DNA of 51,481 bases from an uncultured Tropicimonas sp. (GTDB lineage Bacteria > Pseudomonadota > Alphaproteobacteria > Rhodobacterales > Rhodobacteraceae). Of the stretch, positions 1 through 51,481 are shown piece by piece. The translations under genes were made by a program, and so were the position numbers. The notes under the pieces were generated by a model, which ran no database searches, was not told the DNA's origin, and saw nothing but the letters and a program-made list of their open reading frames with translations. Location of the stretch: positions 1 through 51,481 of the forward strand of contig CANLZY010000035.1 of NCBI GenBank assembly GCA_947495685.1, written 5' to 3'. How positions within the stretch are numbered: the stretch's first letter is position 1; every line of letters starts with the position of its first letter.

Positions 1-65
1 GAGCATAAGCTGATTCTTCGTGCTGAAGCAGGTCCGACTGGAAGTCGGAGGGTTCGCACCTGTGA

Positions 66-221
66 GTGGATACTGAACGGATTCGGAGCCATTTCAAGGA
101 TCGCCCTGAAGATTTCCTGGAAATGGACCTGGGCGCTGGCGACGGCTGGTACGAGCTTGTGACATTTTTGGGCAAGGACCTCAGCGGTGCCTTCCCCCAC
201 AAGAACGCCCGTTCGGTCTGA
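66..221 (+). pseudogene. C-terminal remnant of a sulfotransferase-like gene
   Basis: A frame ending in TGA at 219-221 reads about 51 residues that resemble the C-terminal end of sulfotransferase-family proteins: a phenylalanine-leucine-glutamate-methionine-aspartate stretch, then GDGW, FLGKDL and a final FPHKNARS. Upstream the same frame has stops at 6, 24 and 63, and no start with a ribosome site is visible, so only the 3' end survives. The family match is from memory of the conserved GDGW..FLG..FPH pattern. It is most likely a decayed gene; its 5' part could lie outside the window in a shifted frame. Confidence 0.5.
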
Positions 222-504
222 CCCTCGCTGCGGGGCACGCATTTTCAGGTTGCCCAAGCGACCCACGCAACTACCTGACCCAGGGTAAGAACTTCGGATG
301 TCACGCAGCATTGGCAGCCCTGCTTTTCCGTGCGTGTCGCTATGCGCGCAGATCATCGATTTGCGATCACAAACCATGCACTGGCCTCTTGTTGCGCCAA
401 TAAACCGCGCCGAATCATTCCGCATCCGCGTGACACGCCCGAAGGATGTATTAGAGAAAGGGTCAAAGGCGGGTCTGTCCCGCGCTAACAAAGGAGCCAG
501 GTCT

Positions 505-900
505 ATGGCAGACGTGAACCGGGGGAATCGCCCCCTGTCGCCCCACCTCCAGATCTACAAGCCGCATATCCTCATGGTCAGCTCGATCCTGATCCGGATT
601 ACCGGCAACGGACTGACGGTCGCTATCTTTCTCGTGTTGTGGTGGCTGCTGGCCGCGGCGGCCGGGCCGGAGGCCTATGCCGCGAACATGGAATGGCTCA
701 CCGGTTGGTGGTTTGCCTATCTCGTCTGGTTCGGCATCATCTGGGCATTGTGGTACCACATGCTGGGCGGCATCCGTCACCTGATCTGGGACGAGGCAAT
801 CGGCCTTGAACTTCAGACCGCTGAAAAACTTGGCTGGTTCATTGTCGGGGGCTCCGTCGCTGGCGCCGTTCTGACCTCGATCATCCTGCTCATCGTCTGA
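505..900 (+). CDS. sdhC: Succinate dehydrogenase cytochrome b556 subunit
   Basis: SdhC is one of two membrane anchors of complex II and helps bind heme b and ubiquinone in the inner membrane. The 131-residue product carries the family signature RPLSPHLQIYK near residue 9 and, in the second half, HMLGGIRHLIWD, which holds the expected heme-ligand histidine. Three hydrophobic helices are visible. The frame is open upstream to 298, but the ATG at 505 follows AAGGAG (491-496) and gives the usual family length, so it is chosen as start. It is first in the operon sdhC-sdhD-sdhA-ORF-sdhB. The 222-504 region before it holds no other recognisable gene and should contain the operon promoter. Confidence 0.95.
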   Translation: MADVNRGNRPLSPHLQIYKPHILMVSSILIRITGNGLTVAIFLVLWWLLAAAAGPEAYAANMEWLTGWWFAYLVWFGIIWALWYHMLGGIRHLIWDEAIGLELQTAEKLGWFIVGGSVAGAVLTSIILLIV

Positions 901-913
901 CCCGGAGGCAGCA

Positions 914-1294
914 ATGCATTATCAAACCGACCGCAAGCGCGCCGCCGGCAAGGGCTCTCTCGCCCATGGCGCCGAGCACCAGCTTGAAGTTACCTACAGT
1001 TCCTACGCGATGGCCACGCTGGTCATCCTGTTCCTGTTTTTCATCGCTCCGTTGATCGGTGCCCCTTACGAGGTTGTCGTCGAAAAACTGACGTCGCCGT
1101 TCCGGGCCGTGATCATGGGGCTGTTCATCGTCTCCACCACCTACCACTGGCGCTTCAACATCAGGAAGGTGTTCGAGGACTACGTGCCCAAGGGTTGGGA
1201 CTTTGGCGGGATGATCGTCACCACCATGCTTGGCTGGTTCTTCTGTGGCCTGGGTCTCTATGCCCTCGTCACACTGATGATCGCTGCCGGCTGA
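914..1294 (+). CDS. sdhD: Succinate dehydrogenase hydrophobic membrane anchor subunit
   Basis: SdhD pairs with SdhC to hold the SdhAB catalytic dimer on the membrane and to form the quinone site. The 126-residue product starts with a basic, polar N-terminus (TDRKRAAGKGS) common to alphaproteobacterial SdhD, followed by three membrane helices. The second helix region contains YHWRFNIRKVFEDYV, where the histidine matches the heme-binding position of the family. It starts 13 bases after sdhC behind CCGGAGGCAGCA. Sequence conservation in SdhD is low, so the call rests on operon position as well as on motif. Confidence 0.93.
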   Translation: MHYQTDRKRAAGKGSLAHGAEHQLEVTYSSYAMATLVILFLFFIAPLIGAPYEVVVEKLTSPFRAVIMGLFIVSTTYHWRFNIRKVFEDYVPKGWDFGGMIVTTMLGWFFCGLGLYALVTLMIAAG

Positions 1295-1309
1295 GCTACG
1301 GAGAAACAA

Positions 1310-3115
1310 ATGACCGACTACAAAATCACCCACCACAACTACGACGTTGTCGTTGTCGGTGCCGGTGGCGCTGGCCTTCGGGCAACGCTTGGCATGGCAG
1401 AACAGGGTCTCAAGACCGCTTGTGTGACCAAGGTCTTCCCGACCCGCTCGCACACCGTCGCGGCGCAGGGCGGCATCGCCGCCTCGTTGTCCAACATGGG
1501 CCCGGACAACTGGCAGTGGCACATGTATGACACCGTGAAGGGTTCCGACTGGCTCGGCGACACCGACGCGATGGAGTACCTCACACGCGAGGCCCCCAAG
1601 GCCGTCTACGAGCTGGAGCACTATGGCGTGCCCTTCTCGCGCACCGAGGAAGGCCGGATCTACCAGCGCCCGTTCGGCGGCCACACCACTGAATTTGGTG
1701 AAGGCCCTGCCGTTCAGCGGACCTGTGCCGCCGCCGACCGCACCGGCCACGCCATCCTGCACACGCTGTATGGCCAGTCGATCAAGGAAGACGCGCAGTT
1801 CTTCATCGAGTACTTTGCCACCGACCTGATCATGTCCGAAGACGGCGTGTGCCAGGGGATCCTGGCGTGGAAACTGGATGACGGCACCCTGCACGCCTTC
1901 AACGCCAAGATGGTCGTTCTGGCCACCGGTGGCTACGGGCGTGCCTACTTCTCGGCCACGTCGGCGCACACCTGCACGGGCGACGGCAACGGCATGGTGG
2001 CCCGCCAGGGTCTGCCGCTTCAGGATATGGAGTTCGTTCAGTTCCACCCGACCGGGATCTACGGCTCGGGCTGCCTGATCACCGAGGGTGCCCGCGGCGA
2101 AGGCGGCTACCTGACCAACTCCGAAGGCGAGCGTTTCATGGAACGCTATGCACCGACCTACAAGGATCTGGCGTCGCGCGACGTGGTTTCGCGTTGCATG
2201 ACCATCGAGATCAACGAAGGTCGTGGCGTGGGTCCGAACAAGGATCACATCTCGCTGCACCTCAACCACCTGCCGCCCGAAGTGCTGGCCGAGCGTTTGC
2301 CCGGCATCACCGAGAGCGCAGAGATCTTTGCCGGTGTTGACCTGACCAAGGAGCCAGTGCCGGTTCTGCCGACGGTTCACTACAACATGGGTGGCATCCC
2401 GACGAACTACTGGGGTGAAGTGCTGAACCCGACCGCCGACAACCCGGATGCGATCGCGCCGGGCCTGATGGCCGTTGGCGAAGCTGGCTGTGCCTCGGTG
2501 CACGGTGCCAACCGTCTTGGCTCGAACTCGCTGATCGACCTCGTGGTCTTTGGGCGCGCCGCAGCCATCAAGGCGGGCGAAGTGGTCGATCCGAAGACCC
2601 CGAACCCGCCGCTCAATCAGGCCAGCCTGGACGCCGCGGTCGCGCGTTTCGACGGCCTTCGCAACGCCAATGGCACCACCACCACCGCCGAACTGCGGTT
2701 GGAGATGCAAAAGGCGATGCAGGCCAACGCTGCGGTGTTCCGCACCGAAACGTTGCTCTCCGAGGGTGTCGAGAAGATGAAGTCGGTTGCCGCGAAGGTC
2801 GCCGATCTGAAAGTCTCGGACCGCTCGCTGGTCTGGAACAGCGACCTGATGGAGACGCTGGAACTGACCAACCTGATGCCGAACGCAATGGCCACCATTG
2901 TTGCTGCCGAAGCGCGCAAGGAAAGCCGCGGGGCTCACGCCCACGAGGACTATCCCGATCGCGACGACACCAACTGGCGCAAGCACTCGCTGGCCGTTGT
3001 TGACGGTGCCGATGTGACCCTGGACTATCGTCCGGTGCACCTCGACCCGCTGACCACGCATGCCGACGGCGGTATCGATCTGGCGCGGATCGCACCCAAG
3101 GCGAGGGTTTACTGA
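1310..3115 (+). CDS. sdhA: Succinate dehydrogenase flavoprotein subunit
   Basis: SdhA oxidises succinate to fumarate with covalently bound FAD, feeding electrons to SdhB. The 601-residue product has the dinucleotide fold VVVGAGGAG near residue 15 and the flavinylation site [10 protein letters not shown], in which His48 is the expected FAD-linked histidine. [21 protein letters not shown] and HYNMGGI form the conserved substrate region, and the C-terminal third ends in the usual DYRPVH segment. Length is typical. It begins 15 bases after sdhD with GGAGA in front. Its TGA overlaps the ATG of the next ORF, so these two genes are translationally coupled. Confidence 0.98.
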
Positions 3116-3534
3116 TGCATCTGCGGGCCAGCGTTCTTGTCGCCGCCGTCGCACTGGCCACTGCCCATACGGGCGTGGCCACCGCGGCGTCTGACGTCGA
3201 AGCGCAGCGCAGCGCCATTCTGGACTGCAAGCGGTCGCGGGGTATCGGCGGGGCCGCCTGGATCGAGCAGGGACACACGTCCTCTGCCACGAGCCAGATG
3301 GTCGTGCAGATCGCGCCCTACGATCGGGTGACCTTCCAGGATGCTGCTGCGATCAATGCCTGCGCGGCCGGACGGTTGGGGCTTGCCCCGACCGACGGCG
3401 CGACCACCACCTCCCGCACCCGCACGGCGGTCCGCTCCTTGCGGCAACCGGGCGGCTACCGCGGCATGGATTGTGGGCGCAACCCCTCGATCCTGTACAA
3501 GGGCGACCTCTATTGCCAGTGGACGAGGCGCTGA
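3115..3534 (+). CDS. Small exported protein inside the sdh operon
   Basis: The function is not recognised. The 139-residue product begins with a clear signal peptide ([18 protein letters not shown], ending near TAA-SD), so it is probably periplasmic or lipid-free secreted. The mature part has two well separated cysteines per half (LDCKRSRG, INACAAG, MDCGRN, YCQWT), which suggests disulfide bonds. Its start overlaps the sdhA stop as ATGA and it sits 87 bases before sdhB. An extra small ORF at this place is, as I recall, seen in other Rhodobacteraceae, but no role in complex II is shown by the sequence. Confidence 0.8.
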   Translation: MHLRASVLVAAVALATAHTGVATAASDVEAQRSAILDCKRSRGIGGAAWIEQGHTSSATSQMVVQIAPYDRVTFQDAAAINACAAGRLGLAPTDGATTTSRTRTAVRSLRQPGGYRGMDCGRNPSILYKGDLYCQWTRR

Positions 3535-3621
3535 CCCGACATGCACCAGAATTCTCAACATCACTCGAACCCAAGCCATGCGGCGGTGATCCAGTCGCAC
3601 GCAGAAAGCTGAGGTGACCAT

Positions 3622-4401
3622 ATGGTTCAATTTACCCTCCCCAAGAACTCCAAGATCGTGACCGGCAAGACCTGGCCCAAACCGGCCGGGGCCAAGAATG
3701 TCCGGAAATTCCAGATCTATCGCTGGAATCCTGATGACGGCAAAAATCCCCAGCTCGATACCTATTTCATCGACCTGGACGATTGCGGCCCGATGATCCT
3801 GGACGCCCTGATCAAGATCAAGGACGAGATCGACCCCACGCTGACCTTCCGCCGCTCCTGCCGCGAAGGGATCTGTGGCTCCTGCGCGATGAACGTCAAC
3901 GGTATCAACCGTCTGGCCTGCATCTGGGGCATCGCCGACGCTGACAGCGACATCAAGATCTACCCGCTGCCGCACATGCCGATCGTCAAGGACCTCGTGC
4001 CCGACCTGACGCATTTCTATGCCCAGCATGCCTCGATCATGCCCTGGCTGGAAACCAAGACCCCGGCACCTGAAAAGGAATGGCTGCAGTCGCCCGAAGA
4101 CCGCGCCAAGCTCGACGGCCTGTACGAATGCGTGCTCTGCGCTTCGTGCTCGACCTCCTGCCCGGCCTATTGGTGGAACGGCGATCGGTATCTCGGCCCG
4201 GCCGCGCTGCTGCACGCCTATCGTTGGCTGATCGACAGCCGCGACGAAGCCACCGGCGAGCGTCTGGACGATGTGGAAGACCCGTACAAACTGTACCGCT
4301 GCCACGTCATCATGAACTGCACCCAGACCTGCCCCAAGGGCCTGAACCCCGGCAAGGCCATCGCCGAGATTCGGCTGATGGCACAGGAACGCCTGCACTG
4401 A
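3622..4401 (+). CDS. sdhB: Succinate dehydrogenase iron-sulfur subunit
   Basis: SdhB relays electrons from FAD to quinone through three iron-sulfur clusters. In the 259-residue product the 2Fe-2S ligands are Cys80, Cys85, Cys88 and Cys100 ([10 protein letters not shown]...LAC). The 4Fe-4S and 3Fe-4S ligands are in [12 protein letters not shown] (Cys170, 173, 176, 180) and [17 protein letters not shown] (Cys227, 233, 237). All expected cysteines are present and the length is normal. The start follows GAGGTGACCAT. It is the last gene of the operon and is followed by a hairpin at 4475-4508. Confidence 0.98.
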
Positions 4402-4474
4402 TCGGGCAACCAACGCCCGCTCTTGGGATCGGCCTTTCGGTCCCGGGAGGATTTGATCGGCAACGGACAGCTTG

Positions 4475-4508
4475 AATCAGCGGCGGCGAGAAATCGTCGC
4501 CGCTGATT
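4475..4508 (+). terminator. Probable terminator of the sdh operon
   Basis: The arms 4475-4489 and 4494-4508 pair over 15 positions with one mismatch around a GAAA loop. The hairpin lies 73 bases after the sdhB stop. There is only a weak run of T after it, so the call depends on stem strength and position. Confidence 0.65.
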
Positions 4509-5026
4509 TCATTCGTGGGTTCCCTCGGTTTCGGGAAGTGGCACAGGGCACCGGAACGGTTCGAGGGCACGCCCCCCCCCAAGGGCAGCCACGCAACGGC
4601 GATCCGGGCACATTTTGTCCTGCAGTTTGTGCATGATCGCTCTCCCCAACCCGGCGCACATGCCTGACACCCACGCCGCTCCCCCCGGATCGGCACGGCT
4701 GGGGTCAACACCGGAACGGAACCGTCTCTGCCAGGTAGTTCGCACCTGGCACGATGAAGGGCACTGCCCTGCATCGCTGCCACACACAGCAAGTCCGCTT
4801 CCCAAGGAACAAGGATCTCCCGAGCCAGCGGTCTTCGCAAGAACCGGGGCACGCCCGCCCCCGTTGCTGCCTGACAGCGTCAGAAGGTGTCGGGCGAGGC
4901 CACTGGTGGGCAAGGATCGAAGTGTGCCGAACTGCCCAACGCCACAACAGGCCGCGAGGCTCCCGCAAGGGCTTGCAAGCGAGCGGAACGAACGCCACGG
5001 TCGAGGCAACGATAGAGGAGCGCCCG
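4509..5026. other. Long intergenic region with no recognised gene
   Basis: About 520 bases separate the sdh terminator from the DUF1989 gene. Both strands have open frames, but none has a convincing start, ribosome site or family motif. A run of ten C lies at 4571-4580. The segment just before 5027 should hold the promoter of the next gene; no clear consensus boxes were seen. Confidence 0.5.
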
Positions 5027-5866
5027 ATGACCCAGCCAGTTGATTCCGACGCGCGCCGCGCGATCGCGCCAGTCATCTGCTATCCCGTCGAAACCCTGCC
5101 GCAACCGGACGTGTCGGTGATGACCTTTCGGCGGGGCCGGATGCAGAAGAGCGCCGAGGTGACAGTGCCGCCCCGGGACGCACGCTGTTTCAAGGTCCCC
5201 GCCGGAGGGGCCTTTCGCATCACCTGTATCGACGGGCCGCAGGTGGGCGATTTGAACCTGTGGAGTGCAGGTGACCTGCGCGAGCGCTTCTATTCGGGCA
5301 AGACACGTGCCCTGCACGGAACCCACCTGAGCAAGGGCGACAGGATGTGGTCGTCCTTTCCGCACCTTCGCCCAATGGCGACCATTCTCGAGGATTCGCT
5401 GGACTGGTATGGAATCGACCCGTTCGGCGGCTCGGTCCATGATGTGATCGGCACGCGCTGTGATCCCTACACCCATCACATGCTGTCCGGTGGACACTAC
5501 CACCATTGCTGCCATTCCAACCTCACCCGCGCGCTGGCCGACGAAACCGGCCTGCCTATGGCAGAGGCCGAAACCCATGTGCATGACGTCCTGAACATCT
5601 TCATGTGCACCGGTTTCACGCGCGATACCGGACAATATTTCATGAAGGCCAGTCCGGTTAGACCGGGCGACTACCTGGAGTTCTTTGCCGAAATGGACCT
5701 GTTGGGTGCCCTGTCTGCCTGCCCGGGAGGCGACTGCAGCGCCGAACACTCCTCCGACGCTGCCGCGTGTCACCCATTGCTGGTCGAGATCTTTTCCCCC
5801 GAAAACCCCATGGACCATTGGCTGCAACCGGCTTCCAACGGGTATGATCGCAGCCACGGACGGTAG
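5027..5866 (+). CDS. DUF1989 / urea carboxylase-associated family protein
   Basis: The 279-residue product matches the DUF1989 family, whose members often sit beside urea amidolyase or amino-acid degradation genes and include aminomethyltransferase-associated proteins. Visible markers are VPAGGAFRI near residue 60, GDLNLW, the HGTHLSKGDRMWS stretch, the histidine and cysteine-rich segment GGHYHHCCHSNL and the C-terminal LSACPGGDCS. The conserved His and Cys residues suggest metal binding. The frame is open to 4754, but ATG 5027 after GAGGAGCGCCCG fits the family N-terminus. No urea carboxylase gene is adjacent here, so the substrate is unknown. Confidence 0.85.
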   Translation: MTQPVDSDARRAIAPVICYPVETLPQPDVSVMTFRRGRMQKSAEVTVPPRDARCFKVPAGGAFRITCIDGPQVGDLNLWSAGDLRERFYSGKTRALHGTHLSKGDRMWSSFPHLRPMATILEDSLDWYGIDPFGGSVHDVIGTRCDPYTHHMLSGGHYHHCCHSNLTRALADETGLPMAEAETHVHDVLNIFMCTGFTRDTGQYFMKASPVRPGDYLEFFAEMDLLGALSACPGGDCSAEHSSDAAACHPLLVEIFSPENPMDHWLQPASNGYDRSHGR

Positions 5867-5878
5867 GCACATGCCCTG

Positions 5879-6217
5879 TCAATGCATACGCCCGCCAAGG
5901 GGCACGTCCTGATCCGGGCACAAGAGAACGACTTCGCCCTCGGCATCGGGAACGCCGAGCACCAGAACCTCGGACATGAATCGTCCAATCTGTCGGGGTG
6001 GAAAGTTGACGACCGCCATGACCATGCGCCCGGGAAGCGTCTCCACATCATAGTGGCGGGTAATCTGGGCCGAGCTCCTTTTCTCGCCAATCTCGGGACC
6101 AAAATCGATGCGCAGCTTGAAGGCCGGCTTGCGCGCTTCCGGATAGGGCTCTGCGGCCACGATCCGCCCAACGCGGATATCGACCTTCAGGAAATCGTCG
6201 AAGGTGATTTCGCTCAT
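5879..6217 (-). CDS. tRNA-binding domain protein, CsaA-like
   Basis: The 112-residue product is a stand-alone OB-fold tRNA-binding domain of the CsaA type. Markers are the N-terminal FDDFLKVDIRVGRI, then PAFKLRIDFGPEIG, SSAQIT, and the C-terminal VLVLGVP...VVLLCPDQDVPLGGR. CsaA proteins have been described as chaperone-like or tRNA-binding; the exact role here is unknown. Its ATG overlaps the proC stop by four bases, so the two are co-translated. It ends 12 bases from the end of the convergent DUF1989 gene. Confidence 0.88.
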   Translation of the reverse strand: MSEITFDDFLKVDIRVGRIVAAEPYPEARKPAFKLRIDFGPEIGEKRSSAQITRHYDVETLPGRMVMAVVNFPPRQIGRFMSEVLVLGVPDAEGEVVLLCPDQDVPLGGRMH

Positions 6218-7026
6218 TCTCCCAGCTCCCGGCTGCGATCCGCGGATGCCGCGACGGCCTTGGTCAACAACATGGGGAACCCATCTTCCTCGCGCATCAG
6301 AACCTCCAGCGCCGCTGCAGTTGTTCCTTTGGGAGAGGTCACGTTGACCCGCAATTGCGCCGCAGTCTCTTCCGACTGATACAGCAACTCCCCTGCCCCG
6401 GTGACGGTTGCGCGCGCCAGTTTCATTGCAAGATCGGCGGGCAATCCCTGTACCTCGCCGGCAAGCGCCAACGCCTCGACCAGGTGAAAGACATAGGCCG
6501 GACCAGAGCCCGACACCCCGGTGACCGCATCGATCTGCGATTCCGCCTCGAGCCGGACGACCTGCCCGACCGCCGACAGGAAATGCTCCGCCAGATCCAT
6601 CTGAGCTGTGCTGGCGCTGGCATTTCCGACAATGGCGGTTATGCCCCGGCCAACAGCCGCCGGCGTATTGGGCATCGCGCGGATCAACGGCGTCTGCGCC
6701 CCAAGCACGGATTCGTAAAACGCCATCGATGTGCCCGCAGCGACGGTCAGGAACAGCGTGTCGCCATTGCCGAGCGCCTTCAGGCTGGGCAGCGCCTCGG
6801 CCATCATCTGCGGCTTGACGGCGACCAGAACGATCGCGGGGTCGGACGGCAGATCGACGTTGAGTCGAACACCCTGTGCCTGCAACCAGTCAGATGGGTG
6901 AGGCTCCAACACCGTGACCGCATCGGCGGGAAACCCGTCAGCCAGCCACCCTTGAAGCATGGCCGAGCCCATCTTGCCGCAGCCGAGCAACACCAACCCG
7001 CGTCGGTGCACACTATCCATGTCCAT
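6214..7026 (-). CDS. proC: Pyrroline-5-carboxylate reductase
   Basis: ProC reduces 1-pyrroline-5-carboxylate to L-proline with NAD(P)H, the last step of proline synthesis. The 270-residue product has the Rossmann motif LLGCGKMGSAML near residue 12, VAVKPQ, IRAMPNTPAAVGRG and the C-terminal signature VSGSGPAYVFHLVEAL, followed by the family end with TSPKGTTAAAL. Length is typical. It overlaps the following csaA-like gene by four bases and lies 130 bases after the ybjN-like gene, so a leftward three-gene unit is likely. Confidence 0.95.
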   Translation of the reverse strand: MDMDSVHRRGLVLLGCGKMGSAMLQGWLADGFPADAVTVLEPHPSDWLQAQGVRLNVDLPSDPAIVLVAVKPQMMAEALPSLKALGNGDTLFLTVAAGTSMAFYESVLGAQTPLIRAMPNTPAAVGRGITAIVGNASASTAQMDLAEHFLSAVGQVVRLEAESQIDAVTGVSGSGPAYVFHLVEALALAGEVQGLPADLAMKLARATVTGAGELLYQSEETAAQLRVNVTSPKGTTAAALEVLMREEDGFPMLLTKAVAASADRSRELGE

Positions 7027-7156
7027 GAAACACTCCCTGTCTTTCGCCGGGAGACCCTATGACCGTGCGGGGATCACCGCAACGGCCTGTTGTCGGCCCC
7101 CGCATCGCCCCATACCAACTGGCGGAGCGGCGTGGCACCGGGTGCGTGCGCAGGGG

Positions 7157-7657
7157 TCAGGCGCGTCCGTAGGCCTCGGCAATGGCCACCTGGATAGCAT
7201 CTTCGGGGTCCTGATCGCCCCACACCACCAGTTGGAAGGCGGGGTAGTACCGTTCCGCCGCCATCACGGCGGTGCCGATCAGCCGATCAATCTGTTCGGG
7301 GTTCGCCGTCTGCCCGCCCGCCAGGACAAGACCATATCGATAGGTCATCAACTGCTGATCGCGCCAGTAGGTGAACGCACCGGCCCAGCAATTGTCGTTG
7401 ATCCGATTCAACGCCTCGTAGAGTTTCGGCAGCTTGGCTTCTGGCGGCTCCATCTCGAAGGTGCAGATCAACCGCAGTGTTTCGTCATAAGCCGACCACG
7501 CCAAGGTGATCGAATAGGTCCGCCACTGTCCCTCGACCGCCATGGCGATCTGGTCATCCGCAATCCGGTCGAAATCCCAGGAATTGTTTTCCGCAAGGGT
7601 TTCAACAATGTCGATTGGGTGAAGGTCTTCTGTCAGGAACTCTTCGGAGAGTGACAT
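7157..7657 (-). CDS. YbjN domain-containing protein
   Basis: The 166-residue product belongs to the YbjN family (type III secretion chaperone-like fold). Family features are an N-terminal acidic segment, a middle part with RTYSITLAW and LICTFEM, and NRINDNCWAGAFTYWRDQQLMTYRYGL. Such proteins are common in alphaproteobacteria; YbjN of Escherichia coli affects motility and stress responses, but a function here is not shown. The ATG at 7657 is preceded on its strand by an inverted repeat at 7678-7706. It leads the leftward ybjN-proC-csaA unit. Confidence 0.85.
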   Translation of the reverse strand: MSLSEEFLTEDLHPIDIVETLAENNSWDFDRIADDQIAMAVEGQWRTYSITLAWSAYDETLRLICTFEMEPPEAKLPKLYEALNRINDNCWAGAFTYWRDQQLMTYRYGLVLAGGQTANPEQIDRLIGTAVMAAERYYPAFQLVVWGDQDPEDAIQVAIAEAYGRA

Positions 7658-7677
7658 GCCGGGCCTCGTTTGTTTTT

Positions 7678-7706
7678 GCCCTAGTCAATTGTACGGCAAC
7701 TAGGGC
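7678..7706. promoter_or_regulatory. Inverted repeat just upstream of the ybjN-like gene
   Basis: GCCCTAGT (7678-7685) and ACTAGGGC (7699-7706) form a perfect 8-base inverted repeat around 13 bases. It ends 20 bases before the ATG of the leftward ybjN-like gene, a place suited to an operator or a leader hairpin. No consensus promoter was assigned. Confidence 0.4.
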
Positions 7707-7892
7707 TTGGTGCCTGCTCTAGGTGCGGCGGGCTCAATCGCCGCCCTTACCACATATGGTGCGTGGAAAGAGGCTACACTGTAAAGCGGAAAATTTGTGA
7801 CAGTTGAGCGCCCCACCCCTAGATGTTGCGCGCAGGTCGATCGGTGGGGCCTGGTTCGATGTCCCGCCATCAGTGAAGCCGCCCTTCAAGAA

Positions 7893-7928
7893 TCGCAATA
7901 CACGCCCCATAGGGCGTGCAATCTGCGA
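7893..7928. repeat. Interrupted hairpin in the ybjN-ubiK intergenic region
   Basis: CACGCCC (7901-7907) pairs with GGGCGTG (7912-7918) around CATA, and the outer arms TCGCA (7893-7897) and TGCGA (7924-7928) can also pair. It lies 62 bases beyond the ubiK stop on the strand of ubiK. It may be a terminator without a T run. The rest of 7707-7989 holds no recognised gene. Confidence 0.35.
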
Positions 7929-7989
7929 TACATCGATTCCGTAAAGCGATGGTTCAGCTCAGGAAAGTTTCCGTCGAGCCATCATCCGG

Positions 7990-8241
7990 TCAACCCTTGC
8001 CGAGCGCCTCTTCCAGCGCGGCAACGCGTGTCTTGAGCGACTCGTTTTCTTCGCGGGCCTTTTGCGCCATGGCGCGGGCAGCGTCGAATTCTTCGCGCGT
8101 CACGAAGTCACGATCCGCCATCCAGCGGTCGATCATGGATTTGAAAGCAGTCTCGGCTTCGTCCTTGGCGCCCTGGGCCACACCCATTGCGTTGGTCATC
8201 AGCTGAGACACGTCGTCGAAAATCCTGTTGCGGCTTTGCAT
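7990..8241 (-). CDS. ubiK: Ubiquinone biosynthesis accessory factor UbiK-like (BMFP)
   Basis: The 83-residue product has the UbiK/BMFP layout. An N-terminal amphipathic part ([20 protein letters not shown]) is followed by [16 protein letters not shown] and a C-terminal coiled coil ending in [12 protein letters not shown]. UbiK is a trimeric membrane-associated accessory factor of aerobic ubiquinone synthesis, working with the Ubi protein complex. It is transcribed away from lgt, with the two starts about 90 bases apart. The gene symbol rests on family resemblance only. Confidence 0.85.
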
Positions 8242-8332
8242 GCGGCACCCATCCGTTACATCAGCCTCCTATATGGCGATCAAGGCGGCCGGCCTCAAGG
8301 TTGACTTCGCCGCAGCAAGGCGGTCAAGAGCT

Positions 8333-9265
8333 ATGATGATGACGGCATTGATGAAATACCCAGACCTCAGCCCCGATATATTCTCGATCTCGCTGTTCGG
8401 GATCGAATTTGCCCTGCGCTGGTATGCGCTGGCCTATATCGCAGGTCTTCTGATCGGCTGGCGATTGATCGTGGCGCTGGTCAAACGCCCCGCGCTGTGG
8501 CCCGACAACCGAGCCCCGATGACGCCCGCACAAGTCGAGGATCTGCTGACCTGGGTCATCCTGGGTGTTGTGCTGGGGGGGCGGTTGGGCTTCGTGCTGT
8601 TCTACAACCCGGTGTACTACCTGTCCAATCCGGCCCTGATCCTTGCGGTCTGGGAAGGGGGCATGTCCTTTCACGGCGGATTGATCGGGGTGATCGTCGC
8701 GGCCTGGATCTTTGCCGCCCGAAACGCGATCCCCCGGCTCAGTGCGGCCGACGCGCTGGCCATCGCAACTCCGCCGGGCCTGTTCTTTGGCCGTCTCGCC
8801 AATTTCATCAATTCCGAGCTTTGGGGCCGGCCGTCGGATGTGCCCTGGGCGATGAAATTCCCGACGATGTGTTCCGATCCGGCGTATCAGGGCTGCCCGG
8901 TTGCCGGCGAGTGGTTCTATTACGGCTCCGAAATTGCCCGCCATCCAAGCCAGCTTTACGAGGCAGCGTTGGAGGGGCTTGTTCTGGGCTGCATCCTGTT
9001 GTGGCTGGTCCTGCGTCGCGGCGCGCTGAAACACCCCGGTCGGGTGACGGGCGTCTTCTTTGCCGGCTATGGCATCGCGCGTTTCATCGTTGAGTATTTC
9101 CGCCAGCCCGATCCTCAGTTCGTCTCGTCCGACAACCCGATCGGCTTTGTCATCGGGCAGGGCTCTGTCGGTGTCACGATGGGACAACTGCTGTCGCTGC
9201 CGATGATTGCCCTCGGGGGGACGCTCATCGTGATCTCGCTCCGCCGTGAGCCGCGTTCGTCATGA
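8333..9265 (+). CDS. lgt: Prolipoprotein diacylglyceryl transferase
   Basis: Lgt moves diacylglyceryl from phosphatidylglycerol to the lipobox cysteine of prolipoproteins in the inner membrane. The product has several membrane helices, [20 protein letters not shown] and the signature [17 protein letters not shown] near the middle, plus the C-terminal RHPSQLYEA. All are diagnostic. The frame is open to 8228; three consecutive ATG codons start at 8333, with AAGAG just before, and a fourth at 8351. The start at 8333 gives 310 residues. The TGA overlaps the next ATG, so lgt, the methyltransferase and pgeF form one operon. Confidence 0.94.
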
Positions 9266-10329
9266 ATGACCTGTCGGAACAGATCTGCCGCAGGATGGCG
9301 GTTACCGGCCCGGTGTCTCTGGCCGACTACATGGCCGAATGCCTGTTTCACCCAACGTTGGGCTACTACACGACCGCGGCCGTTTTTGGGGCAACTGGCG
9401 ATTTCATCACGGCCCCCGAGGTCAGCCAGATGTTCGGCGAGTTGATGGGGTTGGCGCTGGCACAGGCCTGGGTCGACCAATCCTGTGCCGCCCCCGCAAC
9501 GCTGGCAGAGTTGGGCCCCGGTCGCGGGACCCTCATGGCGGACCTGTTGCGCGCCACCCGAGCCGTTCCCGGGATGCATGCCGCGCTGTCAGTGAATTTC
9601 CTGGAGGCCAGCCCGCAGCTCCGAGAGCAGCAGCGAACAGCCTTGAGCGGGCACCCCACCAACTGGATCGACCGCATCGAGGACCTGCCCGAAGCGCCAT
9701 TGTTCCTGATCGCCAACGAGTTCTTTGACGCGCTGCCGATCCGGCAGTTTGTCCGAGACGGGTCCGGATGGCGCGAACGTCTGGTGACCGAGACGGATGG
9801 CGGTCTGGGCCTCTGCCTGTCCGAACCCGGCCGCATCGAGGCGCTGGAGCATCGGCTGACCGACACCTCGGACGGCGAGGTGGTGGAGCTGTGCCCATCC
9901 TTGCCGAGCGTAGTCACCGAGATCGCGCGTCGAATCGCCAACCACGGCGGCTGCGCGATTGTCATCGACTACGGCGACTGGCGGTCCCGCGGTGACACCT
10001 TGCAGGCCCTGAAACATCACGCGCCCGTGGGTCCGTTCGATGGCCCCGGCGAAGCCGACCTGACCGCCCATGTGGATTTCGAGGCCATTGCCGCCGCAGC
10101 CATCGCAGCCGGCGCCACGGCAAGCCCGCCAGTGGCACAGGGCGTGCTACTGGAACGGCTCGGGATCACGGAACGGGCACAGGCCCTGGCGAAGGCAATG
10201 CCGAACGCGACGGCGCTCGAAAATCACATTGCCGCGCATCGGCGCTTGACCCATCCGCAGGAAATGGGTTCGCTCTTCAAGGCAATTGCCATCTACCGCC
10301 CTGGTTCGCCGCCGCCACCCGGATTTTGA
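9262..10329 (+). CDS. SAM-dependent methyltransferase, MidA/NDUFAF7 family
   Basis: The 355-residue product matches the family of NDUFAF7, the mitochondrial arginine methyltransferase needed for complex I assembly. Markers are the N-terminal [37 protein letters not shown], the SAM-binding [28 protein letters not shown] and [15 protein letters not shown]. Length is normal. Its start overlaps lgt by four bases and pgeF begins one base after its stop. The order lgt, this gene, pgeF is, as I recall, common in alphaproteobacteria. Confidence 0.9.
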
Positions 10330-10330
10330 C

Positions 10331-11086
10331 ATGACCCTGGAAATTCTCACCACCGATATCCTGTCCCCCTTGCGCCACGGCTTCTTTACCCGGCGGGGCG
10401 GAGCCTCTTCTGGCGTCTTCGACGGGTTGAACTGTGGGCAGGGGTCGTCGGATCAATCGAACATCGTGGCGATCAACCGCGAACGCGTTGCCCAGGCCAT
10501 GGGGGTACAAATCGACTCGCTCGTGTCCATGCACCAGGTTCATTCGGCAGATGTGGCGACCATCGAGGGCCCGCAGGACACTCCACCGACCGCGGATGCC
10601 ATGGTTACCGACCGGCCCGGGCTTGCGCTCGCCGTCCTGACCGCCGATTGCCAGCCAGTGCTGTTTGCCGATCACGAGGCCGGCGTCGTCGGCGTCGCTC
10701 ATGCCGGGTGGCGTGGCGCGTTGTCAGGCGTGCTGGAAGCCACGGTGCGACGGATGGAGACCCTTGGTGCCCGCCGGGAACAGACCAGCGCAGTGATCGG
10801 CCCGACGATCAGCCAACGGGCCTATGAGGTCGGACTGGAGTTCTACGACGACTTTGTCGCCGAGGATCCCAGGAACCAACGGTTCTTTGCCGGAAACGGC
10901 GGCGAGACCGTTCAATTCGACCTGCCGGCTTATGGTCTGCACCGCCTGCGCAGTGCCGGGGTCGGGCAGGCCACGTGGTCGCGCCACTGCACCTATTCGG
11001 ACGAAGATCGTTTCTATTCCTACCGGCGGTCTGTTCACCGCAACGAAGCCGACTACGGTCGGCTGATTTCGGTGATACGCCTGTAG
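10331..11086 (+). CDS. pgeF: Peptidoglycan editing factor / polyphenol oxidase family protein
   Basis: The 251-residue product belongs to the YfiH/PgeF/LACC1 family, which includes enzymes that act on purine nucleosides and PgeF, which limits misincorporated serine in peptidoglycan. Markers are FFTRRGGASSGVFDGLN, HQVHSADV, ADAMVTDRPGLAL, TADCQPVLFAD with the metal-site cysteine, GVAHAGWRG with its histidine, and CTYSDEDRFYSYRR at the end. ATG 10331 follows the methyltransferase stop by one base; the longer frame from 10286 would overlap that gene without a ribosome site. It is the last gene of the lgt operon. Confidence 0.9.
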   Translation: MTLEILTTDILSPLRHGFFTRRGGASSGVFDGLNCGQGSSDQSNIVAINRERVAQAMGVQIDSLVSMHQVHSADVATIEGPQDTPPTADAMVTDRPGLALAVLTADCQPVLFADHEAGVVGVAHAGWRGALSGVLEATVRRMETLGARREQTSAVIGPTISQRAYEVGLEFYDDFVAEDPRNQRFFAGNGGETVQFDLPAYGLHRLRSAGVGQATWSRHCTYSDEDRFYSYRRSVHRNEADYGRLISVIRL

Positions 11087-11213
11087 AATCTGGCAACCTG
11101 ACTTTTCCCGCTTGCTGCCCCACAGCTGCCGCAAAGCTGCATGAGGATGACCTGAAGCCGGCATTGGACACGGCAACAGAATCGGGTACATGCCCTGAGC
11201 ACGGAGAGACAAG

Positions 11214-11363
11214 ATGCGCACGCAAAGACGCTGGTTGGAATCGGTCATCAAGGCTTCGGAAACGATCAAGCCCGAGCTTCCCTGGGCGCGCGGAGCGAAC
11301 CGCACGGCCATGATCGCCCGCCGGGTTGCCAAGCTGGGCGAGGTCGCAAAGCTCAGCGCCTGA
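11214..11363 (+). CDS. Conserved 49-residue basic protein
   Basis: An ATG after CACGGAGAGACAAG opens a 49-codon frame with product MRTQRRWLESVIKASETIK... and a C-terminal half rich in arginine and lysine (PWARGANRTAMIARRVAKLG). The good ribosome site, the compact basic composition and a terminator 30 bases later support a real gene. A similar small protein is, to my memory, widespread in Rhodobacteraceae, but it has no known role. It is separated from pgeF by 127 bases and is probably its own unit. Confidence 0.75.
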   Translation: MRTQRRWLESVIKASETIKPELPWARGANRTAMIARRVAKLGEVAKLSA

Positions 11364-11392
11364 GCGCCTTCTCTTCCTCGACCAGTGCCTTC

Positions 11393-11430
11393 AAACGCCC
11401 GCTTTCATCATTTGTGGAAGTGGGCGTTTT
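11393..11430 (+). terminator. Rho-independent terminator
   Basis: AAACGCCC (11393-11400) pairs with GGGCGTTT (11422-11429), with a second inner stem CTTTC/GGAAG, and a short T run ends the hairpin. It lies 30 bases after the 49-codon gene. Confidence 0.75.
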
Positions 11431-11642
11431 GATTCGGAAGTGCCCCCTGAAAATTGTGGCACACGAGAGCGCCGGGACGAAACAAAGATCCTGTTGTCGC
11501 CCGGATTGATCCTGGAGACAGGGGAAATCGAGACGGAAATTTGACAATCAGGGCGTTCGTTCAACATTATAGCTATCAAGAAATGTCCTTCTGCGACCTG
11601 GTGGGGGCCACGGCAGACGCGACCGACCGAAAGGACGATTGC

Positions 11643-12446
11643 ATGGTGACCCCTCGCTCTTCCACCGCTGGTCTCGCGGTGGAATTCTCAGGCCGCAAGG
11701 CACTTCTGTCCGAAAGGACGGCTCGTTCGGATCGGCAACCTCGGCGCGACCAGCCTCTCTCGCGCCGCTACGAGGTTGCCTTTCTGGCGTCTTCTGGTGA
11801 CATCGATACGTTCGCACGGGTGGCACCGGCCACGCCGGTCTTCGAAGATGCCTTCGCGGCCCTTGGCCGTGGTACGCTGATCTCTACACTGGATGGTCCA
11901 ACCGCCGTGGAGGATCTCGCTCCCGGCACCCTGATCGAGACGGTCGGGCATGGCCCCAAACCTGTGCTCTGGGTTGGTGCGATGACGTTGATCCCCAATC
12001 TGTCCGACATGCATGGCGGGGAGGCTGCAAAGCTCGTCCGGTTTTCTCCCGATGCATTCGGGCTCGGCCGCCCGATGCCGGATCTGGTTCTGGGCCCACG
12101 CGCAAGGGTATTGTATCAGAACGCCCGCTGCCGCGAGATGATGGGCGCATCGCAGGCCTTTGCTCCGGCCCGGGCTTTTCTGGACGGCGTCAGCGTCATC
12201 GAGGTGACCCCGGCGGCTCCGGTGCGGGTGTACCATGTCGCGTTGCATGGCCAACACACGATCTTGGCCAATGGGCTCGAGGTTGAAACCTATCATCCCG
12301 GCCCACAGGTCGACTCGATGATGGACCTGGCAACCCGGGAGATGTTTTTGAGCCTGTTTCCGCATGTCGAACATCTGGATGGCTTCGGGCCAATGACAAC
12401 GCCCCGTCTGACGGCCTTCGAAATGGAAACTCTTCTCGGCGCCTAG
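11643..12446 (+). CDS. Hint domain-containing protein
   Basis: The 267-residue product has the Hint-type (hedgehog/intein) domain seen in many Rhodobacteraceae proteins. The centre reads FAALGRGTLISTLDGPTAVEDL, APGTLIETVGHGPKPVLWVG and, further on, ARVLYQN, with a late YHVALHGQHTILANGLEVETY. In place of the usual cysteine at the domain start there is glycine (ALGRGTLI), so self-splicing is doubtful. The start at 11643 follows AAAGGACGATTGC. The stop is shared tail to tail with the SDR gene in a CTAG overlap. Its function is unknown. Confidence 0.82.
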   Translation: MVTPRSSTAGLAVEFSGRKALLSERTARSDRQPRRDQPLSRRYEVAFLASSGDIDTFARVAPATPVFEDAFAALGRGTLISTLDGPTAVEDLAPGTLIETVGHGPKPVLWVGAMTLIPNLSDMHGGEAAKLVRFSPDAFGLGRPMPDLVLGPRARVLYQNARCREMMGASQAFAPARAFLDGVSVIEVTPAAPVRVYHVALHGQHTILANGLEVETYHPGPQVDSMMDLATREMFLSLFPHVEHLDGFGPMTTPRLTAFEMETLLGA

Positions 12447-13174
12447 CCGCGCCCGATATAGGGCATCTGCGTCGCCATCAGCGTCATGAACTGAACGTTT
12501 GCATGGAGCGGCAGGTTTGCCATCTGCCAGACTGCGTCCGCCACAAGCTCGACCTCGATCGTCGGAGGCGGCATTTCGTCGGCTGCCAGCGCCTGATCCG
12601 TGACAGTCTGCAGGATGTCTGTCAGCGCATTGCCGACATCCAGTTGCCCGCAGGCAATGTCGAATGGCCGCCCGTCGAGCGAGATTTGGCGGGTCAGGCC
12701 GGTCACCCCATGTTTGGTCGCCGTATAGGGCGCCGCCCCGTCGCGCGGAACATAGGCCGAGATCGAGCCGTTGTTGATGATCCTTCCGCCCTGCGGCAAC
12801 TGGCGCCGCATCTGGCCAAAGGCGGCGCGCGCGGCAAGGAACATGCCTGTCAGGTTCACATCGACGGCACGTTGCCAGTCGGCTGGGTCGATCTCGTCAA
12901 TCGGGGCTGGCTGGGTGAATATCCCGGCATTGTTGAACAACACATCCAGTCGGCCCGTCGTTTCCGCCAGACGCGCGACAGCTGCGTCAACGCTCGCGGC
13001 GTCTGCCACGTCGCCAACCAGAACATGCGCACTGGGCGCGGCATCGGCGATCTGCCGCAGGCATTCCTCGCGACGGGCAAGCAGACCAACCTGCCAGCCG
13101 GCCTCCAAAAACCTGCGGGCCGTCGCCGCGCCGATCCCGCTCGACGCGCCGGTGATCAGAATAGACCCGCTCAT
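12443..13174 (-). CDS. Short-chain dehydrogenase/reductase family oxidoreductase
   Basis: The 243-residue product is a classical SDR using NAD(P)H. It shows the cofactor motif ITGASSGIGAATA near residue 6, LVGDVADAAS, the NNAG motif as LFNNAGIF, a catalytic serine in NNGSISAY and the YTATKHG triad motif with Tyr and Lys. ATG at 13174 is chosen because it begins right at the SDR fold and overlaps the helicase stop by four bases; the frame is open further upstream only inside the helicase gene. The substrate cannot be told from sequence. Confidence 0.92.
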   Translation of the reverse strand: MSGSILITGASSGIGAATARRFLEAGWQVGLLARREECLRQIADAAPSAHVLVGDVADAASVDAAVARLAETTGRLDVLFNNAGIFTQPAPIDEIDPADWQRAVDVNLTGMFLAARAAFGQMRRQLPQGGRIINNGSISAYVPRDGAAPYTATKHGVTGLTRQISLDGRPFDIACGQLDVGNALTDILQTVTDQALAADEMPPPTIEVELVADAVWQMANLPLHANVQFMTLMATQMPYIGRG

Positions 13175-14697
13175 TCTTCCTGCTCCTCCAACTGCAGCAG
13201 CGGAGCCGCCACTGTCAGGTCGCTGGTGCCCAAGGCCGATTTCGGCTTGGCCAGGCGATACCGTGTGATCCAGATCAGCTTTTCTTCCGCCCGGGTGATG
13301 GCAACATAGGCAAGCCGTTTCCACAACGGTTGTCCGGCCTCGACGCGTCCGGCCCGCGCGGCGGCGTAGAGGTCGGGGGCGAAGACCTGCACCACCGGCC
13401 ATTGCGACCCCTGCGCCTTGTGGATGGTAACGGCAGCCCCGTGCAGAAAGGTCGCCCCCATCCGAGCCGCAAACGGGATGAAGGGTTCCTCTTCGTCCGG
13501 TATCTCGATCTTGATGATCGAGGCTGCCGACAGCCGCGGATCTTCGGCACCCACAACGTGCAATTGCGAAAAGCCCGCCTTGCGCCCCGGTCCCAGATAG
13601 ACCACTTGCGCGCCCTTGATCAGGCCGCGCGCTTCAAGGTCCAACCGTTTTTTGCGGTGCTTCATCGGCAGTTCAATGCCATCGCAGATCAGGGGTTCGC
13701 CGGGCAAAAGGCTGTCGATCGGAGCGCCATAGGCCGTGCGAAAGGCGTTGATCAACCGGATCCGGGTCGCGTTGCGCCAGACAAGAACAGGCGAACGCGC
13801 CATGAGTTCAGACTCCACCCGTTGCCCGATCTCGACCCGATCATCGTCGCTGGCGGCATCCTCGACCATGCGTTCGAATTGTTCGAACTCCAGGTCCGGG
13901 TCCGCAAGCGCGTGGGCCAGATCCAGGATAGGGTTGTCGCCTGCCTGCCGGTGGACCCGGTGCAGGATCATCTTGTGCGTTTCGGGCAGGGTCTCGAACA
14001 CCATTCCACCGGTGGCGTTGACGGGCGCCAACTGCGCCGGATCGCCAAACAGCAGCAGGGTTGGAAAAATGTCTTGCAGGTCTTCGAACTGGCGGGCATC
14101 CAGCATCGAGCTTTCGTCGACAAACCCGATGTCCAACGGTTCCTCGCGGCGCTTCCATCCCGTGATGAAATCCGATCCCCGCAACCCGGCGGTCGCCAGC
14201 GCCCCCGGGATCGACTTGTTGGACTGGTAGAACGCAAACGCCCGGTCCAACGCCACATCCGTCAGGCCCTCGATTTCGGGGCGCTCGCCCTGCCCGGCCA
14301 GCCATTCGGCGATACGCTCGTATTCCGGATCGTAGACGGGCGTGTAAAGGATGCGGTGAATGGTCGTCGCCGGCACGCCGCGGCTGCGCAATACGCTCGC
14401 CGCCTTGTTGGTTGGCGCCAGGATGGCCAACGTTCGTCGGTCCTTGCGCCGTCGGCCTTCCCAATCGCTGGAAACGACATCGACCCCAAGAGCCTCAAGC
14501 TCCTTGGCCAACTTTGCCAGCAGCAATGTCTTGCCGGAACCGGCCTTGCCTACAATGGCCAGAACCCCGGATTTGCGATCGGGCGGCGGCGTCAGTTGTT
14601 CATTGACCAGATCGACTCCCGCCGCAGCCAGAACGTCGCTGGCCCGGTCCCAGGCCTCGGCCTGATCGTCTGAAAATGTGAGTGCAGTTTCCGCCAT
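13171..14697 (-). CDS. RecD-like ATP-dependent DNA helicase
   Basis: The 508-residue product is a superfamily 1 helicase of the RecD/Pif1-like type. It has Walker A as IVGKAGSGKTLLLAKL near residue 47, APTNKAASVLRSRG, the Walker B region IGFVDESSML, LLFGDPAQLAPV (motif III) and the C-terminal HKAQGSQWPVVQVF plus YVAITRAEEKL (motifs V and VI). No RecB or RecC partner is adjacent. The ATG at 14697 begins right at the family N-terminus; the upstream extension is basic and unlikely. It is co-translated with the SDR gene after it. Confidence 0.9.
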   Translation of the reverse strand: MAETALTFSDDQAEAWDRASDVLAAAGVDLVNEQLTPPPDRKSGVLAIVGKAGSGKTLLLAKLAKELEALGVDVVSSDWEGRRRKDRRTLAILAPTNKAASVLRSRGVPATTIHRILYTPVYDPEYERIAEWLAGQGERPEIEGLTDVALDRAFAFYQSNKSIPGALATAGLRGSDFITGWKRREEPLDIGFVDESSMLDARQFEDLQDIFPTLLLFGDPAQLAPVNATGGMVFETLPETHKMILHRVHRQAGDNPILDLAHALADPDLEFEQFERMVEDAASDDDRVEIGQRVESELMARSPVLVWRNATRIRLINAFRTAYGAPIDSLLPGEPLICDGIELPMKHRKKRLDLEARGLIKGAQVVYLGPGRKAGFSQLHVVGAEDPRLSAASIIKIEIPDEEEPFIPFAARMGATFLHGAAVTIHKAQGSQWPVVQVFAPDLYAAARAGRVEAGQPLWKRLAYVAITRAEEKLIWITRYRLAKPKSALGTSDLTVAAPLLQLEEQEE

Positions 14698-14791
14698 GCG
14701 CCGGACCCTAACGGCCCGGCTGACGAGGCGCCAGAGAGGACGGCGACGCCGCCGCCCCTTTTGGAGGCGGCAGCGGAAGGTCAGGCGTGGA

Positions 14792-15430
14792 TCACGCAGT
14801 CGCGGCCAACGGCATCGCAGACTGGCGGTTGAAAGAGCGGTTGAACCAGGCGCGCGAGGTTTCACGATCGATACCAAGACGCTTGAGCGTCGGTGCCCAG
14901 GCTTCCGGCTTCATTTCCCACAGGCCCACGCCAATCCGGTCCTTGCCCTCGCCTGCCGACCCGATGACATCGGGGTTGACGTGATACAGTCGATAAATTC
15001 GTTCCATCCGCGGATCGAAGACGCCACAGAAATGGGACAGCCTGAAGTTGTCCATCAGTTCCCCGCCACCAAGCACCAGCGCCGCAGCAGCGCGGCGATC
15101 AGCCCGGGGAGAAATACAGAAGCGCGTGCATTCCCAGATGAATGGCGATTCGATCTTCACGCCATCAGTCAGATTCGAAAAATGTTCGTTCACCATGGTC
15201 CGCCCCGTAGTGGGGAGGAAGCGCATGGATCCACCATGGCTTCCATCTTCGAGTTCCCAGATCACGTAGAGCGGGTTGAGAACGTCGTATTGATCGCGCT
15301 CTTCCCCGTTTTCGTTTACTGAGACTTCCCAACCGAGACGACGTGAAAACTGTTCCGCACGATCGCGAAACATCGTGTCGCTCAGTTTCGGGAATTTGTT
15401 GAGGTCGGTTCCATACACATAACGCAGCAT
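14792..15430 (-). CDS. luxI: Acyl-homoserine-lactone synthase, LuxI family
   Basis: LuxI enzymes make N-acyl-homoserine-lactone signals from SAM and acyl-ACP. The 212-residue product has the family residues: FRDRAEQFSRRLGW (N-terminal Arg and Trp), the acidic DQYDVLNPLYVIW, GSMRFLPTTGRTMV and ESPFIWECTRFCI. ATG 15430 follows AAGGAG. It lies 114 bases after the LuxR gene on the same strand, the usual receptor-synthase layout. Signal chain length cannot be told from sequence. I saw no convincing lux box in the 15431-15544 gap. Confidence 0.93.
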   Translation of the reverse strand: MLRYVYGTDLNKFPKLSDTMFRDRAEQFSRRLGWEVSVNENGEERDQYDVLNPLYVIWELEDGSHGGSMRFLPTTGRTMVNEHFSNLTDGVKIESPFIWECTRFCISPRADRRAAAALVLGGGELMDNFRLSHFCGVFDPRMERIYRLYHVNPDVIGSAGEGKDRIGVGLWEMKPEAWAPTLKRLGIDRETSRAWFNRSFNRQSAMPLAATA

Positions 15431-15544
15431 GACGAGAGGCTCCTTTCCGTCAGATGAGGAAAAGAGTGTACGAAGTTGGTTAACAGACCCCTACGACGAA
15501 AACGGATTGTTTCCGACTTTGGCACATTTTTTTGGAGAAATAAC

Positions 15545-16258
15545 CTACACCACAATCAACCCTCGGCTGAGCGCCCGCGCGACCGCGTGGGTGGTATTCA
15601 AGGCTCCCAATTTGTGCCGTGCGGCCTCGATATAGACCCGCAAGGTATGTTCGGAGATCTCCATCTCCTTGGCCGCTTGCGCCCGGTTCAGGCCCTTGGC
15701 CAGATAGGTCATGGCAGCAAGCTCCCGCGGAGACAAGGCCGGGGCCGGAGCTGAATCGCCCCCTTGCTCGAAATCGAGCGCCCGCTTGTTGAATTCGTGC
15801 GCGATGATCATCAGGTCCCGCATGTTTTCGTCGACAAACGTCGCCCATGCATAGTCGTCGCAATTGTCGGATGCGGTAAAAAGTGCGAACTGCCCTGACG
15901 GCCCCCGGATCGGAATGGACAGCCCCTGGTTGCCGACACCAAAGGCGACCGCTTCGCGGAGGAAGGACCGTGCCGCCCGGCTTGACCAGTCGAGCTCTTT
16001 CCAATCGACGGGATTGAAACGTTGGAGGCATCCGAGGATGACCGGATCCATACGGAGGTAGTCTTTTTCGACATAGCGATCCACCCAGTCCTGACTGTAG
16101 GTACCCGCTCCAAATCGCTCGCCGACGCTGTTGACCCAATGGTAGATAATGTGCGCTACATCATAGTGGTCGCGCAGGCGTTCGGTCGCGACCTGAAGGT
16201 CACCAACGTCCGCGGCGTTCTGCACAAACTGACACAGCGCTTCGAGCTTCTCTTGCAT
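15545..16258 (-). CDS. luxR: LuxR-family quorum-sensing regulator
   Basis: The 237-residue product has an N-terminal autoinducer-binding domain with conserved aromatic residues (HIIYHWVN, WVDRYVEKDYLRMDPV, W and D positions) and a C-terminal LuxR HTH: LSPRELAAMTYLAKGLNRAQ, EISEHTLRVYIEAARHKLG, ending near residue 237. It is placed directly before luxI on the same strand, so it is likely the cognate receptor. Its start overlaps a small upstream gene by 59 bases, which points to translational coupling. Confidence 0.92.
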   Translation of the reverse strand: MQEKLEALCQFVQNAADVGDLQVATERLRDHYDVAHIIYHWVNSVGERFGAGTYSQDWVDRYVEKDYLRMDPVILGCLQRFNPVDWKELDWSSRAARSFLREAVAFGVGNQGLSIPIRGPSGQFALFTASDNCDDYAWATFVDENMRDLMIIAHEFNKRALDFEQGGDSAPAPALSPRELAAMTYLAKGLNRAQAAKEMEISEHTLRVYIEAARHKLGALNTTHAVARALSRGLIVV

Positions 16259-16442
16259 GACCCGCCGTTACCGGCGCACTCCTATCGACTTCTGCCGGAC
16301 CGGCCATGTCGGCCCGAGACGCGATCTCGGCAATTGCAGCATGGCGCGTATCGTCCAACTGCTCTGCCAAGGTCTGAAGCTTGTGGCTTCGTGCGTAAGC
16401 ACCCAGATCGGCAAGAACGTCCAGTATCCAGTCATGACTCAT
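16200..16442 (-). CDS. Small helical protein upstream of and overlapping luxR
   Basis: The 80-residue product starts MSHDWILDVLADLGAYARSH and continues with LAEQLDDTRHAAIAEIASRA. ATG 16442 follows AAAGAGATTCTGTT, a fair ribosome site; the frame is open 25 codons further without one. The first 45 residues look conserved in composition (helical, amphipathic), while the last part is read inside the luxR start region. I recall similar short ORFs ahead of luxR in related bacteria but know no function. The 59-base overlap with luxR is unusual. Confidence 0.6.
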   Translation of the reverse strand: MSHDWILDVLADLGAYARSHKLQTLAEQLDDTRHAAIAEIASRADMAGPAEVDRSAPVTAGHAREARSAVSVCAERRGRW

Positions 16443-16697
16443 AACAGAATCTCTTTCCGGTTCATTAGCAAAATGTTGCCACAACGATAGCACGAGCCGA
16501 CCTGTTGCAGAATTCACGGCTTCAGGCTCCCCATATCTGGTGAGGCCAGGATTTTTAAAACATTGGTTTCACGTAAATCTTCACAAAAGGTAAAGGATCG
16601 TCGCCCCATTCCGCCATGATGACCCCGGAATTTCCGGTGCGGCGTCGCACCGCGAGACGCAATCTGGCTGGACAAGAGAAGCTCCCCGAAAACGAAA

Positions 16698-16730
16698 GCC
16701 GCCGCCCCTCGACAATCGAAAGGCGGCGGC
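16698..16730 (-). terminator. Terminator of the ccr gene
   Basis: A perfect 9-base stem (16698-16706 with 16722-16730, GC only) is followed on the minus strand by TTTCGTTTTC. It lies 25 bases after the ccr stop. The rest of 16443-16755 shows no recognised gene and should hold the promoter of the small gene/luxR unit. Confidence 0.8.
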
Positions 16731-16755
16731 CAGAACGGGATTTTTTTCGGACGAC

Positions 16756-18039
16756 TTAGCGGCGCGCATCCAGTGCGTCTTCGAGCGTGCGCAATCCGGT
16801 TATCGGCGCCTGAACGAGAACGGCCATGTTGCCGGGCTTGTGTTCATTCTTCAGCATCTTGATGTGAGCCTGTGGGATCTCGTCCCACGGGAACACCTCA
16901 GACATGCACGGGTCTATCCGGCGCTCCACCATCAGGCGGTTGGCAGATGCGGCCTGCTTGAGGTGTGCAAAGTGACTGCCTTGCACGCGTTTCTGGTGCA
17001 TCCACAAGTACCGGACGTCAAACGTGCAGTTGAAACCGGACGTGCCGGCGCAGATGACAACCATCCCACCCTTTTTGCAGACAAAGGTCGAAACCGGGAA
17101 GGTGGCTTCACCAGGGTGCTCGAACACCATGTCGACGTTCACACCCTTGCCGGTGATCTCCCAGATCGCCTTGCCGAACTTGCGCACTTCCTTGAACCAC
17201 GTGGCATATTCCGGCGTGTTCACCGTGGGCAGTTGCCCCCAACAGTCGAAATCCCGACGGTTGATGACGCCTTTGGCGCCAAGGTCCATGACAAACTTGC
17301 GCTTGTCTTCATCGGAGATCACACCGATGGCGTTGCCGCCGGCCGCGTTGATCAACTGGATCGCGAAGGAACCAAGCCCGCCTGAGGCGCCCCAGACCAG
17401 AACGTTCTGACCTGGCTTCAATTCATGCGGGTGGTGACCGAACAGCATCCGATAGGCCGTGGCCAGCGTCAGCGTGTAGCAGGCGCTTTCTTCCCAGGTG
17501 AGGTGCTGCGGGCGCGGCAGAAGTTGCTGGGCCTGCACGTTGGTGAATTGTGCGAAAGAGCCATCGGGCGTCTCGTACCCCCAGATCCGTTGGCTCGGGG
17601 AATACATCGGGTCGCCACCGTTGCACTCCTCGTCGTCGCCATCGTCCTGGTTGCAGTGAATCACAACTTCGTCGCCGACTTTCCAGTTCCGAACCTTGTC
17701 GCCAACCGCCCAGATGATGCCCGAAGCGTCGGACCCGGCGATATGATAATCTGCTCCATGCCCATCAAAGGGCGAGATCGGCACGCCGAGACCCGCCCAG
17801 ACACCGTTGTAATTGACGCCGGCAGCCATGACGAGCACCAGAACTTCGTGGCTGTCGAGCACGGGCGTGTCGACGACCTCGACCTGAAACGACTTGTCCG
17901 GCTCACCGTGACGCTCGCGGCGGATCGCCCATGCGTACATCTTTTGGGGCACGTAGCCCATCGGAGGGATCTCGCCGATTTCGTAGAGGTCCTTTTCCGG
18001 CGCCTTGTAGGTTGCGTGTGTCATGTCATCCAGAGCCAT
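16756..18039 (-). CDS. ccr: Crotonyl-CoA carboxylase/reductase
   Basis: This enzyme carboxylates and reduces crotonyl-CoA to (2S)-ethylmalonyl-CoA with NADPH and CO2, the key step of the ethylmalonyl-CoA pathway for acetyl-CoA assimilation. The 427-residue product is a medium-chain dehydrogenase/reductase with PPMGYVPQKMYAWAIRRERHG near the N-terminus, GSDASGIIWAVG, the cofactor motif VLVWGASGGLGSFAIQL, the NRRDFDCWG segment, FEHPGEATFPVS with the conserved histidine and HFAHLKQAASANRLM. Length is standard for the family. ATG 18039 follows AAGGAGG. It is transcribed away from ecm, which acts two steps later. Confidence 0.97.
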   Translation of the reverse strand: MALDDMTHATYKAPEKDLYEIGEIPPMGYVPQKMYAWAIRRERHGEPDKSFQVEVVDTPVLDSHEVLVLVMAAGVNYNGVWAGLGVPISPFDGHGADYHIAGSDASGIIWAVGDKVRNWKVGDEVVIHCNQDDGDDEECNGGDPMYSPSQRIWGYETPDGSFAQFTNVQAQQLLPRPQHLTWEESACYTLTLATAYRMLFGHHPHELKPGQNVLVWGASGGLGSFAIQLINAAGGNAIGVISDEDKRKFVMDLGAKGVINRRDFDCWGQLPTVNTPEYATWFKEVRKFGKAIWEITGKGVNVDMVFEHPGEATFPVSTFVCKKGGMVVICAGTSGFNCTFDVRYLWMHQKRVQGSHFAHLKQAASANRLMVERRIDPCMSEVFPWDEIPQAHIKMLKNEHKPGNMAVLVQAPITGLRTLEDALDARR

Positions 18040-18084
18040 GTGAGCCTCCTTGTCAGAACTTGCCGCATCGCAGAATCAATGCGG

Positions 18085-18116
18085 GTTTCGTGATGTGATA
18101 CGGCCCCGCACGAAAC
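18085..18116. promoter_or_regulatory. Inverted repeat between ccr and ecm
   Basis: GTTTCGTG (18085-18092) and CACGAAAC (18109-18116) form a perfect 8-base inverted repeat with a 16-base gap. It lies 46 bases upstream of ccr, in the shared ccr-ecm control region. A TetR-type or short-chain fatty acid regulator might bind there; this is inference. Confidence 0.4.
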
Positions 18117-18335
18117 ATTGCAATGGACTGGCGGCACTTATTGAAACTTTATGTCCCAAAAGGACGCCATGTCCCGTCACACAACGCACCTACGTCGCCG
18201 CGCTCCGCTTTCTGCACATGCAAATCGTCCTTTCTGCCCGACGCCGCATCGCAGCGAATTGACAGCGCCACAATATTTCGCATAACTCCCGTGAGACGGA
18301 ATTATGTTGCCCACCCCAAGCCACGAGGCCCGCCG

Positions 18336-20303
18336 ATGACCGACACCAAGAAAGATCGCCCCTGGTTGTTCCGCACCTATGCCGGGCACTCCACAGCCAA
18401 GGCCTCGAACGCGCTGTATCGCAACAACCTGTCCAAGGGGCAGACCGGGCTTTCGGTGGCGTTCGATCTGCCGACCCAGACCGGATACGACAGCGATCAC
18501 GAACTTGCGCGCGGCGAAGTGGGCAAGGTCGGTGTACCCGTGGCGCACCTTGGCGACATGCGCGCCCTGTTCGACCAGATCCCCCTGGACCAGATGAATA
18601 CCTCGATGACAATCAACGCCACCGCGCCGTGGCTACTGTCACTCTATATTGCCGTGGCTGAAGAACAGGGCGTGGACGTCTCGACCCTTCAGGGGACCGT
18701 GCAGAACGACATCATCAAGGAATACCTCAGCCGCGGCACCTATATCTGTCCGCCCAAACCGTCGCTGAAGCTGATCACCGACGTGGCGGAGTACTGTTAC
18801 CATTCCATCCCCAGGTGGAACCCGATGAACGTCTGCTCCTATCACCTGCAGGAAGCCGGCGCGACACCGGAGCAGGAACTGGCCTTTGCGCTCGCAACCG
18901 GTCAGGCTGTGCTGGACGGGCTGAGGGACAAGGTTCCGGCCGAGGATTTCCCGAAACTTGTCGGCCGCATCTCTTTCTTCGTCAACGCCGGCATCCGGTT
19001 CGTGACCGAGATGTGCAAGATGCGCGCGTTCGTCGACTTATGGGACGAGATCTGCCGCGAACGCTACGGCGTCGAAGACCCTAAATACCGTCGCTTCCGC
19101 TACGGCGTTCAGGTCAACTCGCTTGGCCTGACCGAGCAACAACCTGAAAACAACGTCTACCGCATCCTGATCGAAATGCTCGCCGTGACGCTGTCCAAGA
19201 AAGCCCGCGCCCGCGCGGTGCAATTGCCGGCATGGAACGAAGCGCTTGGCCTGCCCCGCCCCTGGGATCAACAATGGTCGTTGCGGATGCAGCAGATCAT
19301 GGCCTACGAGACCGACCTGCTCGAATACGACGACCTGTTCGACAACAACCCAGCCGTGGACCGAAAGGTCGAGGCGCTGAAGGCCGGAGCAAGGGCCGAA
19401 CTTGCCAACCTCGAAAGCATGGGGGGGGCGATCGACGCGATCGAATACATGAAGTCGCAGCTGGTGAACTCCAACGCCGATCGCCTGAACGACATCGAAA
19501 AGGGTGAAACCGTGGTTGTCGGCGTGAACCGCTGGACCGAGGCCGAGCCCTCGCCGCTGGTCGACGCAGAGGGCGGCATCATGGTCGTCGACCCCGCCAC
19601 CGAACAGGAGCAGATTGACCGGCTGAACGCGTGGCGCACGACGCGGGACATTGCAGCGGTGACGGCGGCGCTTGCGGCCCTGCGCGCCGCTGCAGTCTCT
19701 GGTGACAATATAATGGTGCCATCGATCACCGCCGCGAAGGCAGGGGTGACCACCGGCGAATGGGCCGGTGTGATGCGCGAGGTCTTTGGGCAGTACCGGG
19801 GGCCGACCGGAGTCTCCCGCGCGGTGTCCAACAAGACCGAAGGGCTGGACGATATCCGCGATGCGGTAAACACGGTGTCCGACAAGTTGGGCCGTCGGCT
19901 GACCTTCTTGATGGGCAAGCCCGGGCTGGACGGCCACTCGAATGGTGCCGAACAGATCGCTTTCCGGGCCCGCGATTGTGGAATGGACATCGACTACGAG
20001 GGCATTCGCTTGACCCCCGACGAAATCGTCTCGGCGGCGCACCGGAACGCCCCCCATGTCATTGGCCTGTCAATCTTGTCGGGCAGCCACATCCCGCTTG
20101 TCTCCGATCTCATGAAAAAACTGCAGGCCGCTGACCTTGCGGAAATCCCCGTAGTCGTGGGCGGCATAATTCCGGACGACGACGCCGAAAGGCTTTTGGC
20201 GATGGGCGTGAGCAAGGTTTACACGCCAAAAGATTTCGAGTTGAACCGGATCATGATGGATATCGTAACCCTTGCCGATCCGGCGAGCATCGCTGCTGAA
20301 TAG
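18336..20303 (+). CDS. ecm: Ethylmalonyl-CoA mutase, B12-dependent
   Basis: Ecm (MeaA-like) converts (2R)-ethylmalonyl-CoA to methylsuccinyl-CoA with adenosylcobalamin. The 655-residue product has the mutase barrel (PWLFRTYAGHSTAKASNALY, VAFDLPTQTGYDSDH, GTVQNDIIKEYLSRGTYI) and a C-terminal B12 domain with the cobalamin motif DGHSNGAEQIA and SGSHIPL, VVVGGIIP. The N-terminal barrel lacks a separate small subunit, typical for Ecm and single-chain mutases. ATG 18336 is chosen from homology at MTDTKKDRPWLFRT; the frame runs open to 18123. It faces away from ccr. Confidence 0.96.
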   Translation: MTDTKKDRPWLFRTYAGHSTAKASNALYRNNLSKGQTGLSVAFDLPTQTGYDSDHELARGEVGKVGVPVAHLGDMRALFDQIPLDQMNTSMTINATAPWLLSLYIAVAEEQGVDVSTLQGTVQNDIIKEYLSRGTYICPPKPSLKLITDVAEYCYHSIPRWNPMNVCSYHLQEAGATPEQELAFALATGQAVLDGLRDKVPAEDFPKLVGRISFFVNAGIRFVTEMCKMRAFVDLWDEICRERYGVEDPKYRRFRYGVQVNSLGLTEQQPENNVYRILIEMLAVTLSKKARARAVQLPAWNEALGLPRPWDQQWSLRMQQIMAYETDLLEYDDLFDNNPAVDRKVEALKAGARAELANLESMGGAIDAIEYMKSQLVNSNADRLNDIEKGETVVVGVNRWTEAEPSPLVDAEGGIMVVDPATEQEQIDRLNAWRTTRDIAAVTAALAALRAAAVSGDNIMVPSITAAKAGVTTGEWAGVMREVFGQYRGPTGVSRAVSNKTEGLDDIRDAVNTVSDKLGRRLTFLMGKPGLDGHSNGAEQIAFRARDCGMDIDYEGIRLTPDEIVSAAHRNAPHVIGLSILSGSHIPLVSDLMKKLQAADLAEIPVVVGGIIPDDDAERLLAMGVSKVYTPKDFELNRIMMDIVTLADPASIAAE

Positions 20304-20397
20304 TCCTTTTCGGTAGTTTTCCGCTCAATCTTTCGTATACCAATTGATTTCCCCCAATAGCTGTGGCTTTTGGAGCGGTGCAGTGTTGGGAGAAATC

Positions 20398-20724
20398 ATG
20401 CAAATCGATCTGAACTCGCTTTCCCGTAAAGAGTTGGAAGCGCTTCGCGCTGATGTTGAAAAGGCCCTGTCCACTTTGGAAAACCGTGAACGCTCCGCCG
20501 CGTTGAACGCCGCGAAACAGGCAGCTGAAGCTCACGGCTTCACACTGGACCAGCTGACCGGCGTCTCCTTGTCAAAGGGATCGTCCAAGGGAAAATCCAA
20601 GAATCCGGCCAAGTACCGGAACCCAGAGAACCCGATGCAGACCTGGACCGGCCGTGGGCGCAAACCCCAGTGGATCAAGGACGCAGAGGAAGCCGGCGTC
20701 GATATCTCGACACTCGAGATCTGA
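20398..20724 (+). CDS. H-NS family nucleoid-associated protein
   Basis: The 108-residue product has a helical N-terminal part for self-association (LNSLSRKELEALRADVEKAL), a lysine and serine-rich linker (SKGSSKGKSK) and the DNA-binding C-terminal motif YRNPENPMQTWTGRGRKPQWI, which is diagnostic of H-NS. ATG 20398 follows GGGAGAAATC. Alphaproteobacterial H-NS-like proteins (for example HvrA, TrhA-type) bind AT-rich DNA. This one sits alone, 94 bases after ecm and 66 bases before deoD. Confidence 0.92.
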   Translation: MQIDLNSLSRKELEALRADVEKALSTLENRERSAALNAAKQAAEAHGFTLDQLTGVSLSKGSSKGKSKNPAKYRNPENPMQTWTGRGRKPQWIKDAEEAGVDISTLEI

Positions 20725-20790
20725 GACCCACCCTCATCAAGTTGCAAGGGATCGGGCGGCGGAAGCCGCTCGTTTCCGTTGGAGAAGTGA

Positions 20791-21495
20791 ATGACTGTTC
20801 ATATTGGCGCAAAGCCCGGCGAGATTGCCGAAACGGTTCTAATGCCCGGGGATCCGTATCGCGCGAAATGGGTCGCTGAAACGTTCCTCGACAACCCCGT
20901 TTGCGTGAACGAGGTGCGTGGGATGCTGGGGTTCACCGGAACGTGGCGCGGGAATCGCGTTACCGTTCACGGATCGGGAATGGGAATGCCCTCACTTTCG
21001 ATATATGCAAATGAGCTTATTCGTGATTACGGCGCAAAGACGCTGATCCGAATTGGTTCTGCCGGTGCCATGCAGGAACGAGTCGCCGTCCGCGATGTCG
21101 TACTGGCAATGACCGCGTCCACTGTTTCGACGCCGTCGCGTGGCATTTTCCGGGAATTGAGTTTTGCGCCCTGCGCCGATTGGTCGTTGATCTCGGCCGC
21201 GGCCAAGGCAGCCGAATCGCGATCCGTCGCGACCCATGTCGGCGGGATCTACTCCTCCGATGTGTTCTATGACGAGCGCCCGGATCTCATCGAACAAATG
21301 ACCCGCCACGGCGTGCTGGCGGTCGAGATGGAGGCAGCGGAACTGTACACCGTTGCCGCGCGCTATGGCCGTCGGGCCTTGGCCGTTCTGACGATCAGCG
21401 ACCATCTTCTGACAGGGGCCGCGCTGCCCAGCGACCAACGCGAAAAAAGTTTCAGCGACATGGTCGAAATTGCCCTGGAAGCCGCCTTCGCCTGA
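20791..21495 (+). CDS. deoD: Purine-nucleoside phosphorylase, DeoD type
   Basis: DeoD splits purine nucleosides with phosphate to base and ribose-1-phosphate. The 234-residue product has [20 protein letters not shown], the phosphate-binding [32 protein letters not shown] and [13 protein letters not shown], then ISDHLLTG with the catalytic aspartate. Size fits the hexameric bacterial type. It starts 66 bases after the H-NS-like gene and 65 bases before tdk; both act in nucleoside salvage. Confidence 0.95.
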
Positions 21496-21560
21496 ATCGC
21501 GACGATTTCGGCAAACCCTACGACTTGCCCTGCCCCGCCAGATCGCGCTAATCGCGGGGC

Positions 21561-22163
21561 ATGGCCAAGCTCTACTTTCATTATTCCACCATGAACGCCG
21601 GCAAGTCGACGATCCTGCTCCAGGCGTCGTACAACTACCGCGAACGCGGCATGCAGACCTATCTGCTGACCGCTGGCGTCGATACCCGCGCAGGTGTTGG
21701 GCGCATCGGATCCCGAATCGGCATCTCCGACGATGCCGATGTCTTCTCGGCGAGCGATGACCTGTTCGAGGTTATCCGGGCCCGCAAGGCCACCGGCCCC
21801 ATCGCCTGTGTCTTTCTCGACGAGGCGCAATTTCTGACCGAAGAACAGGTCTGGCAATTGGCCCGGGCGGTGGACGATCTGAAAGTACCCGTCATGTGCT
21901 ATGGCCTGAGGGTGGATTTCATGGGCCAGTTGTTTCCGGGATCGGCCGCCCTGCTGGCACTGGCCGACGAGTTGCGCGAAGTCCGCACGATCTGCCATTG
22001 CGGCAAGAAGGCAACGATGGTCGCCCGCATGGGGCCTGACGGACAGGCCCTGAAGGCCGGTGCGCAGGTCCAGATCGGTGGAAACGAAACCTATGTCTCG
22101 CTTTGCCGCCGTCATTGGCGCGAGGCGATTGGTCAAACCAGCCCTACTGCGCCAGAAACCTGA
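21561..22163 (+). CDS. tdk: Thymidine kinase
   Basis: Thymidine kinase phosphorylates thymidine to dTMP. The 200-residue product has the P-loop STMNAGKSTIL near residue 9, FLDEAQFLTEEQVW, the lasso segment with GLRVDFMGQLFPGSAALL, and the zinc cysteines in TICHCGKKA and SLCRRHWRE, with size typical of the type II enzyme. It overlaps the convergent GntR gene by 20 bases. Confidence 0.96.
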   Translation: MAKLYFHYSTMNAGKSTILLQASYNYRERGMQTYLLTAGVDTRAGVGRIGSRIGISDDADVFSASDDLFEVIRARKATGPIACVFLDEAQFLTEEQVWQLARAVDDLKVPVMCYGLRVDFMGQLFPGSAALLALADELREVRTICHCGKKATMVARMGPDGQALKAGAQVQIGGNETYVSLCRRHWREAIGQTSPTAPET

Positions 22164-22812
22164 GCCCCTGCGTGACATCTGTGCGCACCGCGAGGCGAAG
22201 CGACGGCTCGTCGCCGGCCCGCAGCGCGGCCACGATCAACCTGTGATAATGCGGTGCCTCCTGCCGATGAAGACGGTCGTACAGCATGCCCATGGTCGGC
22301 CCCAGTTGGAGCCAGACCGTTTCTGCCATTGCCAGCATCGCCGGCGCCTGTGCCCGCAAATACAGGGTTCGGTGGAACTCCAGATTTTTCCGGATATAGG
22401 CTGGCGCCTCATGCCGTGCATTCGCCTCGACAATCGCGTTGTTGATCGTCTGCAAACGTTCGATCAACGCCATGTGGGCCCGCGGCAGGGCGCGTGACGC
22501 AAGCTCAGGTTCGAGCAGCGCCCGCAGCGCGGCAAGCTCCTCGATCCGATCATTGGTCAGTTCGGGTGTCGAAACCCGCCCGGACGCCGACAACGTCAAC
22601 GCCCCTTCGGCCACGAGCCGGCGCAAGGCCTCGCGGACGGGGGTCATCGATATGCCGAATTCCTTGGCGATACCGCGCAGCGTCATTGCCTGACCGGGTT
22701 GAACCTCTCCGTGCATGATTCGAACGCGCATGGTGCGATAAACGCGGTCATGCGCCGCCGTGGTTGGACCGGAATGCGGAACGGCATCCGAAGGACGGGG
22801 ATTGAGCAGCAT
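22144..22812 (-). CDS. GntR-family transcriptional regulator, FadR-type
   Basis: The 222-residue product has an N-terminal winged helix (VYRTMRVRIMHGEVQPGQAM, then LRGIAKEFGISMTPVREALR, RLVAEGALTLSASGRVSTP) and an FCD ligand-binding domain with ALRALLEPELASRAL and HYHRLIVAALRAGD. ATG 22812 gives the usual N-terminus; the frame continues upstream without a ribosome site. Its ligand and targets are unknown. It lies 32 bases after the start of the M48-like gene in transcription order. Confidence 0.9.
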   Translation of the reverse strand: MLLNPRPSDAVPHSGPTTAAHDRVYRTMRVRIMHGEVQPGQAMTLRGIAKEFGISMTPVREALRRLVAEGALTLSASGRVSTPELTNDRIEELAALRALLEPELASRALPRAHMALIERLQTINNAIVEANARHEAPAYIRKNLEFHRTLYLRAQAPAMLAMAETVWLQLGPTMGMLYDRLHRQEAPHYHRLIVAALRAGDEPSLRLAVRTDVTQGLRFLAQ

Positions 22813-22844
22813 GGAGTAAACGTGACCACGCGCGACGGAAGTGG

Positions 22845-23537
22845 TCAATCTCCGAAACGATAACGATGCAAATCTTCGCCATTTCGCCGCAGCCACGCGC
22901 GATGATCCCGATAGTCCGGCATCAACCGTTCGACGGTCGCCCAGAACCTTGGCCCGTGGTTCATTTCCGCCAGATGGGCAACTTCGTGTGCCGCCACGTA
23001 GTCCAGCACCTCGACAGGCGCCATGACCAGCCGCCACGAATACATCAATGCCCCCTGAGATGAACACGACCCCCATCGCGACCGAGTGTCCCGAAGCGTC
23101 AACGTAGTGTAACGACGCCCCAGTGCACCCGCATAGCCATCCGATGCGATGGCCAGCCGGTCCCGTGCCAACGTGCGCAACAGTCCGGAAACCGCCGCCG
23201 GAATGATCGACACCCGGTTCGATATCTCGATCCTTGCCTGTTCATGCACAATCTGGCTGCGCCCTCCCCGCGAAACCCGGAACGGCACCCCCTCGACCGG
23301 AATGATCGCGCCAACCTCCGGCACAACGGGCACCGGCATGTCAGCAAGACGGACGCGAATCCACTCGGCCTTTTCGCGGGCGAACGCCATCGCCTTGGCC
23401 TCGGAGGCCCTGGATGGCAATGTCAGGGTGACACGCCCGTCCAGCCGCGATACCCGGAGCGAATAGCGTCGTGCACGCGCGGATCGACGAATCTGAATCT
23501 GGATGTCCGGCGCTCCCGGCAGAATTCGTTCGGTCAT
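22845..23537 (-). CDS. YgjP-like zinc metallopeptidase (DUF45/M48 type)
   Basis: The 230-residue product is a YgjP-type metallopeptidase. The zinc motif is HEVAHLAEMNHG (HExxH plus a third His downstream), the usual RWGSCSSQGALMYSWRLVMAP precedes it, and WIRVRLA marks the domain start. Such proteins are related to SprT and are of unknown substrate. It is on the minus strand, upstream of the GntR gene. Confidence 0.88.
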   Translation of the reverse strand: MTERILPGAPDIQIQIRRSARARRYSLRVSRLDGRVTLTLPSRASEAKAMAFAREKAEWIRVRLADMPVPVVPEVGAIIPVEGVPFRVSRGGRSQIVHEQARIEISNRVSIIPAAVSGLLRTLARDRLAIASDGYAGALGRRYTTLTLRDTRSRWGSCSSQGALMYSWRLVMAPVEVLDYVAAHEVAHLAEMNHGPRFWATVERLMPDYRDHRAWLRRNGEDLHRYRFGD

Positions 23538-23638
23538 ACCGCGCCCTGTCCCGCTTGAGTCGCTTTGGGTTTGACAGCCCCACGCTCCTGTGGCATCGGG
23601 CGACTTTGATTATTCGCCCTAAGATGAAGGACCATCCG

Positions 23639-23968
23639 ATGCCTAAGGAAGAATGGGGAGTCAAGCGAGTCTGCCCGACCACTGGTAAAAGGTTCTATGA
23701 TCTTGGCCGGGTTCCGATCGTCAGCCCCTACACGGGCGAGGTCGTTCAGCTGGACACTGGCAACAAGTCCCGCGTCCTGATCAAGGACGAGAAGGACAAG
23801 TTGGCGCCGACCAAGGATGAGGAAGTGGTGGTCGAGGACGACGCCGACGTTCTGGATGAAGATGATCCTGATGTGGATCTCGACGACGATATCCTGGACG
23901 ACGATGACGCCGACGACGATGTTTCGTTGGAAGAAATCGCTGACGTTGGAACCGACGACGACGACTGA
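23639..23968 (+). CDS. TIGR02300-type acidic protein
   Basis: The 109-residue product starts PKEEWGVKRVCPTTGKRFYD, the marker of the alphaproteobacterial TIGR02300 family, and has VSPYTGEVVQ. From about residue 65 on it is dominated by aspartate and glutamate, ending in TDDDD. The two early cysteines are not paired (only one seen). A function is not known. ATG 23639 follows GAAGGACC; an in-frame ATG at 23624 would add five residues. It lies just before the terminator and the tRNA. Confidence 0.88.
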   Translation: MPKEEWGVKRVCPTTGKRFYDLGRVPIVSPYTGEVVQLDTGNKSRVLIKDEKDKLAPTKDEEVVVEDDADVLDEDDPDVDLDDDILDDDDADDDVSLEEIADVGTDDDD

Positions 23969-23981
23969 AAAAGAACGTCGA

Positions 23982-24008
23982 GGGAGTTCATTTTCTGCTT
24001 GAACTCCC
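23982..24008 (+). terminator. Terminator-like hairpin after the TIGR02300 gene
   Basis: GGGAGTTCA (23982-23990) pairs perfectly with TGAACTCCC (24000-24008) around nine bases rich in T. There is no T run after it. Confidence 0.6.
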
Positions 24009-24037
24009 CCCAGCCGGTGAATAAACACCGCGCTACC

Positions 24038-25647
<1,610 letters not shown>

Positions 25648-25673
25648 GAATCCTCTCTTTCTCGCGCCACTCG

Positions 25674-26003
25674 CTAGATGGCGGGCGCGTCTGTGTCTGG
25701 GTTTTTCTTGTCTTGTTTAGGTTTAGTGGACTCCGATTTCGCCCCTAGATCAAGGGCCGTTTCGGGTTTTCCACAAGCTTGTTGGACCGGATGGACGCCA
25801 AAACCCAGTTCAACGAATGCGGTTATGATCGTCCACAGCGCACCGACAATCTCTTCTTTCTGGTTGGGCGTTAAAGCCGGATCATCCAGAAAGGTCTGGT
25901 AGTGATCCAGATCGATCCCCAGCCGACTATGGTGGCTTGAACTGGCTGCTTTATTCATGACCTCGGTCAGATCGAGACAGTATTTGGTTTCAGCATCTTT
26001 CAC
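25674..26003 (-). CDS. Unknown protein co-directional with the recombinase
   Basis: The 109-residue product has a GTG start at 26003, preceded by AAGGATCAATCTTC. Its N-terminal half contains YCLDLTEVMNKAASSSH and LDHYQTFLDDPALTPNQKEE and is helical; the end is charged and probably disordered (STKPKQDKKNPDTDA). No family was recognised. It ends 26 bases before the recombinase, so the two are likely one operon, expressed from a promoter near 26182. It might be an accessory factor of the recombinase, but this is only position-based. Confidence 0.6.
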   Translation of the reverse strand: MKDAETKYCLDLTEVMNKAASSSHHSRLGIDLDHYQTFLDDPALTPNQKEEIVGALWTIITAFVELGFGVHPVQQACGKPETALDLGAKSESTKPKQDKKNPDTDAPAI

Positions 26004-26181
26004 GAAGATTGATCCTTATCATGCTGGCACGAAGAGGCATTTCGCGGCCATCTTGGGACGGCGCGTTCAGGCACTTGCGTGTCTAGGAGTTTCCGCAACC
26101 GGAACTAAATCAGGTCGCTAATGGTGCGATGAGGCGTGGAACGCTTAATGAGCGGGGCTTTCGCCTTGGCACCTACACCCA

Positions 26182-26192
26182 ATTATACCATA
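26182..26192 (-). promoter_or_regulatory. Extended -10 promoter element, copy 1
   Basis: On the minus strand this reads TATGGTATAAT, a TGnTATAAT extended -10 box (core at 26182-26187). An identical 11-base element lies at 44787-44797. It points leftward to the 109-residue ORF and the recombinase, 180 bases away. A weak -35 (TTGGCA) is 19 bases upstream. Confidence 0.5.
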
Positions 26193-26269
26193 GATTGTAG
26201 GGACTTGCCAAAAACGGAGGCGAATGTGCAGAGCGTTCAGTCATTGCTGAACGCCCCGCTGACATTGGC

Positions 26270-26575
26270 TTACCGCTCTCTATCATCGCGTTGGCGGCGG
26301 CACGGCTCGCGCTTCTCAGGCCCGTCTTGCGCTTGTTGCCGTAACCTTGCGATGCTCTCGTAAGCCTTCTGATCGAGGCGCGCAGCCTTCAAAAGATCGC
26401 GTTCAGGAATGGAGTGGGTCTTTTGCCATTTCCCGTCTTCGTCGCGATAGGAGCGCGTTCTCTCTGTGTTGTAGACTGGCCCCTTGTCCGTCTCCTTTTC
26501 CCAGACTGCGACTTGTACAAGACCGTCGCGGTGTCGCACTTTCGGGTGCCGGTCTTCCTCTTTCTCTTCGGACAT
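26270..26575 (-). CDS. Small plasmid-type protein downstream of the coupling protein
   Basis: The 101-residue product starts MSEEKEEDRHPKVRHRDGLV and has VAVWEKETDKGPVYN, RSYRDEDGKWQKTHSI, then DLLKAARLDQKAYESI. This pattern resembles a small protein family of mobile elements in proteobacteria that I cannot name with certainty. ATG 26575 after CAGGAGAAATCA is chosen over the longer frame, which would overlap the coupling protein gene. It starts 19 bases after the coupling protein gene ends, so it belongs to the same leftward operon. Confidence 0.7.
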   Translation of the reverse strand: MSEEKEEDRHPKVRHRDGLVQVAVWEKETDKGPVYNTERTRSYRDEDGKWQKTHSIPERDLLKAARLDQKAYESIARLRQQAQDGPEKREPCRRQRDDRER

Positions 26576-26594
26576 TGATTTCTCCTGATTTGGC

Positions 26595-28205
26595 TTAACG
26601 CGGGCGATAACCTTGGACGTAAGACCAAGAGCCAGCGTCATATTGAGGGAGGTGCGCAAACTTGTTTGGCACCGCTTCCGTTATCACCTTAGCCGTTCCA
26701 CGCCCCCACCTGCGGGGGATAGGAACGCAATCAAGCGGCGGGTGAAATGGATTGGGCAGGAACCGCCCCGCAAATTCAGGGCGCGTGTAGTACGGATATT
26801 TGTGCCCAAGGATCGGCCCTAGGCTCTTGCCTGAAACAAAGCAAATCTGCCTGTCTTCCGGCATCGCCAAGATTTCATCAGGCGTCATCAATGCTCGGGC
26901 TTGCTTCGTTCGATGCGTTTCTTCGAATGCGTGGTGTTGGTAATTCTGAGCCGCCGCGAACGGATCACTACCTCCAAGGATGCTCATGGCGGCATGCCGC
27001 TTGGCTTTTCGTGCCTGAGACTGGCGCAGCGTATCGTCGTATTCAAGGGTTTCCTGTCCGAGCATCGATGAGACCAATTGGGCGGTCTGGTAATCGCGGA
27101 CGCCGAAGAACTGCCGTAAGGCCGCTGATCCCATGAAACCCTGCAATCCTGTGGGTCCGAAATTTCGGGTGATTTGCCCCGCATCTTGAAACAAGGCCCA
27201 GGCACGAACGCCTGCACCGCGACCGAAGGTGAAGGACCGCAGGAGCGCATCGAAATTGCCGAGCTGTCCCGCCTCATCGATGATCATATTCACTGGGGGC
27301 GAGGACGGGCTTCGAGATTTGTAGAGCATCTGCACCGTAAACATCGTCCGCAGGACGGGAGCCCAGATCGAGACGTATTCGATAGGAACATTGATAAACC
27401 AAGTCGCGGGCTGTGCTGGATCACAGGTTACCGATAAAGATGCGCGCGGATTCTCAAGAGCCCGCTGAAGCATCGGATCATCAAGGAAGTTCAGGTAGGC
27501 GTAGAGTTCGCCGACGATGCTTCCGAACTCGCGGGGGCTGTCTTGCTGCTTGGCCAGCATCTCGCCCGCACAACGCCGCACGCTTTCCATGCTGGAATCC
27601 AACATAAATTCAAGAATATCCGGCCATGCTCCAGTGTTGGATTCAATGGCGTTTAGTGTTCGGTAGAGTGACGGGAACGAAACCACACCGTCACGTTCGA
27701 CGAGCATTTTGACAAAGGCTTCACCCCATTCCTGCGCTCTTAGCTCAAAATATTTCCCGCTCGCAGAACCGCTTACTGGGATCAAGCTTTGCAAGATGAA
27801 CTTGCAGTCCGCATGGAATGAAGGGCTTTCGAGCTTCAAGATATCGAGTGGCTGCATGGCATGTTGTGGCAGGTCATGCAGACCCGTTGGATTCCAGCAA
27901 TACGTATGCGCTCCAGCTATTGCGAAATTTACCATCGTGACCGAGGCGATTTCGCCGCGCGGATCGAGGATGAAGTTGCGCTGGTCTGCGGCGCTGGCCA
28001 CGGTCATTGAAAGCAGATCGCGCATCTTGCCCGACCCGGCACCCGCGATTGTCAGACGTGGTGCGTCCGTTTCAAGCATCAGCACAGACTGGCCGAAGTA
28101 ACCGAACTGCATGCCCGCGCGCGCCAGGAGGTCAGCGCGGGATATTTGACGTTCGGTTGCCCATACAGCGCTTCCAAAACGGTTAGATTCATTGTCCAAG
28201 TTCAT
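26595..28205 (-). CDS. VirD4/TraG-like type IV coupling protein without N-terminal membrane helices
   Basis: Coupling proteins are ATPases that pass the relaxase-DNA complex to a type IV secretion channel. The 536-residue product has a Walker A-like GAGSGKMRDLL near residue 58, LDPRGEIASV (the KGE-like motif), Walker B as NMIIDEAGQLGNF and a C-terminal TraG-D-like part with IPIEYVSIWAP-type and RTKQARALMTPDEILAM. The start at 28205 follows GGGAGAAACAA. Unlike VirD4, no membrane helix precedes the ATPase domain. Small membrane proteins lie just upstream. Confidence 0.82.
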   Translation of the reverse strand: MNLDNESNRFGSAVWATERQISRADLLARAGMQFGYFGQSVLMLETDAPRLTIAGAGSGKMRDLLSMTVASAADQRNFILDPRGEIASVTMVNFAIAGAHTYCWNPTGLHDLPQHAMQPLDILKLESPSFHADCKFILQSLIPVSGSASGKYFELRAQEWGEAFVKMLVERDGVVSFPSLYRTLNAIESNTGAWPDILEFMLDSSMESVRRCAGEMLAKQQDSPREFGSIVGELYAYLNFLDDPMLQRALENPRASLSVTCDPAQPATWFINVPIEYVSIWAPVLRTMFTVQMLYKSRSPSSPPVNMIIDEAGQLGNFDALLRSFTFGRGAGVRAWALFQDAGQITRNFGPTGLQGFMGSAALRQFFGVRDYQTAQLVSSMLGQETLEYDDTLRQSQARKAKRHAAMSILGGSDPFAAAQNYQHHAFEETHRTKQARALMTPDEILAMPEDRQICFVSGKSLGPILGHKYPYYTRPEFAGRFLPNPFHPPLDCVPIPRRWGRGTAKVITEAVPNKFAHLPQYDAGSWSYVQGYRPR

Positions 28206-28267
28206 TTGTTTCTCCCAACAAAAAGGGCCGCCTATTGGCGACCCAAATTTTGTTCGATTTCGCAAGG

Positions 28268-28390
28268 TTAGTTGGTTGTAGCCAAACCAATCGCGAGCGC
28301 GAAAAAGAAGAGTGAAAGACAGACACGCGTCCAGAAAAAGGGTTCTTTCTCCTTTTTGTAGACTTTGCCGACTTCGCTAAACTTCGCCAT
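28268..28390 (-). CDS. 40-residue membrane microprotein with a VGxVYKKE motif
   Basis: Too short for usual gene callers. ATG 28390 after GAAAGGAGGTTGAA opens a 40-codon frame: MAKFSEVGKVYKKEKEPF followed by one hydrophobic helix (SLFFFALAIGLA). It shares the VGxVYKKE N-terminal motif with the ORF before it, so the two are paralogues. The strong ribosome site supports translation. It lies 62 bases before the coupling protein gene on the same strand. Confidence 0.7.
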   Translation of the reverse strand: MAKFSEVGKVYKKEKEPFFWTRVCLSLFFFALAIGLATTN

Positions 28391-28404
28391 TTCAACCTCC
28401 TTTC

Positions 28405-28512
28405 TCAGCCGATAGCCGCGCCGATGATGATCAGAAAGATCACCACCGCGATCACAGCAGGCCAGACACTTTCTTCCTTCTTGTAAACCGTTCCAACTGG
28501 TTTCCAGGGCAT
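28405..28512 (-). CDS. 35-residue membrane microprotein with a VGxVYKKE motif
   Basis: ATG 28512 after AAAGGAGGAAGTGCA opens a 35-codon frame: MPWKPVGTVYKKEESVWPA then a hydrophobic helix (VIAVVIFLIIIGAAIG) to the stop. The N-terminal motif is shared with the next ORF 14 bases downstream. The strong ribosome site and duplication argue it is real. One membrane pass, with the charged N-terminus likely in the cytoplasm. Confidence 0.7.
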   Translation of the reverse strand: MPWKPVGTVYKKEESVWPAVIAVVIFLIIIGAAIG

Positions 28513-28536
28513 TGCACTTCCTCCTTTGTTGAGTGC

Positions 28537-28827
28537 TCACATGAAGCGGGTGACGATTGCCAATCCGCCGAAAATCAGTGCTGTTCCGATTGTTGCGCGT
28601 GCTACGAAGAAGATGAGCAAGTAGCTCAGGCCGTACCAAGCCAGCTTCGCGAGACCGATGATCTCGCCACCGTAGGTCTGGTAGGTCAATTCCAAAATGT
28701 AGGGAGCCGTTGCGTAGTAGAGCGTCGGCCCCCCGAGAAACGCAGCAATAAAAGCCAGCACATTGGCGAGGCCGGTGACAGAAGACATAAAAAGATTCTG
28801 CCCCGCCTTTGCGTGGTTTGTGTTCAT
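28537..28827 (-). CDS. 96-residue membrane protein ahead of the microproteins
   Basis: The product has about three hydrophobic stretches (ANVLAFIAAFLGGPTLYYA, the LAKLAWYGLSYLLIFFVARA helix, and TALIFGGLAIVTRF) after a polar N-terminus. ATG 28827 follows AAAGGAAC. No family recognised. Small, glycine-rich and hydrophobic, it could be channel or pilin-like, but there is no signature. It is the first of three small membrane proteins before the VirD4-like gene. Confidence 0.65.
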   Translation of the reverse strand: MNTNHAKAGQNLFMSSVTGLANVLAFIAAFLGGPTLYYATAPYILELTYQTYGGEIIGLAKLAWYGLSYLLIFFVARATIGTALIFGGLAIVTRFM

Positions 28828-28924
28828 GTTCCTTTGTTCCGAGATTTGAAGATTTGTGAAACGAGTTCGTGTCGCTTCGAATCCTGTTCTACACCGACAA
28901 GCGAAATTGTTTCGGGGGGTAGAC

Positions 28925-29260
28925 CTAGCTGGTGACCGATTGCGTAGAACTAGCGAACAACCAGATACTGCAAAGAGCGAACATCAGACCGCCAACTTGA
29001 TGATAGGTCAGACGCTCGCCAAAAGCCGTGATCCCAATGATGGTCATCAAGATCAAATGCGTCATGCTTGACATGGCAGCACCTTGGCCAAGCCCCTTGG
29101 CTAGGACGTTCACGTAGATCAAGTTGCTGAGCGCGAAGATCGCGAAAGCACAGCCCAAGTCGAACAGGGTTCCGAGATCGGCGTAGCGTTTGAGAAAGTA
29201 GCTCCCGCCCGCAAAGCCCCCGCTGGAGGCAAGCAGGCTGAGCCAGGACACTGATGTCAT
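28925..29260 (-). CDS. Small EamA/SMR-like membrane protein
   Basis: The 111-residue product has four hydrophobic helices: LSLLASSGGFAGGSYFLKRYA, LFDLGCAFAIFALSNLIYVN, MTHLILMTIIGITAFGERL (with the TAFGERLTYHQ segment typical of the DMT/EamA half-transporters) and GGLMFALCSIWLF. It fits a small multidrug-resistance or DMT superfamily protein, which acts as a dimer. The substrate is unknown. It sits 97 bases upstream of the membrane ORF at 28827. Confidence 0.65.
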   Translation of the reverse strand: MTSVSWLSLLASSGGFAGGSYFLKRYADLGTLFDLGCAFAIFALSNLIYVNVLAKGLGQGAAMSSMTHLILMTIIGITAFGERLTYHQVGGLMFALCSIWLFASSTQSVTS

Positions 29261-29289
29261 GGTTGCACCTCGATTATCTGCATAAGAAG

Positions 29290-29317
29290 AAGCACCGCGC
29301 TGTTTCAGGCGGTGCTT
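29290..29317 (-). terminator. Hairpin after the 145-residue ORF
   Basis: AAGCACCGC (29290-29298) pairs perfectly with GCGGTGCTT (29309-29317) around ten bases. On the minus strand it lies 40 bases after the 29358 stop and is followed by CTTCTTATG. Confidence 0.55.
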
Positions 29318-29357
29318 CAGACTCTAGGCGATGCTTTTTCGGTTTTTGGTGGGTGGA

Positions 29358-29795
29358 CTAGTCGCTTGCCGGTGCGCTGTTGTCATTCGCAACGCGGATA
29401 CCCCACAGCATTGCATCGAACGGGTAGTGTGCGCTCAAGACCGTCGCGAAGATGCGGACACGTTCGCGTGCTTCTTCACGGACTCTGGGCTTAGCACCGT
29501 CTCTCAGCGGCGTGCAGAAGTCGCGAAACCACTCTCTGATGTTAGGGCGTTCGAACTCGTCCATATCGAGGAACACTTCCTTGCCGTCCGGTCCGACGAT
29601 CCATCCTGGGTAGTCTTTGTAGAGGTCGGTAAGATACTCGTGCCAGCGGCAGTCGCTGACATCCAGAAACCTCACAAACTCCTTCAAGTCTCGTAGATAG
29701 TTAGGGTCGTTGAGTTCGTCGTCGCCGACTACAGCAACACTTTTTTTCGGGCAGAATCCACTGGTCATGCAAGCGGTACAAAGTTGAAATCTCAT
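29358..29795 (-). CDS. Unknown 145-residue protein with N-terminal cysteines
   Basis: ATG 29795 gives MRFQLCTACMTSGFCPKKS at the N-terminus, a compact CxxCxxxxxC cysteine motif that may bind a metal. The rest is acidic and polar (EFVRFLDVSDCRWHEYL, PDGKEVFLDMDEFERPN) without membrane segments. No family recognised. It is leftward, divergent from the 356-residue ORF at 30085 across a 289-base gap where no gene was identified. Confidence 0.6.
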   Translation of the reverse strand: MRFQLCTACMTSGFCPKKSVAVVGDDELNDPNYLRDLKEFVRFLDVSDCRWHEYLTDLYKDYPGWIVGPDGKEVFLDMDEFERPNIREWFRDFCTPLRDGAKPRVREEARERVRIFATVLSAHYPFDAMLWGIRVANDNSAPASD

Positions 29796-30084
29796 CGCTC
29801 GGCCTTTCGCGCGCATGTTGTTCTCACTTCATCGCGAGGATTCAGCGTTGAGTTTTGTCGGCCCAATCCTTCCGAGAACTGATTTGGACAGTCGGGTTCA
29901 GGGCGGAGCACGCCGTTGGTTGTTGGGATACGAAAGGTCAAGGATAGCCTCCTATCTCGAACTGAAGGCGCCAAAATTTGCCGCCGCAGTCGTGTCGGGT
30001 GCACGACCACTTCTGCAACCGTGATTGCCCTAAACCACTGATGTGGTATACAAAACGGACTCCAAACTTTGAGCGCGAGATCCC

Positions 30085-31155
30085 TTGAAGACACCCTTAC
30101 GTACAATCGCCGCACGACAGGCTGAGACGGTAACTCCGTTCGTTCGGCAGCAAGTCCGTTGGGCTCTGTCTCGTTACCGCGCCAACCAAAAAATCGGCGT
30201 CCCGCGAATACTGAACGAGATTGTGGAAGCTCTCGGAGATGGAATCTCAGAAGAACTATCCACTCAGGACATCTACAATTTCCTGGATAACGGTCGTGAA
30301 ACCAGACCACACAAGGTCCGGCTGTTTCTGAGGTTTCTGGAACAAAAAGCTCCAGACTACGTTCGTTCGATCAGTTTTGATCAATTTGCCATCACTGCTG
30401 CTGACTTCGTGCACGCTTATTCAAGCGGATTGACTTCAAGGAAAGATGAGGCAGCACATGAACGCGGTCTCGGAAGGTTTCAGTCGGAGATTCTTTTCTC
30501 CGCCAAGAAAAACGGTAATCTAGACGATGCGTGGATGGAAGTGGGGCACCAGTTTGAATTTCTTGGTGTGGACTTGACAATCTTTGCGCTTAGATACCCC
30601 GGTTCCGGGTCCCACTTCCTATTCCATTCATTCAATCTGTACTTGAACAGCGGCTACTTCGATTGTCAGCGACTTGCCCCGACAGCCGATGAGAGAGTCG
30701 AGAAACATTTTACGCTAGACTCGCTGGCCGCAACGAAAGAAGTGATGGAAAACTTCACCTTTTCTGAAGACTTGCCGATATCTGAAAAGTCGCATGGCGT
30801 TGTGATCAATGGAAACAGTGGAGATTTGGGTAGCTCCGAAGGTCCGTTCCTCCTGATGAGAAGAGGAATTGAGCCTGGCGTCCAATTTGAACATTGCTCA
30901 ATACGATCCTTCAAGAGCGGCCCATACGCCGGTGAGTTTGGGCTTTCAATGAAGCGCCATTTCAATGATGACGAAGAGGACACCTTCGCCACGCGCAAAG
31001 TTGGCTTATATCCAATGTACTCAATGGATTACCTACTTGATGAACTCGTGGGTGAAACGGAGAGTTTTAACTCAAAAGGATCAGTGTTTTTTATTCCTCT
31101 TAAAAACAGCTCATTAGAGGAATTTATTGACGGCTTTGATTGGGGGAATGTATAG
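30085..31155 (+). CDS. Unknown 356-residue protein, first gene of an ankyrin module
   Basis: A TTG start at 30085 is likely. Product starts MKTPLRTIAARQAETVTPF. Residues 20-90 look like a helical, DNA-binding-like region (VRWALSRYRANQKIGVPRIL, GISEELSTQDIYNFLDNG); the middle has beta-rich segments (FEFLGVDLTIFALRYPGSGS) and the end is acidic. No family was recognised and no enzymatic motif stands out. Its TAG overlaps the GTG of the ankyrin gene by one base, so the two are coupled. The base composition is more AT-rich than the chromosome. Confidence 0.7.
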   Translation: MKTPLRTIAARQAETVTPFVRQQVRWALSRYRANQKIGVPRILNEIVEALGDGISEELSTQDIYNFLDNGRETRPHKVRLFLRFLEQKAPDYVRSISFDQFAITAADFVHAYSSGLTSRKDEAAHERGLGRFQSEILFSAKKNGNLDDAWMEVGHQFEFLGVDLTIFALRYPGSGSHFLFHSFNLYLNSGYFDCQRLAPTADERVEKHFTLDSLAATKEVMENFTFSEDLPISEKSHGVVINGNSGDLGSSEGPFLLMRRGIEPGVQFEHCSIRSFKSGPYAGEFGLSMKRHFNDDEEDTFATRKVGLYPMYSMDYLLDELVGETESFNSKGSVFFIPLKNSSLEEFIDGFDWGNV

Positions 31156-31571
31156 TGGCTGTTCCGCAAAAAAAAGGTTTGAACCGTCCGCGCGGAGGAG
31201 AAGGCGAGGAGAGAATTACACCAGATATTGTCCGGGCTGCGAAGAAAAACAATTCAAGGGGCGTTATCGACGCTTTGGCCGAGGACCCGTCATGTGTAAA
31301 TTCCTTTGACACTGAAACCCATATGACAGCGCTCCATTGGGCCTGCGCAAATCGAAACACCAAGATTTTCAACACTCTTGTTGATCATCCCGGCATCAAG
31401 CTTGAACCAGTCTCCAAGACGGGCAAAAAACCGGCACAACTAGCGTTGGAAAGTAGCGCACCAAACTTGGCTGATCAGCTTCACCGGAGAATCTTCATTC
31501 AAGATCACCTGGGCGACGACCCCTTCGAAGAGTCTACCAACGTGGAAAAGTTCGATCCAAGGGAACCCTAG
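31155..31571 (+). CDS. Ankyrin repeat protein coupled to the unknown gene
   Basis: The GTG at 31155 overlaps the previous stop; GGGGGA lies 8 bases before. The 138-residue product starts with a basic stretch (MAVPQKKGLNRPRGG) then has about two ankyrin repeats: MTALHWACANRNTKIFNTLV and a following TGKKPAQLALESSAPNLADQ. The preceding ITPDIVRAAKKNNSRGVIDA is the usual capping repeat. The end is acidic (DDPFEESTNVEKFD). Ankyrin domains bind proteins; the partner here is plausibly the upstream protein. Confidence 0.75.
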   Translation: MAVPQKKGLNRPRGGEGEERITPDIVRAAKKNNSRGVIDALAEDPSCVNSFDTETHMTALHWACANRNTKIFNTLVDHPGIKLEPVSKTGKKPAQLALESSAPNLADQLHRRIFIQDHLGDDPFEESTNVEKFDPREP

Positions 31572-31584
31572 AAGCTTTTTCATA

Positions 31585-31680
31585 GGTAAGACGCATTGTC
31601 AGGCCGCTGAACGGTTCGGCGTGTCGGAAAGCACGCTCCAAAGAGGCCTGCGTCGGCTCCAAATGGAAGCGGCAGCATAG
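31585..31680 (+). pseudogene. Remnant of a helix-turn-helix protein
   Basis: The 31-codon frame GKTHCQAAERFGVSESTLQR..., ending at TAG, reads as the C-terminal helix-turn-helix of a transposase or resolvase (FGVSESTLQRGLRRL). No start or domain is seen before it. It may be a scar of an earlier insertion right after the ankyrin gene. Confidence 0.4.
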
Positions 31681-32459
31681 GCGGTTTGCCTACTCCTTGC
31701 GTGCTGAACACTATCGTATTCTTGCACAGCACAATTCCCCAGTTTTCCTGTTATCTCTCACCCGCAAGATGTGTGTTGTAGTACCCAACACATCTTGGCA
31801 AGGGAGCCCGCTGCGCGCTCCCGTTGCATCCCTCCGGCCATGGCTCTTCTAGGGTGTTGAACCCATTTCAGAGCCAGTAGACCGTTTCGCCGGTCAATCA
31901 CTCGTGGGAGACTTCGCTCTCCCTGCACCCATCGATCCTTTCAGGAAGATCAAGGGCTATCGCGCCCCTGAACCCACTCGCAGGACTTGGAGACGTGCCT
32001 CTCCACCTGCACCGAACCATGCACGAACGACTGGTCGTTCGATCACCAATCAGGGGAGTGTTCCTGCTACCCCCGATACCCCCGATACCCCCATGAGGAA
32101 TTCATCCAGACGACTTCATCGAGAGCAAAGGCCGTTCCTGCCCTTATGCAATCCAGACCAGGAAGGGAGCAGTCGCGCTACCCTTCCTTGGAACCATCCC
32201 ATCGACCATAGGTGTTTCACGCCCTTGGAACTCAGGCCAACCCTGCGCGGAGTGGATACCGCCGCCTTCTCAAAGCTGGGCGATGTTACGATTTGGAACG
32301 CCTTCGCCAGAAGGCCATTACAACACGTTGTATTCAATCGAAAAAATCTTCCATTCAATCTGAGGATGTGGCATTCATAGAGCAGTATTTTTGATTGGAT
32401 TTTGCAAGCACTGCCGCTCCAACACTGATAACAATGAGAAAAAGTCTGACGGAGCAGTT
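31681..32459. other. Gene-poor, structured region before hsdM
   Basis: About 780 bases without a convincing gene; the long rightward frame at 31904-32380 has no ribosome site and unlikely composition. It holds a hairpin at 31765-31797, a second stem (GGGAGC 31802-31807 with GCTCCC 31817-31822) and a short tandem repeat of the unit CCCCGATAC near 32070-32092. It should contain the promoter of the hsdM operon. Confidence 0.5.
31765..31797. repeat. Strong hairpin in the gene-poor region
   Basis: The arm at 31765-31778 pairs with CAACACATCTTG (31786-31797) over 12 bases with a two-base bulge and a seven-base loop. It lies about 190 bases after the ankyrin gene and is not followed by a T run, so it is not a clear terminator. 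Confidence 0.6.
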
Positions 32460-34469
32460 ATGATGGAACATGTTGGAGAAATCGAAAAACGGCTTTGGTC
32501 GGTGGCCGACCATCTTCGGGCAAACTCGAACTTTGCAAGCAACGAGTACTTCCTGCCCGTCATGGGGCTGATCTTCTTGCGCCATGCCTACAGCCGTTTT
32601 TTGCGTGTTCAGGACGACATCAAGGCATCGCTTCCGTCGCGCGGCGGCGTCACACGCCCACTGACAAAGGAAGATTTCTCGCAGCGCGGCTCGATCTTTC
32701 TGAAGCCTGAAGCTCAGTTCGATCATCTAGTTGCCATCCCTGACGGCGGGGATCGGGCCGGTGCAATCATCGCTGCAATGGAAAGCATTGAAGCAGATTA
32801 CCAATCCCTCGACGGCGCACTGCCCAAGTCCGAATACCAAGAACTTGGTGACGACGATCTTGGCCAGCTCTTGCGCACCTTCAACGATCCCGCGCTTCAA
32901 AAAGCAGACGGCGACGTTTTTGGGCGCATCTACGAATACTTCCTGACGCAGTTCGCCGATCAGAAAGCCCACGATGGCGGCGAATTCTTCACGCCTGTTT
33001 CAATCGTTCAAACGCTGGTCAACGTCATCGAACCTGACCACGGCAAGATTATCGACCCCGCTTGTGGTTCAGGCGGCATGTTCGTTCAATCCGCGCATTT
33101 CATAGAAAAGATGAAAGCCAACCCCAGCGACCGCGTGACCTTCTACGGGATGGAAAAGAACCCGACGACGATTCGCCTCGCCAAGATGAACCTCGCGGTT
33201 CACGGGCTTGAGGGCGACATCAGCAAGGCGATTTCCTACTACGACGACCCGCACAAGGACAAAGGGCCGTTTGATTTCGTCATGGCCAATCCGCCGTTCA
33301 ACGTGGACGAGATTGACGCTGAGAAAATCAAGAACGACGACCGGCTGGAATTCGGATTGCCTGGGGTAAACAAGGGCGGCAAGGTTTCCAACGGCAACTA
33401 CGTCTGGATGTCGTTCTTCCATGCATACCTGTCAGAAACCGGGCGCGCGGGTATCGTGATGTCCTCGCAGGCGTCCTCTTCTGGGGGCGGTGAGGCCAAG
33501 GTGCGCGAAGCGATGATCAAGACCGGCGATGTTGATGTCATGATGGGCATTCGCGGCAACTTTTTCTACACGCGCTCCGTGCCCTGTGAGCTCTGGTTCT
33601 TTGACAGGGCCAAACCCGAGCACCTGAAAAACAAGGTACTGATGATTGATGCGCGCAATGTCTACCGCAAGGTCACGCGCAAGATTTACGACTTCACACC
33701 GGAGCAACAACAGAACCTGTCCAGCATCGTCTGGCTTTATCGTGGTCAAGCTGACCGTTTTCTGACGTTGGTGCAAGACTATCTGAAAACCGCCTTCACC
33801 CAGATGCAGGCCTGCGATTTTGACGGATTTGAGAAGGCTCTTAAGGCTGTAACCGAAGCGCACAAGGATGAGGAACTGCACAAGCTGGCTGAAACCGTCA
33901 CGGATGATATCGCGGCGCTCAGCGCCAGTGCTATCGAAGCGCGCAGTGAGCATTGGGATAATGCCGCTAGAGATAATGGCGGATTGAAAACCTCCAGCGC
34001 GGCGTTCGAGCCGGTAGCAGATGAAGCCAAGGCCTTGGTCAAGGAAATCGACCACCTCTACAAGCTTGCGACCCGTGTGCATGACGCTGATGTAGCAGAT
34101 GGCACCAAGCCCGCTGAGGGTAAGAAACGCTTGAACGAGCTGGATGTGGCGCGGCACGAAGTTATCGAACATCTGAAGGACGCGCGGTACTTTCACACGC
34201 AAGCAGAATGGCTACAAACTCGGTTTCCAGATGCGAAGCTTTGCGATGTAGAAGGCTTAGTCAAGTTGGTTGGCCACAAAGAGTTGGAAGCTAACGACTG
34301 GAGCTTGACACCGGGTCGCTATGTCGGCGTGGCACCGGAAGAAGAGGATGAAGACTTCGACTTCGAGGAAGCCCTTCGCGACATCCATATAGAGATCGAG
34401 GGGCTGAATTCCGAGGCGACTGAGTTGGCAGCGACCATCAAAAAGAACTTTGAAGAGTTGGTAGTATGA
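32460..34469 (+). CDS. hsdM: Type I restriction-modification methyltransferase subunit
   Basis: HsdM methylates adenine in the recognition site and is needed for both restriction and modification. The 669-residue product has an N-terminal HsdM domain (EIEKRLWSVADHLRANS, FLRHAYSRF), GGEFFTPVSIVQTLV, SAM motif DPACGSGGMFV near residue 199 and catalytic NPPFNV near residue 277, plus a long C-terminal tail. The start at 32460 follows GGAG; an ATG at 32463 is also possible. It overlaps hsdS by four bases. It is the first gene of the defence operon. Confidence 0.95.
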   Translation: MMEHVGEIEKRLWSVADHLRANSNFASNEYFLPVMGLIFLRHAYSRFLRVQDDIKASLPSRGGVTRPLTKEDFSQRGSIFLKPEAQFDHLVAIPDGGDRAGAIIAAMESIEADYQSLDGALPKSEYQELGDDDLGQLLRTFNDPALQKADGDVFGRIYEYFLTQFADQKAHDGGEFFTPVSIVQTLVNVIEPDHGKIIDPACGSGGMFVQSAHFIEKMKANPSDRVTFYGMEKNPTTIRLAKMNLAVHGLEGDISKAISYYDDPHKDKGPFDFVMANPPFNVDEIDAEKIKNDDRLEFGLPGVNKGGKVSNGNYVWMSFFHAYLSETGRAGIVMSSQASSSGGGEAKVREAMIKTGDVDVMMGIRGNFFYTRSVPCELWFFDRAKPEHLKNKVLMIDARNVYRKVTRKIYDFTPEQQQNLSSIVWLYRGQADRFLTLVQDYLKTAFTQMQACDFDGFEKALKAVTEAHKDEELHKLAETVTDDIAALSASAIEARSEHWDNAARDNGGLKTSSAAFEPVADEAKALVKEIDHLYKLATRVHDADVADGTKPAEGKKRLNELDVARHEVIEHLKDARYFHTQAEWLQTRFPDAKLCDVEGLVKLVGHKELEANDWSLTPGRYVGVAPEEEDEDFDFEEALRDIHIEIEGLNSEATELAATIKKNFEELVV

Positions 34470-35527
34470 GCGTGGGAACCATAAAACTTGGTGATGCTCT
34501 CAACCTCTACAATGGCAAGGCTCCCGTGCTGTCTGAAAACGGGGAAGTCACAGTGTTCGGGTCCAACGGTGTAATAGGTAAGAGCGAAAAGGCTAATCAT
34601 CCTAGATCGATCATATTGGGCCGCGTGGGAGCGTACTGTGGCGCAGTCAAGTTTTCAGATGAGCCTTTTTGGGCTTCGGACAACACGATAGTCGTACGTC
34701 CTGTCGAAGGACACGATCTAAAGTACTGGTATTATAAACTTCAAAGCATACCCCTTCGAGGATATGCGGGGGGTGCAGCGCAACCACTGATCACACACTC
34801 GATCATTAAGCCCTTGGAAACTCAGGTACATGACGACGTCGCTGTGCAACAGCGCATCGCCTCAGTCCTTTCCGCATACGACGATTTGATTGAAAACAAC
34901 TTGCGGCGGATCGCGGCATTAGAAGAAGCGGCGCGGCTCTTGTATCGCGAATGGTTCGTCTATTTCCGTTTTCCCGGCCACGAGCACATCGAGATCGTCG
35001 AAGGGGTGCCTGAAGGGTGGGAACAGCTAGCACTTGAGGAACTTCTGGTTCTGCAACGTGGTTTCGATCTACCAGTAGCATCGCGTAACGACGGTAACGT
35101 GCCGGTCTATGGATCGACCGGCATCGTAGGCTACCACGATGTCGCCAAGGTCAAAGCACCCATGCTCATCACAGGTCGATCTGGCTCCTTGGGGAAAGTT
35201 GTCTTCGTATCGATCCCCTGTTGGCCCTTAAATACCGCCCTTTGGGTAAAGGAGTTTCGCCGCATTTCCCCTTGGTTTGGGTACTTTTTGTTGAGCGAAC
35301 TGGGGCTGGAAAAGTTTAACGGCGGCGCGTCCGTTCCGACGCTTGATAGAAAGGTCGTTCACCGCTTGTCGGTTGCACGACCTACTGACCAATTGCTGAA
35401 CTCATTCGACGAACAGGTTAAGCCTTCATTCGAAATAATGGATAAACTCAACCAGCAAAATGAACAACTTGCCAAGGCCCGTAACCTGTTACTCCCCCGC
35501 CTAATGGACGGCAGGATAGAAATTTGA
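34466..35527 (+). CDS. hsdS: Type I restriction-modification specificity subunit
   Basis: HsdS reads the two halves of the target sequence and bridges HsdM and HsdR. The 353-residue product has two target-recognition domains with similar layout (first: GDALNLYNGK, VFGSNGVIGKSEKA, GRVGAYCG; second: LQRGFDLPVASRN, VYGSTGIVGYHDVAK, GRSGSLGKV), separated by a central helical region (DDLIENNLRRIAALEEAA) and ended by NEQLAKARNLLLPRLMDG. Both domains look complete. The start overlaps hsdM as ATGA. The second domain lies at residues about 180-320. Confidence 0.92.
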   Translation: MSVGTIKLGDALNLYNGKAPVLSENGEVTVFGSNGVIGKSEKANHPRSIILGRVGAYCGAVKFSDEPFWASDNTIVVRPVEGHDLKYWYYKLQSIPLRGYAGGAAQPLITHSIIKPLETQVHDDVAVQQRIASVLSAYDDLIENNLRRIAALEEAARLLYREWFVYFRFPGHEHIEIVEGVPEGWEQLALEELLVLQRGFDLPVASRNDGNVPVYGSTGIVGYHDVAKVKAPMLITGRSGSLGKVVFVSIPCWPLNTALWVKEFRRISPWFGYFLLSELGLEKFNGGASVPTLDRKVVHRLSVARPTDQLLNSFDEQVKPSFEIMDKLNQQNEQLAKARNLLLPRLMDGRIEI

Positions 35528-35531
35528 AAAC

Positions 35532-38500
35532 ATGAACGATTACACCGAAGACCAATTAGCCCAAGCCACCCTCGCAGAGTATTTGCAGGACGAACTCGGC
35601 TGGGAGTCTGTCTTCGCGTTCAACACTGAAACCTTCGGGCCGGAAGGCACGCTGGGCCGCAAATCTGACCGCGAGGTGGTGTTGACGCGTCACCTAGGCG
35701 AGGCGTTGATCCGCCTGAACCCTGGCTTGCCGGATGAGGCCTACACCTACGCCCTGCGCCAGATCACTGATACGCTGGCCTTTCAATCCACCGTCCAGAC
35801 CAACAGCGAGAAGTACGAACTGATCCGCGACGGGGTGGTCGCCAGCTACAAGACGAACGGCGAGATCAAGAAGACGCGCCTGAAGGTCTTCGACTACGCC
35901 AACCCCGAGAACAACAACTTCCTCTGCGTGCGTGAGATGTGGGTGAGCGGCCCCAACGGCCACCGCCGCCGCCCCGACATCATCGGTTTCGTCAACGGCC
36001 TGCCACTGATGTTCGTGGAGCTGAAGCGCCCCGACAAATCGCTGCGTCGCGCCTATGACGACAACTTCAAAGACTACATGGACACGATCCCGCAGCTCTT
36101 CCACTTTAACGCCTTTGTGGTGCTGGGGAATGGGATCGAAGCCAAGGTTGGATCGATCAGCGCCAAGTACGAACATTTTAGTGATTGGAAGCGACTAGCC
36201 GAAGGTGAAAAAGGCGTGGTGCAGATGGAGACCCTTGTGAAGGGTATCTGCACCAAGGCCAACTTCCTCGACATCTTTGAGAACTTCATTCTGTTCGATG
36301 ACAGCACCGGAAAGCTCGCCAAAATCGTTGCGCGTAACCACCAATACCTTGGGGTCAATCGCGCGTTGCAATCGGTGATCGAACGTAAGGAGCGCGATGG
36401 GAAACTTGGCGTGTTTTGGCACACGCAGGGCTCGGGCAAGTCTTATTCTATGGCGCTGTTCGCGCAAAAGGTGCGGCGCAAGCTTGGAGGTGACTTCACC
36501 TTCCTCGTGCTGACCGATCGCGCCGATCTGGACAAACAGATATACGACACCTTCGCGGGTGTTGGTCTTGCCAACAATGACAAAGACCCGTGCCGCGCCG
36601 ATAGCGGTGACGAACTGAAGAATTTACTTGGCCAACAGAAAGCATTTGTTTTCTCGCTGATCCAGAAGTTCAACAAAGAGATCAAAGATGGTGACGCCTA
36701 TTCCGATAGGGAAAATATCATCGTCATGACCGATGAGGCGCACCGAACCCAGTACGGAACGCTGGCGATGAACATGCGGGATGCTCTGCCAAACGCCAGC
36801 TTCATCGGCTTCACTGGAACGCCGCTGTTTACCAGCGATGAGATTACGCAGCGCGTCTTTGGTGGCTACATTTCCACTTACGACTTCCAGCGGGCGATTG
36901 AGGATAACGCCACGCTTCCGCTCTACTATGACGCGCGTGGTGACAAGCTCGGGCTCTCTGCGGAAGGGCTGAATGAAAAGTTGGCTAGTGCCATTGCCGA
37001 TGCCGAAATCAGTGACGCTGACGTGGCGGCTAAGCTGGAGAACGAACTCAAGCGCGAATACCATGTTGTCACTGCCGAGAAGCGCCTGAAGCATATCGCG
37101 ACCGATTTCGCAGAGCACTATTCGACCAACTGGGAAACCGGAAAGGCGATGTTTGTCGCGATCGACAAGATCACCGCCGTTCGCATGCATGCTTACTTCC
37201 TGGAGGCTTGGAAAACTAGGATTGCGAAGTTGGAAGCCGAACTTTCAACGGCGAAAGATGACCAAGATCAATTGGTTCGAGAGCGGCAACTTGCATGGAT
37301 GCGCGAAACCGAAATGGCCGTTGTCATCAGTGATGAACAAGGAGAAGTCGACAAGTTCCGCAAGTGGGACTTGGATATCTTACCGCACCGCAAATTGATG
37401 CGAGAAGGTTTCCTCCTCGAAGACGGGAAACGCCTTGATGTTGAATCCGCATTTAAGCGTGAAGATCACCCGTTCCGTGTTGTCATCGTTTGCGCAATGT
37501 GGCTCACCGGTTTTGATGTGCCTTCGCTCTCGACGCTCTACCTCGACAAGCCGTTGCAAGCGCACACGCTGATGCAGGCAATCGCCCGCGCAAACCGTGT
37601 GCATGAAGGCAAGAACAATGGGCTAATAGTGGATTACTGCGGAATCTTGAAGAATCTTAGAAAGGCGCTTTCGACTTTTGCGGGTCATACTGGCGAAGGT
37701 GACTTCGATGCTGAAGGAGGCAATACCAATGATCCGTTGCATCCTGAAGAAGAGCTTCTGGAAGAGCTTGCAGAAGCGATAGAATTTGTTCGCAACCAGT
37801 TGAATGAAAATGGCTTTGGTCTCTCAACACTTAACACAGCAACTGGTTTTGCACGCAATAAAGCACTACTAGATGCCAAGGAAGCAATAAATATTGATGA
37901 TGAAAGCCGGAAAAAGTTTGAGATTTCTGCCCGCTCTGTATTCAGGAAATACAAAGCCTGTCTGACGTTCAAGGGCGTCCAAATGTTCCGTGCGGATGCC
38001 GAAGCGATCAGCTTCCTTTACAAGACGCTTCAAGATGATCGTGAAAACGCGGACACCTCAGAAATAATCCAGAAACTGAATGCGATCGTCAGCGATGCGA
38101 TCGACGTGGAGGCTAATGTCGAATCCGATGACAAGGTATTTGACATATCCAAGATCAATTTCGACCTTCTGAGGAAAGAGTTTTCAAAGAGCGAAACCAA
38201 ACGATCCGACGTTCAGGACGTTAAGACTGTTGTTGAGGATCGCCTTCGGAAAATGCTTGAACAAAATCCTTTGCGTACTGATTTTCAAGAACGGTTCGAT
38301 GAAATTGTTCGGGATTACAACAAGGAAAAAGATAAAAACACGATTGAAGCCACGTTTGAAGCATTGATGCGATTGACCGCTGAGATGAGTGCAGAATCCA
38401 AGAGATATGTTAAGGAAGGGTTGGACAGCGAGGAACAGCTTGCTGTCTTCGACATGCTTCTAAAGCCCGACTTGTCCAAATCAGACATCAAGAAAATAAA

Positions 38501-38741
38501 ATCAGTCGCGGTTGCGCTTCTTAAGTCGCTCGAACAGCAAATGCATGATGTTCAGGATTTATTCGGGAAGTCGTCCACACGTGATCGCTTCCGGCAGTCA
38601 ATATACGATTACCTTTATGATGACCGAACTGGTCTTCCGGTGACATCTTACACTGAGGCAGACTTAGATACAAAAACCGCTTCCCTATTTAGCTTCTTTG
38701 AGCAACAGGCGCGACGTAGTGTTTATGATACCCGTATTTAG
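35532..38741 (+). CDS. hsdR: Type I restriction endonuclease subunit R
   Basis: HsdR translocates DNA and cuts it. The 1069-residue product has an N-terminal PD-(D/E)xK nuclease domain with RRRPDIIGFVNGLPLMFVEL ending in LKRPD near residue 162, Walker A GSGKSYSM near 300, DEAH (TDEAHRTQYG) near 400, GFTGTPL and a C-terminal helicase motif region (DKPLQAHTLMQAIARANRV). It begins four bases after hsdS. Its C-terminal half is helical. The next gene starts 14 bases after its stop. Confidence 0.95.
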   Translation: MNDYTEDQLAQATLAEYLQDELGWESVFAFNTETFGPEGTLGRKSDREVVLTRHLGEALIRLNPGLPDEAYTYALRQITDTLAFQSTVQTNSEKYELIRDGVVASYKTNGEIKKTRLKVFDYANPENNNFLCVREMWVSGPNGHRRRPDIIGFVNGLPLMFVELKRPDKSLRRAYDDNFKDYMDTIPQLFHFNAFVVLGNGIEAKVGSISAKYEHFSDWKRLAEGEKGVVQMETLVKGICTKANFLDIFENFILFDDSTGKLAKIVARNHQYLGVNRALQSVIERKERDGKLGVFWHTQGSGKSYSMALFAQKVRRKLGGDFTFLVLTDRADLDKQIYDTFAGVGLANNDKDPCRADSGDELKNLLGQQKAFVFSLIQKFNKEIKDGDAYSDRENIIVMTDEAHRTQYGTLAMNMRDALPNASFIGFTGTPLFTSDEITQRVFGGYISTYDFQRAIEDNATLPLYYDARGDKLGLSAEGLNEKLASAIADAEISDADVAAKLENELKREYHVVTAEKRLKHIATDFAEHYSTNWETGKAMFVAIDKITAVRMHAYFLEAWKTRIAKLEAELSTAKDDQDQLVRERQLAWMRETEMAVVISDEQGEVDKFRKWDLDILPHRKLMREGFLLEDGKRLDVESAFKREDHPFRVVIVCAMWLTGFDVPSLSTLYLDKPLQAHTLMQAIARANRVHEGKNNGLIVDYCGILKNLRKALSTFAGHTGEGDFDAEGGNTNDPLHPEEELLEELAEAIEFVRNQLNENGFGLSTLNTATGFARNKALLDAKEAINIDDESRKKFEISARSVFRKYKACLTFKGVQMFRADAEAISFLYKTLQDDRENADTSEIIQKLNAIVSDAIDVEANVESDDKVFDISKINFDLLRKEFSKSETKRSDVQDVKTVVEDRLRKMLEQNPLRTDFQERFDEIVRDYNKEKDKNTIEATFEALMRLTAEMSAESKRYVKEGLDSEEQLAVFDMLLKPDLSKSDIKKIKSVAVALLKSLEQQMHDVQDLFGKSSTRDRFRQSIYDYLYDDRTGLPVTSYTEADLDTKTASLFSFFEQQARRSVYDTRI

Positions 38742-38755
38742 AGAGCTCTAGTTGA

Positions 38756-39730
38756 ATGCATACTTGCCCGCCCCCCAAGAACGAATTTAAGAAAAGGTTT
38801 GCCGAATACCCTGATGTAAAAGGAAATTTTGGGCACACACTTCTTGAACAGACGAAGGCAGACGATGGTTCACTTGCAGAAGCCTTGAAAGGGTATTTCG
38901 AGTCCGCCCATTTAGACGCACGCGATAAATTTCACGCCGATATCGGTATTGACCTTCACCCAGATGCTGTTGGGGATGAACCTGTGGTGGCCTATCCAGT
39001 TTCCTTACCGAGGACAACTCGACGTGGTCTTTTCGGTGAAGTAATGGCAGGACTTCTGACTGAAACTTACAAATATGTGGGGAAGCATGATTGGTCCGTT
39101 CCCATTTTTTTATTCCGCCATCACGAGGACGCTTTCCAGTACCTTTTTAGCTTGGCTAGAAATCCAGAACGCACTCGGCAAACAATTGGACGGTTGGGAT
39201 CAGATTTTATCGGACTAGCCCTAGATGAAGACCTAAATGTTACCCGGATAATTTCTGGTGAAGCAAAATGGCGGCAAACTTTGACTGAAGGCGTTGTTGA
39301 AACGCTTATGCTAGGAGACTGGGTTGCGAAGGACAAAAGTAAAAAGAAGAGCAAAGAAAACCGTGAACGATCAGGAAAGGGTGTCTGGTACTTTGTGAAT
39401 AATGAGCCGAAAGTTCCAAGTGGAGCTAGGCAACTGCAACGACTTCTCCAAGAACACGACCCAGATGGACATGACGCTACCATCCTATCTCTCCAATCGA
39501 TACTTGTAGCAAAAAATCCAGTCCCCATTCCGAAAACTGACCTCGTGGTGGTCGTGGGCAACGGAGGAAAAACGCGCGAGGAAAGGGAATGTTTGCTTCC
39601 ATTCAAGAAGGCTCCTGCAGAATATACTGCGGGGAACGACCTGCAAATTGTGGAGGTCATCATGGCTAGCGGCGAAGAGTTGATCGATACAATTTACGCG
39701 AGCCTCTGGAAAGAAGATGCAAATGCCTGA
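38756..39730 (+). CDS. hamA: HamA-like DUF1837 protein (Hachiman effector)
   Basis: In Hachiman systems HamA (DUF1837) is a nuclease-like effector that works with the HamB helicase. The 324-residue product has GLFGEVMAGLLTETYKY near residue 90, LFRHHEDAFQYLFSLAR, the GRLGSDFIGLALDEDLNVT segment and ISGEAKWR near residue 168, an ExK pair like that of PD-(D/E)xK nucleases. The ATG at 38756 is preceded by GAGAG. The gene overlaps the helicase by 14 bases, a sign of co-translation. AbpA-like proteins are an alternative relative. Confidence 0.78.
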   Translation: MHTCPPPKNEFKKRFAEYPDVKGNFGHTLLEQTKADDGSLAEALKGYFESAHLDARDKFHADIGIDLHPDAVGDEPVVAYPVSLPRTTRRGLFGEVMAGLLTETYKYVGKHDWSVPIFLFRHHEDAFQYLFSLARNPERTRQTIGRLGSDFIGLALDEDLNVTRIISGEAKWRQTLTEGVVETLMLGDWVAKDKSKKKSKENRERSGKGVWYFVNNEPKVPSGARQLQRLLQEHDPDGHDATILSLQSILVAKNPVPIPKTDLVVVVGNGGKTREERECLLPFKKAPAEYTAGNDLQIVEVIMASGEELIDTIYASLWKEDANA

Positions 39731-42700
39731 GCTTGATTCAGAACGTCGCGAGATAATAGATGAGTTGCGCCGCCAAATCGCATCGGAGAATGAACTTACA
39801 GCGAACCAAGCGAGAGCTTTTGTTCGGGGACTACAAACTGGTTGGAATGTGCCTACTATTCAGTGGAGTATATCAGCTTCCCGTGAGCAGTACGACGATG
39901 CAAGGCGACTTCTAAATGCGGCGTCCATATTTCAATCATTGGATGGACGTGGCTCACCTGAAGCAAGATTTTGCTACCAGCGAAGCGCTGAACTTCTTGA
40001 GTGGTTGTCACGCGCAAAAGACAAAATCGAGTCTCCCGTTTCTTTGGAGTTGTTAGCGGCAGCAGCTTATCAGCTCGGTGGTAGCCCTGCCATGGCTACC
40101 ACATTGTTGGTCCAAGCAGAGTCAAAAAGTCGTGGTGAAGGGCTGTATGCGGACTTTCTTCGTGCGAATTTTGATGGAGTATTGCGATCTGTTTCCGATT
40201 TCTGGCTCGACAATCCTGAAATTTCTAATCGAGATGCTCAACGACAAATCCTGGAAGACGATGGCGAAGACAAAGTCAGTTGGTTCCTCACGGTTGAACT
40301 AGTTCGTGTTTTGGGGCTTCTCGCTGATACTATCAGGCGAGGAGAAGTAGACCGTTTTGAGTTGGCGAAACGAAAGCTCTCCGCGCTGGATGACCTCGCT
40401 ACAAGAACATTTTCGGATGAAGTGTCTTTGCTCATAACGCTACTTCATCAAGTTTCAATCGACTTCGGTGAAGCAAGTATCTACGTGCCAATTAGACAAC
40501 TAAGCGCGCTGAAACCAGAGCGAGCCAGCCGTCTTGAGCGGTTCGCTCGAGGTCAATTTAGCCGAGGGCGAGGCATTCTTTGGACTTCACAACGCCAGGG
40601 CTTGGCACGCCTTTTGGAAGAAGAATCTTTTGCTTTGTGCACCCCAACCGGCTCAGGAAAAACACTCGTTGCCAATCTGGCGCTTGTGAAAGAGCTTTTG
40701 CTAAAGGGCGATGACGACGGGCCTCTCGCTCTTTACTTGGTACCGTCTCGAGCTCTAGCAAGCGAAGTCGAAACAAAGCTTTCGAGTGAACTTGCTAATG
40801 ATGTGATCGTGACTGGCTTGTACGGTGGTACCGATTGGGGCGTAACGGACTATTGGTTAGACGCAGACGAACCCACTGTGTTGGTTGCAACAGTCGAAAA
40901 AGCTGACGCATTGATGCGCTATCTTGGTCCACTCCTATTGCGTCGGATAAAGCTGCTGATTGTCGATGAGGCTCACCAAGTCGTCCCCGAAGACAACGAA
41001 CGAACGCAAGATGATTTTGCAGAACATTCTTCTCGTTCCCTTCGCCTTGAAGCTTTTGTTTCAAGACTCCTGTCGCAAGCTCCTGATACTATTCGCATCG
41101 CATTAACTGCCGTTGCAGGCGGCGCAGCCCATCCAGTTGCTAGATGGATACAGGGACATGATGATGCGGTTCCCGTAGGGTCGAATTATCGAAGTACACG
41201 GCAACTTGTTGGCTCTTTTGAAACAGCTCCAGACCGAGCCGGTCAAATGCTTCTTGAGATATTAAATGGAAAACCACTATTTGTCCGTGGGCGAGACGAA
41301 CCTGTTTATATCAATCTTCGCACGCCACCGATGCCACAACTTCCGGCTGCGATGCGGAACAGCATCTATCGCTTCAATCAACTTGACGTCCTTTGGACGT
41401 CGCTGCACCTGGCAAGTAGCGGTCGCAGAATACTAATTTCGATTGCGCAACAACCAGAGAGAACGATGGGATGGTACAAGGATGCCCTATCACTAAATAC
41501 TTGGAGCGATGCACCGTTCTTTGAACCACCTGAAGAGGAAAACGAACTGCGTAGTTTCAATGATGCTCGTGCCGCATGCGTTGATTATTGCGGAGAGAAT
41601 TCTTATGAAGTCGCTCTGCTCGATCATGGAATTGCTACCAATCACGGACAAATGCCTCAACGGATCCGGCGGATGATGGTTGATCTTATTGACCGAGGGA
41701 TTTGCCCAGTTACCGTTGCCACTGCGACGCTGACGGAAGGTGTAAACCTCCCCTTTGATATCATATTTGTCCCATCGCTTATGCGGCGGTCATTTAATGC
41801 TGCCGAAGAACAGCAAGTAGAAAACCGGATGTCTACCGCTGAGTTTAGAAATCTGGCAGGGCGTGCTGGTCGCCCTGGTGCGGGCAAGGGCCTTGAAGGC
41901 ATTACGCTCGTGCCCATCCCTGTTCGGCCTTCAACAACGGCCCAAGGTGGCCTACGAACGCAGCGACGACAGATCGCAACGATGCAAGAGCATTGGAAAA
42001 CTCTCAGGCAATCACTCTTAGCGGAAGAGTTGGAGAGATTTGATATCGACAGTCCTTTGGCTTTGCTTCTGAACGGAATCGCCCAACGAGCAAGGGAACT
42101 CCTCAATGTCGCCGGAGAAGAATTTCTGGGCTGGCTAGAAGCCGTTGTTCCGCCCGATATCAGCGATCTAGCTGGACGCGCCTCCGAAGATGAGATGGCC
42201 CGTTTGGCAGATAGTGTCGACGAGTTAGATGGCGTATTGCTGACAGCATTGGAAGAATTGCAACGTATTGATGATACAGGGCTGGAAGGTGTTTTAGCTG
42301 AAGAAGCTTTGGCGGCAATTTGGAATAAAACTTTTACAGTTTATGCAGCCGCACAAGAAGAATGGATGGAAGCTGCTTTTATTCACCGTGGGCAAGCTCT
42401 TCTGAGGGATATCTATTCCGAAAGAGATGAGCGTGGCCGTCTCTACCAGTACGGTTTTACCCCCTACGTTGGAAGGCGGTTCGAAGCGGTTGTACCAGAT
42501 ATGTTGAAGGTTTTAAGTGATACGACGAGTTATGGAGATGCTGATGACGCGACGCGTCTTTCGGTTTTCGCTAACCTCGGAAAACTGCTAGCCGACGATC
42601 GAGGTTTCGGTTTTAGGGTGCGCTCAACTGCCACAGATCAAGCCATTCTCGCAAATTGGCAAGGCGTTTTGGGATGGTGGATGCGGGCGGCAGAATTCGA

Positions 42701-43343
42701 ACCACCCGATCCCAAAGACCTTCGAGTTTGGCAACGTTTCGTAAGTGACAATCTGGATTTCCGGCTGGGCGTAGGATTGGGTGCCGTCGTCGCAAAATCT
42801 TGGTCTGACGGTGTTGAAGGCGCATTGGTCATACCTTCGCTGGAGGCATGGCGTGAAACGACTAAACTACCATGGTTTGGTTTTTGGGCAAGGGAGCTTC
42901 TCCGATGGGGAACTTTGGAGCCTTTTGTTGCCTTCTCACTGGCTGAAGGTTTGGTCGGAACGCGAAGCCAAGGGATGGAGCTCAAACAAGAATTTTCCGT
43001 TTGGTTGGAAGAGCAAAAGACCGAAGTAGATGCAGAAGACCGAATTGATCCGCAGTTGTTCCTCGAGTGGCGCAGATCGAGAGCTGAAGGTCCTGAGGCC
43101 AGAGTTCGAAAGAGAACAATCAATGTCAAACTCGATAACACAGCCGGTGAACGAGGTCAGTATTCTGTGATACCGATCGTCTATGACAACGTCATACATT
43201 GGTTTGATGCTGCAGGTTTTTCTCTTGCTCAGTCGAATGCAGAAAACTTTCCTTTTCAAGGCCTGGTTCATCGAGACGATTTTCAACTTCGAACTGATCG
43301 AGATAGACCGACAGTGAGACGAACGTATTCAGGAAGCTCATAA
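39717..43343 (+). CDS. hamB: HamB-like superfamily 2 helicase, 1208 residues
   Basis: The product is a large helicase with a ~300-residue helical N-terminal region (repeat-like helices around QLGGSPAMATTLLVQ), Walker A as CTPTGSGKTLVANL near 305, VDEAHQV (DEAH) near 416, ALTAVAGG (motif III) and NLAGRAGRPGAGKG near 713, a Ski2-like motif VI. The C-terminal ~450 residues are unassigned. The partner overlap with hamA supports the Hachiman call. HamB has been described as a DNA-loading helicase that controls HamA; the role here is inferred from the pair. A start at 39723 is possible. Confidence 0.75.
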   Translation: MQMPELDSERREIIDELRRQIASENELTANQARAFVRGLQTGWNVPTIQWSISASREQYDDARRLLNAASIFQSLDGRGSPEARFCYQRSAELLEWLSRAKDKIESPVSLELLAAAAYQLGGSPAMATTLLVQAESKSRGEGLYADFLRANFDGVLRSVSDFWLDNPEISNRDAQRQILEDDGEDKVSWFLTVELVRVLGLLADTIRRGEVDRFELAKRKLSALDDLATRTFSDEVSLLITLLHQVSIDFGEASIYVPIRQLSALKPERASRLERFARGQFSRGRGILWTSQRQGLARLLEEESFALCTPTGSGKTLVANLALVKELLLKGDDDGPLALYLVPSRALASEVETKLSSELANDVIVTGLYGGTDWGVTDYWLDADEPTVLVATVEKADALMRYLGPLLLRRIKLLIVDEAHQVVPEDNERTQDDFAEHSSRSLRLEAFVSRLLSQAPDTIRIALTAVAGGAAHPVARWIQGHDDAVPVGSNYRSTRQLVGSFETAPDRAGQMLLEILNGKPLFVRGRDEPVYINLRTPPMPQLPAAMRNSIYRFNQLDVLWTSLHLASSGRRILISIAQQPERTMGWYKDALSLNTWSDAPFFEPPEEENELRSFNDARAACVDYCGENSYEVALLDHGIATNHGQMPQRIRRMMVDLIDRGICPVTVATATLTEGVNLPFDIIFVPSLMRRSFNAAEEQQVENRMSTAEFRNLAGRAGRPGAGKGLEGITLVPIPVRPSTTAQGGLRTQRRQIATMQEHWKTLRQSLLAEELERFDIDSPLALLLNGIAQRARELLNVAGEEFLGWLEAVVPPDISDLAGRASEDEMARLADSVDELDGVLLTALEELQRIDDTGLEGVLAEEALAAIWNKTFTVYAAAQEEWMEAAFIHRGQALLRDIYSERDERGRLYQYGFTPYVGRRFEAVVPDMLKVLSDTTSYGDADDATRLSVFANLGKLLADDRGFGFRVRSTATDQAILANWQGVLGWWMRAAEFEPPDPKDLRVWQRFVSDNLDFRLGVGLGAVVAKSWSDGVEGALVIPSLEAWRETTKLPWFGFWARELLRWGTLEPFVAFSLAEGLVGTRSQGMELKQEFSVWLEEQKTEVDAEDRIDPQLFLEWRRSRAEGPEARVRKRTINVKLDNTAGERGQYSVIPIVYDNVIHWFDAAGFSLAQSNAENFPFQGLVHRDDFQLRTDRDRPTVRRTYSGSS

Positions 43344-43361
43344 CATCCTAATCGATGAACG

Positions 43362-43394
43362 TAGGCGCGAAAGCACTATGGACCGTCGCGCCTA
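43362..43394 (+). terminator. Hairpin after the defence operon
   Basis: TAGGCGCGA (43362-43370) pairs perfectly with TCGCGCCTA (43386-43394) around 15 bases, 18 bases after the hamB stop. It has no T run, so it could be a weak terminator or part of a structured leader. Confidence 0.5.
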
Positions 43395-43436
43395 ATTCGC
43401 CAGCCCTGAGAGGCTGACTTTTTCCTTCGTTGAAAT

Positions 43437-43559
43437 GGGGCCTGCGGCCCCCAGGCCATCAAGACCTAAACGCCCTGTGGGGCGCGCACGGCGTGTATCC
43501 CCGTCCTTCCGCACTCCTTCGTCGTTTGTGCAGGGCGGGTGATCCCCCTCACGCCGTGC
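43437..43559. repeat. Cluster of inverted repeats upstream of ardC
   Basis: Four paired elements follow each other: GGGGCC/GGCCCC (43437-43451), CGCCC/GGGGCG around 43471-43484, and GCACGGCGTG (43486-43495) with CACGCCGTGC (43550-43559), a perfect 10-base inverted repeat spaced by 54 bases. The segment lies 84 bases before the ardC start. Such structured segments before anti-restriction genes of conjugative elements can act as single-strand promoters; this is inference. Confidence 0.5.
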
Positions 43560-43643
43560 GGGTCTTGACCGCCATCCCCCGCTCATTGGCGCGGGCCTAG
43601 TCCAGTTGCATGCGCAACCGGCTATCTAGGAAAGGAAAAGCCA

Positions 43644-44540
43644 ATGAAAAAAGACATTTATCAGAAAGTGACGGACAAGATCATTGCAGATTTGGAGCAA
43701 GGCGAGCTCACTTGGTTGAAGCCTTGGAGCTCTGCAAACACAGATGGGCGGATCATCAAGCCGCTCCGTCATAACGGTTTGGCCTATAGCGGGATCAATA
43801 TTTTGATGCTGTGGGGCGCTGCGATGGAGGGCGGTTATGCATCGCCGTACTGGATGACCTTCAAGCAGGCCAAGGAGTTTGACGCTCACGTCAAAAAGGG
43901 TGAGCGCGGCAATTTGGTTGTATATGCCAACACCATCACCAAGACCGAAGAGACCAGCGACGGCGGCGAGCAAGAGCGTAAAATCCCGTTCATGAAGGGG
44001 TATTCAGTGTTCAATGTAGAGCAGATCGAAGGGTTGCCCGATCACTACTATGCCGAGCCGCCAAAGATCATCGACCCTGTTTCGCGGATTGATCATGCAG
44101 ACAGCTTTTTTGCAAAGACGGGTGCAGATGTTCGCCACGGCGGAAACCGCGCGTTTTATAGCGGTGGCAGCGATCATGTGCAGATGCCGTTCTTTGAGAG
44201 CTTCCGCAGCTCAGAGGCATACTACGCAACCCTAGCGCATGAGCTGACCCATTGGACAAAGCACAAGAGCCGTCTTGATCGTGAGTTTGGCCGCAAGAAA
44301 TGGGGGGATGAAGGCTATGCACGCGAGGAACTTGTGGCCGAGCTTGGCGCAGCATTTCTTTGCGCTGATCTGGCATTGACGCCGGAACCCGGCAGCGATC
44401 ATGCCGCCTATATTCAAAGCTGGCTCAAAGTCTTGAAAGACGATAAGCGCGCGATTTTCAGCGCTGCCGCTCATGCCCAACGCGCAGCAGACTTCTTGCA
44501 CTGTTTTCAGGCAGAAGAAGAAGCGGGAGCGGCGGCATAG
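43644..44540 (+). CDS. ardC: ArdC-like antirestriction protein
   Basis: ArdC proteins bind single-stranded DNA and protect incoming plasmid DNA. The 298-residue product has the N-terminal ArdC domain (KDIYQKVTDKIIADLEQGEL, PLRHNGLAYSGINILMLW, YWMTFKQAKEFDAHVKKG) and a C-terminal zinc-metalloprotease-like region with LAHELTHWTKHKSRLDREFG (HExxH) and EELVAELGAAFLCADL. ATG 43644 follows AGGAAAAGCCA. It sits in the conjugation part of the element; it may help the element escape restriction, including its own type I system. Confidence 0.9.
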   Translation: MKKDIYQKVTDKIIADLEQGELTWLKPWSSANTDGRIIKPLRHNGLAYSGINILMLWGAAMEGGYASPYWMTFKQAKEFDAHVKKGERGNLVVYANTITKTEETSDGGEQERKIPFMKGYSVFNVEQIEGLPDHYYAEPPKIIDPVSRIDHADSFFAKTGADVRHGGNRAFYSGGSDHVQMPFFESFRSSEAYYATLAHELTHWTKHKSRLDREFGRKKWGDEGYAREELVAELGAAFLCADLALTPEPGSDHAAYIQSWLKVLKDDKRAIFSAAAHAQRAADFLHCFQAEEEAGAAA

Positions 44541-44624
44541 ACATCCCAAGATCACATTCAGGCTCCCATGAAAGGGTGTCTGAAACCATTCAAATCAAAA
44601 AGTATCCAAAGACTGCCATAGCGA

Positions 44625-44780
44625 TCATTGCGCTGGCTGAAGCCATCCAGAAATTCGTGAAACGGTCACCCCGCGAACTACTGTCTTCATCATGCACCGG
44701 TCTTTTTTGTCGTATCTGTGAAGCGCGCCGTAAGCACAAACCCCAACAACAAGACCCAATAAAATAGCTAATAAAGACAT
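44625..44780 (-). CDS. Possible 51-residue membrane protein, leaderless
   Basis: A frame of 51 codons on the minus strand starts ATG 44780 with MSLLAILLGLVVGVCAYGAL, one membrane helix, then a charged tail (RYDKKDRCMMKTVVRGVT). No ribosome site is present; instead an extended -10 box ends six bases before the ATG, so it would be leaderless. A rightward frame over the same region is less convincing. Treat as tentative. Confidence 0.35.
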   Translation of the reverse strand: MSLLAILLGLVVGVCAYGALHRYDKKDRCMMKTVVRGVTVSRISGWLQPAQ

Positions 44781-44786
44781 AGATTT

Positions 44787-44814
44787 ATTATACCATACCC
44801 CAATGAAATCGCAA
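44787..44814 (-). promoter_or_regulatory. Extended -10 promoter, copy 2
   Basis: Minus-strand -35 TTGCGA (44809-44814), 16-base spacer and TATGGTATAAT with TATAAT core at 44787-44792. The 11-base block is identical to that at 26182-26192. Confidence 0.55.
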
Positions 44815-44816
44815 AT

Positions 44817-44842
44817 CGCGGTGGGCCTTTCGGCCCACCGCG
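44817..44842 (-). terminator. Perfect 11-base hairpin, terminator-like
   Basis: Arms 44817-44827 and 44832-44842 pair perfectly around TTTC. It follows the stop of the 59-residue ORF by six bases on the minus strand. A short T-rich stretch follows. Confidence 0.75.
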
Positions 44843-44848
44843 CGAGGC

Positions 44849-45028
44849 TTAAAGACCTGGCATACGCGATGCCAGCTCAGCCTCGATGTTTTCCAAGGAA
44901 GCCAGAGCATCTTGGCGCTCCAGCGATCCGCGCGGCGCAGCAGAAAAAGCGTTGAATGCTTTTCTGAAAAGGCCGTGCAATTGTGCTGTGCTGCGTGATG
45001 CTGCTTCAAAACGTGTGACGAGTTTCAT
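44849..45028 (-). CDS. 59-residue helical protein
   Basis: ATG 45028 is preceded by GGAGGATCAC, a strong ribosome site. The product starts MKLVTRFEAASRSTAQLHGL and is helical, with LFRKAFNAFSAAPRG and LASLENIEAELASRM. No family was recognised. It follows the relaxase gene by about 190 bases on the same strand. Confidence 0.65.
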   Translation of the reverse strand: MKLVTRFEAASRSTAQLHGLFRKAFNAFSAAPRGSLERQDALASLENIEAELASRMPGL

Positions 45029-45160
45029 GTGATCCTCCATCGTCAGGGAGGCCCCAAACCACTCAGGGCCTTTCGGCCCCCACACATCAAGGCGCTTGAT
45101 GGTTTGGTTGGTCTGTTTTGCTTGGCTATGGTGGATCACATGTGAACGGCATTCGTATTG

Positions 45161-45182
45161 ATGCGGCTACTTGCAGCCGCAT
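45161..45182. terminator. Hairpin after the relaxase gene
   Basis: ATGCGGCT (45161-45168) pairs perfectly with AGCCGCAT (45175-45182) around six bases. It is 35 bases beyond the relaxase stop on the minus strand, but no T run follows on that strand. Confidence 0.45.
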
Positions 45183-45217
45183 AAAAGGTTTCATGGTCTG
45201 ATGAGAAGGTTCGCTCG

Positions 45218-46723
45218 TTATCTGTCGAATTCTGGTCCGCGCGGCTTCTGGGTCTGTCCATCGCGAAGGCGTGGAAGGCGTTCTTTTGGTGACAAGGCGT
45301 CTCTTTCAGCTCGGGGCATTTGCAAGGTTGGTTTTTGCTGCTGGCCCTCGCGCAGTTTATCCAAACGCTCTTGTGCGGTCTTTACGCGCTTAGCCGACAT
45401 CTTGGTCTGACTTTGGACATACGCACGCTTGGCAGAAAATTCGACTTTCGGAGTCGCGTCGATTTTTCGCCTCCGTGCGGAAGATGCCTTCTTTTCCAAT
45501 GGCTCCAACCCGCGCTTCATCAAACGATAATTCGTTTGATCATGATGAAGTCCGCGCAGCACCTCAGCATGGCGATTGCGGGTCGATTTAATCTCAATCT
45601 GAAGGCTCTGCCGATCCTGTAGTTGCGCTTCTACCAAAGCATGCCGCTGTTCACGGTCGCGCTGAAGCGACCATATAGCTTCCATCTGGTTCTGTTTTTC
45701 CAGCGTTGCGCGCTTGCCGGTTACGCGGTCCAGCAGGCCCCGCAAGCCCTTGCGCAAACGGGCTGACCTTGCCACTGCTTCGGCATGGGCACGCTCTTTC
45801 TGACCAGCATCCAGCGTGGCCCGTTCCGCCTGTTGCTGAGCCTGCATTTCCAGGCGGCGAGCCTCAAGTGCAGCCTTCTCTTTGTTTGCCTCAAGGCGTG
45901 CCTTCCCAACATGCGAAGCAAGTTTGGGCATGATTTCTTTGGCGATGCGCTGGCGGGTTTCGCCGACACTATCCAATTCCTGCGTCTTACCAACGCGCTG
46001 TGCAACGTCTTTGGACTTCTTACCGATGGCTCGCGGGATCGAGATCACTTCCCCCTCAAATGTCACCGCGACATGACCACGCCGATCACCGCGTGCTAGG
46101 AAAAGTCCACGTTCTTCCAACGCATACGAGAAGCTGTTGCGGCTATCAGAAATCGCCCAGGCCTCTTGAATATCGGCCTTGAGGTCTCCGGCGTGCCGTT
46201 CGATCCGCTTGGCTTGCTGCCATTCGGCCAAGCTGAAGTTCCTCGGATCACGGTCCTTCGCGTTGGCGAGGCCCTTGGGCATCTGCCAACCATGTTCAAG
46301 ATAAAGTTGCTTTGAAACCTCCATAAGCTTGTTTTTGAAGAACGGCAGTGGCTTGGCTGTCATAGTCTCGGCATCAATGCGGCTCCAGACGGCATGACAA
46401 TGCCGTCGTCCTTCTTTCTCATGAAAGACGACCACGCGGGGTTGATCGGTCAGCCCGTGCCTTTCCTCAATCGCAGCGATGGCTTGTTCGAACGTCTCCA
46501 CGCGAACAGTTTCGGTCTCGGGAGGATTGAGCGAAACAGAAAACAGAAATTGCCTACACTTCGTGCCTTTCGACACTGCTTCCGCCTCACGCAGCGCACC
46601 AACGACATCATCGGTCATGAAGCCTCTGACATCGTGGATTTCGACATGCTCGTTCTCGGTAGTCTTCAATAGATGAAGCCCGAGCTGCTTGGCACCGCCG
46701 CGCTGAGAACCTTTCAAGATCAT
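45218..46723 (-). CDS. Relaxase/mobilization nuclease-like protein without a visible N-terminal catalytic tyrosine
   Basis: The 501-residue product begins MILKGSQRGGAKQLGLHLLK and has a HUH-type metal motif RRHCHAVWSRID near residue 108, with a histidine (VVFHEK) ahead. The C-terminal half is a long basic coiled coil. Mobilization relaxases usually carry an active tyrosine within the first tens of residues; none is present before residue 140 here, so the nucleophile is unclear. It is co-translated with the MobC-like gene (four-base overlap). It is probably the nicking enzyme of the element. Confidence 0.78.
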   Translation of the reverse strand: MILKGSQRGGAKQLGLHLLKTTENEHVEIHDVRGFMTDDVVGALREAEAVSKGTKCRQFLFSVSLNPPETETVRVETFEQAIAAIEERHGLTDQPRVVVFHEKEGRRHCHAVWSRIDAETMTAKPLPFFKNKLMEVSKQLYLEHGWQMPKGLANAKDRDPRNFSLAEWQQAKRIERHAGDLKADIQEAWAISDSRNSFSYALEERGLFLARGDRRGHVAVTFEGEVISIPRAIGKKSKDVAQRVGKTQELDSVGETRQRIAKEIMPKLASHVGKARLEANKEKAALEARRLEMQAQQQAERATLDAGQKERAHAEAVARSARLRKGLRGLLDRVTGKRATLEKQNQMEAIWSLQRDREQRHALVEAQLQDRQSLQIEIKSTRNRHAEVLRGLHHDQTNYRLMKRGLEPLEKKASSARRRKIDATPKVEFSAKRAYVQSQTKMSAKRVKTAQERLDKLREGQQQKPTLQMPRAERDALSPKERLPRLRDGQTQKPRGPEFDR

Positions 46724-47148
46724 GGCGATCCCAAATCGCCACGCTGCCCGAGTGCCCGTAGCAGTTCTTTGCGCATCGCAGCAACATCGGCGCAGGCGCG
46801 ACGGATGTCATTCTCGGTTTCTTCTACGACAGGCAAGGAGCCAATATTCACGGCCTTAGCTAGCTGGTTGAGGTTATTGGCTATACGCGATCCTCCTAGC
46901 AAAGCGAGAAGCTTTGCCAAGCTAGCGTTATCCTGAACAGGGCGTCTGAGTTTCGAGCGGGCACGCTTGTGCGATGCACCATGCCCGTCAAAGAGTTTGC
47001 GCTTGATATAACTGCCCAGCGGCTCATCACCTGCCAGCTCTTCAAGGCGGCTTCTTTCCTCAAATGTCAGGCGCAAAGAGAATGGTGCCGGTTTCTTTTT
47101 TGGCTTATTTCGGGCTATCGTATTGAAATTATTGTCTGTTGTGCTCAT
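46720..47148 (-). CDS. mobC: MobC-like mobilization protein
   Basis: The 142-residue product has an RHH-like N-terminal segment (PFSLRLTFEERSRLEELAGD, GSYIKRKLF) and the MobC-like signature LLALLGGSRIANNLNQLAKAVNIGSLPV, near residue 80. MobC assists the relaxase at the transfer origin. It overlaps the relaxase start by four bases, and the previous small ORF reads over its start. ATG 47148 is chosen. Confidence 0.85.
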   Translation of the reverse strand: MSTTDNNFNTIARNKPKKKPAPFSLRLTFEERSRLEELAGDEPLGSYIKRKLFDGHGASHKRARSKLRRPVQDNASLAKLLALLGGSRIANNLNQLAKAVNIGSLPVVEETENDIRRACADVAAMRKELLRALGQRGDLGSP

Positions 47149-47287
47149 CGCCGCACCTCAGATCTTCAAGATCATATTGTGCGAGATGGGTTTCCCATTC
47201 TTCGAAAACCTTGAATAGATGGTTTAACTCATCTACGCTCAGGTCCACCAAAACACTGCTTTTTCCTCTCGTGCGACTTGACGACAT
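47129..47287 (-). CDS. 52-residue protein overlapping the mobC start
   Basis: A 52-codon frame from ATG 47287: MSSSRTRGKSSVLVDLSVDE, then LNHLFKVFEEWETHLAQYDL, acidic tail. It overlaps the mobC start by 20 bases, as expected for coupled genes of one operon. A stop lies 30 bases upstream, and no clear ribosome site precedes the ATG, which lowers confidence. It would be the first gene of a leftward small ORF-mobC-relaxase operon. Confidence 0.5.
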   Translation of the reverse strand: MSSSRTRGKSSVLVDLSVDELNHLFKVFEEWETHLAQYDLEDLRCGDEHNRQ

Positions 47288-47430
47288 GAAGGGAAATGAG
47301 AAGTTGGGCGTTCAGAACCCTCGATCCAGAGCGCACCGCAGCATCTCACGAAAAACCAACTGCAACGCGGCGCTATTGGTAGGTACCCCTTACTGATATT
47401 ATGAAAGAGATTGAGAGTAGTCTCATGGAG

Positions 47431-47452
47431 TGTTCGAAAAACTCATCGAACA
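47431..47452. repeat. Perfect hairpin before the IS element
   Basis: TGTTCGA (47431-47437) pairs with TCGAACA (47446-47452) around eight bases, 34 bases before the IS left end. The 47288-47430 stretch holds no gene that I recognise. Confidence 0.4.
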
Positions 47453-47550
47453 GCCCCCTCCAACTTGAGCCAATCTCGTAGCCGCTTGACCTGCTCCCCG
47501 GAAACGTCCGCGATTTCGGGTTTGTCTGTTTTTTTTGAAGGAGACAGACG

Positions 47551-47856
47551 ATGAGGCGATCAAGGTTCACGGAAGAACAGATCATCGGCATTCTGAAAGA
47601 ACACCAAGCCGGGCTTGGGGCGCAGGAACGTTTCCGCAAGCATGGCGTGAGCGATGCGACCTTCTACAAATGGCGTGGAAAGTTCGGCGGCATGGAAGTG
47701 TCCGATGCCAAGAAGCTCAAAGCTCTTGAGGCTGAAAATGCCAAACTCAAGAAGCTGCTGGCCGAACAGATGATGGATGTCTCGACACTGAAGGAAATGC
47801 TGGGATCGAGCCAGTGGAACGCCAATGGTCCGAGAGACATTGGCGAGGACTTCTGA
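47551..47856 (+). CDS. IS3-family transposase OrfA
   Basis: The 101-residue product is the helix-turn-helix OrfA: RRSRFTEEQIIGILKEHQAG, FRKHGVSDATFYKWRGKFGG, then a leucine-zipper helix ending in EMLGSSQW. The last residues after that read in a frame that leaves the family and may reflect the normal -1 frameshift region. The ATG follows GAAGGAGACAGACG. OrfA alone binds the terminal repeats. Confidence 0.8.
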   Translation: MRRSRFTEEQIIGILKEHQAGLGAQERFRKHGVSDATFYKWRGKFGGMEVSDAKKLKALEAENAKLKKLLAEQMMDVSTLKEMLGSSQWNANGPRDIGEDF

Positions 47857-48719
47857 GGCCTGATGCGCGGCGGCGCGCCGTGGATTGGGCCATGAAACAG
47901 AAGGGATATCGTCAGGGGCGGACCTGTGCCTTGGCCGGGATCGATCCACGCGTTTATCGGCGAACGCCAACACCGTCAGAAGATGCCGAACTTCGGGTTC
48001 GTTTGAGAAACCTGTCTTCGGAGCGGCGGCGGTTGGGATACAGGCGACTGCATCTCCTGCTGCGGCGTGAAGGATGGGCTGTGAACCGCTGCCCGGCAGT
48101 GAATGTCTACATGCACGGGAGGGAGGAAGAAAATCTACCGGATCTACAAGGAGGAAGGACTCACCGTGCGCAAACGCGGTGGCAGGAAGCGTGCCGTGGG
48201 CACCAGAGCGCCAATGGCGATCCCGCAAGGCCCAAACCAGCGGCGGTCTTTGGACTTCGTATCCGACAGCCTGTCGTGTGGTCGTCGGTTCCGCATTCTG
48301 AACGTGATCGATGACTTCAGCCGGGAATGCCTGGCCGCTGTGGTCGACACATCGCTGTCAGGCATTCGAGTTGCCCGTGAACTGGATCGAATTGCCGAGA
48401 TGCGGGGCTATCCCTGCATGGTGGTCAGCGACAACGGGACGGAGTTGACCCGCAACGCGATGCTGAGATGGCAGGAAAACCGTCAGATCGAGTGGCATTG
48501 CACCGCGCCCGAAGAGCCGATGCAGACCGCCTGGTGGGGAGCTTCAATGGTCTCATACGCGTTCAACTCCTCGACGAGGACCTCTTTGACAGCCTGCGAT
48601 GGACCCGCAGTTTGGCGGCGGAATGGTGCAAAGACTTCAATCACGACCGCCCGCATCCCATCCTCGCTGGCATGACGCCGATGGAGTGTGCCAACCGGTC
48701 AAGGGATACAAAGACCTGA
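47814..48719 (+). pseudogene. IS3-family transposase OrfB, frameshifted
   Basis: Three frames are needed to read it: RRRLGYRRLHLLLRREGWAV up to about 48080; then KKIYRIYKEEGLTVRKRGG to EEPMQT near 48525; then GSFNGLIRVQLLDEDLFDSL to the end. About 40 bases of odd sequence lie at the first break. The second break fits a one-base deletion against copy 2. The catalytic aspartates survive ([18 protein letters not shown]) but the glutamate is glycine (VGSFNG instead of VESFNG). It cannot be active. Confidence 0.85.
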
Positions 48720-48890
48720 ACAGTGCCAACTCATGAATGAGGGTTCCCGGGAGAACAGGTCAGAGCAGATCTCCAGCATTCAGCAAAATCACGGGTCTGT
48801 TCTGCGTTGCAACTGTCCGCTCCATGCCAAACTCGGACGCAGTGCGAGATTTCTCCTTTGCGGCATCGAAATCTCAGGCGGCACTTCGGA

Positions 48891-50570
48891 TTATCTGAAA
48901 ATCTCGGAAAGGACCGTGCCAGAGGCTCCGCTGGGCATTGTGGTGCCGAGGATTGCGCTCAGTGTGACCGCCACATCGACGGTCGCGACCTGGCGGGAGA
49001 CCCGTGCGGCTTCGATGCCCGGTCCGGCAAACAGTATTGGGACATGAGTGTCATAACGCCAGGGCGACCCATGCATGACCGCTATGGCGCCCGGATCAAG
49101 CAGGAACGAATAGGGCGACTGTACGACATAGATGTCGCCAGATCGCGCGGGGTGGAAGTTCCGACGGATCGGTCCTTCCAGGTAGTCTCCGCGCTGTTCG
49201 GGAAACGGCGCGCTGGGCATGGCCATCGCGATGCCGGGCCGGGCTGCAAGGCTGTCGACAATCAGCCGTTCGATCGCGCGTCGATCACCGCCGGCTGCCG
49301 AAATGGCCTCGTGGTCCAGATAGATGTAGGGTCGGAAGAAGGCCTTGATCGCGCCCTCGACACCGAAGGCCGCCGTGATTTCGGCGTTCAGGTCCTCCGC
49401 CAGCTCCGTGTGCCCGTTGCGCGCGGTGTCGTGGCCGTGATCGGCCATGAATTCGGGCATTTCGGGCATGCCGTGATCGGAGGACAGAACGTAGAGAACA
49501 TGGTCCCGCCCGACCTCCTGATCGAGAAACGCGAACAGGTCGGCGAGCGTCCGGTCGAGCCTGCGCACTACCTCCTCGTTCTCCAGGCTTGAGGGTCCGA
49601 AGAAATAATTGATTGCATCTACGCCGGAGAAGCTGAGGCTCAAATAGTCCACCGCGTCGTCCTTGCCGAGGTCTTCGCCCAGGACCGCAGCCTTGCCAAA
49701 CGAGGCGGTGAGTTGGTCGCCAAGCGGGCTCACAACCACCTGCGTGTAGTAGAGGCCGTCGTCCGGCGCCCCATAGCGATGCGGAAAGGTGCGGCCGAAC
49801 CCCTTGAGGTCGGTCTCGTAGGGCCGGTCGTCGTTTGCGGCAAGGAGATAACTGTCCAACGGGTCGGCCAGGGTCCACTCGGTCGCGATTGCCACATCCG
49901 CCGGACGGTCCGCGTTCCACTTTGTCACCCAGTCTGGATAGGCGTCGTAGTAATAGGTGCTGGTTTTGTAGGCACCGGTTGCGACCGACATCCAGAATGC
50001 CTTGCCGGCGTGCCCTGCCATAGCCACCGCCGACCGATCCTTGCCGGAGGCCGAAATCACCTTGGACTGGCCATTGTTCGATTTTATGAGTTCGTCGCCA
50101 AAGGTCGATGTCAGGAGGTTCGCCGGCGACCGACCCGTTGTCTCTGCGGCAGCCTGCGTCGGGTCGAGTTGATCGCCCTCCCCGTCGAATCCCGGCACTG
50201 GAAGCAACGCATAGTCTGGGTCTTCGATATTGTAGCCGAGCCGTCCATCGGCGCGATTGTACCAGGAATTCCCCACCATCCCGTGCTCGGAGGGATGAGC
50301 GCCGGTTGCAAGCGTGGCATGGCCGACAATCGTCTCGGTGTTCGCGTGGAGGTGATGCGCGTCGGTGTACCAGACGCCCTCCTCGGTCAGGCGACGGAAG
50401 CCATCCGGACCGAAGCTGCGGTCATATCGGCGAAGCAGATCCCCTCTCAGGCCGTCGACCGTGATCTGCACAATAAGGCGGGTATCCGATGCATCGGCGG
50501 CAATCGCGCCTTCAACGGGAAAAAGGAGCACGCTTGCCAATGCAACGCGCAGATAGTTACCTGGTGTCAT
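48891..50570 (-). CDS. Exported alkaline phosphatase family protein
   Basis: The 559-residue product starts with a signal peptide (MTPGNYLRVALASVLLF, then PVEGAIAADA) and is an alkaline phosphatase superfamily (PafA/nucleotide pyrophosphatase-like) enzyme. It has VQITVDGLRGDLLRR, the nucleophile Thr in NTETIVGHATLATGAHPSEH, DAINYFFGP, SSDHGMPEMPE and THVPILFAGPG. The likely metal residues Asp and His are in those motifs. ATG 50570 after GGAGCGGTAGA is chosen over 50600. It lies alone between two IS3 copies, as in a composite transposon. Confidence 0.88.
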   Translation of the reverse strand: MTPGNYLRVALASVLLFPVEGAIAADASDTRLIVQITVDGLRGDLLRRYDRSFGPDGFRRLTEEGVWYTDAHHLHANTETIVGHATLATGAHPSEHGMVGNSWYNRADGRLGYNIEDPDYALLPVPGFDGEGDQLDPTQAAAETTGRSPANLLTSTFGDELIKSNNGQSKVISASGKDRSAVAMAGHAGKAFWMSVATGAYKTSTYYYDAYPDWVTKWNADRPADVAIATEWTLADPLDSYLLAANDDRPYETDLKGFGRTFPHRYGAPDDGLYYTQVVVSPLGDQLTASFGKAAVLGEDLGKDDAVDYLSLSFSGVDAINYFFGPSSLENEEVVRRLDRTLADLFAFLDQEVGRDHVLYVLSSDHGMPEMPEFMADHGHDTARNGHTELAEDLNAEITAAFGVEGAIKAFFRPYIYLDHEAISAAGGDRRAIERLIVDSLAARPGIAMAMPSAPFPEQRGDYLEGPIRRNFHPARSGDIYVVQSPYSFLLDPGAIAVMHGSPWRYDTHVPILFAGPGIEAARVSRQVATVDVAVTLSAILGTTMPSGASGTVLSEIFR

Positions 50571-51048
50571 TCTACCGCTCCAATCGTGCTGTGCTTTCAA
50601 ACGCCTCCCGAGAGTCTAGGCAAACCATCCAAGAACACAACGATTGAGCAAGGGCACCTTGGCTTGATGGCAACGCGCCCATGGGCCGTGACCGCTCAAC
50701 CGACAATTGGCGCTCACAAATGCTGCACGACACTCCAGGGGCAGCTGTCGGGTAGCAGTATCTTGGCGGAGCGGCTGCCAAAGGAAATCAGCCATGGGTC
50801 TTGCACGTGGGCTGCGGCGACGCCGCGGGTCCGGGCTTTGCTCGTTTGGGCCAGCCACGACGGGCTCCATCCAGCCGTTAGCCGCGCCGATCACGAACGG
50901 CGGTGCCGGAGCGGCATCAAGGCGCGACAGGTCCAGAAAGCAACAACCCCTCGTTGATCGTTTCGCGAGACCCAACAACGAGCGCCTGATCTAAACGTAC
51001 GCAACGAGGCTGGAACAGATGCGTTCTAGGACTGAAGTTGAGGGAGCG
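50571..51048. other. Intergenic region with no recognised gene
   Basis: Open frames run through this GC-rich stretch on both strands, but none has a family motif or a clear start. It should contain the phosphatase promoter. Confidence 0.4.
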
Positions 51049-51481
51049 TGACGTGCTCCCCAAAGAGTTCTCGTTTGTGAGTTAGCTCTGTTCAGGTTTT
51101 GGTCTTCAGTTGACCGGTTAGCATAGTCTCGTGGCGTCAGGCCACTGAGGTTGGAATGGGGGCGGTGATGGTTGAAGTCGTCGCGCCATGCCTCCACCAA
51201 GTTGCGAGCGTGGGCCAGGCTGTCAAACAAGTGCTCGTTCAGGCATTCGTCGCGCATGCGTCCGTTGAAGCTTTCCACGAAACCATTCTGCATGGGCTTG
51301 CCCGGTGCGATGTAGTGCCAATCGACCTTGCGGTCTTCCTGCCACTTCAGGATCGCATTCGACGTCAGCTCCGTCCCGTTGTCGCTGACCACCATGCAGG
51401 GATGGCCCCGCATCTCGGCAATTCGATCCAGTTCACGGGCAACTCGAATGCCTGACAGCGATGTGTCGACCACAGCGGCCA
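50991..51481 (-). CDS. IS3-family transposase OrfB, 5' part outside the window
   Basis: The C-terminal part has [32 protein letters not shown] (aspartate), the catalytic [20 protein letters not shown] (glutamate), [19 protein letters not shown]. It has no frameshift in the visible part, unlike copy 1. The frame continues about 19 codons past the IS end at 51049 before its stop, so the last residues come from the flank. The start lies beyond 51481. Confidence 0.85.
51049..51481 (-). mobile_element. IS3-family insertion sequence, copy 2, partial
   Basis: The end TGACGTGCTCCCC (from 51049) resembles the copy 1 terminal repeat TGACCTGCTCCCC, and the coding strand is minus, so the copy is inverted relative to copy 1. 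It continues past the window edge. Confidence 0.75.

Follow-up and report, generated by a model that had tools for sequence, protein, structure and literature searches.

A stretch of DNA of 51,481 nucleotides from an uncultured Tropicimonas sp. (the window) carries the genes of a type I restriction-modification (RM) set directly followed by a Hachiman-like gene pair, which raises the question of whether the five genes form one linked defense system or two defenses that happen to be neighbors. The genes lie on one strand, with hsdM and hsdS overlapping by 4 bases, hsdR starting after a gap of 4 bases, hamA following hsdR after 14 bases, and hamA and hamB overlapping by 14 bases (Table 1). The initial annotation had described this row and its joints, and inspection of the open frames confirmed both. 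The hsdM open frame opens with a TTG at 32391, and the ATG at 32460 is preceded by GGAG. The start assigned to hamA is supported by its homologues, most of which open at that residue (MHxCPPP). A consensus scan of positions 32300 to 43500 returned 5 promoter-like matches (shuffle mean, 7.1) and 8 terminator-like matches (shuffle mean, 13.2). In agreement with the expectation that nothing uncouples hsdR from hamA, no match of either kind fell at their joint; the only promoter candidate toward the 3' part of hsdR, at 38041, is at chance level, and a terminator-like hairpin starts 58 bases past the last base of hamB. The spacing suggests that the five genes are probably read as one transcript. 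Third-position GC is 0.62 in hsdR versus 0.42 in hamAB, which favors separate histories of the two parts; the drop is not abrupt, however, with a value of 0.50 reached in the final quarter of hsdR.

Table 1. Features of the locus, with positions in the window
Feature	Position	Strand	Description	Basis or remark
hsdM	32460-34469	+	669 aa; type I DNA adenine methyltransferase	Open frame, Pfam, PADLOC, motifs
hsdS	34466-35527	+	353 aa; type I specificity subunit	Open frame, Pfam, PADLOC
hsdR	35532-38741	+	1069 aa; type I restriction subunit	Pfam, TIGR00348, motifs
hamA-like	38756-39730	+	324 aa; predicted nuclease, divergent HamA	AF2 fold, Foldseek, residues
hamB	39717-43343	+	1208 aa; predicted Ski2-like SF2 helicase with N-terminal helical domain	PADLOC, PDB, model
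Terminator-like hairpin	43401-43416	+	5-pair stem, T-rich tail	Consensus scan only; matches not above chance in the region
Putative mobilizable island around the cluster	24038-48719	.		ARAGORN, Pfam, GC; borders approximate, right border not established

Judged by sequence, hsdMSR is an ordinary type I RM set with its motifs intact. HsdM, scanned as the open frame from 32391, matched Pfam N6_Mtase (E = 3.5e-73) and HsdM_N as well as the PADLOC profile MTase_I PDLC03035 (838.7 bits), and it contains the motifs DPACGSGG and NPPF. HsdS matched Pfam Methylase_S (E = 1.1e-16) and PADLOC Specificity_I (E = 5.6e-71). HsdR matched Pfam HSDR_N and SWI2_SNF2 and TIGR00348 (512.5 bits), contains ELKRP, GSGKS, DEAH, and TGTP, and could be aligned with four relatives of 63 to 67% identity up to residue 1059-1060. 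The three subunits and their order, M-S-R, are those of type I systems with a TIGR00348-type HsdR, and the only unusual thing seen was the neighbor.

The 324-aa protein encoded behind hsdR had been labeled DUF1837 in the initial annotation. No Pfam match was reported for it up to E = 10, which places it outside PF08878 (HamA, formerly DUF1837; curated cutoff, 25 bits), a family with 0 matches in its own genome; the PADLOC HamA profiles gave a weak match (E = 0.0038, 14.9 bits), and a PDB profile match had an E value of 0.039. Pfam thus fails to confirm the label, and PADLOC weakly favors it. Such scores would suit a PD-(D/E)XK nuclease of another kind, partnered by a HamB-like helicase, an explanation that we regard as extremely improbable. 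An AF2 model of the protein (pLDDT, 92.2), compared with the PDB by Foldseek, gave two matches at E ≤ 0.001, both of them HamA chains, namely, 8vx9_A (E = 3.9e-6, prob 1.00, TM 0.53/0.65) and 8vxy_A (E = 6.3e-6, prob 1.00); the third match, 8zue_A, is also Hachiman and is weak (E = 0.013, prob 0.72). D150, E169, and K171 are invariant across 53 aligned rows, and in a profile alignment, with positions counted along it, E169 and K171 fall on the HamA residues E138 and K140, so that the window protein combines the D-E(X)K catalytic residues with the HamA nuclease fold. With the window included, the PADLOC HamA profile PDLC00159 matched 45 of the 53 rows at E ≤ 0.01 (best, 3.6e-5) and PDLC00155 matched 38 (best, 4e-7). 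On the basis of modeled fold, motif, and partner, the protein is a divergent HamA, and the Pfam HamA/DUF1837 profile misses it because it is so divergent.

The helicase matched PADLOC HamB1 (E = 4.8e-52) and the PDB chain 8vx9_B (E = 9.2e-21 alone and 1.5e-40 with a profile), and it contains the motifs GSGKT, DEAH, and GRAGR. A model of residues 1 to 1190 matched HamB 8vxa_A (TM 0.71/0.74), and in this modeled fold the regions left unassigned in the initial annotation also match solved HamB. The identity of HamB is thus clear by sequence and predicted fold. In the profile comparison that had been proposed for the pair, HamB1 stood out clearly, and HamA was weak in PADLOC and absent by PF08878. 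The same proposal included AbpAB, which likewise pairs a nuclease with a Ski2-like helicase and has a HamA-like domain. According to the available text of Tuck et al., AbpA has 538 aa, an N-terminal Cap4 nuclease, and an inactive HamA site (PMC10732053, PMC12278908). In contrast, the window protein keeps the HamA residues and has no Cap4 domain, there being no Pfam match in its 324 aa and a shared start, MHxCPPP, in most homologues. These features set the pair apart from AbpAB.

The window pair resembles E. coli Hachiman (8vx9/8vxa/8vxy) in the adjacency of hamA and hamB, in the HamA fold and its D-E(X)K residues, and in a Ski2-like HamB whose helicase motifs are intact and whose N-terminal domain is helical. 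However, the window HamA is longer (324 aa versus 259 in the solved chain), is 13% identical in the structural alignment, and lies outside PF08878, and the pair stands behind hsdMSR. No gene for HamC (DUF3223; Hachiman type II) was present among the 20 Pfam-scanned frames of the window, a scan that left small frames aside.

We surveyed 80 related loci, the best of 97 relatives. A hamB match lay beside hamA in 76 of the 80, confirming the adjacency of the two genes, and one Calothrix open frame holds hamA and hamB together. Type I RM preceded hamA in only 3/80 loci, with gaps of 208 to 331 bases; 3/74 is the stricter figure, because hsdR could escape notice in six loci with less than 3 kb upstream of hamA (L029, L035, L063, L064, L076, and L091). 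Flanks were searched by tblastn with four HsdR queries, which distant type I families may escape. The nearest hamAB relatives, on a Leisingera plasmid (L006) and in Roseovarius (L021), both 63/76% identical, had no hsd match within 21 to 25 kb of DNA each. The search for hsdMSR beside DUF1837 genes in other genomes that the initial annotation had proposed thus showed no recurrent tight linkage. From the other side, neither hamA nor hamB was found near five other hsdR relatives of the family, the downstream side being readable in 4 of the 5. Type I RM was likewise absent from 14 plasmid neighborhoods (out of 26 records) and from 12 control loci with a Pfam-recognized HamA, a number too small to weigh against 3/80 and including one locus, L122, with almost no upstream DNA. 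Many hosts have an HSDR_N gene as well as the pair, but not side by side. Searches for a near copy of 32300 to 43500 in plasmids and for the hsdR-hamA joint in 8 other genomes of the genus found none, and no title among the literature matches listed, which mostly exclude subscription journals, describes a type I RM-HamAB operon. Conserved linkage was thus seen neither from the hamAB side nor from the hsdR side, and for this reason a dedicated five-gene system was rejected. What stands of the operon claim is that the RM set and the Hachiman-like pair run in the same direction in an operon-like row; a linked five-gene system is not supported.

Other genes take the upstream place in the relatives. 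SIR2 and short-Argonaute genes stood there in 4/80 loci (best 80 of 97; gaps, 29 to 64 bases), toxin-antitoxin-like genes in some relatives (gap, 8 bases), a VapC-like gene in a Sphingomonas group, a type II RM with a short Argonaute in another locus, and Fic, AIPR, EVE, or DUF1156/SNF2 genes in single loci or pairs. With a simple gene picker, a same-strand neighbor within 350 bases was found upstream in 34 of 68 loci and downstream in 17 of 68, the 68 being what was kept of 7 plasmid and 80 genome loci once near-identical copies and loci without a near-full hamB had been dropped. These observations suggest that hamAB is probably a modular two-gene unit that recurs on the 3' side of other genes, many of which serve in defense.

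Since the two are usually apart in relatives, we favor a stacking of known defenses over a new five-part machine: it is likely that two complete, separately evolved defenses lie head to tail on a mobilizable island, probably as one transcript, with no dedicated coupling needed. By analogy with its family, the type I RM would methylate self DNA and cut unmethylated incoming DNA. The Hachiman-like pair would be a second layer, in which HamB would survey DNA and, as fold and intact residues suggest, would activate the HamA nuclease on meeting damage such as a free single-stranded end; HamA would then degrade DNA and so abort infection. The available text on E. coli HamAB describes this course, from a single-stranded DNA end or damage through HamA activation to DNA degradation and aborted infection (PMC12278908). 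The hamAB module has probably come to lie repeatedly behind other rows of genes, on their 3' side, here behind hsdMSR. HsdR-made ends could add to the HamB signal; such triggering is possible and would be consistent with published HamAB biochemistry.

The type I cases themselves show an order that counts against the stacking explanation. In each of the three further loci, type I RM shares the strand of hamA and lies directly upstream of it, and tblastn showed none elsewhere in the flanks; such placement is more regular than expected from free scatter within an island. Against a linked system, in turn, the four cases (window included) require four changes on scattered branches of the HamA tree, which has 77 rows after exclusion of L001 to L005, ten truncated, split, or odd loci, stop-containing rows, and identical proteins, and in which the positions of long rows, including those of L075 and the window, are unsure. 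Three distinct HsdM profiles occur among the four. L075 and L096 have related type I sets (36 to 41% identity, same HsdM profile), unlike those of the window and L040, and may therefore share some history. The order would suit a functional relay, in which HsdR cuts unmethylated phage DNA and the resulting ends load HamB, the RM being the sequence-specific trigger and HamAB providing amplification and cell suicide; selection would then keep the five genes together. We consider this unlikely, even with the 14-base hsdR-hamA gap and two related sets among the three loci. HamAB is activated by free single-stranded DNA ends and DNA damage, and in the available text the authors name damage by other defenses as a contributor (PMC12278908). 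In Streptococcus thermophilus, Hachiman also lies beside RM on one small island, and the native island protects far more than plasmid Hachiman alone, but the RM there is type II, the host is different, and the available part of the report gives no figure for RM alone (PMC12322248). Against the relay are the few loci and their wider gaps, close hamAB kin without RM, hosts in which pair and HSDR_N gene are separate, and SIR2/Argonaute and VapC-like genes that hamAB adjoins just as closely. A wider form of the idea is that this poorly annotated HamAB lineage is a portable 3' add-on that makes sequence-specific defenses abortive by sensing their DNA ends or damage, its partners being type I RM in the window and three loci and type II RM with a short Argonaute in another; this, too, seems improbable to us. 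The locus is a natural setting in which to ask whether a sensor of genome integrity responds to the DNA breaks that RM makes.

EcoprrI is a type I RM system associated with PrrC, and the window resembles it in tying an extra effector gene to type I RM. By analogy, the RM complex might silence HamAB until a phage antirestriction factor disables the RM and frees it, and an ArdC-type antirestriction gene does lie 300 bases past hamB. We hold such a guard to be very unlikely. In the accounts available, PrrC is a tRNA nuclease rather than a HamA-like DNase, and in studied Hachiman it is HamB itself that restrains HamA (PMC12278908); relatives of the pair without RM would, moreover, be unguarded.

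The putative island around the cluster contains a tRNA-Ala, a serine recombinase, a type IV secretion system coupling protein, the ArdC gene, a relaxase, MobC, and a transposase-like end. GC per kilobase is 0.45 to 0.56 at 24 to 48 kb, compared with 0.57 to 0.65 on the left and 0.59 to 0.63 on the right. A search of the window for the right border found no exact repeats of the tRNA region of at least 14 bases. No hamA relatives were found in viral contigs and no hamB relatives in phage records. The window HamA lineage was detected in 5/295 sampled genomes of the family and 9/390 of the order, or about 2%; the samples overlap, both include its own genome, and 2 of the 9 are broken pieces. Plasmid relatives of HamA are annotated as hypothetical or "aminotransferase" in public records, and because of these annotations and because Pfam misses it, this Hachiman lineage, in about 2% of sampled genomes, is likely undercounted.

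The initial annotation had read five co-directional plus-strand genes at 32460-43343, and the open frames agree. The joints along the row are, in order, -4, +4, +14, and -14 bases. In a scan of 32300-43500, promoter-like and terminator-like matches were both rarer than in shuffled sequences, and neither kind was found at the hsdR-hamA joint. Because the spacing is tight and this joint lacks such matches, a single transcript for all five genes is plausible. Beyond the last gene, at 43401-43416, there is a weak hairpin whose tail is T-rich.

Coordinates of the five-gene row in the window and of rows at other loci in which SIR2 and short-Argonaute genes precede hamAB
Feature	Location	Strand	Basis
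hsdM	32460-34469	+	open frame
hsdS	34466-35527	+	open frame
hsdR	35532-38741	+	open frame
hamA-like, 324 residues	38756-39730	+	open frame
hamB, 1208 residues	39717-43343	+	open frame
SIR2 + short-Argonaute with hamAB	L022:3850-10951
SIR2 + short-Argonaute with hamAB	L086:6619-10948
SIR2 + short-Argonaute with hamAB	L089:5689-10000
SIR2 + short-Argonaute with hamAB	L090:6640-10939

The 1208-residue helicase is HamB. It matched the PADLOC HamB1 profile (4.8e-52), its best PDB sequence match was the solved HamB 8vx9_B (9.2e-21), and a 32-row helicase profile matched the same chain at 1.5e-40 (positions 60-1032). The three best PDB matches of a model of residues 1-1190 (pLDDT 85.2) were HamB chains (8vxa_A, TM 0.71/0.74, 1264 alignment columns), and therefore the long helical N terminus and the unassigned C-terminal part remarked on earlier both fit HamB. 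The N-terminal bundle of HamB is reported to bind HamA in the solved HamAB (PMC12278908).

The 324-residue protein fails Pfam's own HamA profile, with no Pfam match up to an E value of 10, and a single-sequence PDB search returned no match. With a profile from a 53-row alignment, the only PDB match was HamA, at a weak E value of 0.039. Counted along this profile alignment, E169 and K171 fall on HamA E138 and K140, whose substitution by alanine is reported to have abolished defence (PMC12278908); D150, E169, and K171 are invariant across the 53 rows. The model (pLDDT 92.2) matched only two HamA chains in the PDB at E ≤ 0.001, a third Hachiman entry being weak. Since fold, motif, and partner agree, we infer that the protein is a divergent HamA, present as a single gene copy in its own genome. 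The pair, which had been read as Hachiman, is Hachiman-like by its HamB match, HamA fold, and catalytic residues. Among 26 plasmid records of hamA relatives found by tblastn, nine (H2, H5, H6, H8, H9, H12, H13, H16, and H18) label the HamA-like protein "aminotransferase," which neither fold nor motifs support. In Escherichia coli HamAB, free single-stranded DNA (ssDNA) ends or damage reportedly cause HamB to activate HamA, and DNA is degraded (PMC12278908); by analogy, HamB of the window would activate HamA on ssDNA ends or damage, leading to DNA degradation.

HsdM matched Pfam N6_Mtase (3.5e-73) and HsdM_N, HsdS matched Methylase_S, and HsdR matched HSDR_N, SWI2_SNF2, and TIGR00348 (512.5 bits). 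The catalytic motifs of HsdM and HsdR were intact in a motif search, and hsdMSR probably carries out type I restriction. HsdR at E ≤ 1e-150 was found in 6 of 290 genomes sampled from the family, its own included. The fetched DNA flanking the other five contained no hamA or hamB at E ≤ 1e-4; downstream of the four readable on that side (the fifth contig ends there), the next frame of at least 80 residues is on the opposite strand.

The proposal of a linked restriction-modification (RM)-hamAB unit was not supported by the hamAB relatives. A helicase match lay beside hamA in all 14 plasmid neighborhoods examined (L013, L014, and L016 have it split or broken), in which the window hsd genes had no match at E ≤ 1e-5. 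On a Calothrix plasmid (L019:11917-16620), HamA-like and HamB-like parts are fused in one open frame. A genome scan gave 97 hamA relatives; among the best 80 loci, 76 had a hamB match, and tblastn detected type I RM in the flanks of three, from Paraburkholderia (L040), a Marinicaulis metagenome-assembled genome (L075), and Yoonia (L096). All three sets lie directly upstream of hamA on the same strand, at 300, 331, and 208 bases, respectively, the L040 gap containing a 64-residue frame. The best PADLOC HsdM profile was PDLC03035 for the window, PDLC03019 for L040, and PDLC03029 for L075 and L096. For HsdR, all four had PDLC03040 as the top profile (540, 1067, 134, and 134 bits for the window, L040, L075, and L096, respectively). 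Over the aligned parts, window HsdR is 33% identical to that of L040 and 23-24% to those of L075 and L096, whose type I sets are related (36-41% identity). On a 77-row HamA tree made by a quick method, with L075 and the window on long branches of unsure placement, the four cases require four changes. The nearest hamAB relatives, on a Leisingera plasmid (L006) and in Roseovarius (L021), have an opposite-strand gene upstream, 395 and 485 bases away. The RM-hamAB linkage in the window is one among several distinct stackings.

A functional relay, in which HsdR-made ends trigger HamAB, is a possible link; it stays alive because all three type I sets are directly upstream and co-directional, and we consider it unlikely. 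Of the 79 distinct genomes carrying the 80 loci, 43 have HSDR_N matches (18/39 and 26/41, one genome being in both sets), so type I RM is common in these hosts. A sizeable share of the weaker matches fall in short frames that may not encode HsdR. By our estimate, three adjacent cases in 80 greatly exceed what random gene placement would give, yet they do not clearly exceed what clustering in defence islands would give. Pfam-recognized HamA loci had type I RM in 0 of 12, too small a control. A native island with Hachiman and type II RM is reported to protect far beyond plasmid Hachiman alone, the part of that source consulted giving no figure for RM alone (PMC12322248), and a protease-nuclease pair is described as an extra module in about 5% of Hachiman systems (PMC12799240).

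Other partners also precede hamAB. SPARSA-like SIR2 and short-Argonaute genes lie directly upstream on the same strand at 29-64 bases in 4 of the 80 loci; L086, L089, and L090 form one branch of the HamA tree and L022 is separate. PADLOC names both L022 genes and the smaller L086 gene, the larger L086 gene matches Pfam SIR2_2, and L089 and L090 were assigned by BLAST. Ahead of these genes, L022 also carries a type II RM pair (Eco57I-type methylase and BsuBI/PstI-type nuclease). On plasmid L013, a gene annotated VapC lies 8 bases upstream of hamA, and its BLAST relatives precede hamA at eight genome loci. Additional upstream proteins were a DUF1156 methylase with an SNF2/PLD helicase (L026), Fic (L099), AIPR (L085), and EVE (L079); in L097, a transposase-like gene separates a type III-like Res frame from hamA. 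Four more upstream proteins, from L023, L043, L050, and L086 (its smaller gene, which PADLOC does name), had no Pfam match. A same-strand neighbor within 350 bases was found upstream at 34 of 68 loci (within 50 bases at 7) and downstream at 17. hamAB thus tends to come last in co-directional rows, which makes the window's 14-base hsdR-hamA joint one of a class. Loci L031, L032, L041, and L066 have relatives of the SIR2 gene, the short-Argonaute gene, or both close to hamAB on the other strand, which speaks against a tail-only rule. The features to retain from this locus are the divergent HamA lineage and its habit of sitting at operon tails.

The five genes lie on an island whose GC is below that of the surrounding DNA. 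The island carries a serine recombinase next to tRNA-Ala(GGC), as well as a T4SS coupling protein, ArdC, a relaxase, and MobC. The minus-strand recombinase frame (24038-25647) ends inside tRNA-Ala(GGC), which suggests the left border of an integrated mobilizable island; no exact repeats of at least 14 bases of the tRNA region were found in the window. At third codon positions, hsdR has a GC of 0.62 and hamAB one of 0.42 (z = 9.8), a step that is not sharp because the value within hsdR itself declines along the gene, from 0.79 to 0.50. The ArdC-type gene, at 43644-44540 and 300 bases 3' of hamB, encodes an antirestriction protein (ArdcN and zincin-like peptidase), so the island holds restriction and antirestriction genes together. 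An ankyrin-repeat frame lies upstream of the hsd genes at 31140-31571.
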